Source of the DNA: Deltaproteobacteria bacterium
Lineage (GTDB): Bacteria > Desulfobacterota_D > UBA1144 > Nemesobacterales > Nemesobacteraceae
Reading direction: 5' to 3'
DNA: 45,652 nucleotides
NCBI GenBank assembly: GCA_029262295.1
Contig: JAJCZR010000073.1
Location: 1 to 45,652 of the forward strand
Position numbers and translations under genes: made by a program
Shown here: piece after piece, positions 1 to 45,652 of the stretch
How the letters are laid out: the number at the start of each line of letters is the position of its first letter
Numbering within the stretch: position 1 is the first letter of the stretch
Notes under the pieces: generated by a model
Database searches by the model: none
What the model saw: only the letters and a program-made list of their open reading frames with translations
Told to the model about the DNA's origin: nothing

Positions 1-1254
<1,254 letters not shown>

Positions 1255-1332
1255 TTACCATATCTAGTTAGCCCAATCAAATATATTATTAGGTTTTTTG
1301 GAAACTTTTTGGTTAAACTAATGCTGTTTTAA

Positions 1333-1352
1333 TAGATAATCCGTATTATCTA
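1333..1352. promoter_or_regulatory. 20-base palindrome upstream of the FG-GAP lipoprotein
   Basis: TAGATAAT, then CCGT, then ATTATCTA: two perfect 8-base inverted arms around a 4-base centre. It ends 37 bases before the lipoprotein ATG and lies in the divergent gap between eno and that gene. A TAAAAT box that could serve as a -10 follows a few bases downstream. The position and symmetry suit an operator for a dimeric regulator. A short mRNA hairpin is the alternative. No T-run follows, so it is not a terminator. The function is inferred. Confidence 0.35.
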
Positions 1353-1389
1353 CTGTAAAATCAGACTTTAATATTTGAGGTATAAATTT

Positions 1390-3240
1390 ATGAATTTCCA
1401 AAAACAGGTTTCTATTTTTCTTATAGCGGTTTTTATTCCATTCTTAATTTCCTGCAGCCTTGGTGATGACAGCAGTCCTGGTGTTATAGATGATCTTACT
1501 CTGGACAGTACTGGTAAATTGCTTTCCTGGACAGCTCCCGGTGATGATGGAGTTGACGGCGAGGCAACATTATATTTAATTCGTTTTCTTGACACTCAAC
1601 AGGTTCAAGAATTTTTAGGAGTTAACTCACTTAATGGAGTTTCACTTGCAGATATAACACAGGTTCTCGATGATAATTTTGATGAGGCATCACAGGTGCC
1701 CGAATTTATTGAGCCGCAGGAGGCAGGAAATCTTGAAGCACTTTCAGTCCCAAGGATTGATTTAACAGGGAATACAAATTACTTTTTTGCTATTGCCACT
1801 AATGATGAAGTTGGTAACACCTCTAATATTTCTAATGTAGTAGAGCTTAACACTCCTTTTCAAGAAACAACTATTACTTCGTCTGATCCTGCAAGTTGTA
1901 TTGGTGATGCCATTGCGGTTGGAGAAATTGGTGGTGTTGAAGATGAAGACGATGACGATGAAGCAAACATTAACGATATAATAATTGGTGATCCATGCAC
2001 AGGAAGAGTTTATGTATTTTTCGGAGGTGTAAGGCTTGTGCAGCTTGGGCTTTCACTTGATGTGACCCAGGCAGATCTAACCATTATTGGTGATCCTGCT
2101 GAATCTTTTGGCGCAGCTGTTAGCCGTTTTGGGGATTTTACTGAGAGCGTTAATTTTGATGAGTTGGCTATAGGTGCCCCTGATGCTGAAGGGGGAAGAG
2201 GTAAAGTATATGTAATTTTTGGTGATGATGAACTTCCTTCAGTTATTGACTTTACTGCAGGTGATGAGCCTGCAATCGAAATTGTTGGTGAAGCGCCTGG
2301 TGATAATTTTGGTTTGGAAATACAGGCGGAAAGTGATAACTCAGATGATATTTTAGTTGCAGCACCGAATGCTATTTCGGGAACAGGGGTAGTATATGTG
2401 TTTGATGGGGATGATCTTTCAGAAGATGAAGTAAATTCTGCTGGCGATGCAAATGAAATCTTTATCGGTGAGGATCCAGGTGATCTCTTTGGCACTGCTA
2501 TTACTACTCTTGAAGATGTAGACAACAGATCTACGGATGAATTTGCGATAAGTGCCCCTGGAGCAAGCAGGGTTTATGTGTTTTTTGATGATAATGGAAG
2601 AGATCTTTCCCTGGATCAGGATGATGTGGTTGTTATACAGGGAACTGTTGGAGACAGATTTGGGGAATCCATTGCAGGTGGTTTTAATCTTGACGGTGAA
2701 CTTGAGGATCTGTTTGATTTTGATGGTGATCGGGATGAGATGGTTGATCTTGATGATGACGCCGATTTTGTGATTGGTGCCCCTGGCGCAGACGGAAATA
2801 CTGGAGCAGTGTTTGTATACAACAATGAAGATCTTGAAAATGCTAATGAAGATGGTGTTCCCTTAATACCGGTTGCAGTATTAAGAGGTGAGAACCCTGG
2901 AGACCAATTTGGAGCATTTGTTGAAATACTTGCTGATATAAATCCCTTCATAGAAATTGAAGATCAGGATGAGGCAAATGTTTTGGATGGAGATGATACA
3001 AATGGAGATATTGCAATAGGGGCCCCCGGCGTTAATGGCGGCGCTGGCGCAATCTTTATCTTTTTTGGTGAAGAAGATTTTTCGGGAAATTTTACAAGCA
3101 CAGATGCCGATTTTGTTGTAAATGGGGAAAATCCGGGAGACGCACTTGGTTCATTTATTCTTAATGGTGATGATATAAATGATGATGATTTTACTGATTT
3201 TATTTCAGGCAGGCCTGGGGTAATTTCAGCTCAATATTAA
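1390..3240 (+). CDS. Lipoprotein with FN3-like domain and FG-GAP (integrin alpha-type) repeats
   Basis: A predicted cell-surface or periplasmic lipoprotein of 616 residues. The start chosen is ATG 1390, nine bases after GAGG; an in-frame TTG at 1375 lies upstream of that site. The N-terminus (MNFQKQVSIFLIAVFIPFL) is a signal peptide ending in a LISC lipobox, so the mature protein would begin at a lipidated Cys. Residues of about 30-150 resemble a fibronectin type III domain (WTAPGDDG, NYFFAIATNDEVGN). From about residue 190 roughly seven FG-GAP-type units follow, each with a GDxFG motif, an acidic Ca-binding-like loop and IGAP or ISAP before a YVFFG-type strand. That number suits a seven-bladed propeller. 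The unit near residues 440-490 carries a long Asp-rich insert. Such propellers usually mediate adhesion or ligand binding, but the target here is unknown. The gene ends 11 bases from the convergent ABC ATPase gene. Confidence 0.85.
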   Translation: MNFQKQVSIFLIAVFIPFLISCSLGDDSSPGVIDDLTLDSTGKLLSWTAPGDDGVDGEATLYLIRFLDTQQVQEFLGVNSLNGVSLADITQVLDDNFDEASQVPEFIEPQEAGNLEALSVPRIDLTGNTNYFFAIATNDEVGNTSNISNVVELNTPFQETTITSSDPASCIGDAIAVGEIGGVEDEDDDDEANINDIIIGDPCTGRVYVFFGGVRLVQLGLSLDVTQADLTIIGDPAESFGAAVSRFGDFTESVNFDELAIGAPDAEGGRGKVYVIFGDDELPSVIDFTAGDEPAIEIVGEAPGDNFGLEIQAESDNSDDILVAAPNAISGTGVVYVFDGDDLSEDEVNSAGDANEIFIGEDPGDLFGTAITTLEDVDNRSTDEFAISAPGASRVYVFFDDNGRDLSLDQDDVVVIQGTVGDRFGESIAGGFNLDGELEDLFDFDGDRDEMVDLDDDADFVIGAPGADGNTGAVFVYNNEDLENANEDGVPLIPVAVLRGENPGDQFGAFVEILADINPFIEIEDQDEANVLDGDDTNGDIAIGAPGVNGGAGAIFIFFGEEDFSGNFTSTDADFVVNGENPGDALGSFILNGDDINDDDFTDFISGRPGVISAQY

Positions 3241-3251
3241 AAAACATTATT

Positions 3252-3920
3252 TTAAATAATTCGTCCGTCTTTCATTTCAATTATTTCGCTTCCAAATTCA
3301 GCGATATCCCTTTCATGGGTAATCATAACTATAGTTTTACCCTGACTGTTAAGGCCCTTAAAAATCCCCATTATTTCAAGGCTTGTCTTGCTATCGAGAT
3401 TCCCGGTTGGTTCATCAGCAAGGATGATGCTTGGGTCGTTTACCATAGCCCTTGCAATTGCCACTCGTTGTTGCTGCCCACCAGATAGCTGAGTTGGCTG
3501 GTGATCTTTTCTGTCACTTAAACCAACTAAAGAAAGCGCATTTTCTGAAAGCTCTTTTCTGAGTTTCCCGTCAGAGTTTGAATAAAGAAGGGGGAGTTCA
3601 ACATTTTCGATAGCAGTCGTGCGGCTTAGAAGATTAAAACTTTGGAAAACAAAGCCTATTTTCTTGCTCCTTATCAAAGCCTTTTTATCTTCATTAAGGT
3701 TTTGTATGTTCATTCCGTCAAGAAGAAATTCTCCGCTACTTTGAATATCAAGGCAGCCAATAATGTTCATAAGCGTGCTTTTGCCTGAACCAGATGAGCC
3801 CATTATTGAGACAAAATCACCTTCATTTATTTTAAGGTTTATTCCCCTAAGGGCATGAACTTTCACATTATTATTGGAATAGGTTTTATGAAGATCTATA
3901 GCTTCAATAATTGGTTTCAT
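3252..3920 (-). CDS. ABC transporter ATP-binding protein, MacB/LolD type
   Basis: An ATPase subunit of 222 residues for a MacB/LolCDE-type envelope transporter. Visible motifs: Walker [11 protein letters not shown]-loop in FVFQSFNLL, signature [14 protein letters not shown], Walker [14 protein letters not shown] and the H-loop in MITHE. The family pattern (EPTGNLDS plus QRVAIARA) is that of MacB, LolD and FtsE. I chose ATG 3920 because it begins [14 protein letters not shown], the normal family N-terminus. The longer frame, open from 4016, runs back through the adaptor gene. The upstream adaptor stop and this start are separated by one base (TAAGATG), implying translational coupling. A FtsX/MacB-type permease is expected beside it, but the next gene is a convergent, unrelated lipoprotein. 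Confidence 0.92.
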
Positions 3921-3921
3921 C

Positions 3922-5058
3922 TTAAAATCTTTTTGGTTGGGGAAGTGTAATGCCTGTGGAAGTGTCGTTGCTGTCATTGTAGAGATATTCAACCAGCAGT
4001 TCCTTCCCTTCAGCAATCTTATCGCCTTTTATTTCTGTGTAGACTTCATCGCTTATTCCTGTGCTTACCTGGATAGGCTGAAGTTCGGATCCATTTAGTG
4101 TCCATACAAGAGTGGAACTGTTTTTTGGCTCAGTTTCAGTAATTTGCTTTGGTGGAATAAATCTTAAGGCAGCTGTCGGTATTTTTAAGATGTTATCTTT
4201 GCTTGAAAAAATAATCTCGACCTCAGCAGTCATCCCGGGTTTGAGAAGAAGATCATCATTTTTTACTGAAGACAAAACATCATAAGTGACAACATTGTTC
4301 TCACTTTTAGGCGAGTTAAGGATTTTTGTGACAGTCCCATCAAATTTTTTATCTGGAAATGCGTCTACATTGAAATAAACCTTTTGCCCCTTTGATACCT
4401 TACCAATATCAGCCTCACTAATATTTGAAATAAGTGTTAGATTGCTTAAATCTTCTGCAATGGTGTAGATTGGTTCTGAGTTCTCAAGATAAAGCCTTTG
4501 GCCTTCTATAATTTTCTTGTCGAGTATAATCCCATTTAAACTTGAAGTTATTTTGTTCTTGCTAATATTTAATTTCGCCACCTCGAGCTCAGCTTTTGTC
4601 TGTTCAAGTTCTGCGGAAGATGACTTATAGGCTGACAAGGAAACATCAAATTCTTCTTTTGATATCAATCTTTTTTCATAAAGGCTTTTATTAATATTAT
4701 AAGAATCTTTATTGATTTTAAGATCAGACTGGGTTTTGCTGAGCTTTGCCTTAGCCTCATTTAATCTTGCCTGTGACCCTGATTTGTCTATTATAGCAAG
4801 CACTCCACCTTTCTTTACTGAATCATTTATTTCTCCGAAAGTGTTTTTTACTGTGCCGTCAGTTTCGGCATAGATGTCAATTTTTTTTGTAGGCTCAAGG
4901 TTTCCAGTGGCCCTTATTGATGATACTATGCTGCCTTTTTCGACTTTTGAAGTTATGTACTTTATTTCACTGCTACCCTTTTTTATAAAAAAGTTGAAGC
5001 CAAGTGCTCCAAGGAGAACCAGTAATAGCAAAATTATTATGGTCTTGTTAATTTTCAT
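3922..5058 (-). CDS. Periplasmic adaptor (HlyD/MacA family) of a tripartite efflux or secretion system
   Basis: A membrane-fusion protein of 378 residues linking an inner-membrane transporter to a TolC-type channel. It starts with one hydrophobic anchor (residues about 5-25, IIILLLLVLLGALGF). A first lipoyl/barrel-sandwich half follows (TGNLEPTKKIDIYAETDG), then an alpha-helical coiled-coil hairpin at about 95-165 rich in Lys, Glu, Ser and Leu. The second lipoyl half is around residues 170-185 (LNGIILDKKIIEGQ), and beta-barrel and membrane-proximal domains follow (KPGMTAEVEIIF). This order is that of the RND/MacA MFP family. The TolC-like gene's TAG directly abuts this ATG (TAGATG), with a GGAGAA ribosome-binding site inside the upstream gene's end. 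It likely works with the ATPase at 3252 and the outer-membrane protein at 5059. The substrate is not evident. Confidence 0.9.
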   Translation of the reverse strand: MKINKTIIILLLLVLLGALGFNFFIKKGSSEIKYITSKVEKGSIVSSIRATGNLEPTKKIDIYAETDGTVKNTFGEINDSVKKGGVLAIIDKSGSQARLNEAKAKLSKTQSDLKINKDSYNINKSLYEKRLISKEEFDVSLSAYKSSSAELEQTKAELEVAKLNISKNKITSSLNGIILDKKIIEGQRLYLENSEPIYTIAEDLSNLTLISNISEADIGKVSKGQKVYFNVDAFPDKKFDGTVTKILNSPKSENNVVTYDVLSSVKNDDLLLKPGMTAEVEIIFSSKDNILKIPTAALRFIPPKQITETEPKNSSTLVWTLNGSELQPIQVSTGISDEVYTEIKGDKIAEGKELLVEYLYNDSNDTSTGITLPQPKRF

Positions 5059-6291
5059 CTATTCTCCCAACAAGCTTTCAAGCCTGATCTTGGCAATTTT
5101 ATAATTGTATATAGCATTTTTATGCTTTGATAAAGATTCTGTGTTAACTGACTCAGCTTCTGTGAGTTCAATTTTTGATGCCCTTTTTAGATCAAATCTT
5201 TGCTCAGTAAGCTTCAAACTATTTTCAGCAATTATCTTTGACTCACTTGTTATAGCTATCCTCTCTTCCAGATTTTGTAGCTGTAAGTATAATTCTTCAA
5301 CCGAAAAAATTATATTTTGTTTCAGCGCACTAAGCTCTGCCTGATTTCTTTGTAGTTCTGCATTAGATTTATTGATCTCTGCAAATCTGGAGAATCCCTG
5401 AAAGATTGGAAGCCTGATCCCGATCCCTGCAATAAAGTCGGGTTCATCTGCACCTTCACCGTCAAATCTGTATGCAACCCTGCCAAAAATCCTTGGAAAA
5501 AAGTTACTTTGAGAGCTTTTCAACCTGGATTTAATTCCAGCCTGTCTTGAAACAATACTTTTTATCTGGGGGTTTGATGATTTTGCGAGTTCAGCCATCT
5601 CATCTTTTGTAAGATAACTTTTCTCATAAGCTGTATAGTCTTTAATATCAAAATCTGAAATTAACTCTTTTCCCATAACTTTTGAGAGTTTCAACTTTGC
5701 TATTTTAAGTGAATTTTGACTGTCCAGATAGTTGAGCTTGGATTCCTGTATATCTATTCTGACCTGGCTCATTTCAGTATCTGAAGAAACGCCGGCATTA
5801 AACAGTTCCAGGGTTCTTTCCAGTATAAGTTCACTGGTTGTAAGAATGGATTTTTGGATTTCCATATTGTTTTTTGCAATAAGAGCCTCAAAATAGGCAA
5901 GCTTGGTATCTCTTATAATATTTTGTTCAGTGTTGTTAAAATCTGCTTTTGTGGATTCAACATTATAACGACTAGCCCTGATATCATTTTGTGTCCTGCC
6001 AAAATCCCAAATTAGCTGGTCTAAAAAGAACCCCGATTCAGCTTCAACAAAGGGAATTACTATTCTGCTTTCGATTTGAGGGTAAAGTGCAGATTTAGTG
6101 CTTTTCAGGTTTGCCTTTGAGATGTTTATTTCAGCTCTGGAAATTTTGATCTCTGGATTATTAGCAAGCGAGATATTTACAGCTTCTTCAATTGTAATAA
6201 CTTTATTGTCATCTATCCCCTCGCTTAAAGCACTGGATACAATCACAAGATTTATAGATATTATAATTAAGTAGTTTTTAAGATAGGTCAT
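5059..6291 (-). CDS. TolC-like outer-membrane efflux protein
   Basis: An outer-membrane channel of 410 residues. The start chosen is ATG 6291, giving MTYLKNYLIIISINLVIVSS followed by ALSEG, a plausible Sec signal peptide. The frame stays open to 6384, but that extension would overlap the divergent hemW start and lacks a signal-like N-terminus. After the signal, ITIEEAVNISLANNPEI is the typical opening helix of an outer-membrane efflux protein (OEP) repeat. Long helical segments follow in two repeats (EINISKANLKSTKSALYPQ; RQAGIKSRLKSSQSNFFPR), with a GIGIRLPIFQGFSRFAEI strand-helix turn and a final RFDLKRASKIELTEAE helix. It heads a three-gene unit tolC-macA-ATPase with no gaps. Together these would form a tripartite trans-envelope exporter. 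Confidence 0.9.
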   Translation of the reverse strand: MTYLKNYLIIISINLVIVSSALSEGIDDNKVITIEEAVNISLANNPEIKISRAEINISKANLKSTKSALYPQIESRIVIPFVEAESGFFLDQLIWDFGRTQNDIRASRYNVESTKADFNNTEQNIIRDTKLAYFEALIAKNNMEIQKSILTTSELILERTLELFNAGVSSDTEMSQVRIDIQESKLNYLDSQNSLKIAKLKLSKVMGKELISDFDIKDYTAYEKSYLTKDEMAELAKSSNPQIKSIVSRQAGIKSRLKSSQSNFFPRIFGRVAYRFDGEGADEPDFIAGIGIRLPIFQGFSRFAEINKSNAELQRNQAELSALKQNIIFSVEELYLQLQNLEERIAITSESKIIAENSLKLTEQRFDLKRASKIELTEAESVNTESLSKHKNAIYNYKIAKIRLESLLGE

Positions 6292-6360
6292 GGCTTTACG
6301 AATTTGAGTTATAAATATTACTATTAATCTTTTTTGTTTCAATAAATAGTTGGTTTGAAA

Positions 6361-7518
6361 ATGTTTACAGGAATTTATATACACCTTCCTTACTGCGTGA
6401 CAAAGTGCCCTTACTGTGATTTTAATTCTTATGGCACCGAGGGAATATTTCCGGAAAAAGAATATATGGATGCAGTGATAAAGGAATTAAATATGTACGG
6501 GGATTTTTTAAGAAATGCCCAGGTGGATACAATTTTTTTTGGTGGCGGCACGCCATCTCTGTTTACTTCCAAAAGTATAGAACAAATAATTTTTGAAATA
6601 AGCACTTTGGCAAAAGTTTCAAACTATGCCGAGATTAGCCTTGAGTTAAACCCTAAAACTGTTGATAAAAATAAACTTATTGAATTTAAAGAAGTAGGGA
6701 TCAACAGATTAAGTGTAGGAGTGCAATCGTTCACCAGTAGAAAACTTGATTTTTATGGAAGGATTAATAAACCCGTAGATAGTGAGAATGTTTTAATCTG
6801 GATCAAAGATGCAGGGTTTACGAATTTTAATATTGACCTTATTTATGGAAGTGCCGATGAGACTATCTTTGAACTTGAATTTGATCTTAAAGAAGCGCTA
6901 AGGTTTGAGCCTGCCCACATCTCAGCTTACTGCCTTACAATAGAAGATGGCACTGAGTTTGGAAGGCTTTATAAATCTGGAAAATTAAAATTACCAACAG
7001 ACAAACGCCTCGGTGAGTTTATGGACCATACGTCTCAAGTGCTTGAAAGTGCAGGATACAATAATTACGAAATTTCCAACTTTTCGAAACCAGGTTTTGA
7101 ATGCAAACATAATCTTGTTTATTGGAGAAGCAATAACTATCTTGGAATAGGTGCAGGGGCACATTCCCATATATCCACTGATTCAGAATACAAATGGGGC
7201 GTTAGGTGGTTTAATTATAGAAGCCCAGACAAATATATATCTATAAATAACAACTCTGAGTCCCCTGTTTGTAAAAAGAATGGCCTCTCTAAAATAGAAT
7301 CGCTTGAAGATAAGGTTTTGATGGGCCTTCGGCTGAAAAAGGGAATTTCCGTTAGTGAACTTGAAAAAAAATACCATCTAGATTTTGAGAAAGAAAAGAT
7401 TAAATATCTGTTTGAAGACGAATTTATTATTATAAGTGATGGTTATATCTCTTTATCAAAAAAGGGGATGCTTTTTGCAAATGAGATAATCACGAGGGTA
7501 TTAGGTGCTTTTCACTAG
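6361..7518 (+). CDS. hemW: Radical SAM protein HemW (heme chaperone / coproporphyrinogen III oxidase-like)
   Basis: A 385-residue radical SAM enzyme of the HemN/HemW family. The [4Fe-4S] motif CVTKCPYC lies at the very N-terminus, followed by DFNSYG. HemN proper has a longer N-terminal region, so HemW is the better call. Other family motifs are FFGGGTPSLF, SLELNPKTV, GINRLSVGVQSF, DLIYGSADET, HISAYCLTIEDGT, YEISNFSKPGFECKHNLVYW and YLGIGAGAHSH. HemW binds and inserts heme into respiratory enzymes and lacks CPDH activity in studied bacteria. ATG 6361 is preferred over the in-frame TTG two codons upstream. The 3' end overlaps the convergent DUF1285 gene by 18 bases. It diverges from the tolC-like gene across about 70 bases. 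Confidence 0.93.
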   Translation: MFTGIYIHLPYCVTKCPYCDFNSYGTEGIFPEKEYMDAVIKELNMYGDFLRNAQVDTIFFGGGTPSLFTSKSIEQIIFEISTLAKVSNYAEISLELNPKTVDKNKLIEFKEVGINRLSVGVQSFTSRKLDFYGRINKPVDSENVLIWIKDAGFTNFNIDLIYGSADETIFELEFDLKEALRFEPAHISAYCLTIEDGTEFGRLYKSGKLKLPTDKRLGEFMDHTSQVLESAGYNNYEISNFSKPGFECKHNLVYWRSNNYLGIGAGAHSHISTDSEYKWGVRWFNYRSPDKYISINNNSESPVCKKNGLSKIESLEDKVLMGLRLKKGISVSELEKKYHLDFEKEKIKYLFEDEFIIISDGYISLSKKGMLFANEIITRVLGAFH

Positions 7519-7962
7519 TTTCTTGCTAAGATTGTGTTTTTTGGCTTGACTCTCTATATAGAATTCTCCATTATCAAATCGAACATACTTCATTAGTTCA
7601 TAATAGCCGGCCCTTGTAAACCTTGCATCGTACTTTCCATTTTTGACTTTGGTGTAAAGAACATTTTCATTACCAATATCAAGTGTTTTAAAGTCTAGTT
7701 TTTCTTCTGTCTGGTCGTTTAACCTAATATGAAAGCTATCATTCTTTTTATACACCATTTTTACAACAAAGGGCGTGTCTTCAACTTCCACATACATTTT
7801 CCCCGTGCCTTCATCTACATAAAATTTCCCATTTTTATCAATGGCAAGGTTTTTATTGTTTGCAAGATAAGTCCAGATATGTGTGATTTTAACACCATCC
7901 TGAAACCAGTTGCCGCGTTTGTCTATAAAAATCCGTGGTTTTGTGTTTGCCGTTTTTTTCAT
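7501..7962 (-). CDS. DUF1285 family protein
   Basis: A 153-residue soluble protein of unknown function. Its pattern matches the DUF1285 family as I know it: a start with an IDKRGNWFQDGVKITH motif, then FYVDEGTGKMYVEVEDTPFVVKMV, where VEDTPFVV is the family hallmark. Beta-rich sequence follows (DSFHIRLNDQTEEKLDF, DARFTRAGYYELMKYV). It has no signal peptide, membrane segment or cysteine cluster. It converges on hemW with an 18-base overlap at the C-termini. Nothing local assigns a role. The family assignment is by motif recognition only. Confidence 0.75.
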   Translation of the reverse strand: MKKTANTKPRIFIDKRGNWFQDGVKITHIWTYLANNKNLAIDKNGKFYVDEGTGKMYVEVEDTPFVVKMVYKKNDSFHIRLNDQTEEKLDFKTLDIGNENVLYTKVKNGKYDARFTRAGYYELMKYVRFDNGEFYIESQAKKHNLSKKLVKST

Positions 7963-8007
7963 TAAGAAAAATATAACCTCACTATTCTTTATGCTAAAAC
8001 TAAAGAC

Positions 8008-8421
8008 TTATTCTCCGATCACTTTTACAACAACTCTTTTTCTTCTCTGCCCATCAAACTCACCATAAAAAATTCTTTGCCAGGGGCCAAGATCAAGGTC
8101 ACCTTTAGTTATTGGCACAATTACCTGATGGTGCATAATAAGGTTTTTAAGATGTGCATCCCCGTTATCTTCACCAGTGTTATGATGCTTGTAGTCTTCC
8201 CTGAAAGGGGCGATTCCCTCAAGCCACTCCCAGATATCCTGAAAAATGCCCTCCTCAAGGTCGTTCACAAACACAGATGCAGTTATGTGCATTGCAGAAA
8301 CAAGAACAAACCCTTCTTCAACATTGCTCGTTTTTGTGATTTTTCTCACAGTCTCTGTGATATGCACAAGTTCCCTTTTTTTCTCGGTATTAAACCACAG
8401 ATACTCAGTATGTGAATTCAT
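8008..8421 (-). CDS. YjbQ/UPF0047 family protein
   Basis: A 137-residue member of the YjbQ (UPF0047) family, sometimes annotated as secondary thiamine-phosphate synthase from weak in vitro activity. Family motifs: [32 protein letters not shown] and the C-terminal [16 protein letters not shown]. Conserved His, Glu and Asp residues in these motifs form the presumed metal or active site. I chose ATG 8421 (MNSHTEY). GGAGG sits eight bases before it, whereas the upstream in-frame ATG at 8436 would contain that same ribosome-binding site. It is divergent from dprA across about 95 bases. The true physiological role of the family is unsettled. Confidence 0.88.
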
Positions 8422-8516
8422 TTCATTTGCCTCCATATATAAATTAATTAGTTGTTTTATCGTTTAAGCAAAATTGGATACAATGTTTAAAGATTATATC
8501 TTGAGTTAAGCATTTT

Positions 8517-9614
8517 ATGGAAAATCTAATATATATTTTAGGCCTTAGAAGTATAAGTGGTGTTGGGAATAGGCTTGCAGAAAGAATTCTTGAGCAAGTT
8601 AGTTCTCCCAAGGAAATATTTTCACTCTCTGAAAAAGATCTTCTGGGGATTGAAGGCGTAAGAAAGGAAACTGCAAGATCTATTATCAATTTTTCCGGTT
8701 GGGAAGTTGTTGAAAAGAATATTGAAAATGCCAAAAGGTATGGATTTCATATATACACAATCCATGATGAGAATTATCCGAAAAACCTTTTGAAAATATA
8801 TGAAAAACCCACGGCTATTTATGTGTTTGGGGAGATAACTGATGAAGATGAAAATGCAGTTGCAATTGTGGGGTCAAGACGCTGCAATAACTATGGCAAA
8901 AGTATTGCAAAACAACTTTCCAATGAACTTGCCTCACATGGCCTTACAGTAGTAAGTGGAATGGCAAGGGGGATTGATTCAATTTCCCATAAGGCCGCAA
9001 TAGAAGAGGGTGGAAGGACAATTGCTGTTATGGGCTCTGGGTTAGATAGGATTTATCCTCCTGAAAATTCAAAGCTATATAAACTCATATCACAAAATGG
9101 TGCTGTGATATCAGAATTCCCAATGGGCACTCCTCCAGAGGCGCAAAATTTTCCACAAAGAAACAGGGTTATAAGTGGTTTATCAAAAGGAGTTGTGATT
9201 GTGCAGGCAGGAAGAAAAAGTGGTTCATTAATAACTGCAAATTTTGCCCTTGAACAAAACAGGGAAGTTTTTGCAGTGCCTGGAAATCTTGGAAACAAGC
9301 TGAGTGAGGGCGCCAATTTTCTTATTAAAAGGGGGGCAAAACTTATCGAAAATGTTGAAGATATACTGGAAGAACTAAATCAGGGTTATAATTTTAAAGT
9401 AAAAGATAAAGTTTTGTCTAAAAAAACATTTACAAATCTTGATGTTGATCAAAAAATAGTTGTTGATTCCATAGGCTCTCAGCAACTAAATATTGATGAA
9501 CTAATTGACAAAACAAAAATTGAATATACAAAATTATCCCTGATTTTACTTGATCTCGAGATAAAAGGTATATTAGAACAACTGCCAGGCAAGATATATC
9601 AGATGAAATATTAG
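8517..9614 (+). CDS. dprA: DNA processing protein DprA (Smf)
   Basis: Binds incoming single-stranded DNA and loads RecA during natural transformation. The protein is 365 residues, which is full length. An N-terminal helix-hairpin-helix/SAM-like part spans about 1-65 (LRSISGVGNRLAERIL; LLGIEGVRKETA). The Rossmann-like DprA core follows: AVAIVGSRRCNNYG, VVSGMARGIDSISHKAA, TIAVMGSGLDRIYPPEN, FPQRNRVISGLSKGVVIVQA, KSGSLITANFALEQNREVFAVPG and EGANFLIKRGA. A C-terminal winged-helix-like segment ends the protein (IDELIDKTKIEYTKLSLILL). The ribosome-binding site is weak. It opens a forward cluster with a regulator 21 bases downstream, suggesting co-transcription. Confidence 0.95.
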   Translation: MENLIYILGLRSISGVGNRLAERILEQVSSPKEIFSLSEKDLLGIEGVRKETARSIINFSGWEVVEKNIENAKRYGFHIYTIHDENYPKNLLKIYEKPTAIYVFGEITDEDENAVAIVGSRRCNNYGKSIAKQLSNELASHGLTVVSGMARGIDSISHKAAIEEGGRTIAVMGSGLDRIYPPENSKLYKLISQNGAVISEFPMGTPPEAQNFPQRNRVISGLSKGVVIVQAGRKSGSLITANFALEQNREVFAVPGNLGNKLSEGANFLIKRGAKLIENVEDILEELNQGYNFKVKDKVLSKKTFTNLDVDQKIVVDSIGSQQLNIDELIDKTKIEYTKLSLILLDLEIKGILEQLPGKIYQMKY

Positions 9615-9635
9615 TTTTTTAAAAGTTCATAAACA

Positions 9636-10298
9636 ATGAATACAGAAGAAGAAAAAAAAATAAAGTTATTTCTCGCTGTTAACTTCAAACTCATTTTGGA
9701 TAGCATTAATGAGGTTCTTGGTAAAGAAGTAGATTTTGAGATAGCCGGTGTTTCCAACAATGTTTTAGATCTTATTAATGGAATTGAGTCAAGTGATATT
9801 GATGTTTTAATAATTGACCATGATCTTTCGAACCTTGATTTAAAAAAAATAGTCGAAATAAATAAAAGCAAATGTAACGCTAACATTATCCTTCTGATTG
9901 ATAGTAACCTTAATCAAACTCAACTTGTTGAGTATGTTAAGCTTGGGATTAAGGGCTATTACTACAAAGATAATCACCTGGAGCAATTTTTAAAATCAAT
10001 AAGGGCAATAAGTGAAGGTGAACTTTGGGTTGAGCGCAAGCTTTTGCCGCAAATTATTGATGACTCAAATAAACCAGTAAAAGAAAAAGAAGATTTGCCC
10101 CTTTACGATCTTACCCCGGCAGAGTTTAGAATCCTGAAACATGTACTTCAGGGGCTTTCAAACCAAAAGATTGCAGAAGCTTTATCAATTAGTGATAAAA
10201 CAGTAAAGTTCCATCTTTACAAAATATTTAAAAAACTTTCAGTAAAAACAAGATCGCAACTAATAATTTTTGGCTACAAGAACGGTCTTGTCTCTTAA
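9636..10298 (+). CDS. NarL/FixJ-type response regulator with a degenerate receiver
   Basis: A 220-residue protein with a receiver-like domain (about 8-125) and a LuxR-type helix-turn-helix (about 158-215: LTPAEFRILKHVLQGLSNQK, then IAEALSISDKTVKFHLYKIF). The phospho-acceptor position is filled by D61 (VLIIDHDLS) and the conserved Lys by K111 (GYYYKD). The acidic pair normally found after the first strand (DD) is replaced by V15-N16 (FLAVNFK). The Thr/Ser switch position before NLNQ also looks substituted (LLIDS). Mg-dependent phosphorylation may therefore be lost. No histidine kinase is nearby. It lies 21 bases after dprA, so it may be co-transcribed with it. Targets are unknown. The degenerate-receiver reading is inference from motif alignment by eye. 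Confidence 0.88.
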   Translation: MNTEEEKKIKLFLAVNFKLILDSINEVLGKEVDFEIAGVSNNVLDLINGIESSDIDVLIIDHDLSNLDLKKIVEINKSKCNANIILLIDSNLNQTQLVEYVKLGIKGYYYKDNHLEQFLKSIRAISEGELWVERKLLPQIIDDSNKPVKEKEDLPLYDLTPAEFRILKHVLQGLSNQKIAEALSISDKTVKFHLYKIFKKLSVKTRSQLIIFGYKNGLVS

Positions 10299-10359
10299 GC
10301 AGTTATTTCTCTTCCACTTGATGTTTCATGATCTTTATTAAAAAAACTTATTTTATGGT

Positions 10360-10365
10360 TATAAT
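10360..10365 (+). promoter_or_regulatory. Candidate -10 box upstream of ugd
   Basis: A perfect TATAAT sits 57 bases before the ugd start in the 124-base gap after the regulator gene. No convincing TTGACA-like -35 is seen at 16-18 bases. It may mark a separate promoter for the ugd-epimerase-topA-recG stretch. In AT-rich DNA such a match can be chance. Confidence 0.3.
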
Positions 10366-10422
10366 TTACCAAAATTTTTTGCGTGTTTTCTTAATAACCA
10401 CAATAAAATCTGGAGATAGTTA

Positions 10423-11721
10423 ATGAATATTACAGTTGTTGGTACTGGATATGTAGGATTGGTAACAGGTGCGTGTCTTGCAGGCAGTGGGAATAATGTG
10501 ACCTGTGTTGATATAGATGAAACGAAAGTGGGTAAACTGAAAAATGGCGAAGTTTACTTTTTTGAGCCTGGCCTGGATGAGGTGGTACATTCAAACATAA
10601 AAGAAGACAGGCTTCATTTTACAACCGATATAGCTTTGGCAGTAAAAAGTGCCGAGATTATTTTTATTGCAGTTGGCACTCCGCAAAGTTACGATGGTGC
10701 TGCAGATATTTCAGCAGTGCTTGAGGTTGCAAAGTCAATTGGCGAAAATCTAAATAATTACAAAATTGTTGTTACTAAAAGCACCGTGCCCGTTGGGACT
10801 ACTGAGAAAGTTAAAAGCACTATAGCCTCGATTACAGATTTAGAATTTGATGTGGCATCAAATCCTGAGTTTTTAAAAGAAGGCGCTGCTGTTGAAGATT
10901 TTCTTAAGCCCGACAGAGTTGTAATAGGTGTTGAGAAAGAAGCAGTTGGAAATAAACTTAAGGATCTTTACTCGCCTTTTATGAGATCAGGTGACAGATC
11001 AATTGTGGTTTCCCTTAGATCATCTGAAATGGCTAAATATGCATCGAATGCGATGCTTGCCACAAGAATTTCATTTATGAATGATATTGCAAACCTCTGC
11101 GAGCTTGTTGGTGCCAATGTTTCAGAGATCAGAAGGGTAATGGGCTCTGATACCAGAATTGGCAGGCAATTCCTTTATCCAGGGCTTGGGTATGGTGGAT
11201 CGTGCTTCCCAAAAGATGTAAGGGCTTTAATCAAAACTGCAAATGAAGCAGGTTATGAACTTGAAGTGTCGAGTGCGGTAGACAGTATAAATAAAAAGCA
11301 AAGAGAAAGATTTTTCAATAAGATCTACAAATATTATGATGGTGAACTTAAAGGTAAAAAGTTTGCTGTCTGGGGGCTTTCCTTCAAACCCAACACCGAC
11401 GATATCAGGGAAGCACCAGCTCTGTATATTATTGATAAAGTGCTTTCAGAGGGAGCGAGTGTAATAGCACACGATCCTGCATCTATAGAAAATGTTAAAG
11501 AACAATTAGGGGATAAGATCAGCTATTGCGAATCATATTATGAAACATGTACTGATGCAGATGCACTTATAATAAGCACAGAGTGGAATGAATACAGGCA
11601 GCCCAATTTTGAAAAAATGAAAGAATTAATGTCGAGTGCAATAATATTTGATGGAAGAAATTTATATGATCCTGAAAAAATGAAATCACTTGGTATAGAA
11701 TACTTTGGGATAGGGATGTAA
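10423..11721 (+). CDS. ugd: UDP-glucose 6-dehydrogenase
   Basis: Oxidises UDP-glucose to UDP-glucuronate with two NAD+ in the cytoplasm, feeding uronic-acid glycans. It is 432 residues, full length. The N-terminal NAD domain starts MNITVVGTGYVGLVTGACLA (GxGxxG). Further motifs are FIAVGTPQSYDGAAD, TKSTVPVGTT, ASNPEFLKEGAAVEDFLKPD and SSEMAKYASNAMLATRISFM. The catalytic Cys lies in YGGSCFPKDVRAL. The C-terminal domain has VWGLSFKPNTDDIREAPAL and ALIISTEWNEY. The ribosome-binding site GGAG lies close upstream. It is followed after 7 bases by an epimerase that would use its product. Confidence 0.96.
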   Translation: MNITVVGTGYVGLVTGACLAGSGNNVTCVDIDETKVGKLKNGEVYFFEPGLDEVVHSNIKEDRLHFTTDIALAVKSAEIIFIAVGTPQSYDGAADISAVLEVAKSIGENLNNYKIVVTKSTVPVGTTEKVKSTIASITDLEFDVASNPEFLKEGAAVEDFLKPDRVVIGVEKEAVGNKLKDLYSPFMRSGDRSIVVSLRSSEMAKYASNAMLATRISFMNDIANLCELVGANVSEIRRVMGSDTRIGRQFLYPGLGYGGSCFPKDVRALIKTANEAGYELEVSSAVDSINKKQRERFFNKIYKYYDGELKGKKFAVWGLSFKPNTDDIREAPALYIIDKVLSEGASVIAHDPASIENVKEQLGDKISYCESYYETCTDADALIISTEWNEYRQPNFEKMKELMSSAIIFDGRNLYDPEKMKSLGIEYFGIGM

Positions 11722-11728
11722 TCTCAAT

Positions 11729-12721
11729 ATGAACTCTATGAATATTCTTGTTACAGGCTGCGCTGGGTTTATCGGTTCAAAAATTTCAGAGCTTCTTTCT
11801 TTAAGGGGTGACAATGTTTTTGGCCTAGACAATTTCTCTGATTCTTATGATATAAGATTAAAACAGTTTCGTTTGGACAAACTTAAACATCTTGATAATT
11901 TTCACTTTCTTCATTGTGATGTGTCTGACAACGATGCACTAAAAAATAGCTATGAAATTATTGAGGGCACTCATGGTGCAAAAGTTGATGTAGTTGTAAA
12001 CCTCGCTGCAAGGGCTGGGGTGAGATACAGTCTTGAAAATCCCTGGATCTATTATTCAACAAATGTTTTTGGCACTTTAAATCTGCTGGAACTATGTAAA
12101 TCCAAGAAAATAAACAAATTTGTACTCGCTTCCACATCCAGTATTTACGGAAATAATCCTACTCCTTATGATGAAGGCCAGGTTGTTGATAAGCAATTAT
12201 CTCCATATGCATCATCAAAAAAATCTGCAGAAGAGCTATGCTACACTTATCACAAAAATTTTGGTATTGATATATCCATATTGAGATATTTCACAGTATA
12301 TGGCCCGGCTGGCAGGCCTGATATGAGTGTATACAGGTTTATTAAGTGGGTAGCTGAGGGAAGTGACCTGATCTTTTATGGCGATGGTAACCAAAAAAGG
12401 GATTTTACATATATTGATGATATTGCAAAAGGAACCATTCTTGCAATAAAAAATCTTGGTTTTGAGATCATTAATCTTGGCAGTGGCAAACCAGTTTCTT
12501 TAATTGATCTTGTTGATATGATTAAGATGAATATTAAAAAAGAGGTTAAAATTGTTTATCAAGGTGTCCACCCTGCAGACATTCATTCAACCTGGGCCGA
12601 TATCTCGAAAGCAAACAAAATACTTGATTGGCAACCTGATTATGATATAAAACAAGGGATAAAAAGCACCATCGAGTGGTATAATAATAATCGTGAACTT
12701 GTAAAAGATGTTGAACTTTGA
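11729..12721 (+). CDS. NAD-dependent epimerase, probably UDP-glucuronate 4-epimerase
   Basis: A 330-residue extended SDR enzyme. It has an N-terminal NAD-binding motif (GCAGFIGS), the LAARAGVRYSLENPWIYYST segment shared by UDP-glucuronate epimerases, the TSSIYGN catalytic Ser/Thr region and the YASSK catalytic Tyr-Lys. LRYFTVYGPAGRPDM, with FxVYGPxGRPDM typical of GlcA 4-epimerases, and RDFTYIDD follow. Adjacent ugd makes UDP-glucuronate, supporting conversion to UDP-galacturonate. UDP-glucose or another sugar nucleotide is possible. There are two candidate ATGs (11729 and 11738). The second gives the tighter MNILVTG start, and I kept the first only because both fit. The TGA stop overlaps the first base pair of a hairpin (12720-12745). 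Confidence 0.88.
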   Translation: MNSMNILVTGCAGFIGSKISELLSLRGDNVFGLDNFSDSYDIRLKQFRLDKLKHLDNFHFLHCDVSDNDALKNSYEIIEGTHGAKVDVVVNLAARAGVRYSLENPWIYYSTNVFGTLNLLELCKSKKINKFVLASTSSIYGNNPTPYDEGQVVDKQLSPYASSKKSAEELCYTYHKNFGIDISILRYFTVYGPAGRPDMSVYRFIKWVAEGSDLIFYGDGNQKRDFTYIDDIAKGTILAIKNLGFEIINLGSGKPVSLIDLVDMIKMNIKKEVKIVYQGVHPADIHSTWADISKANKILDWQPDYDIKQGIKSTIEWYNNNRELVKDVEL

Positions 12722-12745
12722 TGCAAAATCTGGAAAATTTGCATC
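12720..12745. repeat. Perfect 8-base inverted repeat after the epimerase gene
   Basis: GATGCAAA, a 10-base spacer, then TTTGCATC. It begins on the epimerase stop codon and lies about 80 bases before topA. No T-run follows on either strand, so it is not a clear intrinsic terminator. It could be an mRNA 3' hairpin or an operator ahead of topA. The role is unknown. Confidence 0.35.
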
Positions 12746-12825
12746 TATATGATTTCTATTTACTCTTTATAACTCTTAAGACAATTTGAACTTGTTTTCA
12801 ATATTTTTTAAACCGGAGCGTATTA

Positions 12826-14919
12826 ATGGCAAAATCACTTATAATAGTTGAATCTCCTTCAAAAGCGAAAACTATCAAGAAATATCTTGGTAAAGATTTT
12901 ACTGTAGAAGCTTCATCTGGCCACCTTATAGATCTTCCTAGCAGTAAACTTGGAGTGGATATTGAAGATAGTTTTAAGCCTCAATATAAAGTAATAAAAG
13001 GTAAAACCAAATATTTAAACCAGCTTAAAAAAGCTGCTAAAAATGCTGATAAAGTCTACCTTGCTTCTGACCCTGATAGAGAGGGTGAAGCAATAGCTTG
13101 GCATATTACAGAAAAACTCAATTTGTGGGATAAGGCCCACAGGATCCTTTTTTATGAAATCACTGAAAATGCTGTAAAGAAATCTATAGAAAATCCGTTG
13201 AAACTCAGTAAAAATCGTTTTGAGGCCCAGCAGGCAAGAAGAATCCTTGATAGAATTGTGGGTTATAAAGTCAGCCCTATACTCTGGAAAAAAGTGAGAA
13301 GAGGCCTTAGTGCAGGGAGGGTACAAAGTGTTGCGCTTAGAATAATTGTGCAAAGGGAAAGGGAGATAGAAGCTTTTAACCCTGAGGAGTATTGGACACT
13401 CGAATCTTATTTAAAACGTAAGGAAGACGGAGAAGGAAATTCTTTTATTGCAAATCTGCATAAGTTTGAGGGTGAGAAGGCCAAGATTCCCAATGAAGAT
13501 GAGGTGAAAAAGGTCCTTGATGCAATTTCAGGAAAAGAATATCTAGTAAAATCTGTTACCAGAAAAGAAAGAAGGCGAAATGCACTACCACCATTTATTA
13601 CAAGTACCCTACAGCAGGAAGCATCAAGAAAAATCAGGTTTTCTGTCAAAAAATCAATGGTTATCGCTCAAAAACTTTATGAAGGAATTGAGCTTGGTGA
13701 TGAAGGCCCTGTTGGGCTTATCACATATATGAGAACCGACTCTGTAAGAGTGTCTGAAAATGCTTTAGGTGAAGTAAGGGAATATATTAAAAATAAGTAT
13801 GGAAATGATTATATTCCAGCAGAGCCTAATACATTCAAGGTTAAAAAATCAGCACAGGATGCACATGAGGCTATTCGTCCGACTTTCCCGAATAAAGCCC
13901 CCGAAGAGATAAAACAGTATCTCAAAGAGGATGAATATAAACTCTATACCCTTATCTGGAAAAGGTTTGTTTCATCTCAGATGACCCCTGCGGTTTATGA
14001 TCAGACTGCTGTGGATATTGAAGTAGGAAGTGCTATTTTCAGGGCAACTGGTTCAATTATTAAGTTTCCAGGATTTACAACACTTTATATTGAAAGCAAA
14101 GAGGAAGATGAAAAAGAAAAAGATAGTGATGTATTAAAACAGCTTCCTGATATAAAGGAAAAAGATTTGCTTGATCTTCTTAAACTTGATCCAAAACAGC
14201 ACTTTACCCAACCCCCACCGAGGTTTACTGAAAGCTCACTTGTAAAAGAGCTTGAGGAAAAAGGAATTGGAAGGCCATCTACTTACGCTGCTATCTTGTC
14301 AACAATTCAAACAAGGGAATATGCAAACAAAGATAAAAACAGGCTCCGCCCCACTTTGCTGGGATGCTCGGTAAATGATCTTTTAATTGAAGGGTTTCCT
14401 GAGATTATGAATATTGAATTTACTGCCGCTATGGAAGATAAGCTGGATAAAGTAGAAGATGGAGATGTTAACTGGGTGGATCTGCTTTCTGGTTTTTATG
14501 GAGATTTTTCAAAAAGGCTTGATCAGGCAGAGGAAACACTTAAAAGCCTTAAAAGGGAAGGTGTTCCAACTGATATAGAGTGCGGTGAATGCGGGGCACC
14601 TATGATTGTAAAATGGGGCAAGAGGGGAGAGTTCTTATCCTGTTCAAAATACCCTGATTGCAAAAATGCCAAGCCTTTTATTTATGATGAAGATGGAAAA
14701 ATAAAAATAAAGGAAAAAGTAGCTCCTGAAATAAGAGAAGATGTTGTTTGTGAGAATTGTGGCAAACCAATGGCTATTAGACAAAGTAGATATGGAAAGT
14801 TTCTGGGTTGCACCGGATATCCTGAATGTAAAACAATTAAAAGAATGAATAAAGATGGTGAAGTGATCGAAGATAAAAAAGATAAGAAGGAAAAGAAAGA
14901 AGCCAAAGAAGCAAATTAA
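12826..14919 (+). CDS. topA: DNA topoisomerase I
   Basis: A type IA topoisomerase relaxing negative supercoils; 697 residues. The Toprim domain is at the N-terminus (SLIIVESPSKAKTIKKYLG; acidic motif ASDPDREGEAIAWHI). The decatenation-loop and gate region includes FEAQQARRILDRIVGYKVSP, LSAGRVQSVALR and the nucleophile Tyr301 in GLITYMRTDSVR. QDAHEAIRPT and GIGRPSTYA follow. The C-terminus has two Cys4 zinc knuckles: CGEC with CSKYPDC (Cys 586/589/606/612), and CENC with CTGYPEC (from Cys 642). A Lys/Glu-rich tail ends the protein. Many relatives carry three or more knuckles. GGAG precedes the ATG. recG follows after only 3 bases. Confidence 0.97.
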   Translation: MAKSLIIVESPSKAKTIKKYLGKDFTVEASSGHLIDLPSSKLGVDIEDSFKPQYKVIKGKTKYLNQLKKAAKNADKVYLASDPDREGEAIAWHITEKLNLWDKAHRILFYEITENAVKKSIENPLKLSKNRFEAQQARRILDRIVGYKVSPILWKKVRRGLSAGRVQSVALRIIVQREREIEAFNPEEYWTLESYLKRKEDGEGNSFIANLHKFEGEKAKIPNEDEVKKVLDAISGKEYLVKSVTRKERRRNALPPFITSTLQQEASRKIRFSVKKSMVIAQKLYEGIELGDEGPVGLITYMRTDSVRVSENALGEVREYIKNKYGNDYIPAEPNTFKVKKSAQDAHEAIRPTFPNKAPEEIKQYLKEDEYKLYTLIWKRFVSSQMTPAVYDQTAVDIEVGSAIFRATGSIIKFPGFTTLYIESKEEDEKEKDSDVLKQLPDIKEKDLLDLLKLDPKQHFTQPPPRFTESSLVKELEEKGIGRPSTYAAILSTIQTREYANKDKNRLRPTLLGCSVNDLLIEGFPEIMNIEFTAAMEDKLDKVEDGDVNWVDLLSGFYGDFSKRLDQAEETLKSLKREGVPTDIECGECGAPMIVKWGKRGEFLSCSKYPDCKNAKPFIYDEDGKIKIKEKVAPEIREDVVCENCGKPMAIRQSRYGKFLGCTGYPECKTIKRMNKDGEVIEDKKDKKEKKEAKEAN

Positions 14920-14922
14920 TTT

Positions 14923-17394
14923 ATGCAGCATGAATTAGAAAACTTTATTAAATCAGTACAAAAACCATTATTATTTGCATCAAAAAACAACTTTTCAAAC
15001 CTTAATAAAATCAAGAACCTTGAGTCAGCTATAAACGACTGCATTCTCAAATTTCTTTCAAAAAATCAATCTCCAAATATAGAAAAGCTTGCATTGGAGA
15101 TAAAAAACCAATTCATAGACTTTGAAAATCTGGATGAAAAATCAAAAAAAGATAAAGTGACGAACTCGCTTAAAATATTGAGTGGTTTGAGTGAGTTATG
15201 CCCTACTTCTAAAGCTGCCCCTAAAGATTCAATTGATTCTACAAAAGAGCAATTTAGTTCTCTATCAAGCACTGATGTCAGGTATTTAAAGGGCGTTGGC
15301 CCAAAGATATCTTCAATGCTAAACAGGAGATCAGTGTTTACAGTTGAAGACCTTCTTTTTTATTCTCCGAGAAGATATGACGACAGAACTAAAATTACTT
15401 CTTTATCCGAAGTGATACCAGGCAACAGGTATACAGTGGTTGGCACAATCTCATCAGTTGGGGAAATCAGAAACAGGAAAAGCAGGTTTTTTAAAGTTGT
15501 TTTAATTGATAATAAATCAAGACTTGATTTGATATGGTTTAATTTTAAAGCCTCATATCTGCGATCAGTATTTAAGAAAAATGAAAGGGTAATTGTGAAT
15601 GGGGAGATTGCTTATAGTTCATATCAAAGAAGCCTGCAAATTGTTCATCCAACTGCAGAAGATGTGGAAATAATTGAAGATGAAGATACGCTTGATGAGT
15701 CGCTTCAATTTAACAGGATTGTACCAATTTACCCTCTAACTGATGGACTTACTCAAAGAAGGTTAAGAAAAATTATTTACTATGTCCTTGATAATTATCT
15801 CAATCATTATAAACCACTTTTGTCTGATGAACTTATAAAACAGCATAAGCTTATGAATCTTAGTAATGCATTAAGAGAAGTTCATTTTCCAGCTAATAAA
15901 AATAGCTTAATTGATATTACAAATGAAAGTTCGATTTATAAATCGATTCCGCACCGTACTGTTATATTTTTTGAATTTTTTGTTTTGGAACTAGGGCTTA
16001 CATACAAAAAAAAGGATATTGAAAAGAAAAAGGGAATATCCTTTAACAAAGATTCCCAACTAGTTGCCAAACTAATAAACTCGCTACCTTTTACACTAAC
16101 CCAATCTCAAAAAAAAGTTATTTCTGAAATAGAGAATGATATGAGTAAAAAGTATCCAATGAACAGGCTGCTTCAAGGTGATGTTGGAAGCGGGAAGACA
16201 ATTGTGGCCCTCACCTCGATTTTAACAGCAATAGATTCTGGATATCAAGCAGTTTTTATGGTTCCTACTGAAATTCTGGCTGAGCAACATTATAAAAATC
16301 TGATAGAACTGCTAAAGAAGTTCGATGTAAATTTAGGGTTACTTAAAAGCGCACTTCCAAAAAGTGAAAAATCTTCAATTTATAGAAAAATAAAAGAAGG
16401 TAAATTGGATATTGTTGTTGGCACTCATGCACTTATTGAAGAGGTTGTGGATTTTCACAATCTTGGCCTTGTTGTGATAGATGAGCAGCATAGGTTTGGA
16501 GTGCTTCAAAGGGCAAAACTAGTTGGTAAAGCCAAAAACCCCGATGTATTAATTATGACGGCAACTCCAATCCCAAGGACATTGGCAATAACTGTTTATG
16601 GTGACCTTGATGTTTCTGTTATTGATGAACTTCCCCCAAATCGAAAGAATATTGAGACAACTTCCCTTAAAGATACAAAGAGGAATAGAGAAAGCCTTTA
16701 TAAATTTATTAGAAAGGAAATAGAAAGCGGCAGACAGGCTTATGTTGTTTGTCCGTTTATTGACGAGTCTGAAAACCCGGATTTCAAGCAAATAAAATAT
16801 GCTTTAAAAGTGGCTGAAGATCTTCAGAATGAAATATTCCCGGATTTCAGGATAGGTCTTCTTCACGGAAAGATGAGTTCTTCTGAGAAAGAAGAATCAA
16901 TGAATAAATTCTTAAAAAAAGAATATGATATTATTGTTTCCACAACAGTTATAGAAGTGGGTGTAGATGTCTCTAATGCAACAATTATGGTTATCGAAAA
17001 TGCGGAGAGGTTTGGTTTATCGCAGCTTCATCAGTTACGTGGAAGAATTGGAAGAGGCGAGTTTAAGTCTGCTTGTTTTTTAGTATCATCATTCAGATCA
17101 AGTGAAGATTCTGTAAAAAGGTTGAGTATAATAACTCAAACCAACAATGGTTTTAGAATCTCAGAGGCTGATCTAGAGCTACGAGGGCCAGGCGATTTTC
17201 TTGGTACAAAACAGTCTGGACTTCCAAGTTTTAACTTTGCTAATTTACTTCGTGATTCAAGGATATTAGATGAAGCAAGGGAAGCAGCTTTAGATGTGAT
17301 TAGAGACGTGGATAATTACTCTAAAAATGAAAAGTTGTTTGATTATGTTGTAAAAAAATGGGGAAATATGCTTGAGCTAAGCTCTATTTCTTAA
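14923..17394 (+). CDS. recG: ATP-dependent DNA helicase RecG with N-terminal extension
   Basis: A monomeric superfamily 2 helicase that regresses stalled replication forks. It is 823 residues against roughly 690 in E. coli. The extra length is an N-terminal segment of about 115 residues, helical and Lys/Asn/Ser rich, before the wedge domain begins at YLKGVGPKISSML. OB/wedge motifs include DLLFYSPRRYDDRT and NGEIAYS. Helicase motifs are LLQGDVGSGKTIVA (Walker A around 419-426), MVPTEILAEQH, VVGTHALIE, DEQHRFGVLQR (DExH at 520-523), MTATPIPRTLA, GLLHGKMSS, STTVIEVGVDV, QLHQLRGRIGRG and the C-terminal TNNGFRISEADLELRGPGDF, with its LGTKQSG. N-terminal extensions occur in some other lineages such as Thermotoga. 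It is nearly fused to topA upstream. Confidence 0.96.
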   Translation: MQHELENFIKSVQKPLLFASKNNFSNLNKIKNLESAINDCILKFLSKNQSPNIEKLALEIKNQFIDFENLDEKSKKDKVTNSLKILSGLSELCPTSKAAPKDSIDSTKEQFSSLSSTDVRYLKGVGPKISSMLNRRSVFTVEDLLFYSPRRYDDRTKITSLSEVIPGNRYTVVGTISSVGEIRNRKSRFFKVVLIDNKSRLDLIWFNFKASYLRSVFKKNERVIVNGEIAYSSYQRSLQIVHPTAEDVEIIEDEDTLDESLQFNRIVPIYPLTDGLTQRRLRKIIYYVLDNYLNHYKPLLSDELIKQHKLMNLSNALREVHFPANKNSLIDITNESSIYKSIPHRTVIFFEFFVLELGLTYKKKDIEKKKGISFNKDSQLVAKLINSLPFTLTQSQKKVISEIENDMSKKYPMNRLLQGDVGSGKTIVALTSILTAIDSGYQAVFMVPTEILAEQHYKNLIELLKKFDVNLGLLKSALPKSEKSSIYRKIKEGKLDIVVGTHALIEEVVDFHNLGLVVIDEQHRFGVLQRAKLVGKAKNPDVLIMTATPIPRTLAITVYGDLDVSVIDELPPNRKNIETTSLKDTKRNRESLYKFIRKEIESGRQAYVVCPFIDESENPDFKQIKYALKVAEDLQNEIFPDFRIGLLHGKMSSSEKEESMNKFLKKEYDIIVSTTVIEVGVDVSNATIMVIENAERFGLSQLHQLRGRIGRGEFKSACFLVSSFRSSEDSVKRLSIITQTNNGFRISEADLELRGPGDFLGTKQSGLPSFNFANLLRDSRILDEAREAALDVIRDVDNYSKNEKLFDYVVKKWGNMLELSSIS

Positions 17395-17402
17395 TAAGTT
17401 TT

Positions 17403-18095
17403 ATGAAACTCTCCGTAATTATTCCTACACTTAATGAAGAAAAACATCTTAAAAAGACGCTCGATTATCTAAGAAAAAATGCTTTTAACCCACCATTTGA
17501 AATTACTGTTGTAGATAGTGGTTCAAGTGATAAAACAAAAAATATTGTAAAGGCTGAAATGGCCGAGTTCCTCAAGTTTAAACCAAAGATCAGAGGTAGG
17601 GCACAGCCTCTTAATTATGCAGCAGATTTTGCTAATGGCGATGTTTTGCTCTTTCTGGATGCAGATACTGAAGTGCCACAAAATTATGATCTACATATTG
17701 AAAAGGCCCTTCAAAATCAAGATACAGTTGGAGGTGCTTTTGAGTTTGCATTGGAAGGTGAAAGAATTGGTTTAAGAATTGTTGAACTTATAAACAGGAT
17801 AAGATATAGACTCAGAAAAAGGTATTACGGTGATCAAGGATTATTTGTAAGAAAGAAAGTATTTGAAAAAGTCTGTGGTTTTCCTGAAATAGAACTTTTG
17901 GAGTCCGCATATCTTTGCAAGAGTTTAAAAGAATACGGAAATTTAGTTCTGATAAAAAGAAAAGTAATTACTTCATCAAGACGATTTAGAAAAAATGGAA
18001 TATTAAAACCTTTTTCTTTTGATATAAAAATATGGTTTCTTGATCTTATTGGTTCTGATGTCGAAAAATTCTCTAAAAATTACTGGAAAATTTAA
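17403..18095 (+). CDS. Glycosyltransferase family 2, TIGR04283-like
   Basis: A 230-residue GT-A fold transferase: [29 protein letters not shown], then [20 protein letters not shown] with LDADTEVP (a DxD-type metal motif). The second half ([20 protein letters not shown]-like helix, [20 protein letters not shown], a PEIELLE motif and [10 protein letters not shown]) closely follows the pattern of the family called rSAM/selenodomain-associated transferase 2. The usual family partners, a radical SAM protein and transferase 1, are not in the window. It follows recG after 8 bases and overlaps the convergent sucB end by 4 bases. The acceptor and donor are not evident. Confidence 0.85.
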
Positions 18096-19378
18096 CCTTC
18101 AATTAAAAGACTTTCCGGGTCTTCAATCAGTTCTTTAATTTTTACCAGAAACTGCACGGCTTCTTTCCCATCTACAATTCTGTGATCGTAGCTTAGGGCT
18201 GTATACATCATTGGCCTCACTACTACTTCACCATCAATGGCAACAGGGCGTTCCTCAATTTTGTGAAGACCAAGGATTCCAACTTGAGGTGGATTAATTA
18301 TTGGGGTGCTCATAAGCGATCCAAAAACCCCGCCGTTAGTGATTGTGAAAGTGCCTCCCATAAGTTCATCAATTTTAAGCGATCCCTCACTTGCTTTTTG
18401 GGCAAGTTCTTTGATCTTACTTTCAATCTCTGCGAAGCTTTTTCTGTCGGCCTCTCTTACAACTGGAACAACTAAACCGCCTTCAGCTCCAACCGCAATC
18501 CCAATGTCAAAATAGTTTTTATAAACAATTTCTTCCCCATCAATTTCTGCATTGATTTCCGGGAAAGTTTTTAGTGCACCAATAGTTGCCTTTACAAAAA
18601 AAGACGAGAAACCAAGACCTACACCATATTTCTCTTTGAACTCTTCTTTTCTTCTTTTTCTTAGATCCATAACAGCACTCATATCCACTTCATTAAAAGT
18701 TGATAGAATGGCGGCTGTTTCCTGAGCTTCTTTTAAACGTCTGGCGATTGTTCTGCGACGTCTGCTCATTTTTACCCTTTCTTCTCTATTTGAATTTATT
18801 TCAGAGAGAGAAGGGAACATCTCAGAAGGAAAAGATTTGTCTTCTTTGAGTTCTGGCATTTCAGGTTCAGGATTGGGACTTTCAGACCTTGCCTGAATAT
18901 GGTTTTCTATATCATCTTTAACAATCTTTCCAGTTGATCCTGATGGTTTAATATCAGATATGTTTACATCGTTTTGTTCAGCAATATTTTTTGCAACAGG
19001 TGTGATTTTTGTTTCAGATTTTTTTTCTTTTTTAACTTCAGGTTGTTTTGGCTCTTCTTTTGTAGTCTCTTTTGATTTAACTTTTTTTTCTTTGGATTCG
19101 GGTTCTTTAACTTCAGTAGCTTCTTCCTTTATCTCAGCTTCGGCCCCGGCTTCGATTTCACCAAGGATATCACCGACTTCCACATCTTGCTCAGCTTTCT
19201 TGGAGATTGATCTTAAAACACCATTTGTTTCAGCTGCAACTTCAAAATTGGCTTTTTCCGTTTCAAGTTCAACAATTGTTTCTCCAATTTTTACACTATC
19301 TCCCTCATTCTTAACCCACTTGATTATTGTTGCCTCAATCACTGAGTCTCCGAGCGCCGGAACAACTATATTAACCAT
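18092..19378 (-). CDS. sucB: 2-oxoglutarate dehydrogenase E2 (dihydrolipoyl succinyltransferase)
   Basis: Transfers succinyl groups from E1 to CoA in the TCA cycle; 428 residues. The N-terminal lipoyl domain spans about 1-76, with the lipoylated Lys in ETEKANFEV (typical E2o has ETDK followed by V). A long Lys/Glu/Pro linker runs from about 77 to 122. The peripheral subunit-binding domain is at about 123-162 ([30 protein letters not shown]). After a second linker the acyltransferase core starts near residue 200 ([19 protein letters not shown]), with [49 protein letters not shown] and the catalytic SYDHRIVDG. It lies 24 bases after sucA with a GAGAGGT ribosome-binding site. E3 is not in the window. 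Confidence 0.95.
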
Positions 19379-19402
19379 TAATTACCTCTCAAAAATTAAT
19401 TT

Positions 19403-22255
19403 CTAAATATCTCTATGCCAGGTGATCCCACTTTCCTCATTGCCTTCAACTACCCTATCTATACTGAATGACTGCTTAATTAGCAATTTCTGGTTGTATT
19501 TATGCATGGATGCTGATCCCTCTGAAGGGCTTGAGTTTCTCTTTCTTCCAATATAATGGATAGGTACTTTATTTTTAATTATTTTTCTTCTGAAAAAAGG
19601 AAACAGATATTTCCATGCACCCATATTTTGTGGTTCTTCCTGAACCCAAACTACCTGCTCAACATTTTTATACCTTTTCACAATTTCCTGAATTTCTTTC
19701 TTTGGCCTTGGATAAAGTTGTTCGATCCTTGCGATTGCAATATCGGGGTTTTTCTCTCTGAGTTCACTTGAAATAAGGTCAACATATATTTTCCCCGAGC
19801 AAAAAATCAGTCGCCTCACATTTTTAGCCTGTTTATTATCCATAGTATCATCAATAACTGGCATCCACTTTCCTTCAGATAGTTCTTTTAGTGAAGAGGC
19901 TATAAGGGGGTTTCTTAGTAATCCTTTAGGTGTCATAATTACAAGAGGTAGAGGATCAACTTCTAAAAGAAGTGCCTGTCTTCTCAATACATGAAATAAC
20001 TGAGCAGAAGTTGTGCAGTTAACAATTCTCATATTATATTCTGCGGCCATCATCAAGAATCTACCAAGTCTTCCGCTCGAGTGATCAGGCCCCTGGCCTT
20101 CATAAGCATGTGGAAGCAGTAAAACGAGCGAAGGGGTTTGACCCCATTTTGCCCTTGCTGAGACAAAATATTCATCAATTATTGTCTGGGCACCATTTAT
20201 AAAATCACCATATTGAGCTTCCCATATTACAAGAGATTCTGGTTTTTGTATGTTGAACCCATATTCAAATCCAATACAGGCATTTTCAGTAAGTGGGCTG
20301 TTATGAATTTCAAAAGCAGCTTTAGCCTGTTCAATTGATTTGAGTGGTGCAAATTCCTCAGCTGTTTGCTGATCTCTCAAAACCGCATGTCTGTGGCTAA
20401 ATGTTCCTCTCTCACAGTCCTGCCCCGTCATTCTTATTGGTATTCCATCGGCAAGTATTGAAGCATAAGCAAGTTCTTCTGCCATTGCCCAATCGATATT
20501 TTTTTCTTCTGGAGAATCAAGCAGTTCAAATCTTTTATCCCTTGCTTTTTTGATCTTACTGTTTACCTCAAAACTTTCAGGCACTTCAAGTAAAGATTTA
20601 TTAAGCTCTTTTATTTTTTGAGCATTATATTTAGTTGCAATATTCTTTGCCGCTTCAGGAGGAGGTGGAGTAGCCTGGCTTTCTTCAGGTATATCATCAG
20701 GAGTCATAGACTCAAATTCCTTATTAAGTATTTCCTGATACTTTTCTATAAATTCCTGTTCTTGTTTCTCTGATATCACTCCATTTTCGATCAGCTTTTT
20801 GGCCCATATTTCCCTAACCCTTGGATGGTTTCTTATCTTTTTATACATCACGGGCTGAGTGAATGAAGGCTCATCGCCTTCATTGTGTCCGTATCTTCTG
20901 TAACCAACAAGGTCAATTAGGAAATCTTTGTGGAAAGTTTTTTGATAGGCAAATGCAAGCCTCATTACCTCAATACAAGCTTCAGGGTCATCGGCGTTTA
21001 CATGCACAATTGGTATCTCAAATCCTTTAGCCAAGTCACTACAATAAAGTGTGCTTCTTGAATCTTGTGGAAGAGTAGTATATCCAAGCTGATTGTTAGT
21101 GATAATATGAATTGTGCCGCCTGTGTAATATCCGGGTAGTAGAGAAAGATTTAATGTTTCAGCATTTATTCCCTGTCCCGGAAATGCTGCGTCCCCATGT
21201 ACCTGTACAGGAACTGATACTGAAGGATCAAAATCAATATCGCCCCTCATATCATTTTTAGTGCCGGCAGCCCTTGCCATTCCCTGAATCACAGGATTTA
21301 CAGACTCAAGATGGCTCGGGTTGGGTGCAAGGGTGATCTTCATGTCAATTGCTTTTCCCTTACGGACAGATCTTATTGCCGATTCGTGGTATTTTACATC
21401 ACCGGTCCAACCAAGATCATCATTGAAATCCCTTATCAAAACGGGATCTTTAAATTTTATCAGGCCTTCTTTATAAGGAGTGCCCATCACATTGTGCGTG
21501 ACATTGAGCCTTCCTCTATGGGCCATGCCCAAAAGAATATGGTTAATTCCGGACTCTGCTGCCAAACCAGCAAGTTCATTAAGCATCGGTACAAGCATAT
21601 CCACCCCTTCGATTGAGAAGCGGAATTTACCAGGGAATATTTTGTGAAGGAAAGTCTCAAATATTTCCACCTGGGTTAAACCATCGAGAATACCAACTTT
21701 ATCTAATGTGTACGTCGGTGGCCTGTAGGCACCGGTTTCAATAGCCTCTCTTAACCACCTTCTTTCCTCTGAGTTATAAATATGATCGTAATTGTATCCA
21801 ATAGAAGCTGCATATATCCGCCTCAGTTTGTTAATTGCATCAAGTGCATCCTCACTTTTTTCTGCAATTGGCCACCCTACAAGTTTAGATGGCAGGCCTT
21901 TTAGCTCTTCATCGGTAAGGCCGAATGTCTCTGAGTGCAGTGTGAGGTCGCCTGGAGGTTCACTTCCAAGGGGATCTATCTTACTGTCCATGTGTCCATG
22001 CCTTCTGATAGCCAGCGCAAAATTTGCAACTGCAACTGCCCTTTGCATATTGGCTGCGAGGCTGTCACCATGTCCATTTATATATGTGCCGTTAGAAGAT
22101 TCAACCTGCTCTTTCGCACTGATTTCTTGTGGTTGCCAAAGTTCAAATATTTTTTGTGTGTTTGCATCGACAGATGATGGGTCTTTTTGGTATCTGTCGT
22201 AAAGATCCATTATGTATCCTGAGTTAGGACCATGAAACTCTTTCAAAATGTTCAT
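19403..22255 (-). CDS. sucA: 2-oxoglutarate dehydrogenase E1 (ThDP-dependent)
   Basis: Decarboxylates 2-oxoglutarate and succinylates the E2 lipoyl arm; 950 residues, full length. The N-terminal E2-contact segment (GPNSGYIMDLYDRYQKDPSS; TQKIFELW) is characteristic of OGDH rather than PDH. Active-site blocks include ILLGMAHRGRLNV (His in AHRGR), GDVKYHES, NPSHLESVNPVIQGMARA, VHGDAAFPGQG, YRRYGHNEGDEPSFTQP, TGQDCERGTFSHRHAVL and LLPHAYEGQGPDHSSGRLGR. The ThDP-binding GD-x-N type segment lies around HVNADDPEAC. An Ala/Pro/Glu stretch near residue 520 breaks the two halves, as is usual. AAGGGGA precedes the ATG. It is co-directional with sucB downstream; aspS lies 190 bases upstream. Confidence 0.97.
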   Translation of the reverse strand: MNILKEFHGPNSGYIMDLYDRYQKDPSSVDANTQKIFELWQPQEISAKEQVESSNGTYINGHGDSLAANMQRAVAVANFALAIRRHGHMDSKIDPLGSEPPGDLTLHSETFGLTDEELKGLPSKLVGWPIAEKSEDALDAINKLRRIYAASIGYNYDHIYNSEERRWLREAIETGAYRPPTYTLDKVGILDGLTQVEIFETFLHKIFPGKFRFSIEGVDMLVPMLNELAGLAAESGINHILLGMAHRGRLNVTHNVMGTPYKEGLIKFKDPVLIRDFNDDLGWTGDVKYHESAIRSVRKGKAIDMKITLAPNPSHLESVNPVIQGMARAAGTKNDMRGDIDFDPSVSVPVQVHGDAAFPGQGINAETLNLSLLPGYYTGGTIHIITNNQLGYTTLPQDSRSTLYCSDLAKGFEIPIVHVNADDPEACIEVMRLAFAYQKTFHKDFLIDLVGYRRYGHNEGDEPSFTQPVMYKKIRNHPRVREIWAKKLIENGVISEKQEQEFIEKYQEILNKEFESMTPDDIPEESQATPPPPEAAKNIATKYNAQKIKELNKSLLEVPESFEVNSKIKKARDKRFELLDSPEEKNIDWAMAEELAYASILADGIPIRMTGQDCERGTFSHRHAVLRDQQTAEEFAPLKSIEQAKAAFEIHNSPLTENACIGFEYGFNIQKPESLVIWEAQYGDFINGAQTIIDEYFVSARAKWGQTPSLVLLLPHAYEGQGPDHSSGRLGRFLMMAAEYNMRIVNCTTSAQLFHVLRRQALLLEVDPLPLVIMTPKGLLRNPLIASSLKELSEGKWMPVIDDTMDNKQAKNVRRLIFCSGKIYVDLISSELREKNPDIAIARIEQLYPRPKKEIQEIVKRYKNVEQVVWVQEEPQNMGAWKYLFPFFRRKIIKNKVPIHYIGRKRNSSPSEGSASMHKYNQKLLIKQSFSIDRVVEGNEESGITWHRDI

Positions 22256-22287
22256 AAATTCCCCTTGCGGTTATAAAATTTATATTA

Positions 22288-22296
22288 ATTATAACA
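22288..22296 (-). promoter_or_regulatory. Candidate extended -10 promoter for sucAB
   Basis: On the reverse strand TGTTATAAT gives a perfect extended -10 (TG-n-TATAAT) 32 bases upstream of the sucA start. No recognisable -35 lies 16-18 bases further up, as is common for extended -10 promoters. It sits in the 190-base gap behind aspS, which otherwise contains only AT-rich sequence with no other signal I can see. Confidence 0.45.
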
Positions 22297-22445
22297 ACAA
22301 AACGGCATAAATAGTATCATAAAAAATGACAAAATAAATCTATATTCACTGATAATTTTAAGTTTTTTCCTTGTCTGTATTTTTTATTTGGAGAGTATAA
22401 AGGGTTAAAGACAAAGCAGATATTTCTTCTTTCTTCAATTAATTC

Positions 22446-24236
22446 TTAATCCTCTTTATTTATAGTATTAATACCAAGTTCAATAAGTTGTTCCGTATCA
22501 ACTCCTGAAGGTGCACCTGTGAGAGGGCACGATCCTTTTTGGGTTTTTGGAAATGCAATCACATCTCTTATCGATTCGCTTCCAGAGAGAAGCATAACAA
22601 GACGGTCAAGTCCAAGTGCAATTCCACCATGAGGTGGAGCCCCGTATTCAAGGGCTTCGAGGAGAAATCCAAATTTTTCTTTTGCTTCATTTTCATCTAA
22701 ACCAATTAGTTTGAACACTTTTTCCTGAATATCTTTTCTATGGATTCTTATACTTCCACCGCCAATTTCAACTCCGTTTAAAACTATGTCGTATGCTTTT
22801 GACTTCACCTTTTCTGGAGATTCTTCAATGATATCCAAATCAATATCTTTAGGTGAAGTAAAAGGATGGTGGATTGATATATATCTTTTTTCCTGCGAAT
22901 CAAACTCAAAAAGTGGAAAATCTACAATCCAAAGAAACTCATATTTGTTTTTGTCAATTAAGCCAAGTTTCTCGCCCATTTTTAATCTCACATTAGATAG
23001 AACAAGGTTCACTATATATGATGAGTCGGCCCCAAAAAATGCAATATCACCATCTTCAAGACCGAGAACTTTCTGTAAATCAGTTTTTTCATTATCACTA
23101 AAAAACTTTATTATAGGAGATTGCCATTCACCGTTTTGAACTTTTATCCAGGCAAGTCCCTTTGCTCCAAGCGTTAGAGCATAGTCTGTTAACCCATCTA
23201 TTTCTTTTCTCGTGAGAGTATCTGCTTTCCCTTTAAGATTAAGGGCTTTGATAATCCCGCCTTTGTCGAGGGCACCTTTGAAAACTTTGAATTCTGAGTT
23301 TCTGAATACATCTGATATATCTTGAAGTTCAAGACCAAATCTTGTGTCAGGTCGGTCTGTGCCATATCTCATAACCGCTTCATGATAAGGCATTCTTTTG
23401 AAATCATGTCCTATCTCGATTCCTTTTGTCTCTTTAATAATTGCTTTTATCATTTTCTCAACAACTGATATAACATCTTCTTCTTCCACAAAAGACATCT
23501 CCATATCAATCTGAGTAAATTCAGGCTGCCTGTCGGCCCTCAGATCCTCATCACGAAAGCATCTTACAATTTGATAGTATTTGTCAAAACCAGAAATCAT
23601 AAGGGTTTGTTTAAGTATCTGCGGAGACTGGGGAAGTGCATAAAATTCAGAAGGGTTTAACCTGCTTGGTACAAGAAAGTCCCTTGCCCCCTCAGGTGTA
23701 GATTTAGTGAGATATGGAGTTTCAATTTCCAAAAAATTATTTGAATCAAGGTATTTTCTTGTGGCAGAAGATATTTTATGGCGAAGAACAATATTATCTT
23801 TCATTACATTTCTTCTTAGATCCAGGTATCTGTGTTTCAGTCTTAACAGTTCATCAACGTTTATTTCATCCTCTATCAGAAAAGGAATAACTTGCGATGT
23901 ATTAAGGATTTTCAGTTCATCAGCAACTACTTCAATTTCGCCGGTTGGAAGACCTGGATTTATAGTTTCATCGGTTCTTTTTGCAACTTTACCTTTAACA
24001 GCAATTACCCACTCGTCCCTTAGCTTGTCACCTGTGGTGTGTATTTCAACATTATGCTCAGGGCTAAATACGATCTGAGCAATTCCGTTTCTGTCTCGAA
24101 GGTCAACAAAGATAACCCCACCGTGATCCCTTCTTGACTGTACCCAACCCATCAGGGTTACTTCACTATCAACATCATTAGCTCTTAAAGTGCCGCAATA
24201 ACTGCTTCTTTGCCAATCTCCCATCAATTCGAGCAT
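22446..24236 (-). CDS. aspS: Aspartyl-tRNA synthetase, probably non-discriminating
   Basis: A class IIb synthetase charging tRNA-Asp. The start chosen is ATG 24236 (MLELMGDW, 596 residues), behind an AGGAG site. The frame extends to a TTG at 24260, and another ATG lies at 24224. N-terminal anticodon-binding OB fold: [32 protein letters not shown]. Catalytic domain: motif 1 region [20 protein letters not shown], motif 2 with [20 protein letters not shown], a bacterial GAD insert, and motif 3 [19 protein letters not shown]. The His in RRDHGG occupies the position where discriminating bacterial enzymes usually have Leu. By established comparison (Pseudomonas-type ND-AspRS) this suggests it also charges tRNA-Asn and relies on GatCAB, which is not in the window. 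Confidence 0.95.
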
Positions 24237-24319
24237 AAAAACTGGTTCTCCTGGTCTCAATAATGGCTAAAAATGTTAACCTTAATGAGTTATATTAGCA
24301 AGATAATCTCTGCATAGTT

Positions 24320-25219
24320 ATGAGTGAAAACAAAGATCAATTTAAATCGGGATTTATTTCAGTGGTTGGACGCCCAAATGTGGGTAAATCAACGATAGTG
24401 AATGCTATTGTGGGTAAAAAAGTTTCAGCTGTTTCAAATAAACCCAATACCACACGCAATAAAATTCTTGGGATCAAAACATCGGGTGATTCCCAGCTTA
24501 TATTTCTTGATACTCCCGGAATACACAAGGCAAAGGGGAGTATGAGTAAATCCATGGTTCAAAGCGCAAACTCAGCAGCAATGGAATCGGATCTCGTTAT
24601 GTTTGTCACTGATGTAGAAAGGTTTTTAAACACTGGCGACAGGCACATTCTTCAAAATATTAAAACTCCATCAATTATGGTTATAAACAAGGTTGACAAA
24701 ATTGGTAAATCGAAGCTTTTGCCTTTGCTCCAAAGGGTAAAGGGGGTTGAAGAAAAGTTTTTGGAGATCATTCCAATCTCAGCACTTAAAGAAGACGGAC
24801 TTGATATACTTGTTGATTCTTTAAAAGGACATTTACCCACTGGGCCAAAATATTTTCCTGATGAACTTTTTACAGATCAGCCGGAGAGATTTTATGTTGC
24901 AGAGCTTATAAGGGAAAAGGTTTTTATCCTTACACATAAGGAAGTGCCCTATAAGGCAGCTGTGCAGGTGGAAGAGTTTGAAGAGAACCCGGCAAAGAAT
25001 ATAATAAGGATATCAGCAAACATTTATGTTGAACGGAAAAGCCACAAGGGAATTATTATAGGTAAAAACGGGGATATGCTAAAAAGGATTGGCTCTGATG
25101 CAAGAGTGGAAATTGAAGGAATACTTGGAACAAAAATTTTCCTTGAGCTATGGGTAAAAGTTAAAGACAAATGGACTGAGAATCAAAGCTTTATTAGTGA
25201 GCTTGGTTATGGAAATTGA
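24320..25219 (+). CDS. era: GTPase Era
   Basis: A ribosome-assembly GTPase that binds the 3' end of 16S rRNA; 299 residues, the usual length. G1 GRPNVGKST, the G2 Thr pair in KPNTTRNKILG, G3 DTPGIH, G4 NKVDK and G5 SALKEDG are all intact. The C-terminal KH domain follows (PYKAAVQVEEFEE, IRISANIYVERKSHKG, IIIGKNGDMLKRIGSDARVE), with the expected GxxG-type GKNG loop. It diverges from aspS across a short gap and converges on the crotonase gene 3 bases downstream. Confidence 0.97.
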   Translation: MSENKDQFKSGFISVVGRPNVGKSTIVNAIVGKKVSAVSNKPNTTRNKILGIKTSGDSQLIFLDTPGIHKAKGSMSKSMVQSANSAAMESDLVMFVTDVERFLNTGDRHILQNIKTPSIMVINKVDKIGKSKLLPLLQRVKGVEEKFLEIIPISALKEDGLDILVDSLKGHLPTGPKYFPDELFTDQPERFYVAELIREKVFILTHKEVPYKAAVQVEEFEENPAKNIIRISANIYVERKSHKGIIIGKNGDMLKRIGSDARVEIEGILGTKIFLELWVKVKDKWTENQSFISELGYGN

Positions 25220-25222
25220 TTT

Positions 25223-26014
25223 TTACTCGCCTTTAAATATAGGTTTTCTTTTTTCTTCAAATGCGGCCCTTCCTTCTTTGTAGTCTTCACTTTCCTGCAC
25301 TTTTTTTAGTAGTTCTTTAATCTCTTTGTCGTCTTTTGTACCAAGAGTTTGGTTGTTTTGCCACGAATTAATCATTTTTTTCATTGTTTGCATGGACAAA
25401 GGTGCATTTTTAGTTATTTGCTGAGCTAACTCCATCGTTGTAGATTCAAGTTCATTTTTACTTACAATATGATTAATAAAACCAATTTCTTTTGCTTTTG
25501 TTGCATCAATTGTACTTCCAATGAGAAACATTTCTTTAGTGTTGCCAAGTCCAATTAAATTTATAAATTTTCTGATTCCAGAGTATGTGTAAGTAACACC
25601 AAGCTTTGCTGGAGGCATTCCGAGTTTGGCACTATCCACGCAAACTCTAATGTCGCATGTGGCAGCAAGCTCAAGGGCTGCACCAAAAGCATGTCCGTTA
25701 ATCATTGCAATTACAGGATATGGATAATCCTCGATAGATTTCATTGCATTAGTTAGCGGATCACTTTCATCATAATCGCGAAGCATATCATTTTTGCCTA
25801 TAGAATTTATATCAAAGCCTGATGAAAAAGCCTTTTCTCCCATTCCTGTGATTACTAAACACCTTATTTCTTTATCAGTTCTAAGTTTTTCGATAAGTTG
25901 TTTTAGAGCAATTAATAAATCTGGTTTAAGAGAGTTCCTCTTTTCAGGTCTGTTTAAGATTATCTTAGAAATTCCATTTTTACTCTCAATTAATAATTCA
26001 TGATGTTTTTTCAT
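25223..26014 (-). CDS. Enoyl-CoA hydratase/isomerase (crotonase) family protein
   Basis: A 263-residue cytoplasmic crotonase-fold enzyme acting on a CoA thioester. The oxyanion-hole segments are present: AFSSGFDI, and NGHAFGAALELA with the first catalytic Glu position occupied (LEL). The second Glu of classical hydratases (FGQPE) is replaced by Pro here (LGMPPAKLG), so simple enoyl-CoA hydration is doubtful. Relatives with this pattern include decarboxylases, isomerases and uncharacterised hydratase-like proteins. The C-terminal helix (FEEKRKPIFKGE, with the family's FxxKRxPxFxG pattern) is intact. It stands alone, with no thiolase, dehydrogenase or acyl-CoA ligase in the window. A TATAAT box on the reverse strand (26044-26049) may be its -10. 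Confidence 0.9.
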   Translation of the reverse strand: MKKHHELLIESKNGISKIILNRPEKRNSLKPDLLIALKQLIEKLRTDKEIRCLVITGMGEKAFSSGFDINSIGKNDMLRDYDESDPLTNAMKSIEDYPYPVIAMINGHAFGAALELAATCDIRVCVDSAKLGMPPAKLGVTYTYSGIRKFINLIGLGNTKEMFLIGSTIDATKAKEIGFINHIVSKNELESTTMELAQQITKNAPLSMQTMKKMINSWQNNQTLGTKDDKEIKELLKKVQESEDYKEGRAAFEEKRKPIFKGE

Positions 26015-26090
26015 AACAATGTAGAGATCTCCTAGAATATAGTATTATAGAAAAAAGAATTTTAACAATTAGAATGGTTTGAAGGATATT

Positions 26091-26165
26091 GTGCTTTGGC
26101 GTTATTCATTTTGGTTATTTTGTCTTATTAGTTTTGTGAGTCTATTCTTTATTGTAAATAATTAA
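26091..26165 (+). CDS. Possible 24-residue membrane peptide
   Basis: In the 254-base gap before the FmdB-like pair, a GTG at 26091 opens a 24-codon frame ending at TAA 26163-26165. The product (MLWRYSFWLFCLISFVSLFF plus IVNN) would be almost entirely one hydrophobic transmembrane helix with a Trp/Arg/Tyr flank. AAGGA lies 4 bases upstream, a short but usable spacing. A weak hairpin (CCAAAA 26169-26174 with TTTTGG 26194-26199, then a T-run) follows. Random AT-rich DNA readily encodes hydrophobic frames, so this is only a candidate. Confidence 0.18.
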   Translation: MLWRYSFWLFCLISFVSLFFIVNN

Positions 26166-26224
26166 ACCCCAAAAAAATATTTAATAATTCAGGTTTTGGC
26201 TTTTTAGTAATTTTATCCCAAGTC

Positions 26225-26233
26225 TGTTATAAT
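26225..26233 (+). promoter_or_regulatory. Extended -10 promoter for the FmdB-like pair
   Basis: TGTTATAAT is a perfect extended -10 (TG-n-TATAAT) 35 bases upstream of the first FmdB-like ATG. No strong -35 is present at 17 bases (TAGTAA-like). Downstream, a GGAG ribosome-binding site precedes the ATG. This is one of the better promoter matches in the window and implies the two genes form their own transcript. Confidence 0.55.
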
Positions 26234-26268
26234 AATTTTCTTTAATTTCAAAATTTCCGGAGTATTTT

Positions 26269-26775
26269 ATGCCACTATATGAATATGAATGTGAGAATTG
26301 TATGGGTAGATATAATTCTGATATAGACAACCTAGTTGAGAAATTGAACAAGACCAATGCATCAAAAGTCTTTAAATCTAATAATGGGTTTACTTATATA
26401 GAAGTAACTGATAATAATAATGATAAACTCGTTTTTGGATTTGGTGATAAAGATAAACCTAATACCAGAAAATTTCGTTATAAACTGGATAATGGGAAAA
26501 TACTTTACCTTGAGTTAAAGAACTTTAGATTTAGTGAGCTTGTAAGCCTTGGAGAAGAAAGCAATCTTGATATTGACTGTCCGATTTGTGAAGAATCAGA
26601 CGATGTAAGAAGGGTTTTTTCTACTTTTAAGGCAATCTTTGATGATAAAAGCAAAAGGGCTCCAAGGCCAGGTGATGATTTGAAATGGCACCTTGAATAT
26701 AAAGAGCAAAAAGATGAAGAACAAAGAAACGACTGGGTTGGTCAGGATCATTTAAATCAGTACTTTAACAGATAG
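26269..26775 (+). CDS. FmdB-like split zinc-ribbon protein, copy 1
   Basis: A 168-residue protein. The first 11 residues, MPLYEYECENC, match the start of FmdB-family regulatory zinc ribbons, with Cys 8 and 11. In that small family the second CxxC comes about 20 residues later. Here it is at Cys 104 and 107 (DIDCPICEES), followed by a family-like VRRVFSTF. The residues between (about 15-100) form an unrecognised mixed alpha/beta insert with the motif NFRFSEL at 85-91. The C-terminal tail is charged (KWHLEYKEQKDEEQRNDW). There is no signal peptide or membrane segment. It is 12 bases upstream of a co-linear paralogue. I infer a cytoplasmic zinc protein; its function is unknown. Confidence 0.82.
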   Translation: MPLYEYECENCMGRYNSDIDNLVEKLNKTNASKVFKSNNGFTYIEVTDNNNDKLVFGFGDKDKPNTRKFRYKLDNGKILYLELKNFRFSELVSLGEESNLDIDCPICEESDDVRRVFSTFKAIFDDKSKRAPRPGDDLKWHLEYKEQKDEEQRNDWVGQDHLNQYFNR

Positions 26776-26787
26776 GAGTATTTTAAT

Positions 26788-27270
26788 ATGCCGCTTTATG
26801 AATTTGAATGTGTGAAATGCAGAAGTAATATTGAAAATAGTGTTAAATCGATTGAGAAAAAGGTTAACAAAAAAGTTTTATCTGATTTAGTAAACAAATA
26901 TGAAAACATTAATGCTATTGATGTAATTGACCTTGTGAATGATAAACTGACTGCCAAAGCCGGCAAGAAAGGAAAAGAATCAGTTTATCAGGATTTTTAC
27001 ATAAACAATGGTGAAACTCTTGTTCTATTTAATATTCAAAATTACAGGTTTTCTGAACTGATTTACGAAGAGTCGGATGAAAAAAAAGTGAAATGCAAAA
27101 ATAATAATAGCCACAAAGTTGAAAAAGTTGTTTCCTCCTTTGCTTTTACAAGTGACCTTTCAACCAATATGCCTAAACCTGATTTGGGCAACATGCCCCC
27201 ATCTGTTGCAGCAAAGTACAATTTTTCAGGTTATGTTGAAGAAAAAGACAGACCTAAGAAAAACAGATAA
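26788..27270 (+). CDS. FmdB-like split zinc-ribbon protein, copy 2
   Basis: A 160-residue paralogue of the preceding protein. It begins MPLYEFECVKC (Cys 8 and 11). The second knuckle is degenerate: Cys 103, then CKNNNSH with His 109 in place of the second Cys, followed by KVEKVVSSFAF. The insert aligns in position with copy 1. NYRFSEL again falls at residues 85-91, and NDKL and an NNG or DNG turn recur. The C-terminus is different, with short Pro/Met-rich segments (PKPDLGNMPPSVAAKYNFSG). Its AGGAG ribosome-binding site overlaps the TAG of copy 1, so the two are probably translationally coupled. It converges on hisIE within 3 bases. Possible zinc ligation by Cys3His is inference. Confidence 0.8.
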   Translation: MPLYEFECVKCRSNIENSVKSIEKKVNKKVLSDLVNKYENINAIDVIDLVNDKLTAKAGKKGKESVYQDFYINNGETLVLFNIQNYRFSELIYEESDEKKVKCKNNNSHKVEKVVSSFAFTSDLSTNMPKPDLGNMPPSVAAKYNFSGYVEEKDRPKKNR

Positions 27271-27272
27271 TT

Positions 27273-27920
27273 TTAATCTGAATAATCTTTTTTAGGTTTT
27301 CCAAACCTTTTATCCAGTTCATTTTTGATATCTTGTGGGCTTAAATCTTCATTCGAGAGTAAAACCAAAGAATGGAACCAAAGATCTGTGAGCTCATAAA
27401 TCAATTCTTTTTTATCTTTATTTTTGGCAGCAATTATTGTTTCACCAGCTTCTTCACCTATTTTCTTTAATATTCTATCTAGTCCACCATCCATAAGGCT
27501 ATTTACATAAGATCCTTCTTTTGGGATTTTCTTTCTGTCTTCAATAACCTCAAATACTTTTTCAATACTGTTTTTACTAAATTCAGGACATAACTTCTCT
27601 TCGTCATTCATACTCCTGTAAAAACAAGTTTTTTTTCCGGTGTGGCACGCAACACCAGTCTGTTCCACTGTTATCAGCACAGTATCTTTATCACAGTCCA
27701 CATAAATTCCTTTTACATCCTGAAAATGGCCGGACTCCTCACCTTTATTCCAAAGCTTATTTCGTGATCTGCTCCAGAAATGTGTTTTTCCTGTTTCCAC
27801 CGTTTTCTGAAGCGCTTCCTTGTTTGCATATGCGAGCATAAGTACCTGTCCACTTAAATAATCCTGAATAATTATTGGGACAAGACCGTTCTCATCGTAC
27901 TTCAAATTATCTAAATTCAT
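27273..27920 (-). CDS. hisIE: Bifunctional phosphoribosyl-AMP cyclohydrolase / phosphoribosyl-ATP diphosphatase
   Basis: Catalyses steps 2 and 3 of histidine synthesis; 215 residues. The N-terminal HisI domain (about 1-108) has [38 protein letters not shown], the metal-binding [10 protein letters not shown] and [12 protein letters not shown] with its conserved Cys residues. The C-terminal HisE domain (about 115-205) has [35 protein letters not shown] and [14 protein letters not shown]. No other his gene is in the window, so the pathway is dispersed. It is divergent from rpoZ. Confidence 0.95.
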
Positions 27921-27943
27921 TAAAATCTCCGTATAAACCTGTC

Positions 27944-27971
27944 TTTACTATTCATATTTTTAACATATAAT
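27944..27971 (+). promoter_or_regulatory. Candidate sigma70-type promoter for rpoZ
   Basis: TTTACT, a 16-base spacer, then TATAAT, in the 82-base divergent gap between hisIE and rpoZ. The -10 ends 31 bases before the rpoZ ATG, and an AGGTGA ribosome-binding site lies between. The -10 is perfect and the -35 matches four of six consensus bases. Confidence 0.45.
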
Positions 27972-28002
27972 AATCAAAATTAAATCTTACAGGTGAAAAT
28001 TA

Positions 28003-28212
28003 ATGGCAAGAGTTACAATAGAAGACTGTCTGGAAAAAGTTGAAAACAAGTTTGCACTCTCAGTTGCAGCAATGAAAAGAGCAAGGCAAATAGTAAAAGG
28101 ATCAAAAATACTTGCTTCTGAAAAAGACAATAAACACGTTGTCTCCGCGCTTAGGGAAATAGCTGAAGAAAAAGTGAATGTAATTTATCCTGAAGATAAA
28201 GATAATTACTAA
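28003..28212 (+). CDS. rpoZ: RNA polymerase omega subunit
   Basis: A small subunit that assists beta-prime folding and assembly; 69 residues, typical for the family. It starts [20 protein letters not shown], the standard omega N-terminus. [16 protein letters not shown] and [15 protein letters not shown] follow, matching the conserved R-A-R-Q and ALREIAE elements. A gmk or spoT neighbour, common in other bacteria, is absent; a hydantoinase A-type gene follows after 64 bases. Confidence 0.93.
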
Positions 28213-28276
28213 GTTGTAAAAGTTATTCCCGCAATTTTCATTTTACTTCCTTAAAACTAAATGGAAGATACATTAG

Positions 28277-30223
28277 ATGTATTCTATAGGTGTTGATACA
28301 GGGGGTACTTTTACCGATTTTGTCATTTTTGACGGTAAAAATTTTTCTGTTAATAAACTTCTTTCCACTCCTAAAAATCCTTCAGAGGCTATATTTGAAG
28401 GTCTAAAACAAAACATTCCTAAAACATCTCGGATTTCTGAATTAATTCACGGTACTACTGTTGCCACAAATGCACTTTTGGAAAGAAAAGGTGCACACAC
28501 ATGCTTGATAACAACTAAAGGCTTTGAAGATATACTTGAAATTAAAAGACAGAACAGAGAACAGCTTTACAATCTTTTCTGGAATCCAAAAACAATTTTG
28601 GTATCCAGTGAATATAGAATAGGAATAACAGAAAGAACTGATTTTGAAGGAAATGTATTAATAAAACCCAATGAAAAAGAGCTTTCTAAGTTAGCAAATT
28701 TTATTAGAAACAACCAAATAGAATCTGTTGGTGTCTGTTTATTGAATTCATATGTAAACCCTGAAAATGAATTAATAGTTAGAAAATTCCTTAGTGGTCT
28801 AAATATACCTATCACCCTATCTTCAATCCTCGTTCCTGAATTTAGAGAATATGAAAGAACATCAACAACAGTAGTCAATTCGTATTTAGTCCCTAAAGTA
28901 AGAAAATATATGGATTCCCTTTCAAACTCACTTGATAATATTGATATATCCGTGATGCAGTCTAATGGAGGAATGATATCCACAGATCAAGCTTCAAGTG
29001 AACCTGCAAAAATCATTCTTTCTGGTCCTGCAGGAGGAGTTGTCGGAGCATTCAAAATATCTGAATTTACAGGTAGGGATAAGATTCTTACTTACGATAT
29101 GGGTGGGACCTCTACTGATATATCCTTGTGCGATCAAAAGATAAGTTTTACTACTGAAAACATTGTCGACACTTTTCCTGTGAAGGTCCCAATGATCGAT
29201 ATATCAACAATAGGAGCTGGAGGCGGTTCAATTGCTTATATCGATGAGGGAGGGGCCTTGAAAGTTGGCCCTGAAAGTGCAGGAGCTGATCCAGGGCCTG
29301 CCTGTTATGGGAAAGGAGTAAAACCCACCGTTACAGATGCAAATTTGGTTTTAGGCAGGATAATTCCAGAGTACTTTCTGGGCGGAGATATGAATATTTA
29401 CCCTGAAAGGGCTTACGATTCCATTAAATCACTTGGGGTTTCTGATTATAGAATTGAAGAGGTGGCTGAGTCTATAATTGAGATAGCAAACTCAAATATG
29501 GAAAAAGCGCTTCGTGTAATATCAATTGGAAAAGGTTTTGATCCAAGAGAATTTACTCTTGTCTCTTTTGGTGGTGCGGGTGGTCTTCACGCTTGCCAAC
29601 TTGCAAGATCAATTGAAATAAAAGAGGTTTTTTTTCCACTTAATGCTGGCATACTTTCTGCCTTTGGTATGCTACTTGCCGATTCATTTAAAGACTATAG
29701 TTCGACCCAATTTTTTTTAGCAAGGAAAGGAAACTATAACGACTTGGAAAAAGTATTTTCTGAACTTGAAAAAATAGCTAAACAAGATTTTAGTAAAAAC
29801 AAGTTGAGTTTTGAAAGATTTGTTGATGCAAGATATAAAAGGCAATCACATGAAATTAGTTTACCTTTTAGCAAAAATCTCATATTGGAGTTCCATTTAC
29901 TTCACAAAAAAATGTATGGTTATTGCAAAGAAGAGAATGAAATAGAGATAGTTACTTTGAGATTGAGGGCATACAGTCTAAAAAAAGAGTTGAAAGTCCC
30001 CAAGATTACTAAAAACCCTACAGAAGTTAAATTTCAGAAAAAAAATATTCTATTGGATAAGAAAAACTTTAAAACTAAAGTCTATAATAGGGAAAATTTT
30101 TTTAATGGTTTTGAGTTTGAAGGACCTTCCATAGTATTAGAGGATAGTTCAACTGTATTTTTGCCTCCTGGCACTATTTCAAAAGTGGATGAATATGGAA
30201 ATATTATTACAAAGCTAATCTGA
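28277..30223 (+). CDS. Hydantoinase A / oxoprolinase family protein
   Basis: A 648-residue ATP-dependent hydrolase of the HyuA family (N-methylhydantoinase A, acetone carboxylase beta and relatives). Family blocks: GVDTGGTFTDFVIFD (phosphate-binding), IHGTTVATNALLERKGA, TTKGFEDILEI, PEFREYERTSTTVVNSYL, MQSNGG, ILSGPAGGVVGA, YDMGGTSTDISL, TIGAGGGSIAY, GPESAGADPGPACYG, TVTDANLVLG and SFGGAGGLHACQLA. The protein is slightly shorter than the usual 680-720 residues. The HyuB subunit normally encoded beside it is missing; the next gene is a flavoprotein. GGAAGA precedes the ATG at 8 bases. The substrate is unknown. Confidence 0.9.
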   Translation: MYSIGVDTGGTFTDFVIFDGKNFSVNKLLSTPKNPSEAIFEGLKQNIPKTSRISELIHGTTVATNALLERKGAHTCLITTKGFEDILEIKRQNREQLYNLFWNPKTILVSSEYRIGITERTDFEGNVLIKPNEKELSKLANFIRNNQIESVGVCLLNSYVNPENELIVRKFLSGLNIPITLSSILVPEFREYERTSTTVVNSYLVPKVRKYMDSLSNSLDNIDISVMQSNGGMISTDQASSEPAKIILSGPAGGVVGAFKISEFTGRDKILTYDMGGTSTDISLCDQKISFTTENIVDTFPVKVPMIDISTIGAGGGSIAYIDEGGALKVGPESAGADPGPACYGKGVKPTVTDANLVLGRIIPEYFLGGDMNIYPERAYDSIKSLGVSDYRIEEVAESIIEIANSNMEKALRVISIGKGFDPREFTLVSFGGAGGLHACQLARSIEIKEVFFPLNAGILSAFGMLLADSFKDYSSTQFFLARKGNYNDLEKVFSELEKIAKQDFSKNKLSFERFVDARYKRQSHEISLPFSKNLILEFHLLHKKMYGYCKEENEIEIVTLRLRAYSLKKELKVPKITKNPTEVKFQKKNILLDKKNFKTKVYNRENFFNGFEFEGPSIVLEDSSTVFLPPGTISKVDEYGNIITKLI

Positions 30224-30246
30224 ATTAAGTAACCTAAAATTAACTA

Positions 30247-31554
30247 ATGGATAAACATCGAACAATAATAATAGGTGGAGGGGTAACAGGCTTAGCAGCA
30301 GGCTATGTCTCAGATTTACCTCTGTATGAAGCCAAAGAAGTGCCAGGTGGAATATGTTCTTCTTACTATTTAAAAGCTGGGGAAAGTACTCCCAGATTTA
30401 AGTGTCCATCAGATGATGAAGCCTATCGTTTCGAGATAGGTGGTGGTCACTGGATTTTTGGTGGTGATCCCACTGTACTTCATTTTATAAAATCGCTCAC
30501 TCCTGTTAAATCTTATAATAGAAGTTCAGCAGTATATTTCCCTGATGAAAACTTATATGTTCCTTACCCTATTCAAAATAACCTTGCCTATCTTGGAAAA
30601 GATATTGCAAGTAAAGCTATAAGTGAAATATCAAATGCACCAAAGCGGGTGCCTGTGACTATGGAAGAATGGCTTGAAATAAACTTTGGAAAAACACTTA
30701 CTGATAAGTTTTTTGCCCCCTTTCACGAACTATACACTGCGGGGCTATGGACTAAGATTGCACCGCAGGATGCTTACAAATCACCTATAAATATTGATGC
30801 CGTGGTTCAAGGAGCCTCTTCTGATCAAAAGAAGCCGGAAGTTGGTTACAACGTTACCTACTTATATCCTGAAGAAGGTTTAGATGTAGTAGCTTCTAAA
30901 ATATCTAGTAAATGCAACATTAATTATGGAAAGAATGTTGTAGAAATAAATACTTCTAAAAACGAAATTGGATTTGATGATGGCACAGGTGTTAAATATG
31001 GGAATGTGCTATCCACTCTTCCTCTTAATAAAGCCCTGGAAGCTGTCTCTATAGAAGTTGAATCAAGTTTTGATGATTATACTTCTGTTTTGGTTTTAAA
31101 TATTGGTGCAAAAAAGGGTAAGAATTGTCCAGAGTACCACTGGCTTTACTTGCCCTACAGTAGATCTGGTTTTCACAGAGTTGGTTTTTATAGTAATGTT
31201 GACAGTTCCTTCTTACCGGTGTCTTCAAGAGAGGATAATAATAAGGTAAGCATATATATTGAAAAGGCTTATCAAAATGGGAGTAAACCATCTGATGAGG
31301 AGATAAAAAGCTATTCAAATTCAGTTGTGAATGAGCTTAAAGATTGGGGGTTTATTTCAGATGCTGAAGTTGTGCACCCGACATGGATTGATGTTGCATA
31401 TACATGGGCAAGGCCAGGTTCTAATTGGAAAGAAACTGCATTAAACGAACTTCAAAAAAAGAATATTTTTCAGATTGGCCGTTACGGTCGTTGGACTTTT
31501 CAGGGAATTGCCGAGTCAATCAGAGACGGTTTTTATGCTGGTAGTTCTTTTTAG
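30247..31554 (+). CDS. FAD-dependent oxidoreductase, UDP-galactopyranose mutase / protoporphyrinogen oxidase-like
   Basis: A 435-residue flavoprotein. The N-terminus has a dinucleotide-binding motif (IIIGGGVTGLAAGY) and then YEAKEVPGGICSSY. The stretch between the glycine motif and the ribose-binding Glu is about five residues shorter than usual. EIGGGHWIFGG resembles the HxF segment of UGM-like enzymes, and the C-terminal IGRYGRWTFQGIAESIRDG is the FAD-closing motif seen in the same group. Such proteins recur in surface-polysaccharide loci, and a glycan cluster begins just downstream on the other strand. The exact reaction cannot be read from sequence. It follows the HyuA-type gene by 23 bases and may share its transcript. 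Confidence 0.83.
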   Translation: MDKHRTIIIGGGVTGLAAGYVSDLPLYEAKEVPGGICSSYYLKAGESTPRFKCPSDDEAYRFEIGGGHWIFGGDPTVLHFIKSLTPVKSYNRSSAVYFPDENLYVPYPIQNNLAYLGKDIASKAISEISNAPKRVPVTMEEWLEINFGKTLTDKFFAPFHELYTAGLWTKIAPQDAYKSPINIDAVVQGASSDQKKPEVGYNVTYLYPEEGLDVVASKISSKCNINYGKNVVEINTSKNEIGFDDGTGVKYGNVLSTLPLNKALEAVSIEVESSFDDYTSVLVLNIGAKKGKNCPEYHWLYLPYSRSGFHRVGFYSNVDSSFLPVSSREDNNKVSIYIEKAYQNGSKPSDEEIKSYSNSVVNELKDWGFISDAEVVHPTWIDVAYTWARPGSNWKETALNELQKKNIFQIGRYGRWTFQGIAESIRDGFYAGSSF

Positions 31555-31608
31555 TATATTTTTTTACTTGTACTAACTTATTCTACTCATCCAAAATATT
31601 TGAATTTC

Positions 31609-32562
31609 TTAGTGTTTAAGCCACTCACTAAGATCTTTTTCTATTAGGCATTCAAGTTTTATAATATCATCTTTAAAATACTTTGTTAGTTCTTTTTTTG
31701 TAGAGTCTTTTAATTCTAAGCCGGTCTTGTTTGAATTTATTTTCTTTAGTAAATTCATCCCCACTGCAAGTTTTTTTTCGCCAATTAGAGGATATAAAAC
31801 TTTCTTTAAGTTTCTCTTTACCGGGTGGTTCTTTTTCTTGAGAAAATTGTAAAATATATTTTTTCTTATGTTTATCGATTCATTATATTTGATGTTGAGA
31901 TTTGCTTTAAAACTAGGGTCAACTTGAAGAAAATTAAATAAATTTTCTATTAATAGTTCACTATTTACTCTCAACTCCTCATTTAAACATATAAAAACAT
32001 CTTCAAAGTTGTCTTTATAAGCTTTAACTTGTTGATAGTAAAGGCCCATCTCTTTGTAAAAAAACATCATTGGATATATTCCAAACTTTAATCTTTCATC
32101 TTCTATCTTAAGTGCTTCTTCAAAGCTAAGCGTTTCTTTAAAAGATGAAATTGGATTATTTATAAAGTTATGCTTATATGCAGAGAAAGCTCTTTCTGCT
32201 GGGTCTCTGATAATAATTATTATTTTTACTTTCTTTCCTAAGTATTTTTTTATAAGTGGTATTGTATTCCTGTATGTAAATAAATAATGAGGGCTTGCTT
32301 CGCCAATTGCTTTTTCTTTTTTCACATCCTCAAATAATTTTAGATATTCATCTAAAGTTGAATAAGGTTCAGATTTACATCTATGTTGAAATTTGTGAGT
32401 TGTATCCCCGATTTTCAATAGACCTGAAGATACAAAGAATCTTGGTTCTTTCTCTCTCGGGAAATATATTTCTGGATGCTGCTTAAGGTATTGATATAAA
32501 GAGGTTGTGCCGGATTTCATTGTTCCAACAATTAAAAAATTAGGAAGTTTGTTCTCAATCAT
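31609..32562 (-). CDS. PAPS-dependent sulfotransferase, heparan-sulfate type
   Basis: A 317-residue cytoplasmic sulfotransferase. The 5'-phosphosulfate loop is FLIVGTMKSGTTSLYQYL, followed by HPEIYFPREKEPRFF. The 3'-phosphate-binding motif is IIIIIRDPAERAFSAYKHNF. KAIGEASPHYLF lies between, as in the Sulfotransfer_1 family acting on glycans. It is last in the reverse-strand cluster and overlaps the upstream GT2 gene by 8 bases, so it likely sulfates the glycan made there. The C-terminal part is Lys/Asn/Leu rich and poorly conserved. PAPS synthesis genes are not in the window. Confidence 0.9.
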   Translation of the reverse strand: MIENKLPNFLIVGTMKSGTTSLYQYLKQHPEIYFPREKEPRFFVSSGLLKIGDTTHKFQHRCKSEPYSTLDEYLKLFEDVKKEKAIGEASPHYLFTYRNTIPLIKKYLGKKVKIIIIIRDPAERAFSAYKHNFINNPISSFKETLSFEEALKIEDERLKFGIYPMMFFYKEMGLYYQQVKAYKDNFEDVFICLNEELRVNSELLIENLFNFLQVDPSFKANLNIKYNESINIRKNIFYNFLKKKNHPVKRNLKKVLYPLIGEKKLAVGMNLLKKINSNKTGLELKDSTKKELTKYFKDDIIKLECLIEKDLSEWLKH

Positions 32563-33955
32563 TTTTTTTATATTTTAAACTGGAAATAAAAATAATTGGA
32601 GTAGCTATAAGTGCAATCATCTCTCCAAGGATGACAGAAATAGCTACTTTATATAAATTGAATATACCTATATTCGTTTTCTTAAACTCGTTATCTTCAT
32701 ATAAAAAATATTCTTTTGTTGCATAACCAAAAGGATTAGCATTTGATCCAACTGAAAAATCAAAGTTTAATTTAAGAATTTTTAGAAAAATCTTAAAGTT
32801 ATAAAATAGGCTCTTTCTTCTTTTTTGAGCGTCAACAACTATGATATTATCAAAAATTTCTTCATATATTTCTTTTCTATCATCATCAATTAAAGCATGG
32901 ATTTCAGTATTTATAGTATTTTTTTTAATGTATTCCAATATATTTTTTCCTTCGTCACTATAATTATCAAAGATTACTAAAACTCTTTTTTTTTGAAAAT
33001 TGACTTCAGAAATATTAATTTTTTCTTTGGTTTCTTGCTCTGTTTTATTTAATTTACATTTTCCCCAGTTGTTGAAAACAAAGTCATATATTGCTATTGT
33101 CGAGAATTTCACATTATCCCATTTTTTATTAAGCAGTAGAATTATTAAAAACATGCAATAATTTCTGAAAAATGTATGGAATATTTTTAATCTTAAAAGG
33201 GCTTTCGTATTTTTAGAATAAACAAGCAGTGGATTTCTAAATCCATAGTAATAGTCTGTAGAAATTCCCCTTTTTCTCTCTGTGAAAGACGGGTGAAAAA
33301 CCCTAGAAGTTGGCACAGCTACTACTTTATAATTTGCTTTTTTGAACTTAAGTCCCCAGTCCATATCATCCCAAAATATAAAATACCTTTCATCCATTAA
33401 CCCAACTTTGTTAAGTGCTTCTTCTCTTATGAGTGCAGAGCATATTGCTACATAATCTGTTTCTAAATATTCATATTCAAAGTTTTTAGTTTTTTTATTT
33501 CTTAGAAAAGGTTTTACTCCAATCGTATCCCACTTTATAAATGAACCTAGTTCAATTGTGATTTCTTTATTTTTTATATCGATAATTCTTGATCCAGCAA
33601 TTCCAATATCTTGATTACTGTCCATAACTTTAACAAGTTCAGATAATGTTTTTGAGTCAATTTCAGCATCATTGTCGATAAGCCAAATATAGTCACAAAT
33701 AATATTATTAAGTGCATAACTTAGTCCTGAATTATATCCCCCCGTGCCACCCAGATTTTTTTCATTTTCCAGAACTTCTATTTTGGGAAAGTGTTTTCTT
33801 ATCTCTTTAACAGAATTATCTACAGAAGCATTATCCACAACTAAACATTGAAAATTTTTATATTCTAGATTTTGAATTTGTTCGAGCAGGGTTATTACAA
33901 AATCCTTCTTATTCCAGTTGAGGATTATTATTAAAACTTTAGGGTTTTTGGACAT
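32555..33955 (-). CDS. Glycosyltransferase family 2 with unidentified C-terminal domain
   Basis: A 466-residue protein. The N-terminal GT2 domain (about 1-260) shows VLIIILNWNKKDFVITLLEQ, CLVVDNASVDNS, NEKNLGGTGGYNSGL, IWLIDNDAEID (DxD-type) and FIFWDDMDWGLKFKKANYK, a pattern near rhamnosyl/galactofuranosyl-type transferases. Residues of about 305-400 look like a separate alpha/beta domain (KRVLVIFDNYSDEGKNILEY; NTEIHALIDDDRKEIYEE; NIIVVDAQ) that I do not recognise. A hydrophobic helix near 440-460 (ISVILGEMIALIATPIIFIS) could anchor it in the membrane. It directly abuts the ATPase gene upstream. The coding sequence is strongly AT-rich. Confidence 0.87.
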   Translation of the reverse strand: MSKNPKVLIIILNWNKKDFVITLLEQIQNLEYKNFQCLVVDNASVDNSVKEIRKHFPKIEVLENEKNLGGTGGYNSGLSYALNNIICDYIWLIDNDAEIDSKTLSELVKVMDSNQDIGIAGSRIIDIKNKEITIELGSFIKWDTIGVKPFLRNKKTKNFEYEYLETDYVAICSALIREEALNKVGLMDERYFIFWDDMDWGLKFKKANYKVVAVPTSRVFHPSFTERKRGISTDYYYGFRNPLLVYSKNTKALLRLKIFHTFFRNYCMFLIILLLNKKWDNVKFSTIAIYDFVFNNWGKCKLNKTEQETKEKINISEVNFQKKRVLVIFDNYSDEGKNILEYIKKNTINTEIHALIDDDRKEIYEEIFDNIIVVDAQKRRKSLFYNFKIFLKILKLNFDFSVGSNANPFGYATKEYFLYEDNEFKKTNIGIFNLYKVAISVILGEMIALIATPIIFISSLKYKKND

Positions 33956-34687
33956 CTAATTTTGTCTTGATTCTTTTTTTATTTCTTCCTCTTCAACAAT
34001 TTTCCCTTTTTTTATATAAACAATTCTGTCCACTATGCTTCTAACAATATCCATATGGTGAGAAACCAGGATTATAGATTTTGTTTCTTTTAGCTCTTTA
34101 ATTTTTTCATGACACTTTTCCCTGAACTTTTCATCACCAACTGCAAGTATTTCATCAAGAAGAATGATTTCTGCTGTGCTGTGAACTGCTACAGAAAATC
34201 CCAGGCGCGTGTTCATCCCAGTTGAGTACTTTCTAACCGGCATATCAATAAATTTTCTATCGAGCTCTGAGAACTCGATTATAGACTCTTCTTTTTCCTT
34301 AATTTCTTTAATAGACATTCCTAAAATAGATCCATTTGTTAATATGTTCTCCCTTCCAGTTAGGTCATTGTGAAAACCTGCTCCCAAAGAAATAAGTGGG
34401 GCAACTTTACCTTTTATATTTATTTCGCCTTTTGTTGGATATGTGATGGATGAAATAAGTTTTAGAATGGTTGTTTTTCCTGAGCCATTAGGGCCATAAA
34501 TTGAAATGCACTCACCTTTTTTTAAGGTTAAATTAATATCTTCGAGTGCCCAAAATTCATCATCTTCTATCTCTTCTTTTTCTTTAAAAAATGAACTTAT
34601 GCTCTCTCTAAGGCTTTTTTTAAATTTGCCAATAATCTTATATTTTTTCCAAATATTTTTAAGCTCAACAAGATTTTCCTTATCCAT
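33956..34687 (-). CDS. Polysaccharide ABC exporter ATPase (Wzt/KpsT/TagH type)
   Basis: A 243-residue nucleotide-binding subunit exporting a lipid-linked glycan across the inner membrane. Motifs: FWALEDINLTLKKGECISIY, Walker A GPNGSGKTT, LGAGFHNDLTGRENI, signature RKYSTGMNTRLGFSVA and Walker B IILLDEILAVGD, with the H-loop in SHHMD. The YSxGM signature and LAVGD are diagnostic of this family. It ends soon after the ATPase core, so it lacks the C-terminal O-antigen-binding domain of long Wzt proteins. The permease lies 18 bases upstream. Confidence 0.93.
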   Translation of the reverse strand: MDKENLVELKNIWKKYKIIGKFKKSLRESISSFFKEKEEIEDDEFWALEDINLTLKKGECISIYGPNGSGKTTILKLISSITYPTKGEINIKGKVAPLISLGAGFHNDLTGRENILTNGSILGMSIKEIKEKEESIIEFSELDRKFIDMPVRKYSTGMNTRLGFSVAVHSTAEIILLDEILAVGDEKFREKCHEKIKELKETKSIILVSHHMDIVRSIVDRIVYIKKGKIVEEEEIKKESRQN

Positions 34688-34705
34688 TCTTATATTCCAA
34701 ATAGG

Positions 34706-35485
34706 TTAAATTACATCTGCAAAATCTTTTTCAGTTTTTATAAATAACTTATGTGCAAAGAAAAACAGAATAATTACAAGCGTTGCAGCGAAGGCAAATT
34801 GCCACAGCACAACCCCTCTTTGCTCGAGGACACATCTTCTCATATTCTCGATTATAAAAGTGAGGGGATTAAAAAAAAGAAGAAGTTTTAGTTTTAGTGA
34901 CAGACTATCAATTGAATACAATACAGGTGAAGCAAAGAAAAGAAGCCTCACAACAAACCTTGTGAGCAAACCAACATCCCTGTAATAGACATTTAAGCAG
35001 GAAAATATAAACGAGCAAGACATTGTAAAAATAAATAGTAAAATGAAAATTGGTATAATCCAAAGTACATTAAATGTTAGGGTTATTTTGAAAATTATGA
35101 GTAAAAAAAGGTAAATTACGCTAGCAATTAATAGATCAATTACTGCTACTAAAATTCCAGAAAGTGGCAAGATTTCCCTTGGAAAGTATATCTTTGTTAT
35201 TATTCCATAGTTTCCTACAAGGCTTGAAGTGGAGTAATTAATTGATGATGAGAAAAATGTCCAGGGCAGTAATGATGCATAAAAAAAGACCTCTTTTGGA
35301 ATGTCTCCAGTTCCAGTTTTAAGAACATAAGTAAAAAGAAATGTAAAGAGAAACATCATTACCAAGGGTTGTATTATCGCCCATACAATACCAAGAGCTG
35401 TATTTCTGTAACGCACAGTAAAATGGCGCCATGTGAATATGTATAGAAGTTCCCTGTATTCAAAAAGTCTTTTAAGAAGAAGCAT
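34706..35485 (-). CDS. Polysaccharide ABC exporter permease (Wzm/TagG type)
   Basis: A 259-residue ABC-2 membrane subunit with about six hydrophobic segments. The cytoplasmic N-terminus carries the family motif FTWRHFTVRYRNTALGIVWA, then IQPLVMMFLFTFLFTYV. FYASLLPWTFFSSSIN, KIYFPREILPLSG, LNVYYRDVGLLTRFVVRLLF and the NPLTFIIENMRR loop are all typical. It pairs with the ATPase downstream. The GT2 gene upstream ends 8 bases before it, so the four genes plus the sulfotransferase form one unit. Confidence 0.93.
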   Translation of the reverse strand: MLLLKRLFEYRELLYIFTWRHFTVRYRNTALGIVWAIIQPLVMMFLFTFLFTYVLKTGTGDIPKEVFFYASLLPWTFFSSSINYSTSSLVGNYGIITKIYFPREILPLSGILVAVIDLLIASVIYLFLLIIFKITLTFNVLWIIPIFILLFIFTMSCSFIFSCLNVYYRDVGLLTRFVVRLLFFASPVLYSIDSLSLKLKLLLFFNPLTFIIENMRRCVLEQRGVVLWQFAFAATLVIILFFFAHKLFIKTEKDFADVI

Positions 35486-35493
35486 AAAATATA

Positions 35494-36402
35494 TTAGTTG
35501 TTATATCCGGTTTTTCTTTTGAAAAGTTTATTTATTATACCGATTAAAAACCCAATACTAAATGTGATTTTATTCCTTATTTTTTTAGTTACAGGAAAGA
35601 AGATTAGTGGCAAGTACCTGCAGCCATTAATAAGTAAAAAGCTCCATATAATAAATGGATATTTATTATATAAACTTGCAAAAGAGTAACCTACTGAAGC
35701 CGATTTATTAAAACTACTATAAATCAATGGCGGGTGCAGATATTGAATTTTATTTGTTTTCATAATTTTTTTTCCTGAAATAATAAGCCTTACAGTAATT
35801 TCCACATCTTCCTGCCCAATAAAATCTGAGATAAACCCGCCAAGCTCTTTGATTGTTTCTCGCGTGTAGGCGGTACATCTGTTTGTAGGGAAATAGGGGT
35901 CATGAAATTGATATTGGTCCTTAATAATGCAGTAGCTTGAGATTCCTTTTGGTAACATCACATCAGTTTTTTCATTCTCAAATATATTTAAAAGATTTTT
36001 AAGAAAATCAATTTTTAGGATAATTGTATCATCGTCAAGAAAGAGTAAATATTTCCCCCTAGATTTGTTTATTCCAAAATTTCTTGAATAACCCATTACA
36101 CCAAAGTTTTTATCAAGAGGGTGGTAATTAATATTTATTTTGTCTCTGAATTCATCAACTATTCTCTGCCCTTCCTCACTTCCACCCCTGTCTTCTACCA
36201 TAACAACTTCAAATATGTTTTTATCTATATTCTGCTCTGATAAACCTGATAAAATATTTTTTAAAAGCTGCGGCCTTTTGTAAAAATTAATAATGCAGGA
36301 TAATTGATATTCAGTTTCGGTATCCGGGATTATGGCATCACCTTTTACTTTAATTGGAAATAGTTTGTTTAGAAACCTGATAGTTTTTTCTCTGAATGCC
36401 AT
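35494..36402 (-). CDS. Glycosyltransferase family 2
   Basis: A 302-residue GT-A transferase: LSCIINFYKRPQLLKNILSG, VVMVEDRGGSEEGQ, NFGVMGYSRNFGINKSRGKY and LLFLDDDTIIL (DxD-type). A later GGFISDFIGQEDVEITVRLI segment carries the ED pair typical of polymerising or galactosyltransferase-like GT2 enzymes. The C-terminus (WSFLLINGCRYLPLIFFPV) is hydrophobic and probably membrane-associated. It is the first gene of the reverse-strand glycan cluster, divergent from the Nudix gene across 81 bases. The transferred sugar is unknown. Confidence 0.88.
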   Translation of the reverse strand: MAFREKTIRFLNKLFPIKVKGDAIIPDTETEYQLSCIINFYKRPQLLKNILSGLSEQNIDKNIFEVVMVEDRGGSEEGQRIVDEFRDKININYHPLDKNFGVMGYSRNFGINKSRGKYLLFLDDDTIILKIDFLKNLLNIFENEKTDVMLPKGISSYCIIKDQYQFHDPYFPTNRCTAYTRETIKELGGFISDFIGQEDVEITVRLIISGKKIMKTNKIQYLHPPLIYSSFNKSASVGYSFASLYNKYPFIIWSFLLINGCRYLPLIFFPVTKKIRNKITFSIGFLIGIINKLFKRKTGYNN

Positions 36403-36483
36403 TTTGTTTTAATTTGATTGAATGAAATTTAAACTATGATCTTAACGTTTATTTCAAAATAGTTTTAGTTGCCTTGATATGAA

Positions 36484-37077
36484 ATGAAGATTTCAAAAAG
36501 ACTTGCCAAAAACCTAAGTTCATTAAAAAGTGAAGATGATCCGCATATAGATTTGGTTACGTCTTCAGTGTTGATGATTATATCCAAAAAAAACAATGAA
36601 TATGGAATTAACTTCATTAAAAGGGCTGCGTTTCCTGGAGATAGTTTTTCAGGGCACGTAGCTTTTCCTGGAGGGAAAAAAAAGAAATCTGATACAACAC
36701 CTCTTGATACAGCACTTCGTGAGACAAAAGAAGAAGTGGGAATTGATATTCATGATTGCGGCGAAGTAATAGGAAGCCTGGATACAGTAAAACCTTTTAC
36801 AGAATCTGTAAGGCATTTTGTCGTTAAACCTTATGTCTCAATTTTGAAAAAAGATGTTGAGTTTAAAAAAAACTACGAAGTGCAAGAGGTGTTTTGGGTC
36901 TCAATTAAACATCTTATAAACATTGAAAATAGAACGGTAAGAGAGAAAACTAGAGATGAGATAATAATTTACGATTATGTGTTTAATTATAATAACTACA
37001 TTATTTGGGGACTTACAGGTAGAATCTTGAATCAGTTTTTTGAAAGAACAGGTAAAATTTTTGAATCAAACTTTTAA
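36484..37077 (+). CDS. Nudix hydrolase, CoA pyrophosphatase (NudL/YeaB) type
   Basis: A 197-residue hydrolase. SGHVAFPGGKKKK matches the UPF0035 motif that distinguishes CoA pyrophosphatases. The Nudix helix follows as DTALRETKEEVGI, with one residue more between the glycines and RE than the textbook box, as is normal in this subfamily. INFIKRAAFPGD fits the substrate-proximal KRS-type segment, though Arg-Ala replaces the common Arg-Ser. It presumably cleaves CoA or oxidised CoA to 4'-phosphopantetheine and 3',5'-ADP. It stands 57 bases upstream of ssb. Confidence 0.87.
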   Translation: MKISKRLAKNLSSLKSEDDPHIDLVTSSVLMIISKKNNEYGINFIKRAAFPGDSFSGHVAFPGGKKKKSDTTPLDTALRETKEEVGIDIHDCGEVIGSLDTVKPFTESVRHFVVKPYVSILKKDVEFKKNYEVQEVFWVSIKHLINIENRTVREKTRDEIIIYDYVFNYNNYIIWGLTGRILNQFFERTGKIFESNF

Positions 37078-37134
37078 TATATTCTTTTCTGGTTTATTCT
37101 TTTTTTAAAATAAATTTACGGTGGTAATTTCCAA

Positions 37135-37569
37135 ATGGTTAATAAAGTTATTTTAATTGGTAATCTCGGGCGTGATCCTGAAGTTAGGTATACAGCGAGT
37201 AGTCAGGCTGTGGCAAACTTTCCGATTGCAACCACTGAGTATGGTTCATCAAAAGATGGTGATCGAAAGGAATATACTGAGTGGCACAGAATAGTTGCAT
37301 GGGGAAGACTTGCCGAAATATGCGGCGAATATCTAACAAAAGGGAAATCTGTATATATAGAAGGTTCACTCCGCACGCGATCATGGGAAGATAAAGATGG
37401 AGTAAAGAAATGGACTACTGAGGTTGTTGCCCGAACAATGCAAATACTAACCCCAGCTGGGAGTGGAGGTTCTTCAAAAAAGAGTTCATCCAAAAAGTCT
37501 GATATTCCTGATGATGATATAGATTTCAATGACGATAATTTTACAACTGATGATGATATTCCCTTTTAG
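37135..37569 (+). CDS. ssb: Single-stranded DNA-binding protein
   Basis: A 144-residue SSB. The OB fold covers residues 1-105: [50 protein letters not shown] and [19 protein letters not shown] Gly/Ser/Lys linker and an acidic tail follow, ending DDDIPF, the conserved peptide that docks repair and replication partners. GGTGG lies upstream of the ATG. glmU follows after 29 bases. Confidence 0.97.
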
Positions 37570-37598
37570 AGCTGAATAACTTTTCTCCGGGAGGTTAT

Positions 37599-38993
37599 TT
37601 GAATAACAATTCTTTGGCTGTTTTAATTCTTGCGGCTGGAAAAGGCACCAGAATGAATTCCAATGTGCCCAAAGTGCTGCATAGTATCTTAAATCGTCCA
37701 ATCATTAATTATGTACTAGATAGCGTTAGTAGTTTTGATCCCGAAAAAATAGTAATTGTTTTAGGATATGAATCTAATCTTATTAAAGAAAAGATTGATG
37801 GTTCCGACTTTGATGTTGCTATTCAGGATAAGCAATTGGGCACAGGCCATGCGGTATTAAGTGCCAGGGGCTGCCTCGGGAATTTTGAAGGCTCAGTTTT
37901 AATCCTAAGTGGTGATACCCCATTAATAAATCCTAAAACGCTAAACAGTTTTTTTGAATATCATGCTTCTTCTTGCTCAAAAGTTTCGTTTATTACCTCT
38001 GATGTTGAAAACCCCTTTGGTTATGGAAGGATTATAAAAGATAAAGACGGGCAAATAATTGGCATAGTTGAAGAAAAGGATGCAAATGAAGATCAAAAAG
38101 AAATAAAAGAGATTAATTCCGGAATATATATTGTTGATTCGTTGTTTTTATGGGAAAGTCTTAAAAAACTCAATAATGATAATAAACAAAATGAGTATTA
38201 CCTTCCGGAAATAATTGAATATGCTGTTAATAATGATTATAAGGTTTCAACCTATAAAATTGAAAATTACGAAGAATCTCTAGGCATTAACACTCGTGCC
38301 CAACTTTTGGAACTGGGGAGTTTTATGAAAAATAAAATAAATTCCACTCATATTGATAAAGGGGTTACGATCATAGATCCTGCGACAACTTATATTTCAC
38401 CTGAAGTAAAAATTGGGATGGATACAATAATAAATCCCAATACTTATATTTATGGTAAAACGAATATAGGTGAAAGCTGCATGATTGGGCCCTCTGTGTA
38501 TATAGAAGATTCAGATTTGGGAGATAAGGTTGAAGTTAAATTTTCATCTTATCTTACAAACTGCAAGATTGAAAATGGCGTTACATTGGGGCCATTTTGT
38601 CATTTAAGGCCTGAGGCACATATCGCAGAGAATGCAAAAATCGGAAATTTTGTGGAGATAAAAAAATCTAAAATAGGTGTGGGATCAAAAGTGCCGCATT
38701 TATCTTATGTGGGAGATGCAACAGTTGGTGACAATGTAAATATTGGGGCAGGCACAATCACCTGTAATTATGATGGTGTGGATAAACATCAGACCATTAT
38801 AGAAGATAACGTTTTTATTGGCAGTGATACTATGCTTGTGGCACCAGTTAGAATAGGAAAAGAGGCTACCACGGCTGCCGGATCGACTATCACTAAGGAT
38901 GTGGGAGATGGCTCTCTTGCAATTGAAAGATCCACACAAAAAGAGATAAGCGGTTGGAGCGAGAGAAGAAAAAAGAAAAAGGAAAGTAAATAA
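37599..38993 (+). CDS. glmU: Bifunctional GlmU (GlcN-1-P acetyltransferase / GlcNAc-1-P uridylyltransferase)
   Basis: Makes UDP-GlcNAc for peptidoglycan, LPS and other glycans; 464 residues. The N-terminal uridylyltransferase has VLILAAGKGTRMNSNVPKVL, QLGTGHAV, LSGDTPLI and NPFGYGRII. The C-terminal left-handed beta-helix runs from about residue 250: GPFCHLRPEAHIAENAKIGN, GVGSKVPHLSYVGDATVGD, then IGAGTITCNYDGVDKHQT with the acetyltransferase active site, and a basic tail. It starts at TTG 37599 behind GGGAGG at a short spacing. No ATG occurs early enough. Its TAA overlaps the glmS ATG by one base (TAATG), implying coupled translation. Confidence 0.95.
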   Translation: MNNNSLAVLILAAGKGTRMNSNVPKVLHSILNRPIINYVLDSVSSFDPEKIVIVLGYESNLIKEKIDGSDFDVAIQDKQLGTGHAVLSARGCLGNFEGSVLILSGDTPLINPKTLNSFFEYHASSCSKVSFITSDVENPFGYGRIIKDKDGQIIGIVEEKDANEDQKEIKEINSGIYIVDSLFLWESLKKLNNDNKQNEYYLPEIIEYAVNNDYKVSTYKIENYEESLGINTRAQLLELGSFMKNKINSTHIDKGVTIIDPATTYISPEVKIGMDTIINPNTYIYGKTNIGESCMIGPSVYIEDSDLGDKVEVKFSSYLTNCKIENGVTLGPFCHLRPEAHIAENAKIGNFVEIKKSKIGVGSKVPHLSYVGDATVGDNVNIGAGTITCNYDGVDKHQTIIEDNVFIGSDTMLVAPVRIGKEATTAAGSTITKDVGDGSLAIERSTQKEISGWSERRKKKKESK

Positions 38994-40825
38994 TGTGCGG
39001 CATCGTTGGTTATGTGGGCCTAGCTCGAAAAACAAAATCTGTGCTCTATGAAGGTTTGAAAAGACTTGAGTATAGGGGCTATGATTCAGCCGGTATTTGT
39101 TATATAGATGGAAACAAAAACACTGTAATTAAAAGTGAAGGAAAACTTGAGAACCTTAATGCAAAACTTAATAAAATTGAGATAAATTCCCCTATTGGTA
39201 TTGGTCATACAAGGTGGGCCACTCATGGAAAACCCTCAGAGCTAAATGCCCATCCTCACAGCACGGGCCCGATAAGTGTTGTTCATAATGGAATAGTTGA
39301 GAATTTTTATGAGCTTAAAAATGAGCTTGAACAAAAAGGTGCAAAGTTTTATTCCGACACAGACACAGAAGTCATTTCACAATTAATATTTTATTTTATA
39401 AATGATGGGAAAAGTTTTGAAGATTCAGTAATTGCAACTTTTGATAAAATACAGGGCTCTTATGCCGTTGCAGTTTTAAATGCAGATGAACCCGACAAAA
39501 TTATAGCAACGCGCCGTTTCTCTCCTCTTGTTATTGCAAAAAATGATGACGAACTTTTTTTAGCTTCTGATATCCCTGCAATCCTTCCATATTCAAATGA
39601 AATCATTTTTCTTGAGGACAATGATTTTGCTGTTCTTAAAAAAAACAGCATTGAATTTTATGACAATAAAAAAAACAAAGTAGAAAGAAAGAGTAAAAAA
39701 ATAAATTGGGATCCGGTAATGATTGAAAAAGCCGGGTACCGCCACTATATGTTAAAAGAAATTCACGAGCAACCAAGGGCTGTTTTCGATACTATCAGAG
39801 GAAGATTTAGTGATGATTTTGAAACAGTAATCTTTAATGATTTTGATGAAAATTTAATAAAAGATGTGAGCAGGATTTCAATTACCGCCTGTGGCACTTC
39901 GTATCACGCATCTTTAATTGGCAAGTATATGCTTGAGTCGATTTCAAGAATAAACACGCAGGTTGAACTTGCCTCTGAGTTTAAATATAGAGAGCCAGTT
40001 TTAGATAGTAACTCTCTTGTAATTGCCGTATCGCAGTCAGGTGAAACAGCTGATACATCAGAAGCACTTCTTGAAGCAAAAAAATCTGGTGTAAAAACCC
40101 TCGGAATTACAAATGTTGAACTTAGTAAGATATCAAGGGAATCAGATTTTGTTATCAATACAAAGGCAGGTCCTGAAATTGGTGTTGCTTCTACCAAAGC
40201 ATTTACAACACAAGTTGTGGTGTTTTACATGCTTTCAATTTATTTGGGCTTGGTGAGAAAGGTTATTGATAAAAAAGCAGCAAAAAAGCTGATTAAAGAT
40301 GCAGTTGCTGTTTCAAAAATAATTCAAAAATCCCTTAAACTTGATGATGAGATAAAAGAGCTTTCAAAAGATTTTTACAGCTACAAAAATTTTATTTACC
40401 TTGGAAGGGGAATTAACTATCCAATTGCACTTGAAGGCGCATTAAAATTAAAAGAAATATCTTACATTCATGCAGAAGGTTATGCTGCAGGAGAGATGAA
40501 GCACGGGCCAATTGCACTTATTGATGAAAATATGCCTGTAGTCTTTATTGCCCCTGATGATGAGATATATTATAAAAAGCTTCTTGCCAATTTCGAGGAA
40601 ATCAAAGCAAGAGGCGGGAGAATTATTTTTATTACTTCAAGTTCAGGTTCTCTTGAGATACTGGGTGAAGGTGATAGAAAAATTCAGATACCAAAATGTT
40701 CTAATCTTTTGAGTCCGCTCATTACTGCAATTCCCGTTCAATTTCTTGCATACCATATTGCTAATAGGCTTGGAACAGATATAGATCAACCAAGGAATCT
40801 TGCAAAAGTGGTTACCGTCGAGTAG
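38993..40825 (+). CDS. glmS: Glutamine-fructose-6-phosphate aminotransferase
   Basis: Forms glucosamine-6-phosphate, the first step toward UDP-GlcNAc; 610 residues, full length. The N-terminal class II glutaminase starts MCGIVGYVG with the catalytic Cys after Met. RLEYRGYDSAGI, GHTRWATHGKPSELNAHPH, VVHNGIVENF and YSDTDTEVI follow. Two SIS isomerase domains carry ACGTSYHASL, AVSQSGETADTSEAL, GVASTKAFTTQVV, YLGRGINYPIALEGALKLKE and AEGYAAGEMKHGPIAL, ending DQPRNLAKVVTVE. It directly overlaps glmU. No glmS ribozyme is possible, because there is no leader between the two genes. Confidence 0.97.
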   Translation: MCGIVGYVGLARKTKSVLYEGLKRLEYRGYDSAGICYIDGNKNTVIKSEGKLENLNAKLNKIEINSPIGIGHTRWATHGKPSELNAHPHSTGPISVVHNGIVENFYELKNELEQKGAKFYSDTDTEVISQLIFYFINDGKSFEDSVIATFDKIQGSYAVAVLNADEPDKIIATRRFSPLVIAKNDDELFLASDIPAILPYSNEIIFLEDNDFAVLKKNSIEFYDNKKNKVERKSKKINWDPVMIEKAGYRHYMLKEIHEQPRAVFDTIRGRFSDDFETVIFNDFDENLIKDVSRISITACGTSYHASLIGKYMLESISRINTQVELASEFKYREPVLDSNSLVIAVSQSGETADTSEALLEAKKSGVKTLGITNVELSKISRESDFVINTKAGPEIGVASTKAFTTQVVVFYMLSIYLGLVRKVIDKKAAKKLIKDAVAVSKIIQKSLKLDDEIKELSKDFYSYKNFIYLGRGINYPIALEGALKLKEISYIHAEGYAAGEMKHGPIALIDENMPVVFIAPDDEIYYKKLLANFEEIKARGGRIIFITSSSGSLEILGEGDRKIQIPKCSNLLSPLITAIPVQFLAYHIANRLGTDIDQPRNLAKVVTVE

Positions 40826-40852
40826 CAAATTTGATATTTACAGTTACAAAAA

Positions 40853-40882
40853 TTGTTTTTTCTTTATCTTATGGTGTAAAAT
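40853..40882 (+). promoter_or_regulatory. Candidate promoter between glmS and purD
   Basis: TTGTTT, an 18-base spacer, then TAAAAT, starting 28 bases after the glmS stop. The -10 is flanked by a small GGTGT/ACACC inverted repeat (40873-40887). Transcription would begin near 40889 and meet the terminator at 40979-41002, giving an RNA of about 114 bases. Moderate consensus match. Confidence 0.35.
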
Positions 40883-40888
40883 AACACC

Positions 40889-41002
40889 GAACTAAGTATT
40901 GATTTCAAAGGGTTTTTAAAATAATAGGAGAAGATGGATTAACTTGGTTGTCTTTTTGATGACTTTAGTTTTTAGACTGCCCGGCTTTTGCCGGGCTTTT
41001 TT
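40889..41002 (+). ncRNA. Candidate small RNA or attenuated leader between glmS and purD
   Basis: A promoter-like pair upstream and a strong terminator at its end delimit about 114 bases with no credible protein frame; the only ATG after a GGAG site reads ATG GAT TAA. The predicted 5' end AACTAAGT (40890-40897) can pair, with one bulged base, with ACTTTAGTT (40962-40970) just before the terminator hairpin, closing a large structure. The middle contains AGGAGAAGATGGA with two GGA motifs. It could be an independent sRNA or a leader whose terminator controls purD. I see no purine-riboswitch core. Inference only. Confidence 0.28.
40979..41002 (+). terminator. Rho-independent terminator
   Basis: GCCCGGC, loop TTTT, GCCGGGC, then six T residues. 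This is a perfect 7-base-pair GC-rich stem in otherwise AT-rich DNA. It ends transcripts from glmU-glmS or from the candidate small RNA. It lies 56 bases before the purD start. Confidence 0.9.
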
Positions 41003-41058
41003 ATTTATTAGCTGATTAATGTAAAATTCAATCTAATTTTTTGTTGAGAGAGGTTGAG

Positions 41059-42324
41059 ATGAAAGTTTTAGTTGTTGGTGGAGGCGGAAGGGAACACGCA
41101 CTTTGCTGGAAAATAAATAAAAGCCCACTTGTTGAAAAAGTTTACTGTGCACCAGGTAATGCCGGGATCAAAGATATTGCTGAGTGTATTGATATTTCTG
41201 CTACAGATTTTGAGGGTCTTATAAGTTTTACCAAAGAAAATGATGTTGAACTAACAGTTGTAGGTCCCGAAATTCCTTTATCTTTTGGAATCGTGGATGA
41301 GTTTGAAAAAGAAGGCCTTAAAATCTTTGGTCCATCAAAAGCAGCTGCGCAAATTGAAGGAAGTAAGGTTTTTTCCAAAAACCTAATGAAAAAATATAAT
41401 ATACCGACTGCTAAATATGAAACATTTACCGATCTTGATAAAGCCCTTGAATTTACCAAGGAGCTTGATACTCCTTTTGTTGTGAAAGCAGATGGGTTGG
41501 CAGCAGGCAAGGGAGTAATTATATGCAACTCAATTATAGAAGGTGAAAAAGCCCTAAATTCAATAATGAATGAAAAAGCTTTTGGTGAAGCAGGTGATCA
41601 TGTGGTGATTGAACAATTTTTGATTGGAGAAGAGGCCTCCTTTTTTGCTTTTACTGATGGGGTTAATGTGCTCCCACTTGAATCATCACAGGATCACAAA
41701 GCAATTTACGATGGAGATACAGGCCCTAATACTGGCGGTATGGGAGCTTATTCCCCGGCCCCAATTGCAGAAGGACTTCATGATCGAATAATGTCAGAGA
41801 TTATGGTTCCAGCTATTTCCGGGCTTTCTGATGAGGGATGTAATTATAAAGGTATTTTGTATGCAGGATTAATGATAAATAATGGTGAGATAAAAGCTCT
41901 TGAGTTTAACTGCAGGTTTGGTGATCCCGAGGCACAACCTTTACTTATGAGGATGGAAAGTGATATTGTGCCAATAATGCTTGAGATTTCTGAAGGAAAT
42001 CTAAGACATAGTGAAATTAAGTGGCGAAATGGTTCTTCAGTCTGTGTTGTAATGGCTTCAAAAGGATATCCAGGTAAATATAAAAAGGGTTTTCCTCTAA
42101 AAAGGCTTTCAAATATAGAAACTTGCGATGATTTAATTGTATTTCATGCTGGTACAAAATTAGAAGAAAACACTGTTGTTACTAATGGTGGAAGGGTACT
42201 TGGGGTAACATCATTTGCAAAAAGTTTAGGTGATTCTATAAAAAAAGCTTACGTTGCGGTTGATTCAATTAAAGAAGATGGTCTTATCTTTAGGTTGGAT
42301 ATTGGCAAAAAAGGCCTTGCGTAG
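41059..42324 (+). CDS. purD: Phosphoribosylamine-glycine ligase (GAR synthetase)
   Basis: An ATP-grasp enzyme for step 2 of purine synthesis; 421 residues. It begins MKVLVVGGGGREHALCWKI, followed by VYCAPGNAGI, VVGPEIPLSFGIVDEF, GPSKAAAQIEGSKVFSK, VVKADGLAAGKGV, HVVIEQFLIGEEASFF, PNTGGMGAYSPAP and the metal-site LEFNCRFGDPEAQPLL, all GARS hallmarks. ATG 41059 is preferred over an in-frame TTG at 41041, because a GAGAGG-GAG ribosome-binding region lies between them. It stands alone after a terminator, without the purH usually paired with it. Confidence 0.95.
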   Translation: MKVLVVGGGGREHALCWKINKSPLVEKVYCAPGNAGIKDIAECIDISATDFEGLISFTKENDVELTVVGPEIPLSFGIVDEFEKEGLKIFGPSKAAAQIEGSKVFSKNLMKKYNIPTAKYETFTDLDKALEFTKELDTPFVVKADGLAAGKGVIICNSIIEGEKALNSIMNEKAFGEAGDHVVIEQFLIGEEASFFAFTDGVNVLPLESSQDHKAIYDGDTGPNTGGMGAYSPAPIAEGLHDRIMSEIMVPAISGLSDEGCNYKGILYAGLMINNGEIKALEFNCRFGDPEAQPLLMRMESDIVPIMLEISEGNLRHSEIKWRNGSSVCVVMASKGYPGKYKKGFPLKRLSNIETCDDLIVFHAGTKLEENTVVTNGGRVLGVTSFAKSLGDSIKKAYVAVDSIKEDGLIFRLDIGKKGLA

Positions 42325-42465
42325 TTTAAAATAAGGCAAAAAAACCGAGTGAAATACTTTTTGAAATTCTAGTAAATAGGGTGTTGCAAAGCTCATATTA
42401 TATTGTAGTATTAATGCTCCCTAATATTTTGTGTATTTCGTGGGTGGTTTTTTTCACTTGTATTA

Positions 42466-42495
42466 TTGACAGAAATGTGAATTTCAGCTTATACT
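42466..42495 (+). promoter_or_regulatory. Sigma70 promoter of the str operon
   Basis: Consensus -35 TTGACA, an 18-base spacer, then -10 TATACT (five of six), 35 bases upstream of rpsL. The predicted start is near 42502, followed by a short leader and a strong AGGAG ribosome-binding site (42521-42525). The 206-base gap after purD holds no gene. A weaker TTGCAA/TAGTAT pair (42384-42411, spacing 16) may be a second start. This is the best promoter in the window, as expected for ribosomal genes. Confidence 0.75.
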
Positions 42496-42530
42496 TACGG
42501 GATTGCTTAAATTAAGGGAGAGGAGTTTTT

Positions 42531-42902
42531 ATGCCCACAATAAGTCAGTTGGTTAATAGTGGCAGGAAGTTTATAAAAAAGAAGAGTAAGTCTCCTGCAC
42601 TTCAAAATTGTCCCCAAAGAAGGGGGGTTTGTGTGAGGGTTTATACCACAACACCAAAAAAGCCTAATTCTGCTTTAAGAAAGGTGGCAAGAGTAAGGCT
42701 AACTAATGGAATTGAAGTAACAGGCTATATACCAGGTGAGGGGCATACACTTCAGGAACACTCTGTTGTTTTAGTTAGAGGTGGGAGGGTTAAAGACCTT
42801 CCTGGAGTTAGATACCATATAGTAAGGGGCACACTTGATTCATCAGGTGTAGATAGCAGGAAGAACAGCAGATCAAAATACGGAGCTAAAAAACCTAAAT
42901 AA
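42531..42902 (+). CDS. rpsL: 30S ribosomal protein S12
   Basis: A decoding-centre ribosomal protein of 123 residues. Start [83 protein letters not shown]; a basic C-terminus. The two Lys positions where streptomycin-resistance changes arise ([11 protein letters not shown] and [10 protein letters not shown]) carry the wild-type residues. It is first in the str operon; rpsG follows after 12 bases. Confidence 0.98.
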
Positions 42903-42914
42903 GGATATTGAACT

Positions 42915-43385
42915 ATGCCCAGAAAAGGTAGAGCAACAAGAAGAAAAGTAACAGCTGACCCAAAACATGGTGATTTACTGGTTGGTAAATTTATAAATTC
43001 ACTTATGTATCACGGGAAAAAGAGTAAAGCAGAAGCTATTCTTTATGGTGCATTAGATAAAATTAAAGAAGAAACAGGTAAGGATTCGCTCGAGTTTTTT
43101 CACGAAGCTGTTGATAATATCAAGCCAAATGTTGAGGTTAGGCCCAGACGTGTTGGTGGTGCCACTTATCAGGTGCCAATGGAAGTTACTTCATACAGAA
43201 AACAATCCCTTGCCCTTAGATGGTTAATTGTTGCAACCCGGTCCAGATCAGAAAGATCAATGGTTGAAAAGCTTTATTCAGAATTGACAGACGCGGTTAA
43301 CAACAGGGGCGGAGCAATAAAAAAGAAGGAAGATACTCACAGAATGGCTGAAGCTAACAGGGCTTTTGCTCATTACCGTTGGTAA
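42915..43385 (+). CDS. rpsG: 30S ribosomal protein S7
   Basis: The 16S head assembly initiator, 156 residues as in most bacteria. [59 protein letters not shown] and [19 protein letters not shown], with the C-terminal [20 protein letters not shown], match S7 throughout. It lies between rpsL and fusA. Confidence 0.98.
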
Positions 43386-43403
43386 TCCCAGGAGGAATAT
43401 GAA

Positions 43404-45488
43404 GTGTCAGAAGTAAATATCCCCATCCCAAATATAAGAAATATCGGTATTGTTGCACATATCGATGCGGGGAAAACTACAACTACTGAAAGGATCCTTT
43501 TTTATACAGGTATTACTTATAAAATTGGTGAAGTTCACGAAGGCGCTGCTACAATGGACTGGATGGAGCAGGAACGTGAGCGTGGAATTACTATAACTTC
43601 TGCTACTACAACATGTTTTTGGAACGATCATAGGATTAATATTATTGACACGCCCGGGCACGTTGATTTTACAATTGAGGTTGAAAGATCATTAAAAGTC
43701 TTGGATGGGGCAGTTGTTGTTTTCGATTGTGTTGGTGGTGTAGAGCCTCAAACGGAAACAGTATGGCGTCAGGCTGATAGATACAGCGTGCCAAGAATGT
43801 GTTTTGTAAATAAAATGGACAGAATCGGGGCGGATTTCTATAAAGTTGTTGATCAGATTGTAGACAGATTGAAAGCTAATCCCGTATGTCTTCAGATTCC
43901 ATGGTTTGATGGTGATGAATTTCAAGGCATTGTTGACCTTGTAAGAATGAAGATGGCCACTTACGATAGTGAATCTTTGGGGGCTAAATATGAATTTGTT
44001 GATATTCCGGGTGATTTAAAGGCCAAGGCAGATGAGTATAGAGAAAAATTACTTGAGAGTCTTTCAGACCATGATGAAGAGATCATGGAGCTTTATTTAG
44101 ATGGGGAAGACATATCCGAAGAAAAGATTATTAGTTCAATAAGAAAAAATACTATAGAAGCCAATATTATTCCTGTGCTACTCGGCTCAGCATTTAAGAA
44201 TAAAGGGGTTCAGCTTCTTCTTGATGCTGTTGTGCAGCTTATGCCTTCACCTCTTGACCTACCTCCTGTCAAAGGGATTGTGCCGAGAACAGAAGAAGAA
44301 GTTACCAGAAACCCTGATCCAAGTGAGCCATTTTCAGCACTTGCTTTCAAAATTATGTCTGATCCTTTTGTTGGTCAGCTTACTTACCTTAGAGTTTATT
44401 CAGGAAAGCTTCATACTGGTACAACTGTTGCAAATTCATCTAACTTGAAAAGAGAAAAGATTGGAAGATTGCTAAGAATGCATGCTGATAAACGTGAAGA
44501 GATAAAAGAAGTGGAAGCTGGTGGGATTGCCGCGGCTGTTGGTTTGAAAAATACTATGACAGGTGACACCCTTTGTGATGATTCTAATCAGATAATTCTT
44601 GAAAGTCTTCATATATCTGATCCGGTAATTTCTGTTGCAATTGAACCAAAATCTAAAGCAGATCAGGAAAAACTTGGATTTTCCCTTAGCAGGTTAGCTA
44701 TGGAAGATCCTTCATTCAAAGTTAAAACTGATGAAGAAACTGCGCAGACAGTTATATCTGGTATGGGCGAGTTACATCTTGAGATCATTGTTGACAGGTT
44801 GTCACGTGAGTTTAATGTTGATGCTAATGTTGGTAAACCACAGGTTGCATATAGAGAGACTGTTACAAGAGAAAGTGATGTTGAAGCTAAATTTATTAGA
44901 CAGACTGGTGGACGTGGGCAGTATGGCCATGTTAAGATCAGGCTTAAACCTTTGGAAAGAGGTGAGGGCTTTAAGTTTAATGATGAAATTAAAGGTGGAA
45001 CAATACCAAAAGAATATATTCCCGCGGTTGAAAAAGGAATTGTAGAAGCAATGGTCACTGGGGTTATCTCAGGATATCCGGTTGTTGATGTTGAAGTCAC
45101 ATTATATGACGGTTCATATCACGATGTTGATTCATCTGAAATGGCATTTAAAATTGCAGGTTCAATGGCATTTAAAGATGCTATTCATAAATCTAAGCCT
45201 ATAGTGCTTGAGCCTGTAATGAAGCTTGAAGTTGTAGTTCCCGAAGATTTTATGGGAACAGTTATTGGTGATTTAAGCTCCAGGAGAGGAAGGGTTAACA
45301 ATACTGAGCTTAGAGGTGGTTTGCAGGCAGTAAAAGGTGAGGCCCCGCTGGGTGAGATGTTTGGTTATGCAACTAACCTCAGATCCATGACCGAGGGAAG
45401 AGGATCTTTTACTATGGAATTTTCTCACTATTTTGCATTGCCTAATAATCTTGCAGAAGAGTTGAAGGAACAAATAGCAGCCAACTAG
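43404..45488 (+). CDS. fusA: Translation elongation factor G
   Basis: A translocation GTPase of 694 residues. G domain: [20 protein letters not shown] (P-loop), [37 protein letters not shown] and the G5 [12 protein letters not shown]. Domains II-V follow with [53 protein letters not shown], the domain IV tip region and [20 protein letters not shown]. The start is GTG 43404 eight bases after AGGAGG. An ATG five bases earlier is out of frame and stops after five codons. Key GTPase residues look canonical. tuf follows after 33 bases. Confidence 0.97.
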
Positions 45489-45521
45489 AACTGCGTAATA
45501 AGGAGATGTAAGGAGGACAAT

Positions 45522-45652
45522 ATGTCGAAGGCAAAATTTCAGAGAGGCAAACCTCATTTAAACATAGGTACAATAGGTCACGTAGACCACGGTAAGACAA
45601 CACTAACAGCAGCAATAACAAAAGTGTTATCCGAGTCCGGAGGAGCTGACTT
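45522..45652 (+). CDS. tuf: Translation elongation factor Tu, C-terminus beyond the window
   Basis: The first 43 codons are present: [20 protein letters not shown], then [20 protein letters not shown]. The P-loop GHVDHGKT is that of EF-Tu, and the position after fusA is the classical str-operon order. AGGAGG lies 5 bases before the ATG. The frame is open to the last base. Confidence 0.97.

Follow-up and report, generated by a model that had tools for sequence, protein, structure and literature searches.

A tandem pair of FmdB-family zinc-ribbon proteins with an unrecognised folded insert between the zinc knuckles is conserved in Candidatus Dadabacteria

Few small bacterial proteins are as widespread as zinc ribbons of the FmdB type, whose function is barely known. 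The window analysed here, a stretch of 45,652 nucleotides from a member of the largely uncultured phylum Candidatus Dadabacteria, contains two adjacent genes whose products a sequence-only reading took for FmdB-like proteins with a zinc ribbon split by an unrecognised domain. Does this pair represent a genuine variant of the family, where does the additional domain begin and end, and what could the two proteins do? The genes and their putative expression signals are located as follows.

26269-26775, forward strand: copy A, open reading frame (ORF) coding for an FmdB-family zinc-ribbon protein with insert, 168 aa
26788-27270, forward strand: copy B, ORF coding for an FmdB-family zinc-ribbon protein with insert, 160 aa
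26774-26778, forward strand: Shine-Dalgarno sequence AGGAG of copy B, lying over the copy A stop codon, read from the sequence; the short gap is conserved
26225-26233, forward strand: extended -10-like box TGTTATAAT, 36 nt 5' of the copy A start, read from the sequence

Co-transcription of the two genes, as originally proposed, is likely: the TAG stop codon of copy A (26773-26775) lies within TAGGAG, overlapping the ribosome-binding site of copy B as had been described, and the gap between copies A and B measures 3-27 nt except in two copies, both of which are truncated or frameshifted ORF calls. In many relatives, inspection by eye shows a similar box (TTATAAT/TTAATAT) preceding copy A by about 30-40 nt. 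Since a consensus promoter scan did not list the site at 26225-26233, we give this -10-like box as a suggestion only. A search of the window for a CIRCE element found none. Homology between copies A and B spans the length of the proteins (BLASTP: 31% identity, E = 1e-15), and profile-profile comparison of the two gave a probability of 99.8% over 163 columns.

Both proteins begin with the FmdB signature MPLYE-[YF]-EC-x2-C (Cys 8 and Cys 11), and the second knuckle is found where it had been placed, at Cys 104/107 in copy A and at Cys 103 with His 109 in copy B, followed by a V-x-[RK]-V-[FV]-S stretch (VRRVFS, residues 113-118, in copy A; VEKVVS, residues 111-116, in copy B). The pair shares this start and this stretch with the FmdB family (PF09723/TIGR02605), from which it differs by an insert of about 74 residues after the first knuckle, by specific conserved tails and by its tandem duplication. 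Against PF09723 (Zn_ribbon_8, cut-off 34.4 bits), both intact window proteins scored below the cut-off (copy A 28.3, copy B 26.1 bits); against TIGR02605 (CxxC_CxxC_SSSS, cut-off 31.3 bits), copy A scored below (26.9) and copy B above (33.0), while both members of a relative's pair exceeded it (A 35.0, B 41.4 bits). The spacer between the knuckles is about 91-92 residues long compared to about 17-20 in a continuous ribbon, and returns to about 17-18 once the insert is subtracted. Judged from their sequences, both ORFs are thus confirmed as FmdB-family zinc ribbons with knuckles about 92 residues apart. The elements of ribbon and insert are:

26290-26301, forward strand: copy A, first zinc knuckle, Cys 8/Cys 11, from the sequence
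26305-26526, forward strand: copy A, insert, residues 13-86, predicted alpha-alpha-beta-beta-beta-beta, from the insert-less copy B, excision and the model
26527-26622, forward strand: copy A, rest of the ribbon, residues 87-118, from the PF09723 match after excision, over residues 1-42
26578-26589, forward strand: copy A, Cys 104/107, within the rest of the ribbon
26809-26820, forward strand: copy B, first zinc knuckle, Cys 8/Cys 11, from the sequence
26824-27045, forward strand: copy B, insert, residues 13-86, from the model
27046-27135, forward strand: copy B, rest of the ribbon, residues 87-116, with Cys 103 kept, the second Cys missing and His 109 nearby, from the sequence

The proposed architecture, a domain inside an FmdB zinc ribbon, held; its length, put at about 90 residues, did not, as the insert spans about 74 (residues 13-86). 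In three genomes of family f5 (L034, L036 and L037), copy B is insert-less: it is 87 aa long, reads MPLYEYECLKCK-HKFSE..., has its second knuckle at the ordinary distance, keeps the tail of the long copies B and scores 54-57 bits against TIGR02605. Alignment of this short form to the long ones places the insert from residue 13 to about residue 86 and assigns RFSEL to the host. The N-[FY]-RFSEL motif does lie at residues 85-91 in both copies, but it had been attributed to the insert, whereas the insert-less copies B and the excision indicate that RFSEL is the host ribbon resuming. In silico excision of residues 13-86 raised the PF09723 score of copy A from 28.3 to 42.2 bits and that of copy B from 26.1 to 31.9 bits, the latter remaining below 34.4 bits as expected from its missing Cys. 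TIGR02605 followed the same trend for copy A (26.9 to 41.8 bits), and the L017 relatives rose against PF09723 from 32.3 to 40.5 bits (A) and from 35.1 to 40.0 bits (B).

AlphaFold2 modelling over 37 copies B (mean pLDDT 80.8, pTM 0.64) predicts helices at residues 9-24 and 28-37, strands at 41-48, 53-59, 65-72 and 77-84, and a ribbon strand at 87-91, with block means of pLDDT of 90-96 across residues 11-90. The same elements recur in the copy A model, though less confidently (mean 72.4, pTM 0.51), and the tails of both copies are of low confidence. As modelled, the insert is a compact alpha-alpha-beta4 domain, confidently so in copy B, whose predicted strands 3-8, 87-91 and 111-114 are compatible with one ribbon.

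The sequence-only reading had called the insert unrecognised, and searches of Pfam, NCBIfam and PDB sequences agreed in returning no known domain. A Pfam scan of 60 inserts reached E values of about 0.004 at best, scattered over unrelated families, and listed no Cache or PAS family except one isolated CHASE5 hit (E = 0.036); the PDB sequence search returned nothing for copy A, and for the insert alone its best match, MLH1 (E = 0.12), was dismissed as chance. Comparison with a viral structure library gave no credible structural match. Foldseek searches of both copies against the PDB gave no match at E ≤ 0.001, and their top matches were Cache sensor domains (CqsR, KinD; E = 0.03 for copy B and 0.1 for copy A, probability about 0.9-1.0), with alignments covering only about 55-70 residues at a TM-score of about 0.28. 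What the two have in common is a helical part that precedes antiparallel strands. Cache domains have a PAS-like core of five strands (PMC4822843), whereas the insert has four, the fifth (87-91) belonging to the ribbon; moreover, the insert has no sequence match to such domains and no membrane helix attached. We therefore treat the weak resemblance of the modelled insert to Cache domains as a lead and not as membership. When the insert was searched against 387 genomes, the only matches were the Dadabacteria pair and four weak partial hits (1e-4 to 1e-3). Of these, three were examined: two, from genomes of a single genus, are a 144-aa ORF that neighbours flagellar genes, and the third is an unrelated ORF. 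Being partial and, in these three, devoid of the FmdB motif, the outside matches were treated as chance. As this sample is thin outside the phylum, restriction to Dadabacteria is a statement about the sample. A literature search for FmdB with zinc ribbon or with Dadabacteria yielded nothing relevant.

Copy A found matches in 53 of the 61 genomes searched, three of which were from other phyla, and all 53 belong to the window's own phylum; copy B found matches in 53 of the 58 Candidatus Dadabacteria genomes. Since hisIE, the usual neighbour, is also absent from all five genomes lacking the pair, assembly gaps best explain the missing pairs; in a further case, G024, copy A is cut by a contig end and hisIE is likewise absent. 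The pair lies side by side in all sampled families except f2, represented by a single genome, where the absence may be real. A scan of GTDB contigs with the copy A profile recovered at least 22 loci, with relatives consistent with Dadabacteria among the matches listed; the same scan with copy B alone found nothing. Across the phylum the genes mostly follow the series era - enoyl-CoA hydratase - A - B - hisIE - hydantoinase, and these neighbours include no link to chaperones. In families f1 and f6 the neighbours change and A and B stay adjacent; in L039 and L040 (family f6), the pair is immediately followed on the same strand by 2-oxoglutarate dehydrogenase E1/E2-related genes, in place of hisIE. 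Being largely constant across the phylum, the neighbourhood is uninformative on function.

Ordinary FmdB proteins also occur in most Dadabacteria genomes. The window's genome codes for one elsewhere (G000:C50, locus L001; PF09723 56.5, TIGR02605 68.9 bits), which shares with the pair C8/C11 of its C8/C11/C29/C32 ribbon and differs in having no insert and a Ser/Lys-rich tail. A second, short FmdB subfamily in the phylum (L140, L142, L144, L146 and L147) has a Cys-rich C-terminus of the form ~CGC-x5/6-CGC (e.g. SGCGCRPVSCGCSIRN), absent from canonical copies and possibly a second metal site.

How well the zinc knuckles are preserved differs between the two copies. Cys 8 and Cys 11 are invariant in 39 copies A; in copy B, Cys 8 is invariant and Cys 11 is kept in at least 90%, one copy B (L042) lacking it. 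All copies A with unambiguous sequence keep at least two second-knuckle Cys besides Cys 8/11, arranged as C-x2-C, C-x5-C or C-x-C-x3-C. In the window, copy A has two CxxC knuckles with four Cys, and the second knuckle of copy B has one Cys. The predicted loss of a Cys in one copy thus stands for the window's copy B, but complete loss is clear in this genome only, one other having an ambiguous base; relatives' copies B carry C-x2-C, C-x-C, C-x-C-C or C-C, the last three being irregular forms that occur across many lineages. None of the relatives seen supports His 109 as a replacement ligand.

The most conserved portions of the two proteins include their C-terminal tails:

26623-26772, forward strand: copy A, conserved tail, residues 119-168 (FKAIFDDK...WVGQDHLNQYF), from column identity and dN/dS
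27136-27267, forward strand: copy B, conserved tail, residues 117-160 (DLST-MPKPDL...YVEEKDRPKKNR), from column identity and its retention in insert-less copies B

Mean pairwise column identity along copy A is 0.72 for the ribbon start, 0.54 for the insert, 0.49 for the second ribbon half and 0.73 for the tail, and along copy B 0.76, 0.44, 0.65 and 0.67, respectively. Whole-gene median dN/dS is about 0.07-0.18 (about 0.07-0.09 for copy A, whose tail has a median of about 0.03), as estimated by NG86 with few pairs in some groups and a high dS in family f8. In the row counts of this constraint analysis, some genomes are represented by repeated loci. The two inserts have very few conserved positions in common.

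These data also bear on the history of the pair. It had been proposed that the insert was acquired before the gene was duplicated, and this order is borne out by the homologous inserts of both copies; the timing had to be revised, as both events are old. Homologous inserts, together with a phylum-wide orthologue set for each copy, give the order insertion, duplication, radiation, and sequence and trees support that both copies were fixed before the Dadabacteria radiated. We considered whether the insert-less copy B could be ancestral and rejected this, because the three genomes carrying it nest inside f5 in the copy A tree, grouping with G026 and G034, and their relatives' copies B are long; absence of the insert in copy B is therefore derived. 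In this tree G018 pairs with G026 and not with the other two insert-less genomes (moderate support, 95/66), and the insert may have been lost once or twice. A long branch leads to the ribbon of the short copies B, and they may have arisen through recombination with another FmdB. Gene conversion from an ordinary FmdB was rejected after comparison by eye with the two paralogues of G018 and the two of G030, none of which is a close match. In G026, which is close to the insert-less genomes, copy B (L152, G026:C57:11400-12900) is frameshifted within the insert, reflecting either decay or sequencing error.

To our knowledge, the only characterised protein with this ribbon layout is Ruc, whose family we take to be FmdB, given the identical Cys layout. 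Ruc (Rv0991c) has the layout C8/C11/C29/C32 and binds one zinc; it becomes active upon oxidation and cooperates with DnaK (PMC7448276). It consists of a zinc ribbon of about 50 residues and a hydrophilic, variable and disordered C-terminal tail; the name FmdB is not used in its description, which reports lineages with Ruc and without Hsp33 and an anticorrelation between the two (PMC7448276). Cys 8/11 occupy identical positions in Ruc and in the pair. In Ruc the spacer is 17 residues with no insert, whereas the second Cys pair of our proteins is displaced by the insert, and the tail of Ruc is variable and disordered whereas those of the pair are conserved (0.73 and 0.67 column identity).

We tentatively favour, as the leading possibility, that the pair forms a hetero-oligomeric zinc/redox adaptor related to Ruc and distinct from it, with the zinc site of copy A as switch. 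The products of copies A and B would act together, the ribbon serving as a hinge that holds both ends of the insert. The copy A site, with at least four Cys, would bind zinc and open upon oxidation or zinc loss, and its opening would shift the insert and either release the tail or alter its shape. Copy B, with its relaxed metal site, would play the more structural part; neither regular zinc ligands nor the insert are essential to its role, since ligands are lost in several lineages and three genomes are insert-less. The conserved tails would bind particular partners in the cell, with protein quality control, the role shown for Ruc, as a plausible setting; their strong conservation suits specific docking. 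This reading accords with the pair staying adjacent even where the neighbours differ, with the compact insert of the models and with the absence of HSP33 hits from the phylum, in line with the anticorrelation of Hsp33 and Ruc. Against it stand a neighbourhood that does not point to chaperones, the contrast with the variable tails of Ruc and the lack of a CIRCE element in the window.

Other explanations were weighed against this adaptor. That the pair would be an artefact, in which ORFs arose by chance or a frameshift joined unrelated pieces, finds an argument only in the fact that the intact proteins score below the PF09723 cut-off; we consider it refuted, with a negligible residual probability, by conservation and purifying selection across 53 of 58 genomes, and the phylum-wide conservation and median dN/dS values exclude a chance architecture. 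Closer to the known relative, each copy could be a plain Ruc-like, oxidation-activated holdase whose insert only adds a client-binding surface. The FmdB/Ruc-type ribbon would suit such a role, as would the phylum's complement: HSP33 (PF01430) was not found in any of the 58 Dadabacteria genomes, while 8 of 14 control genomes were positive, and TIGR02605 proteins exceed the cut-off in 54 of the 58. However, the tails are conserved and not variable, the Cys of copy B are irregular or lost in many lineages, and the ordinary FmdB copies could fill the role; we hold this to be unlikely, and favour the adaptor over it because of the conserved tails and the relaxed knuckle of copy B.

The pair could instead be ligand-sensing regulators, the insert being a reduced Cache/PAS-like sensor of small molecules whose signal would reach RNA polymerase, DNA or RNA through the ribbon and the tail. 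Zinc ribbons are common in transcription factors, and Cache domains are the best fold matches of both copies, but these matches stay above E = 0.001 with a TM-score of about 0.28, the insert has four strands and not the five of the PAS-like core, Pfam offers only the isolated CHASE5 hit, and, with so few positions conserved between the two inserts, no shared pocket is evident. This reading appears doubtful. It is unlikely, too, that the two proteins are structural subunits of a larger complex in which ribbon and insert act as scaffolding and zinc has no switching role. The conserved tails, the relaxed metal site of copy B and an insert dispensable in copy B of three genomes all fit a structural role, but every clear copy A retains at least four Cys and no constant neighbour presents itself as a candidate partner complex. 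A phylum-specific two-protein switch, in which an undescribed domain between redox-sensitive ribbon halves would be moved directly by opening of the zinc site, is speculative and rather improbable.

The pair is thus a real, old and conserved phylum-wide variant of FmdB with an unrecognised folded insert. It constitutes a natural domain-insertion experiment between the knuckles of a ribbon, with natural reversions in copy B, and provides both a testable handle on the role of this ribbon and a signature gene pair for Dadabacteria. If the two-protein switch were true, it would represent a new coupling of metal or redox state to protein interaction in nearly all Dadabacteria.
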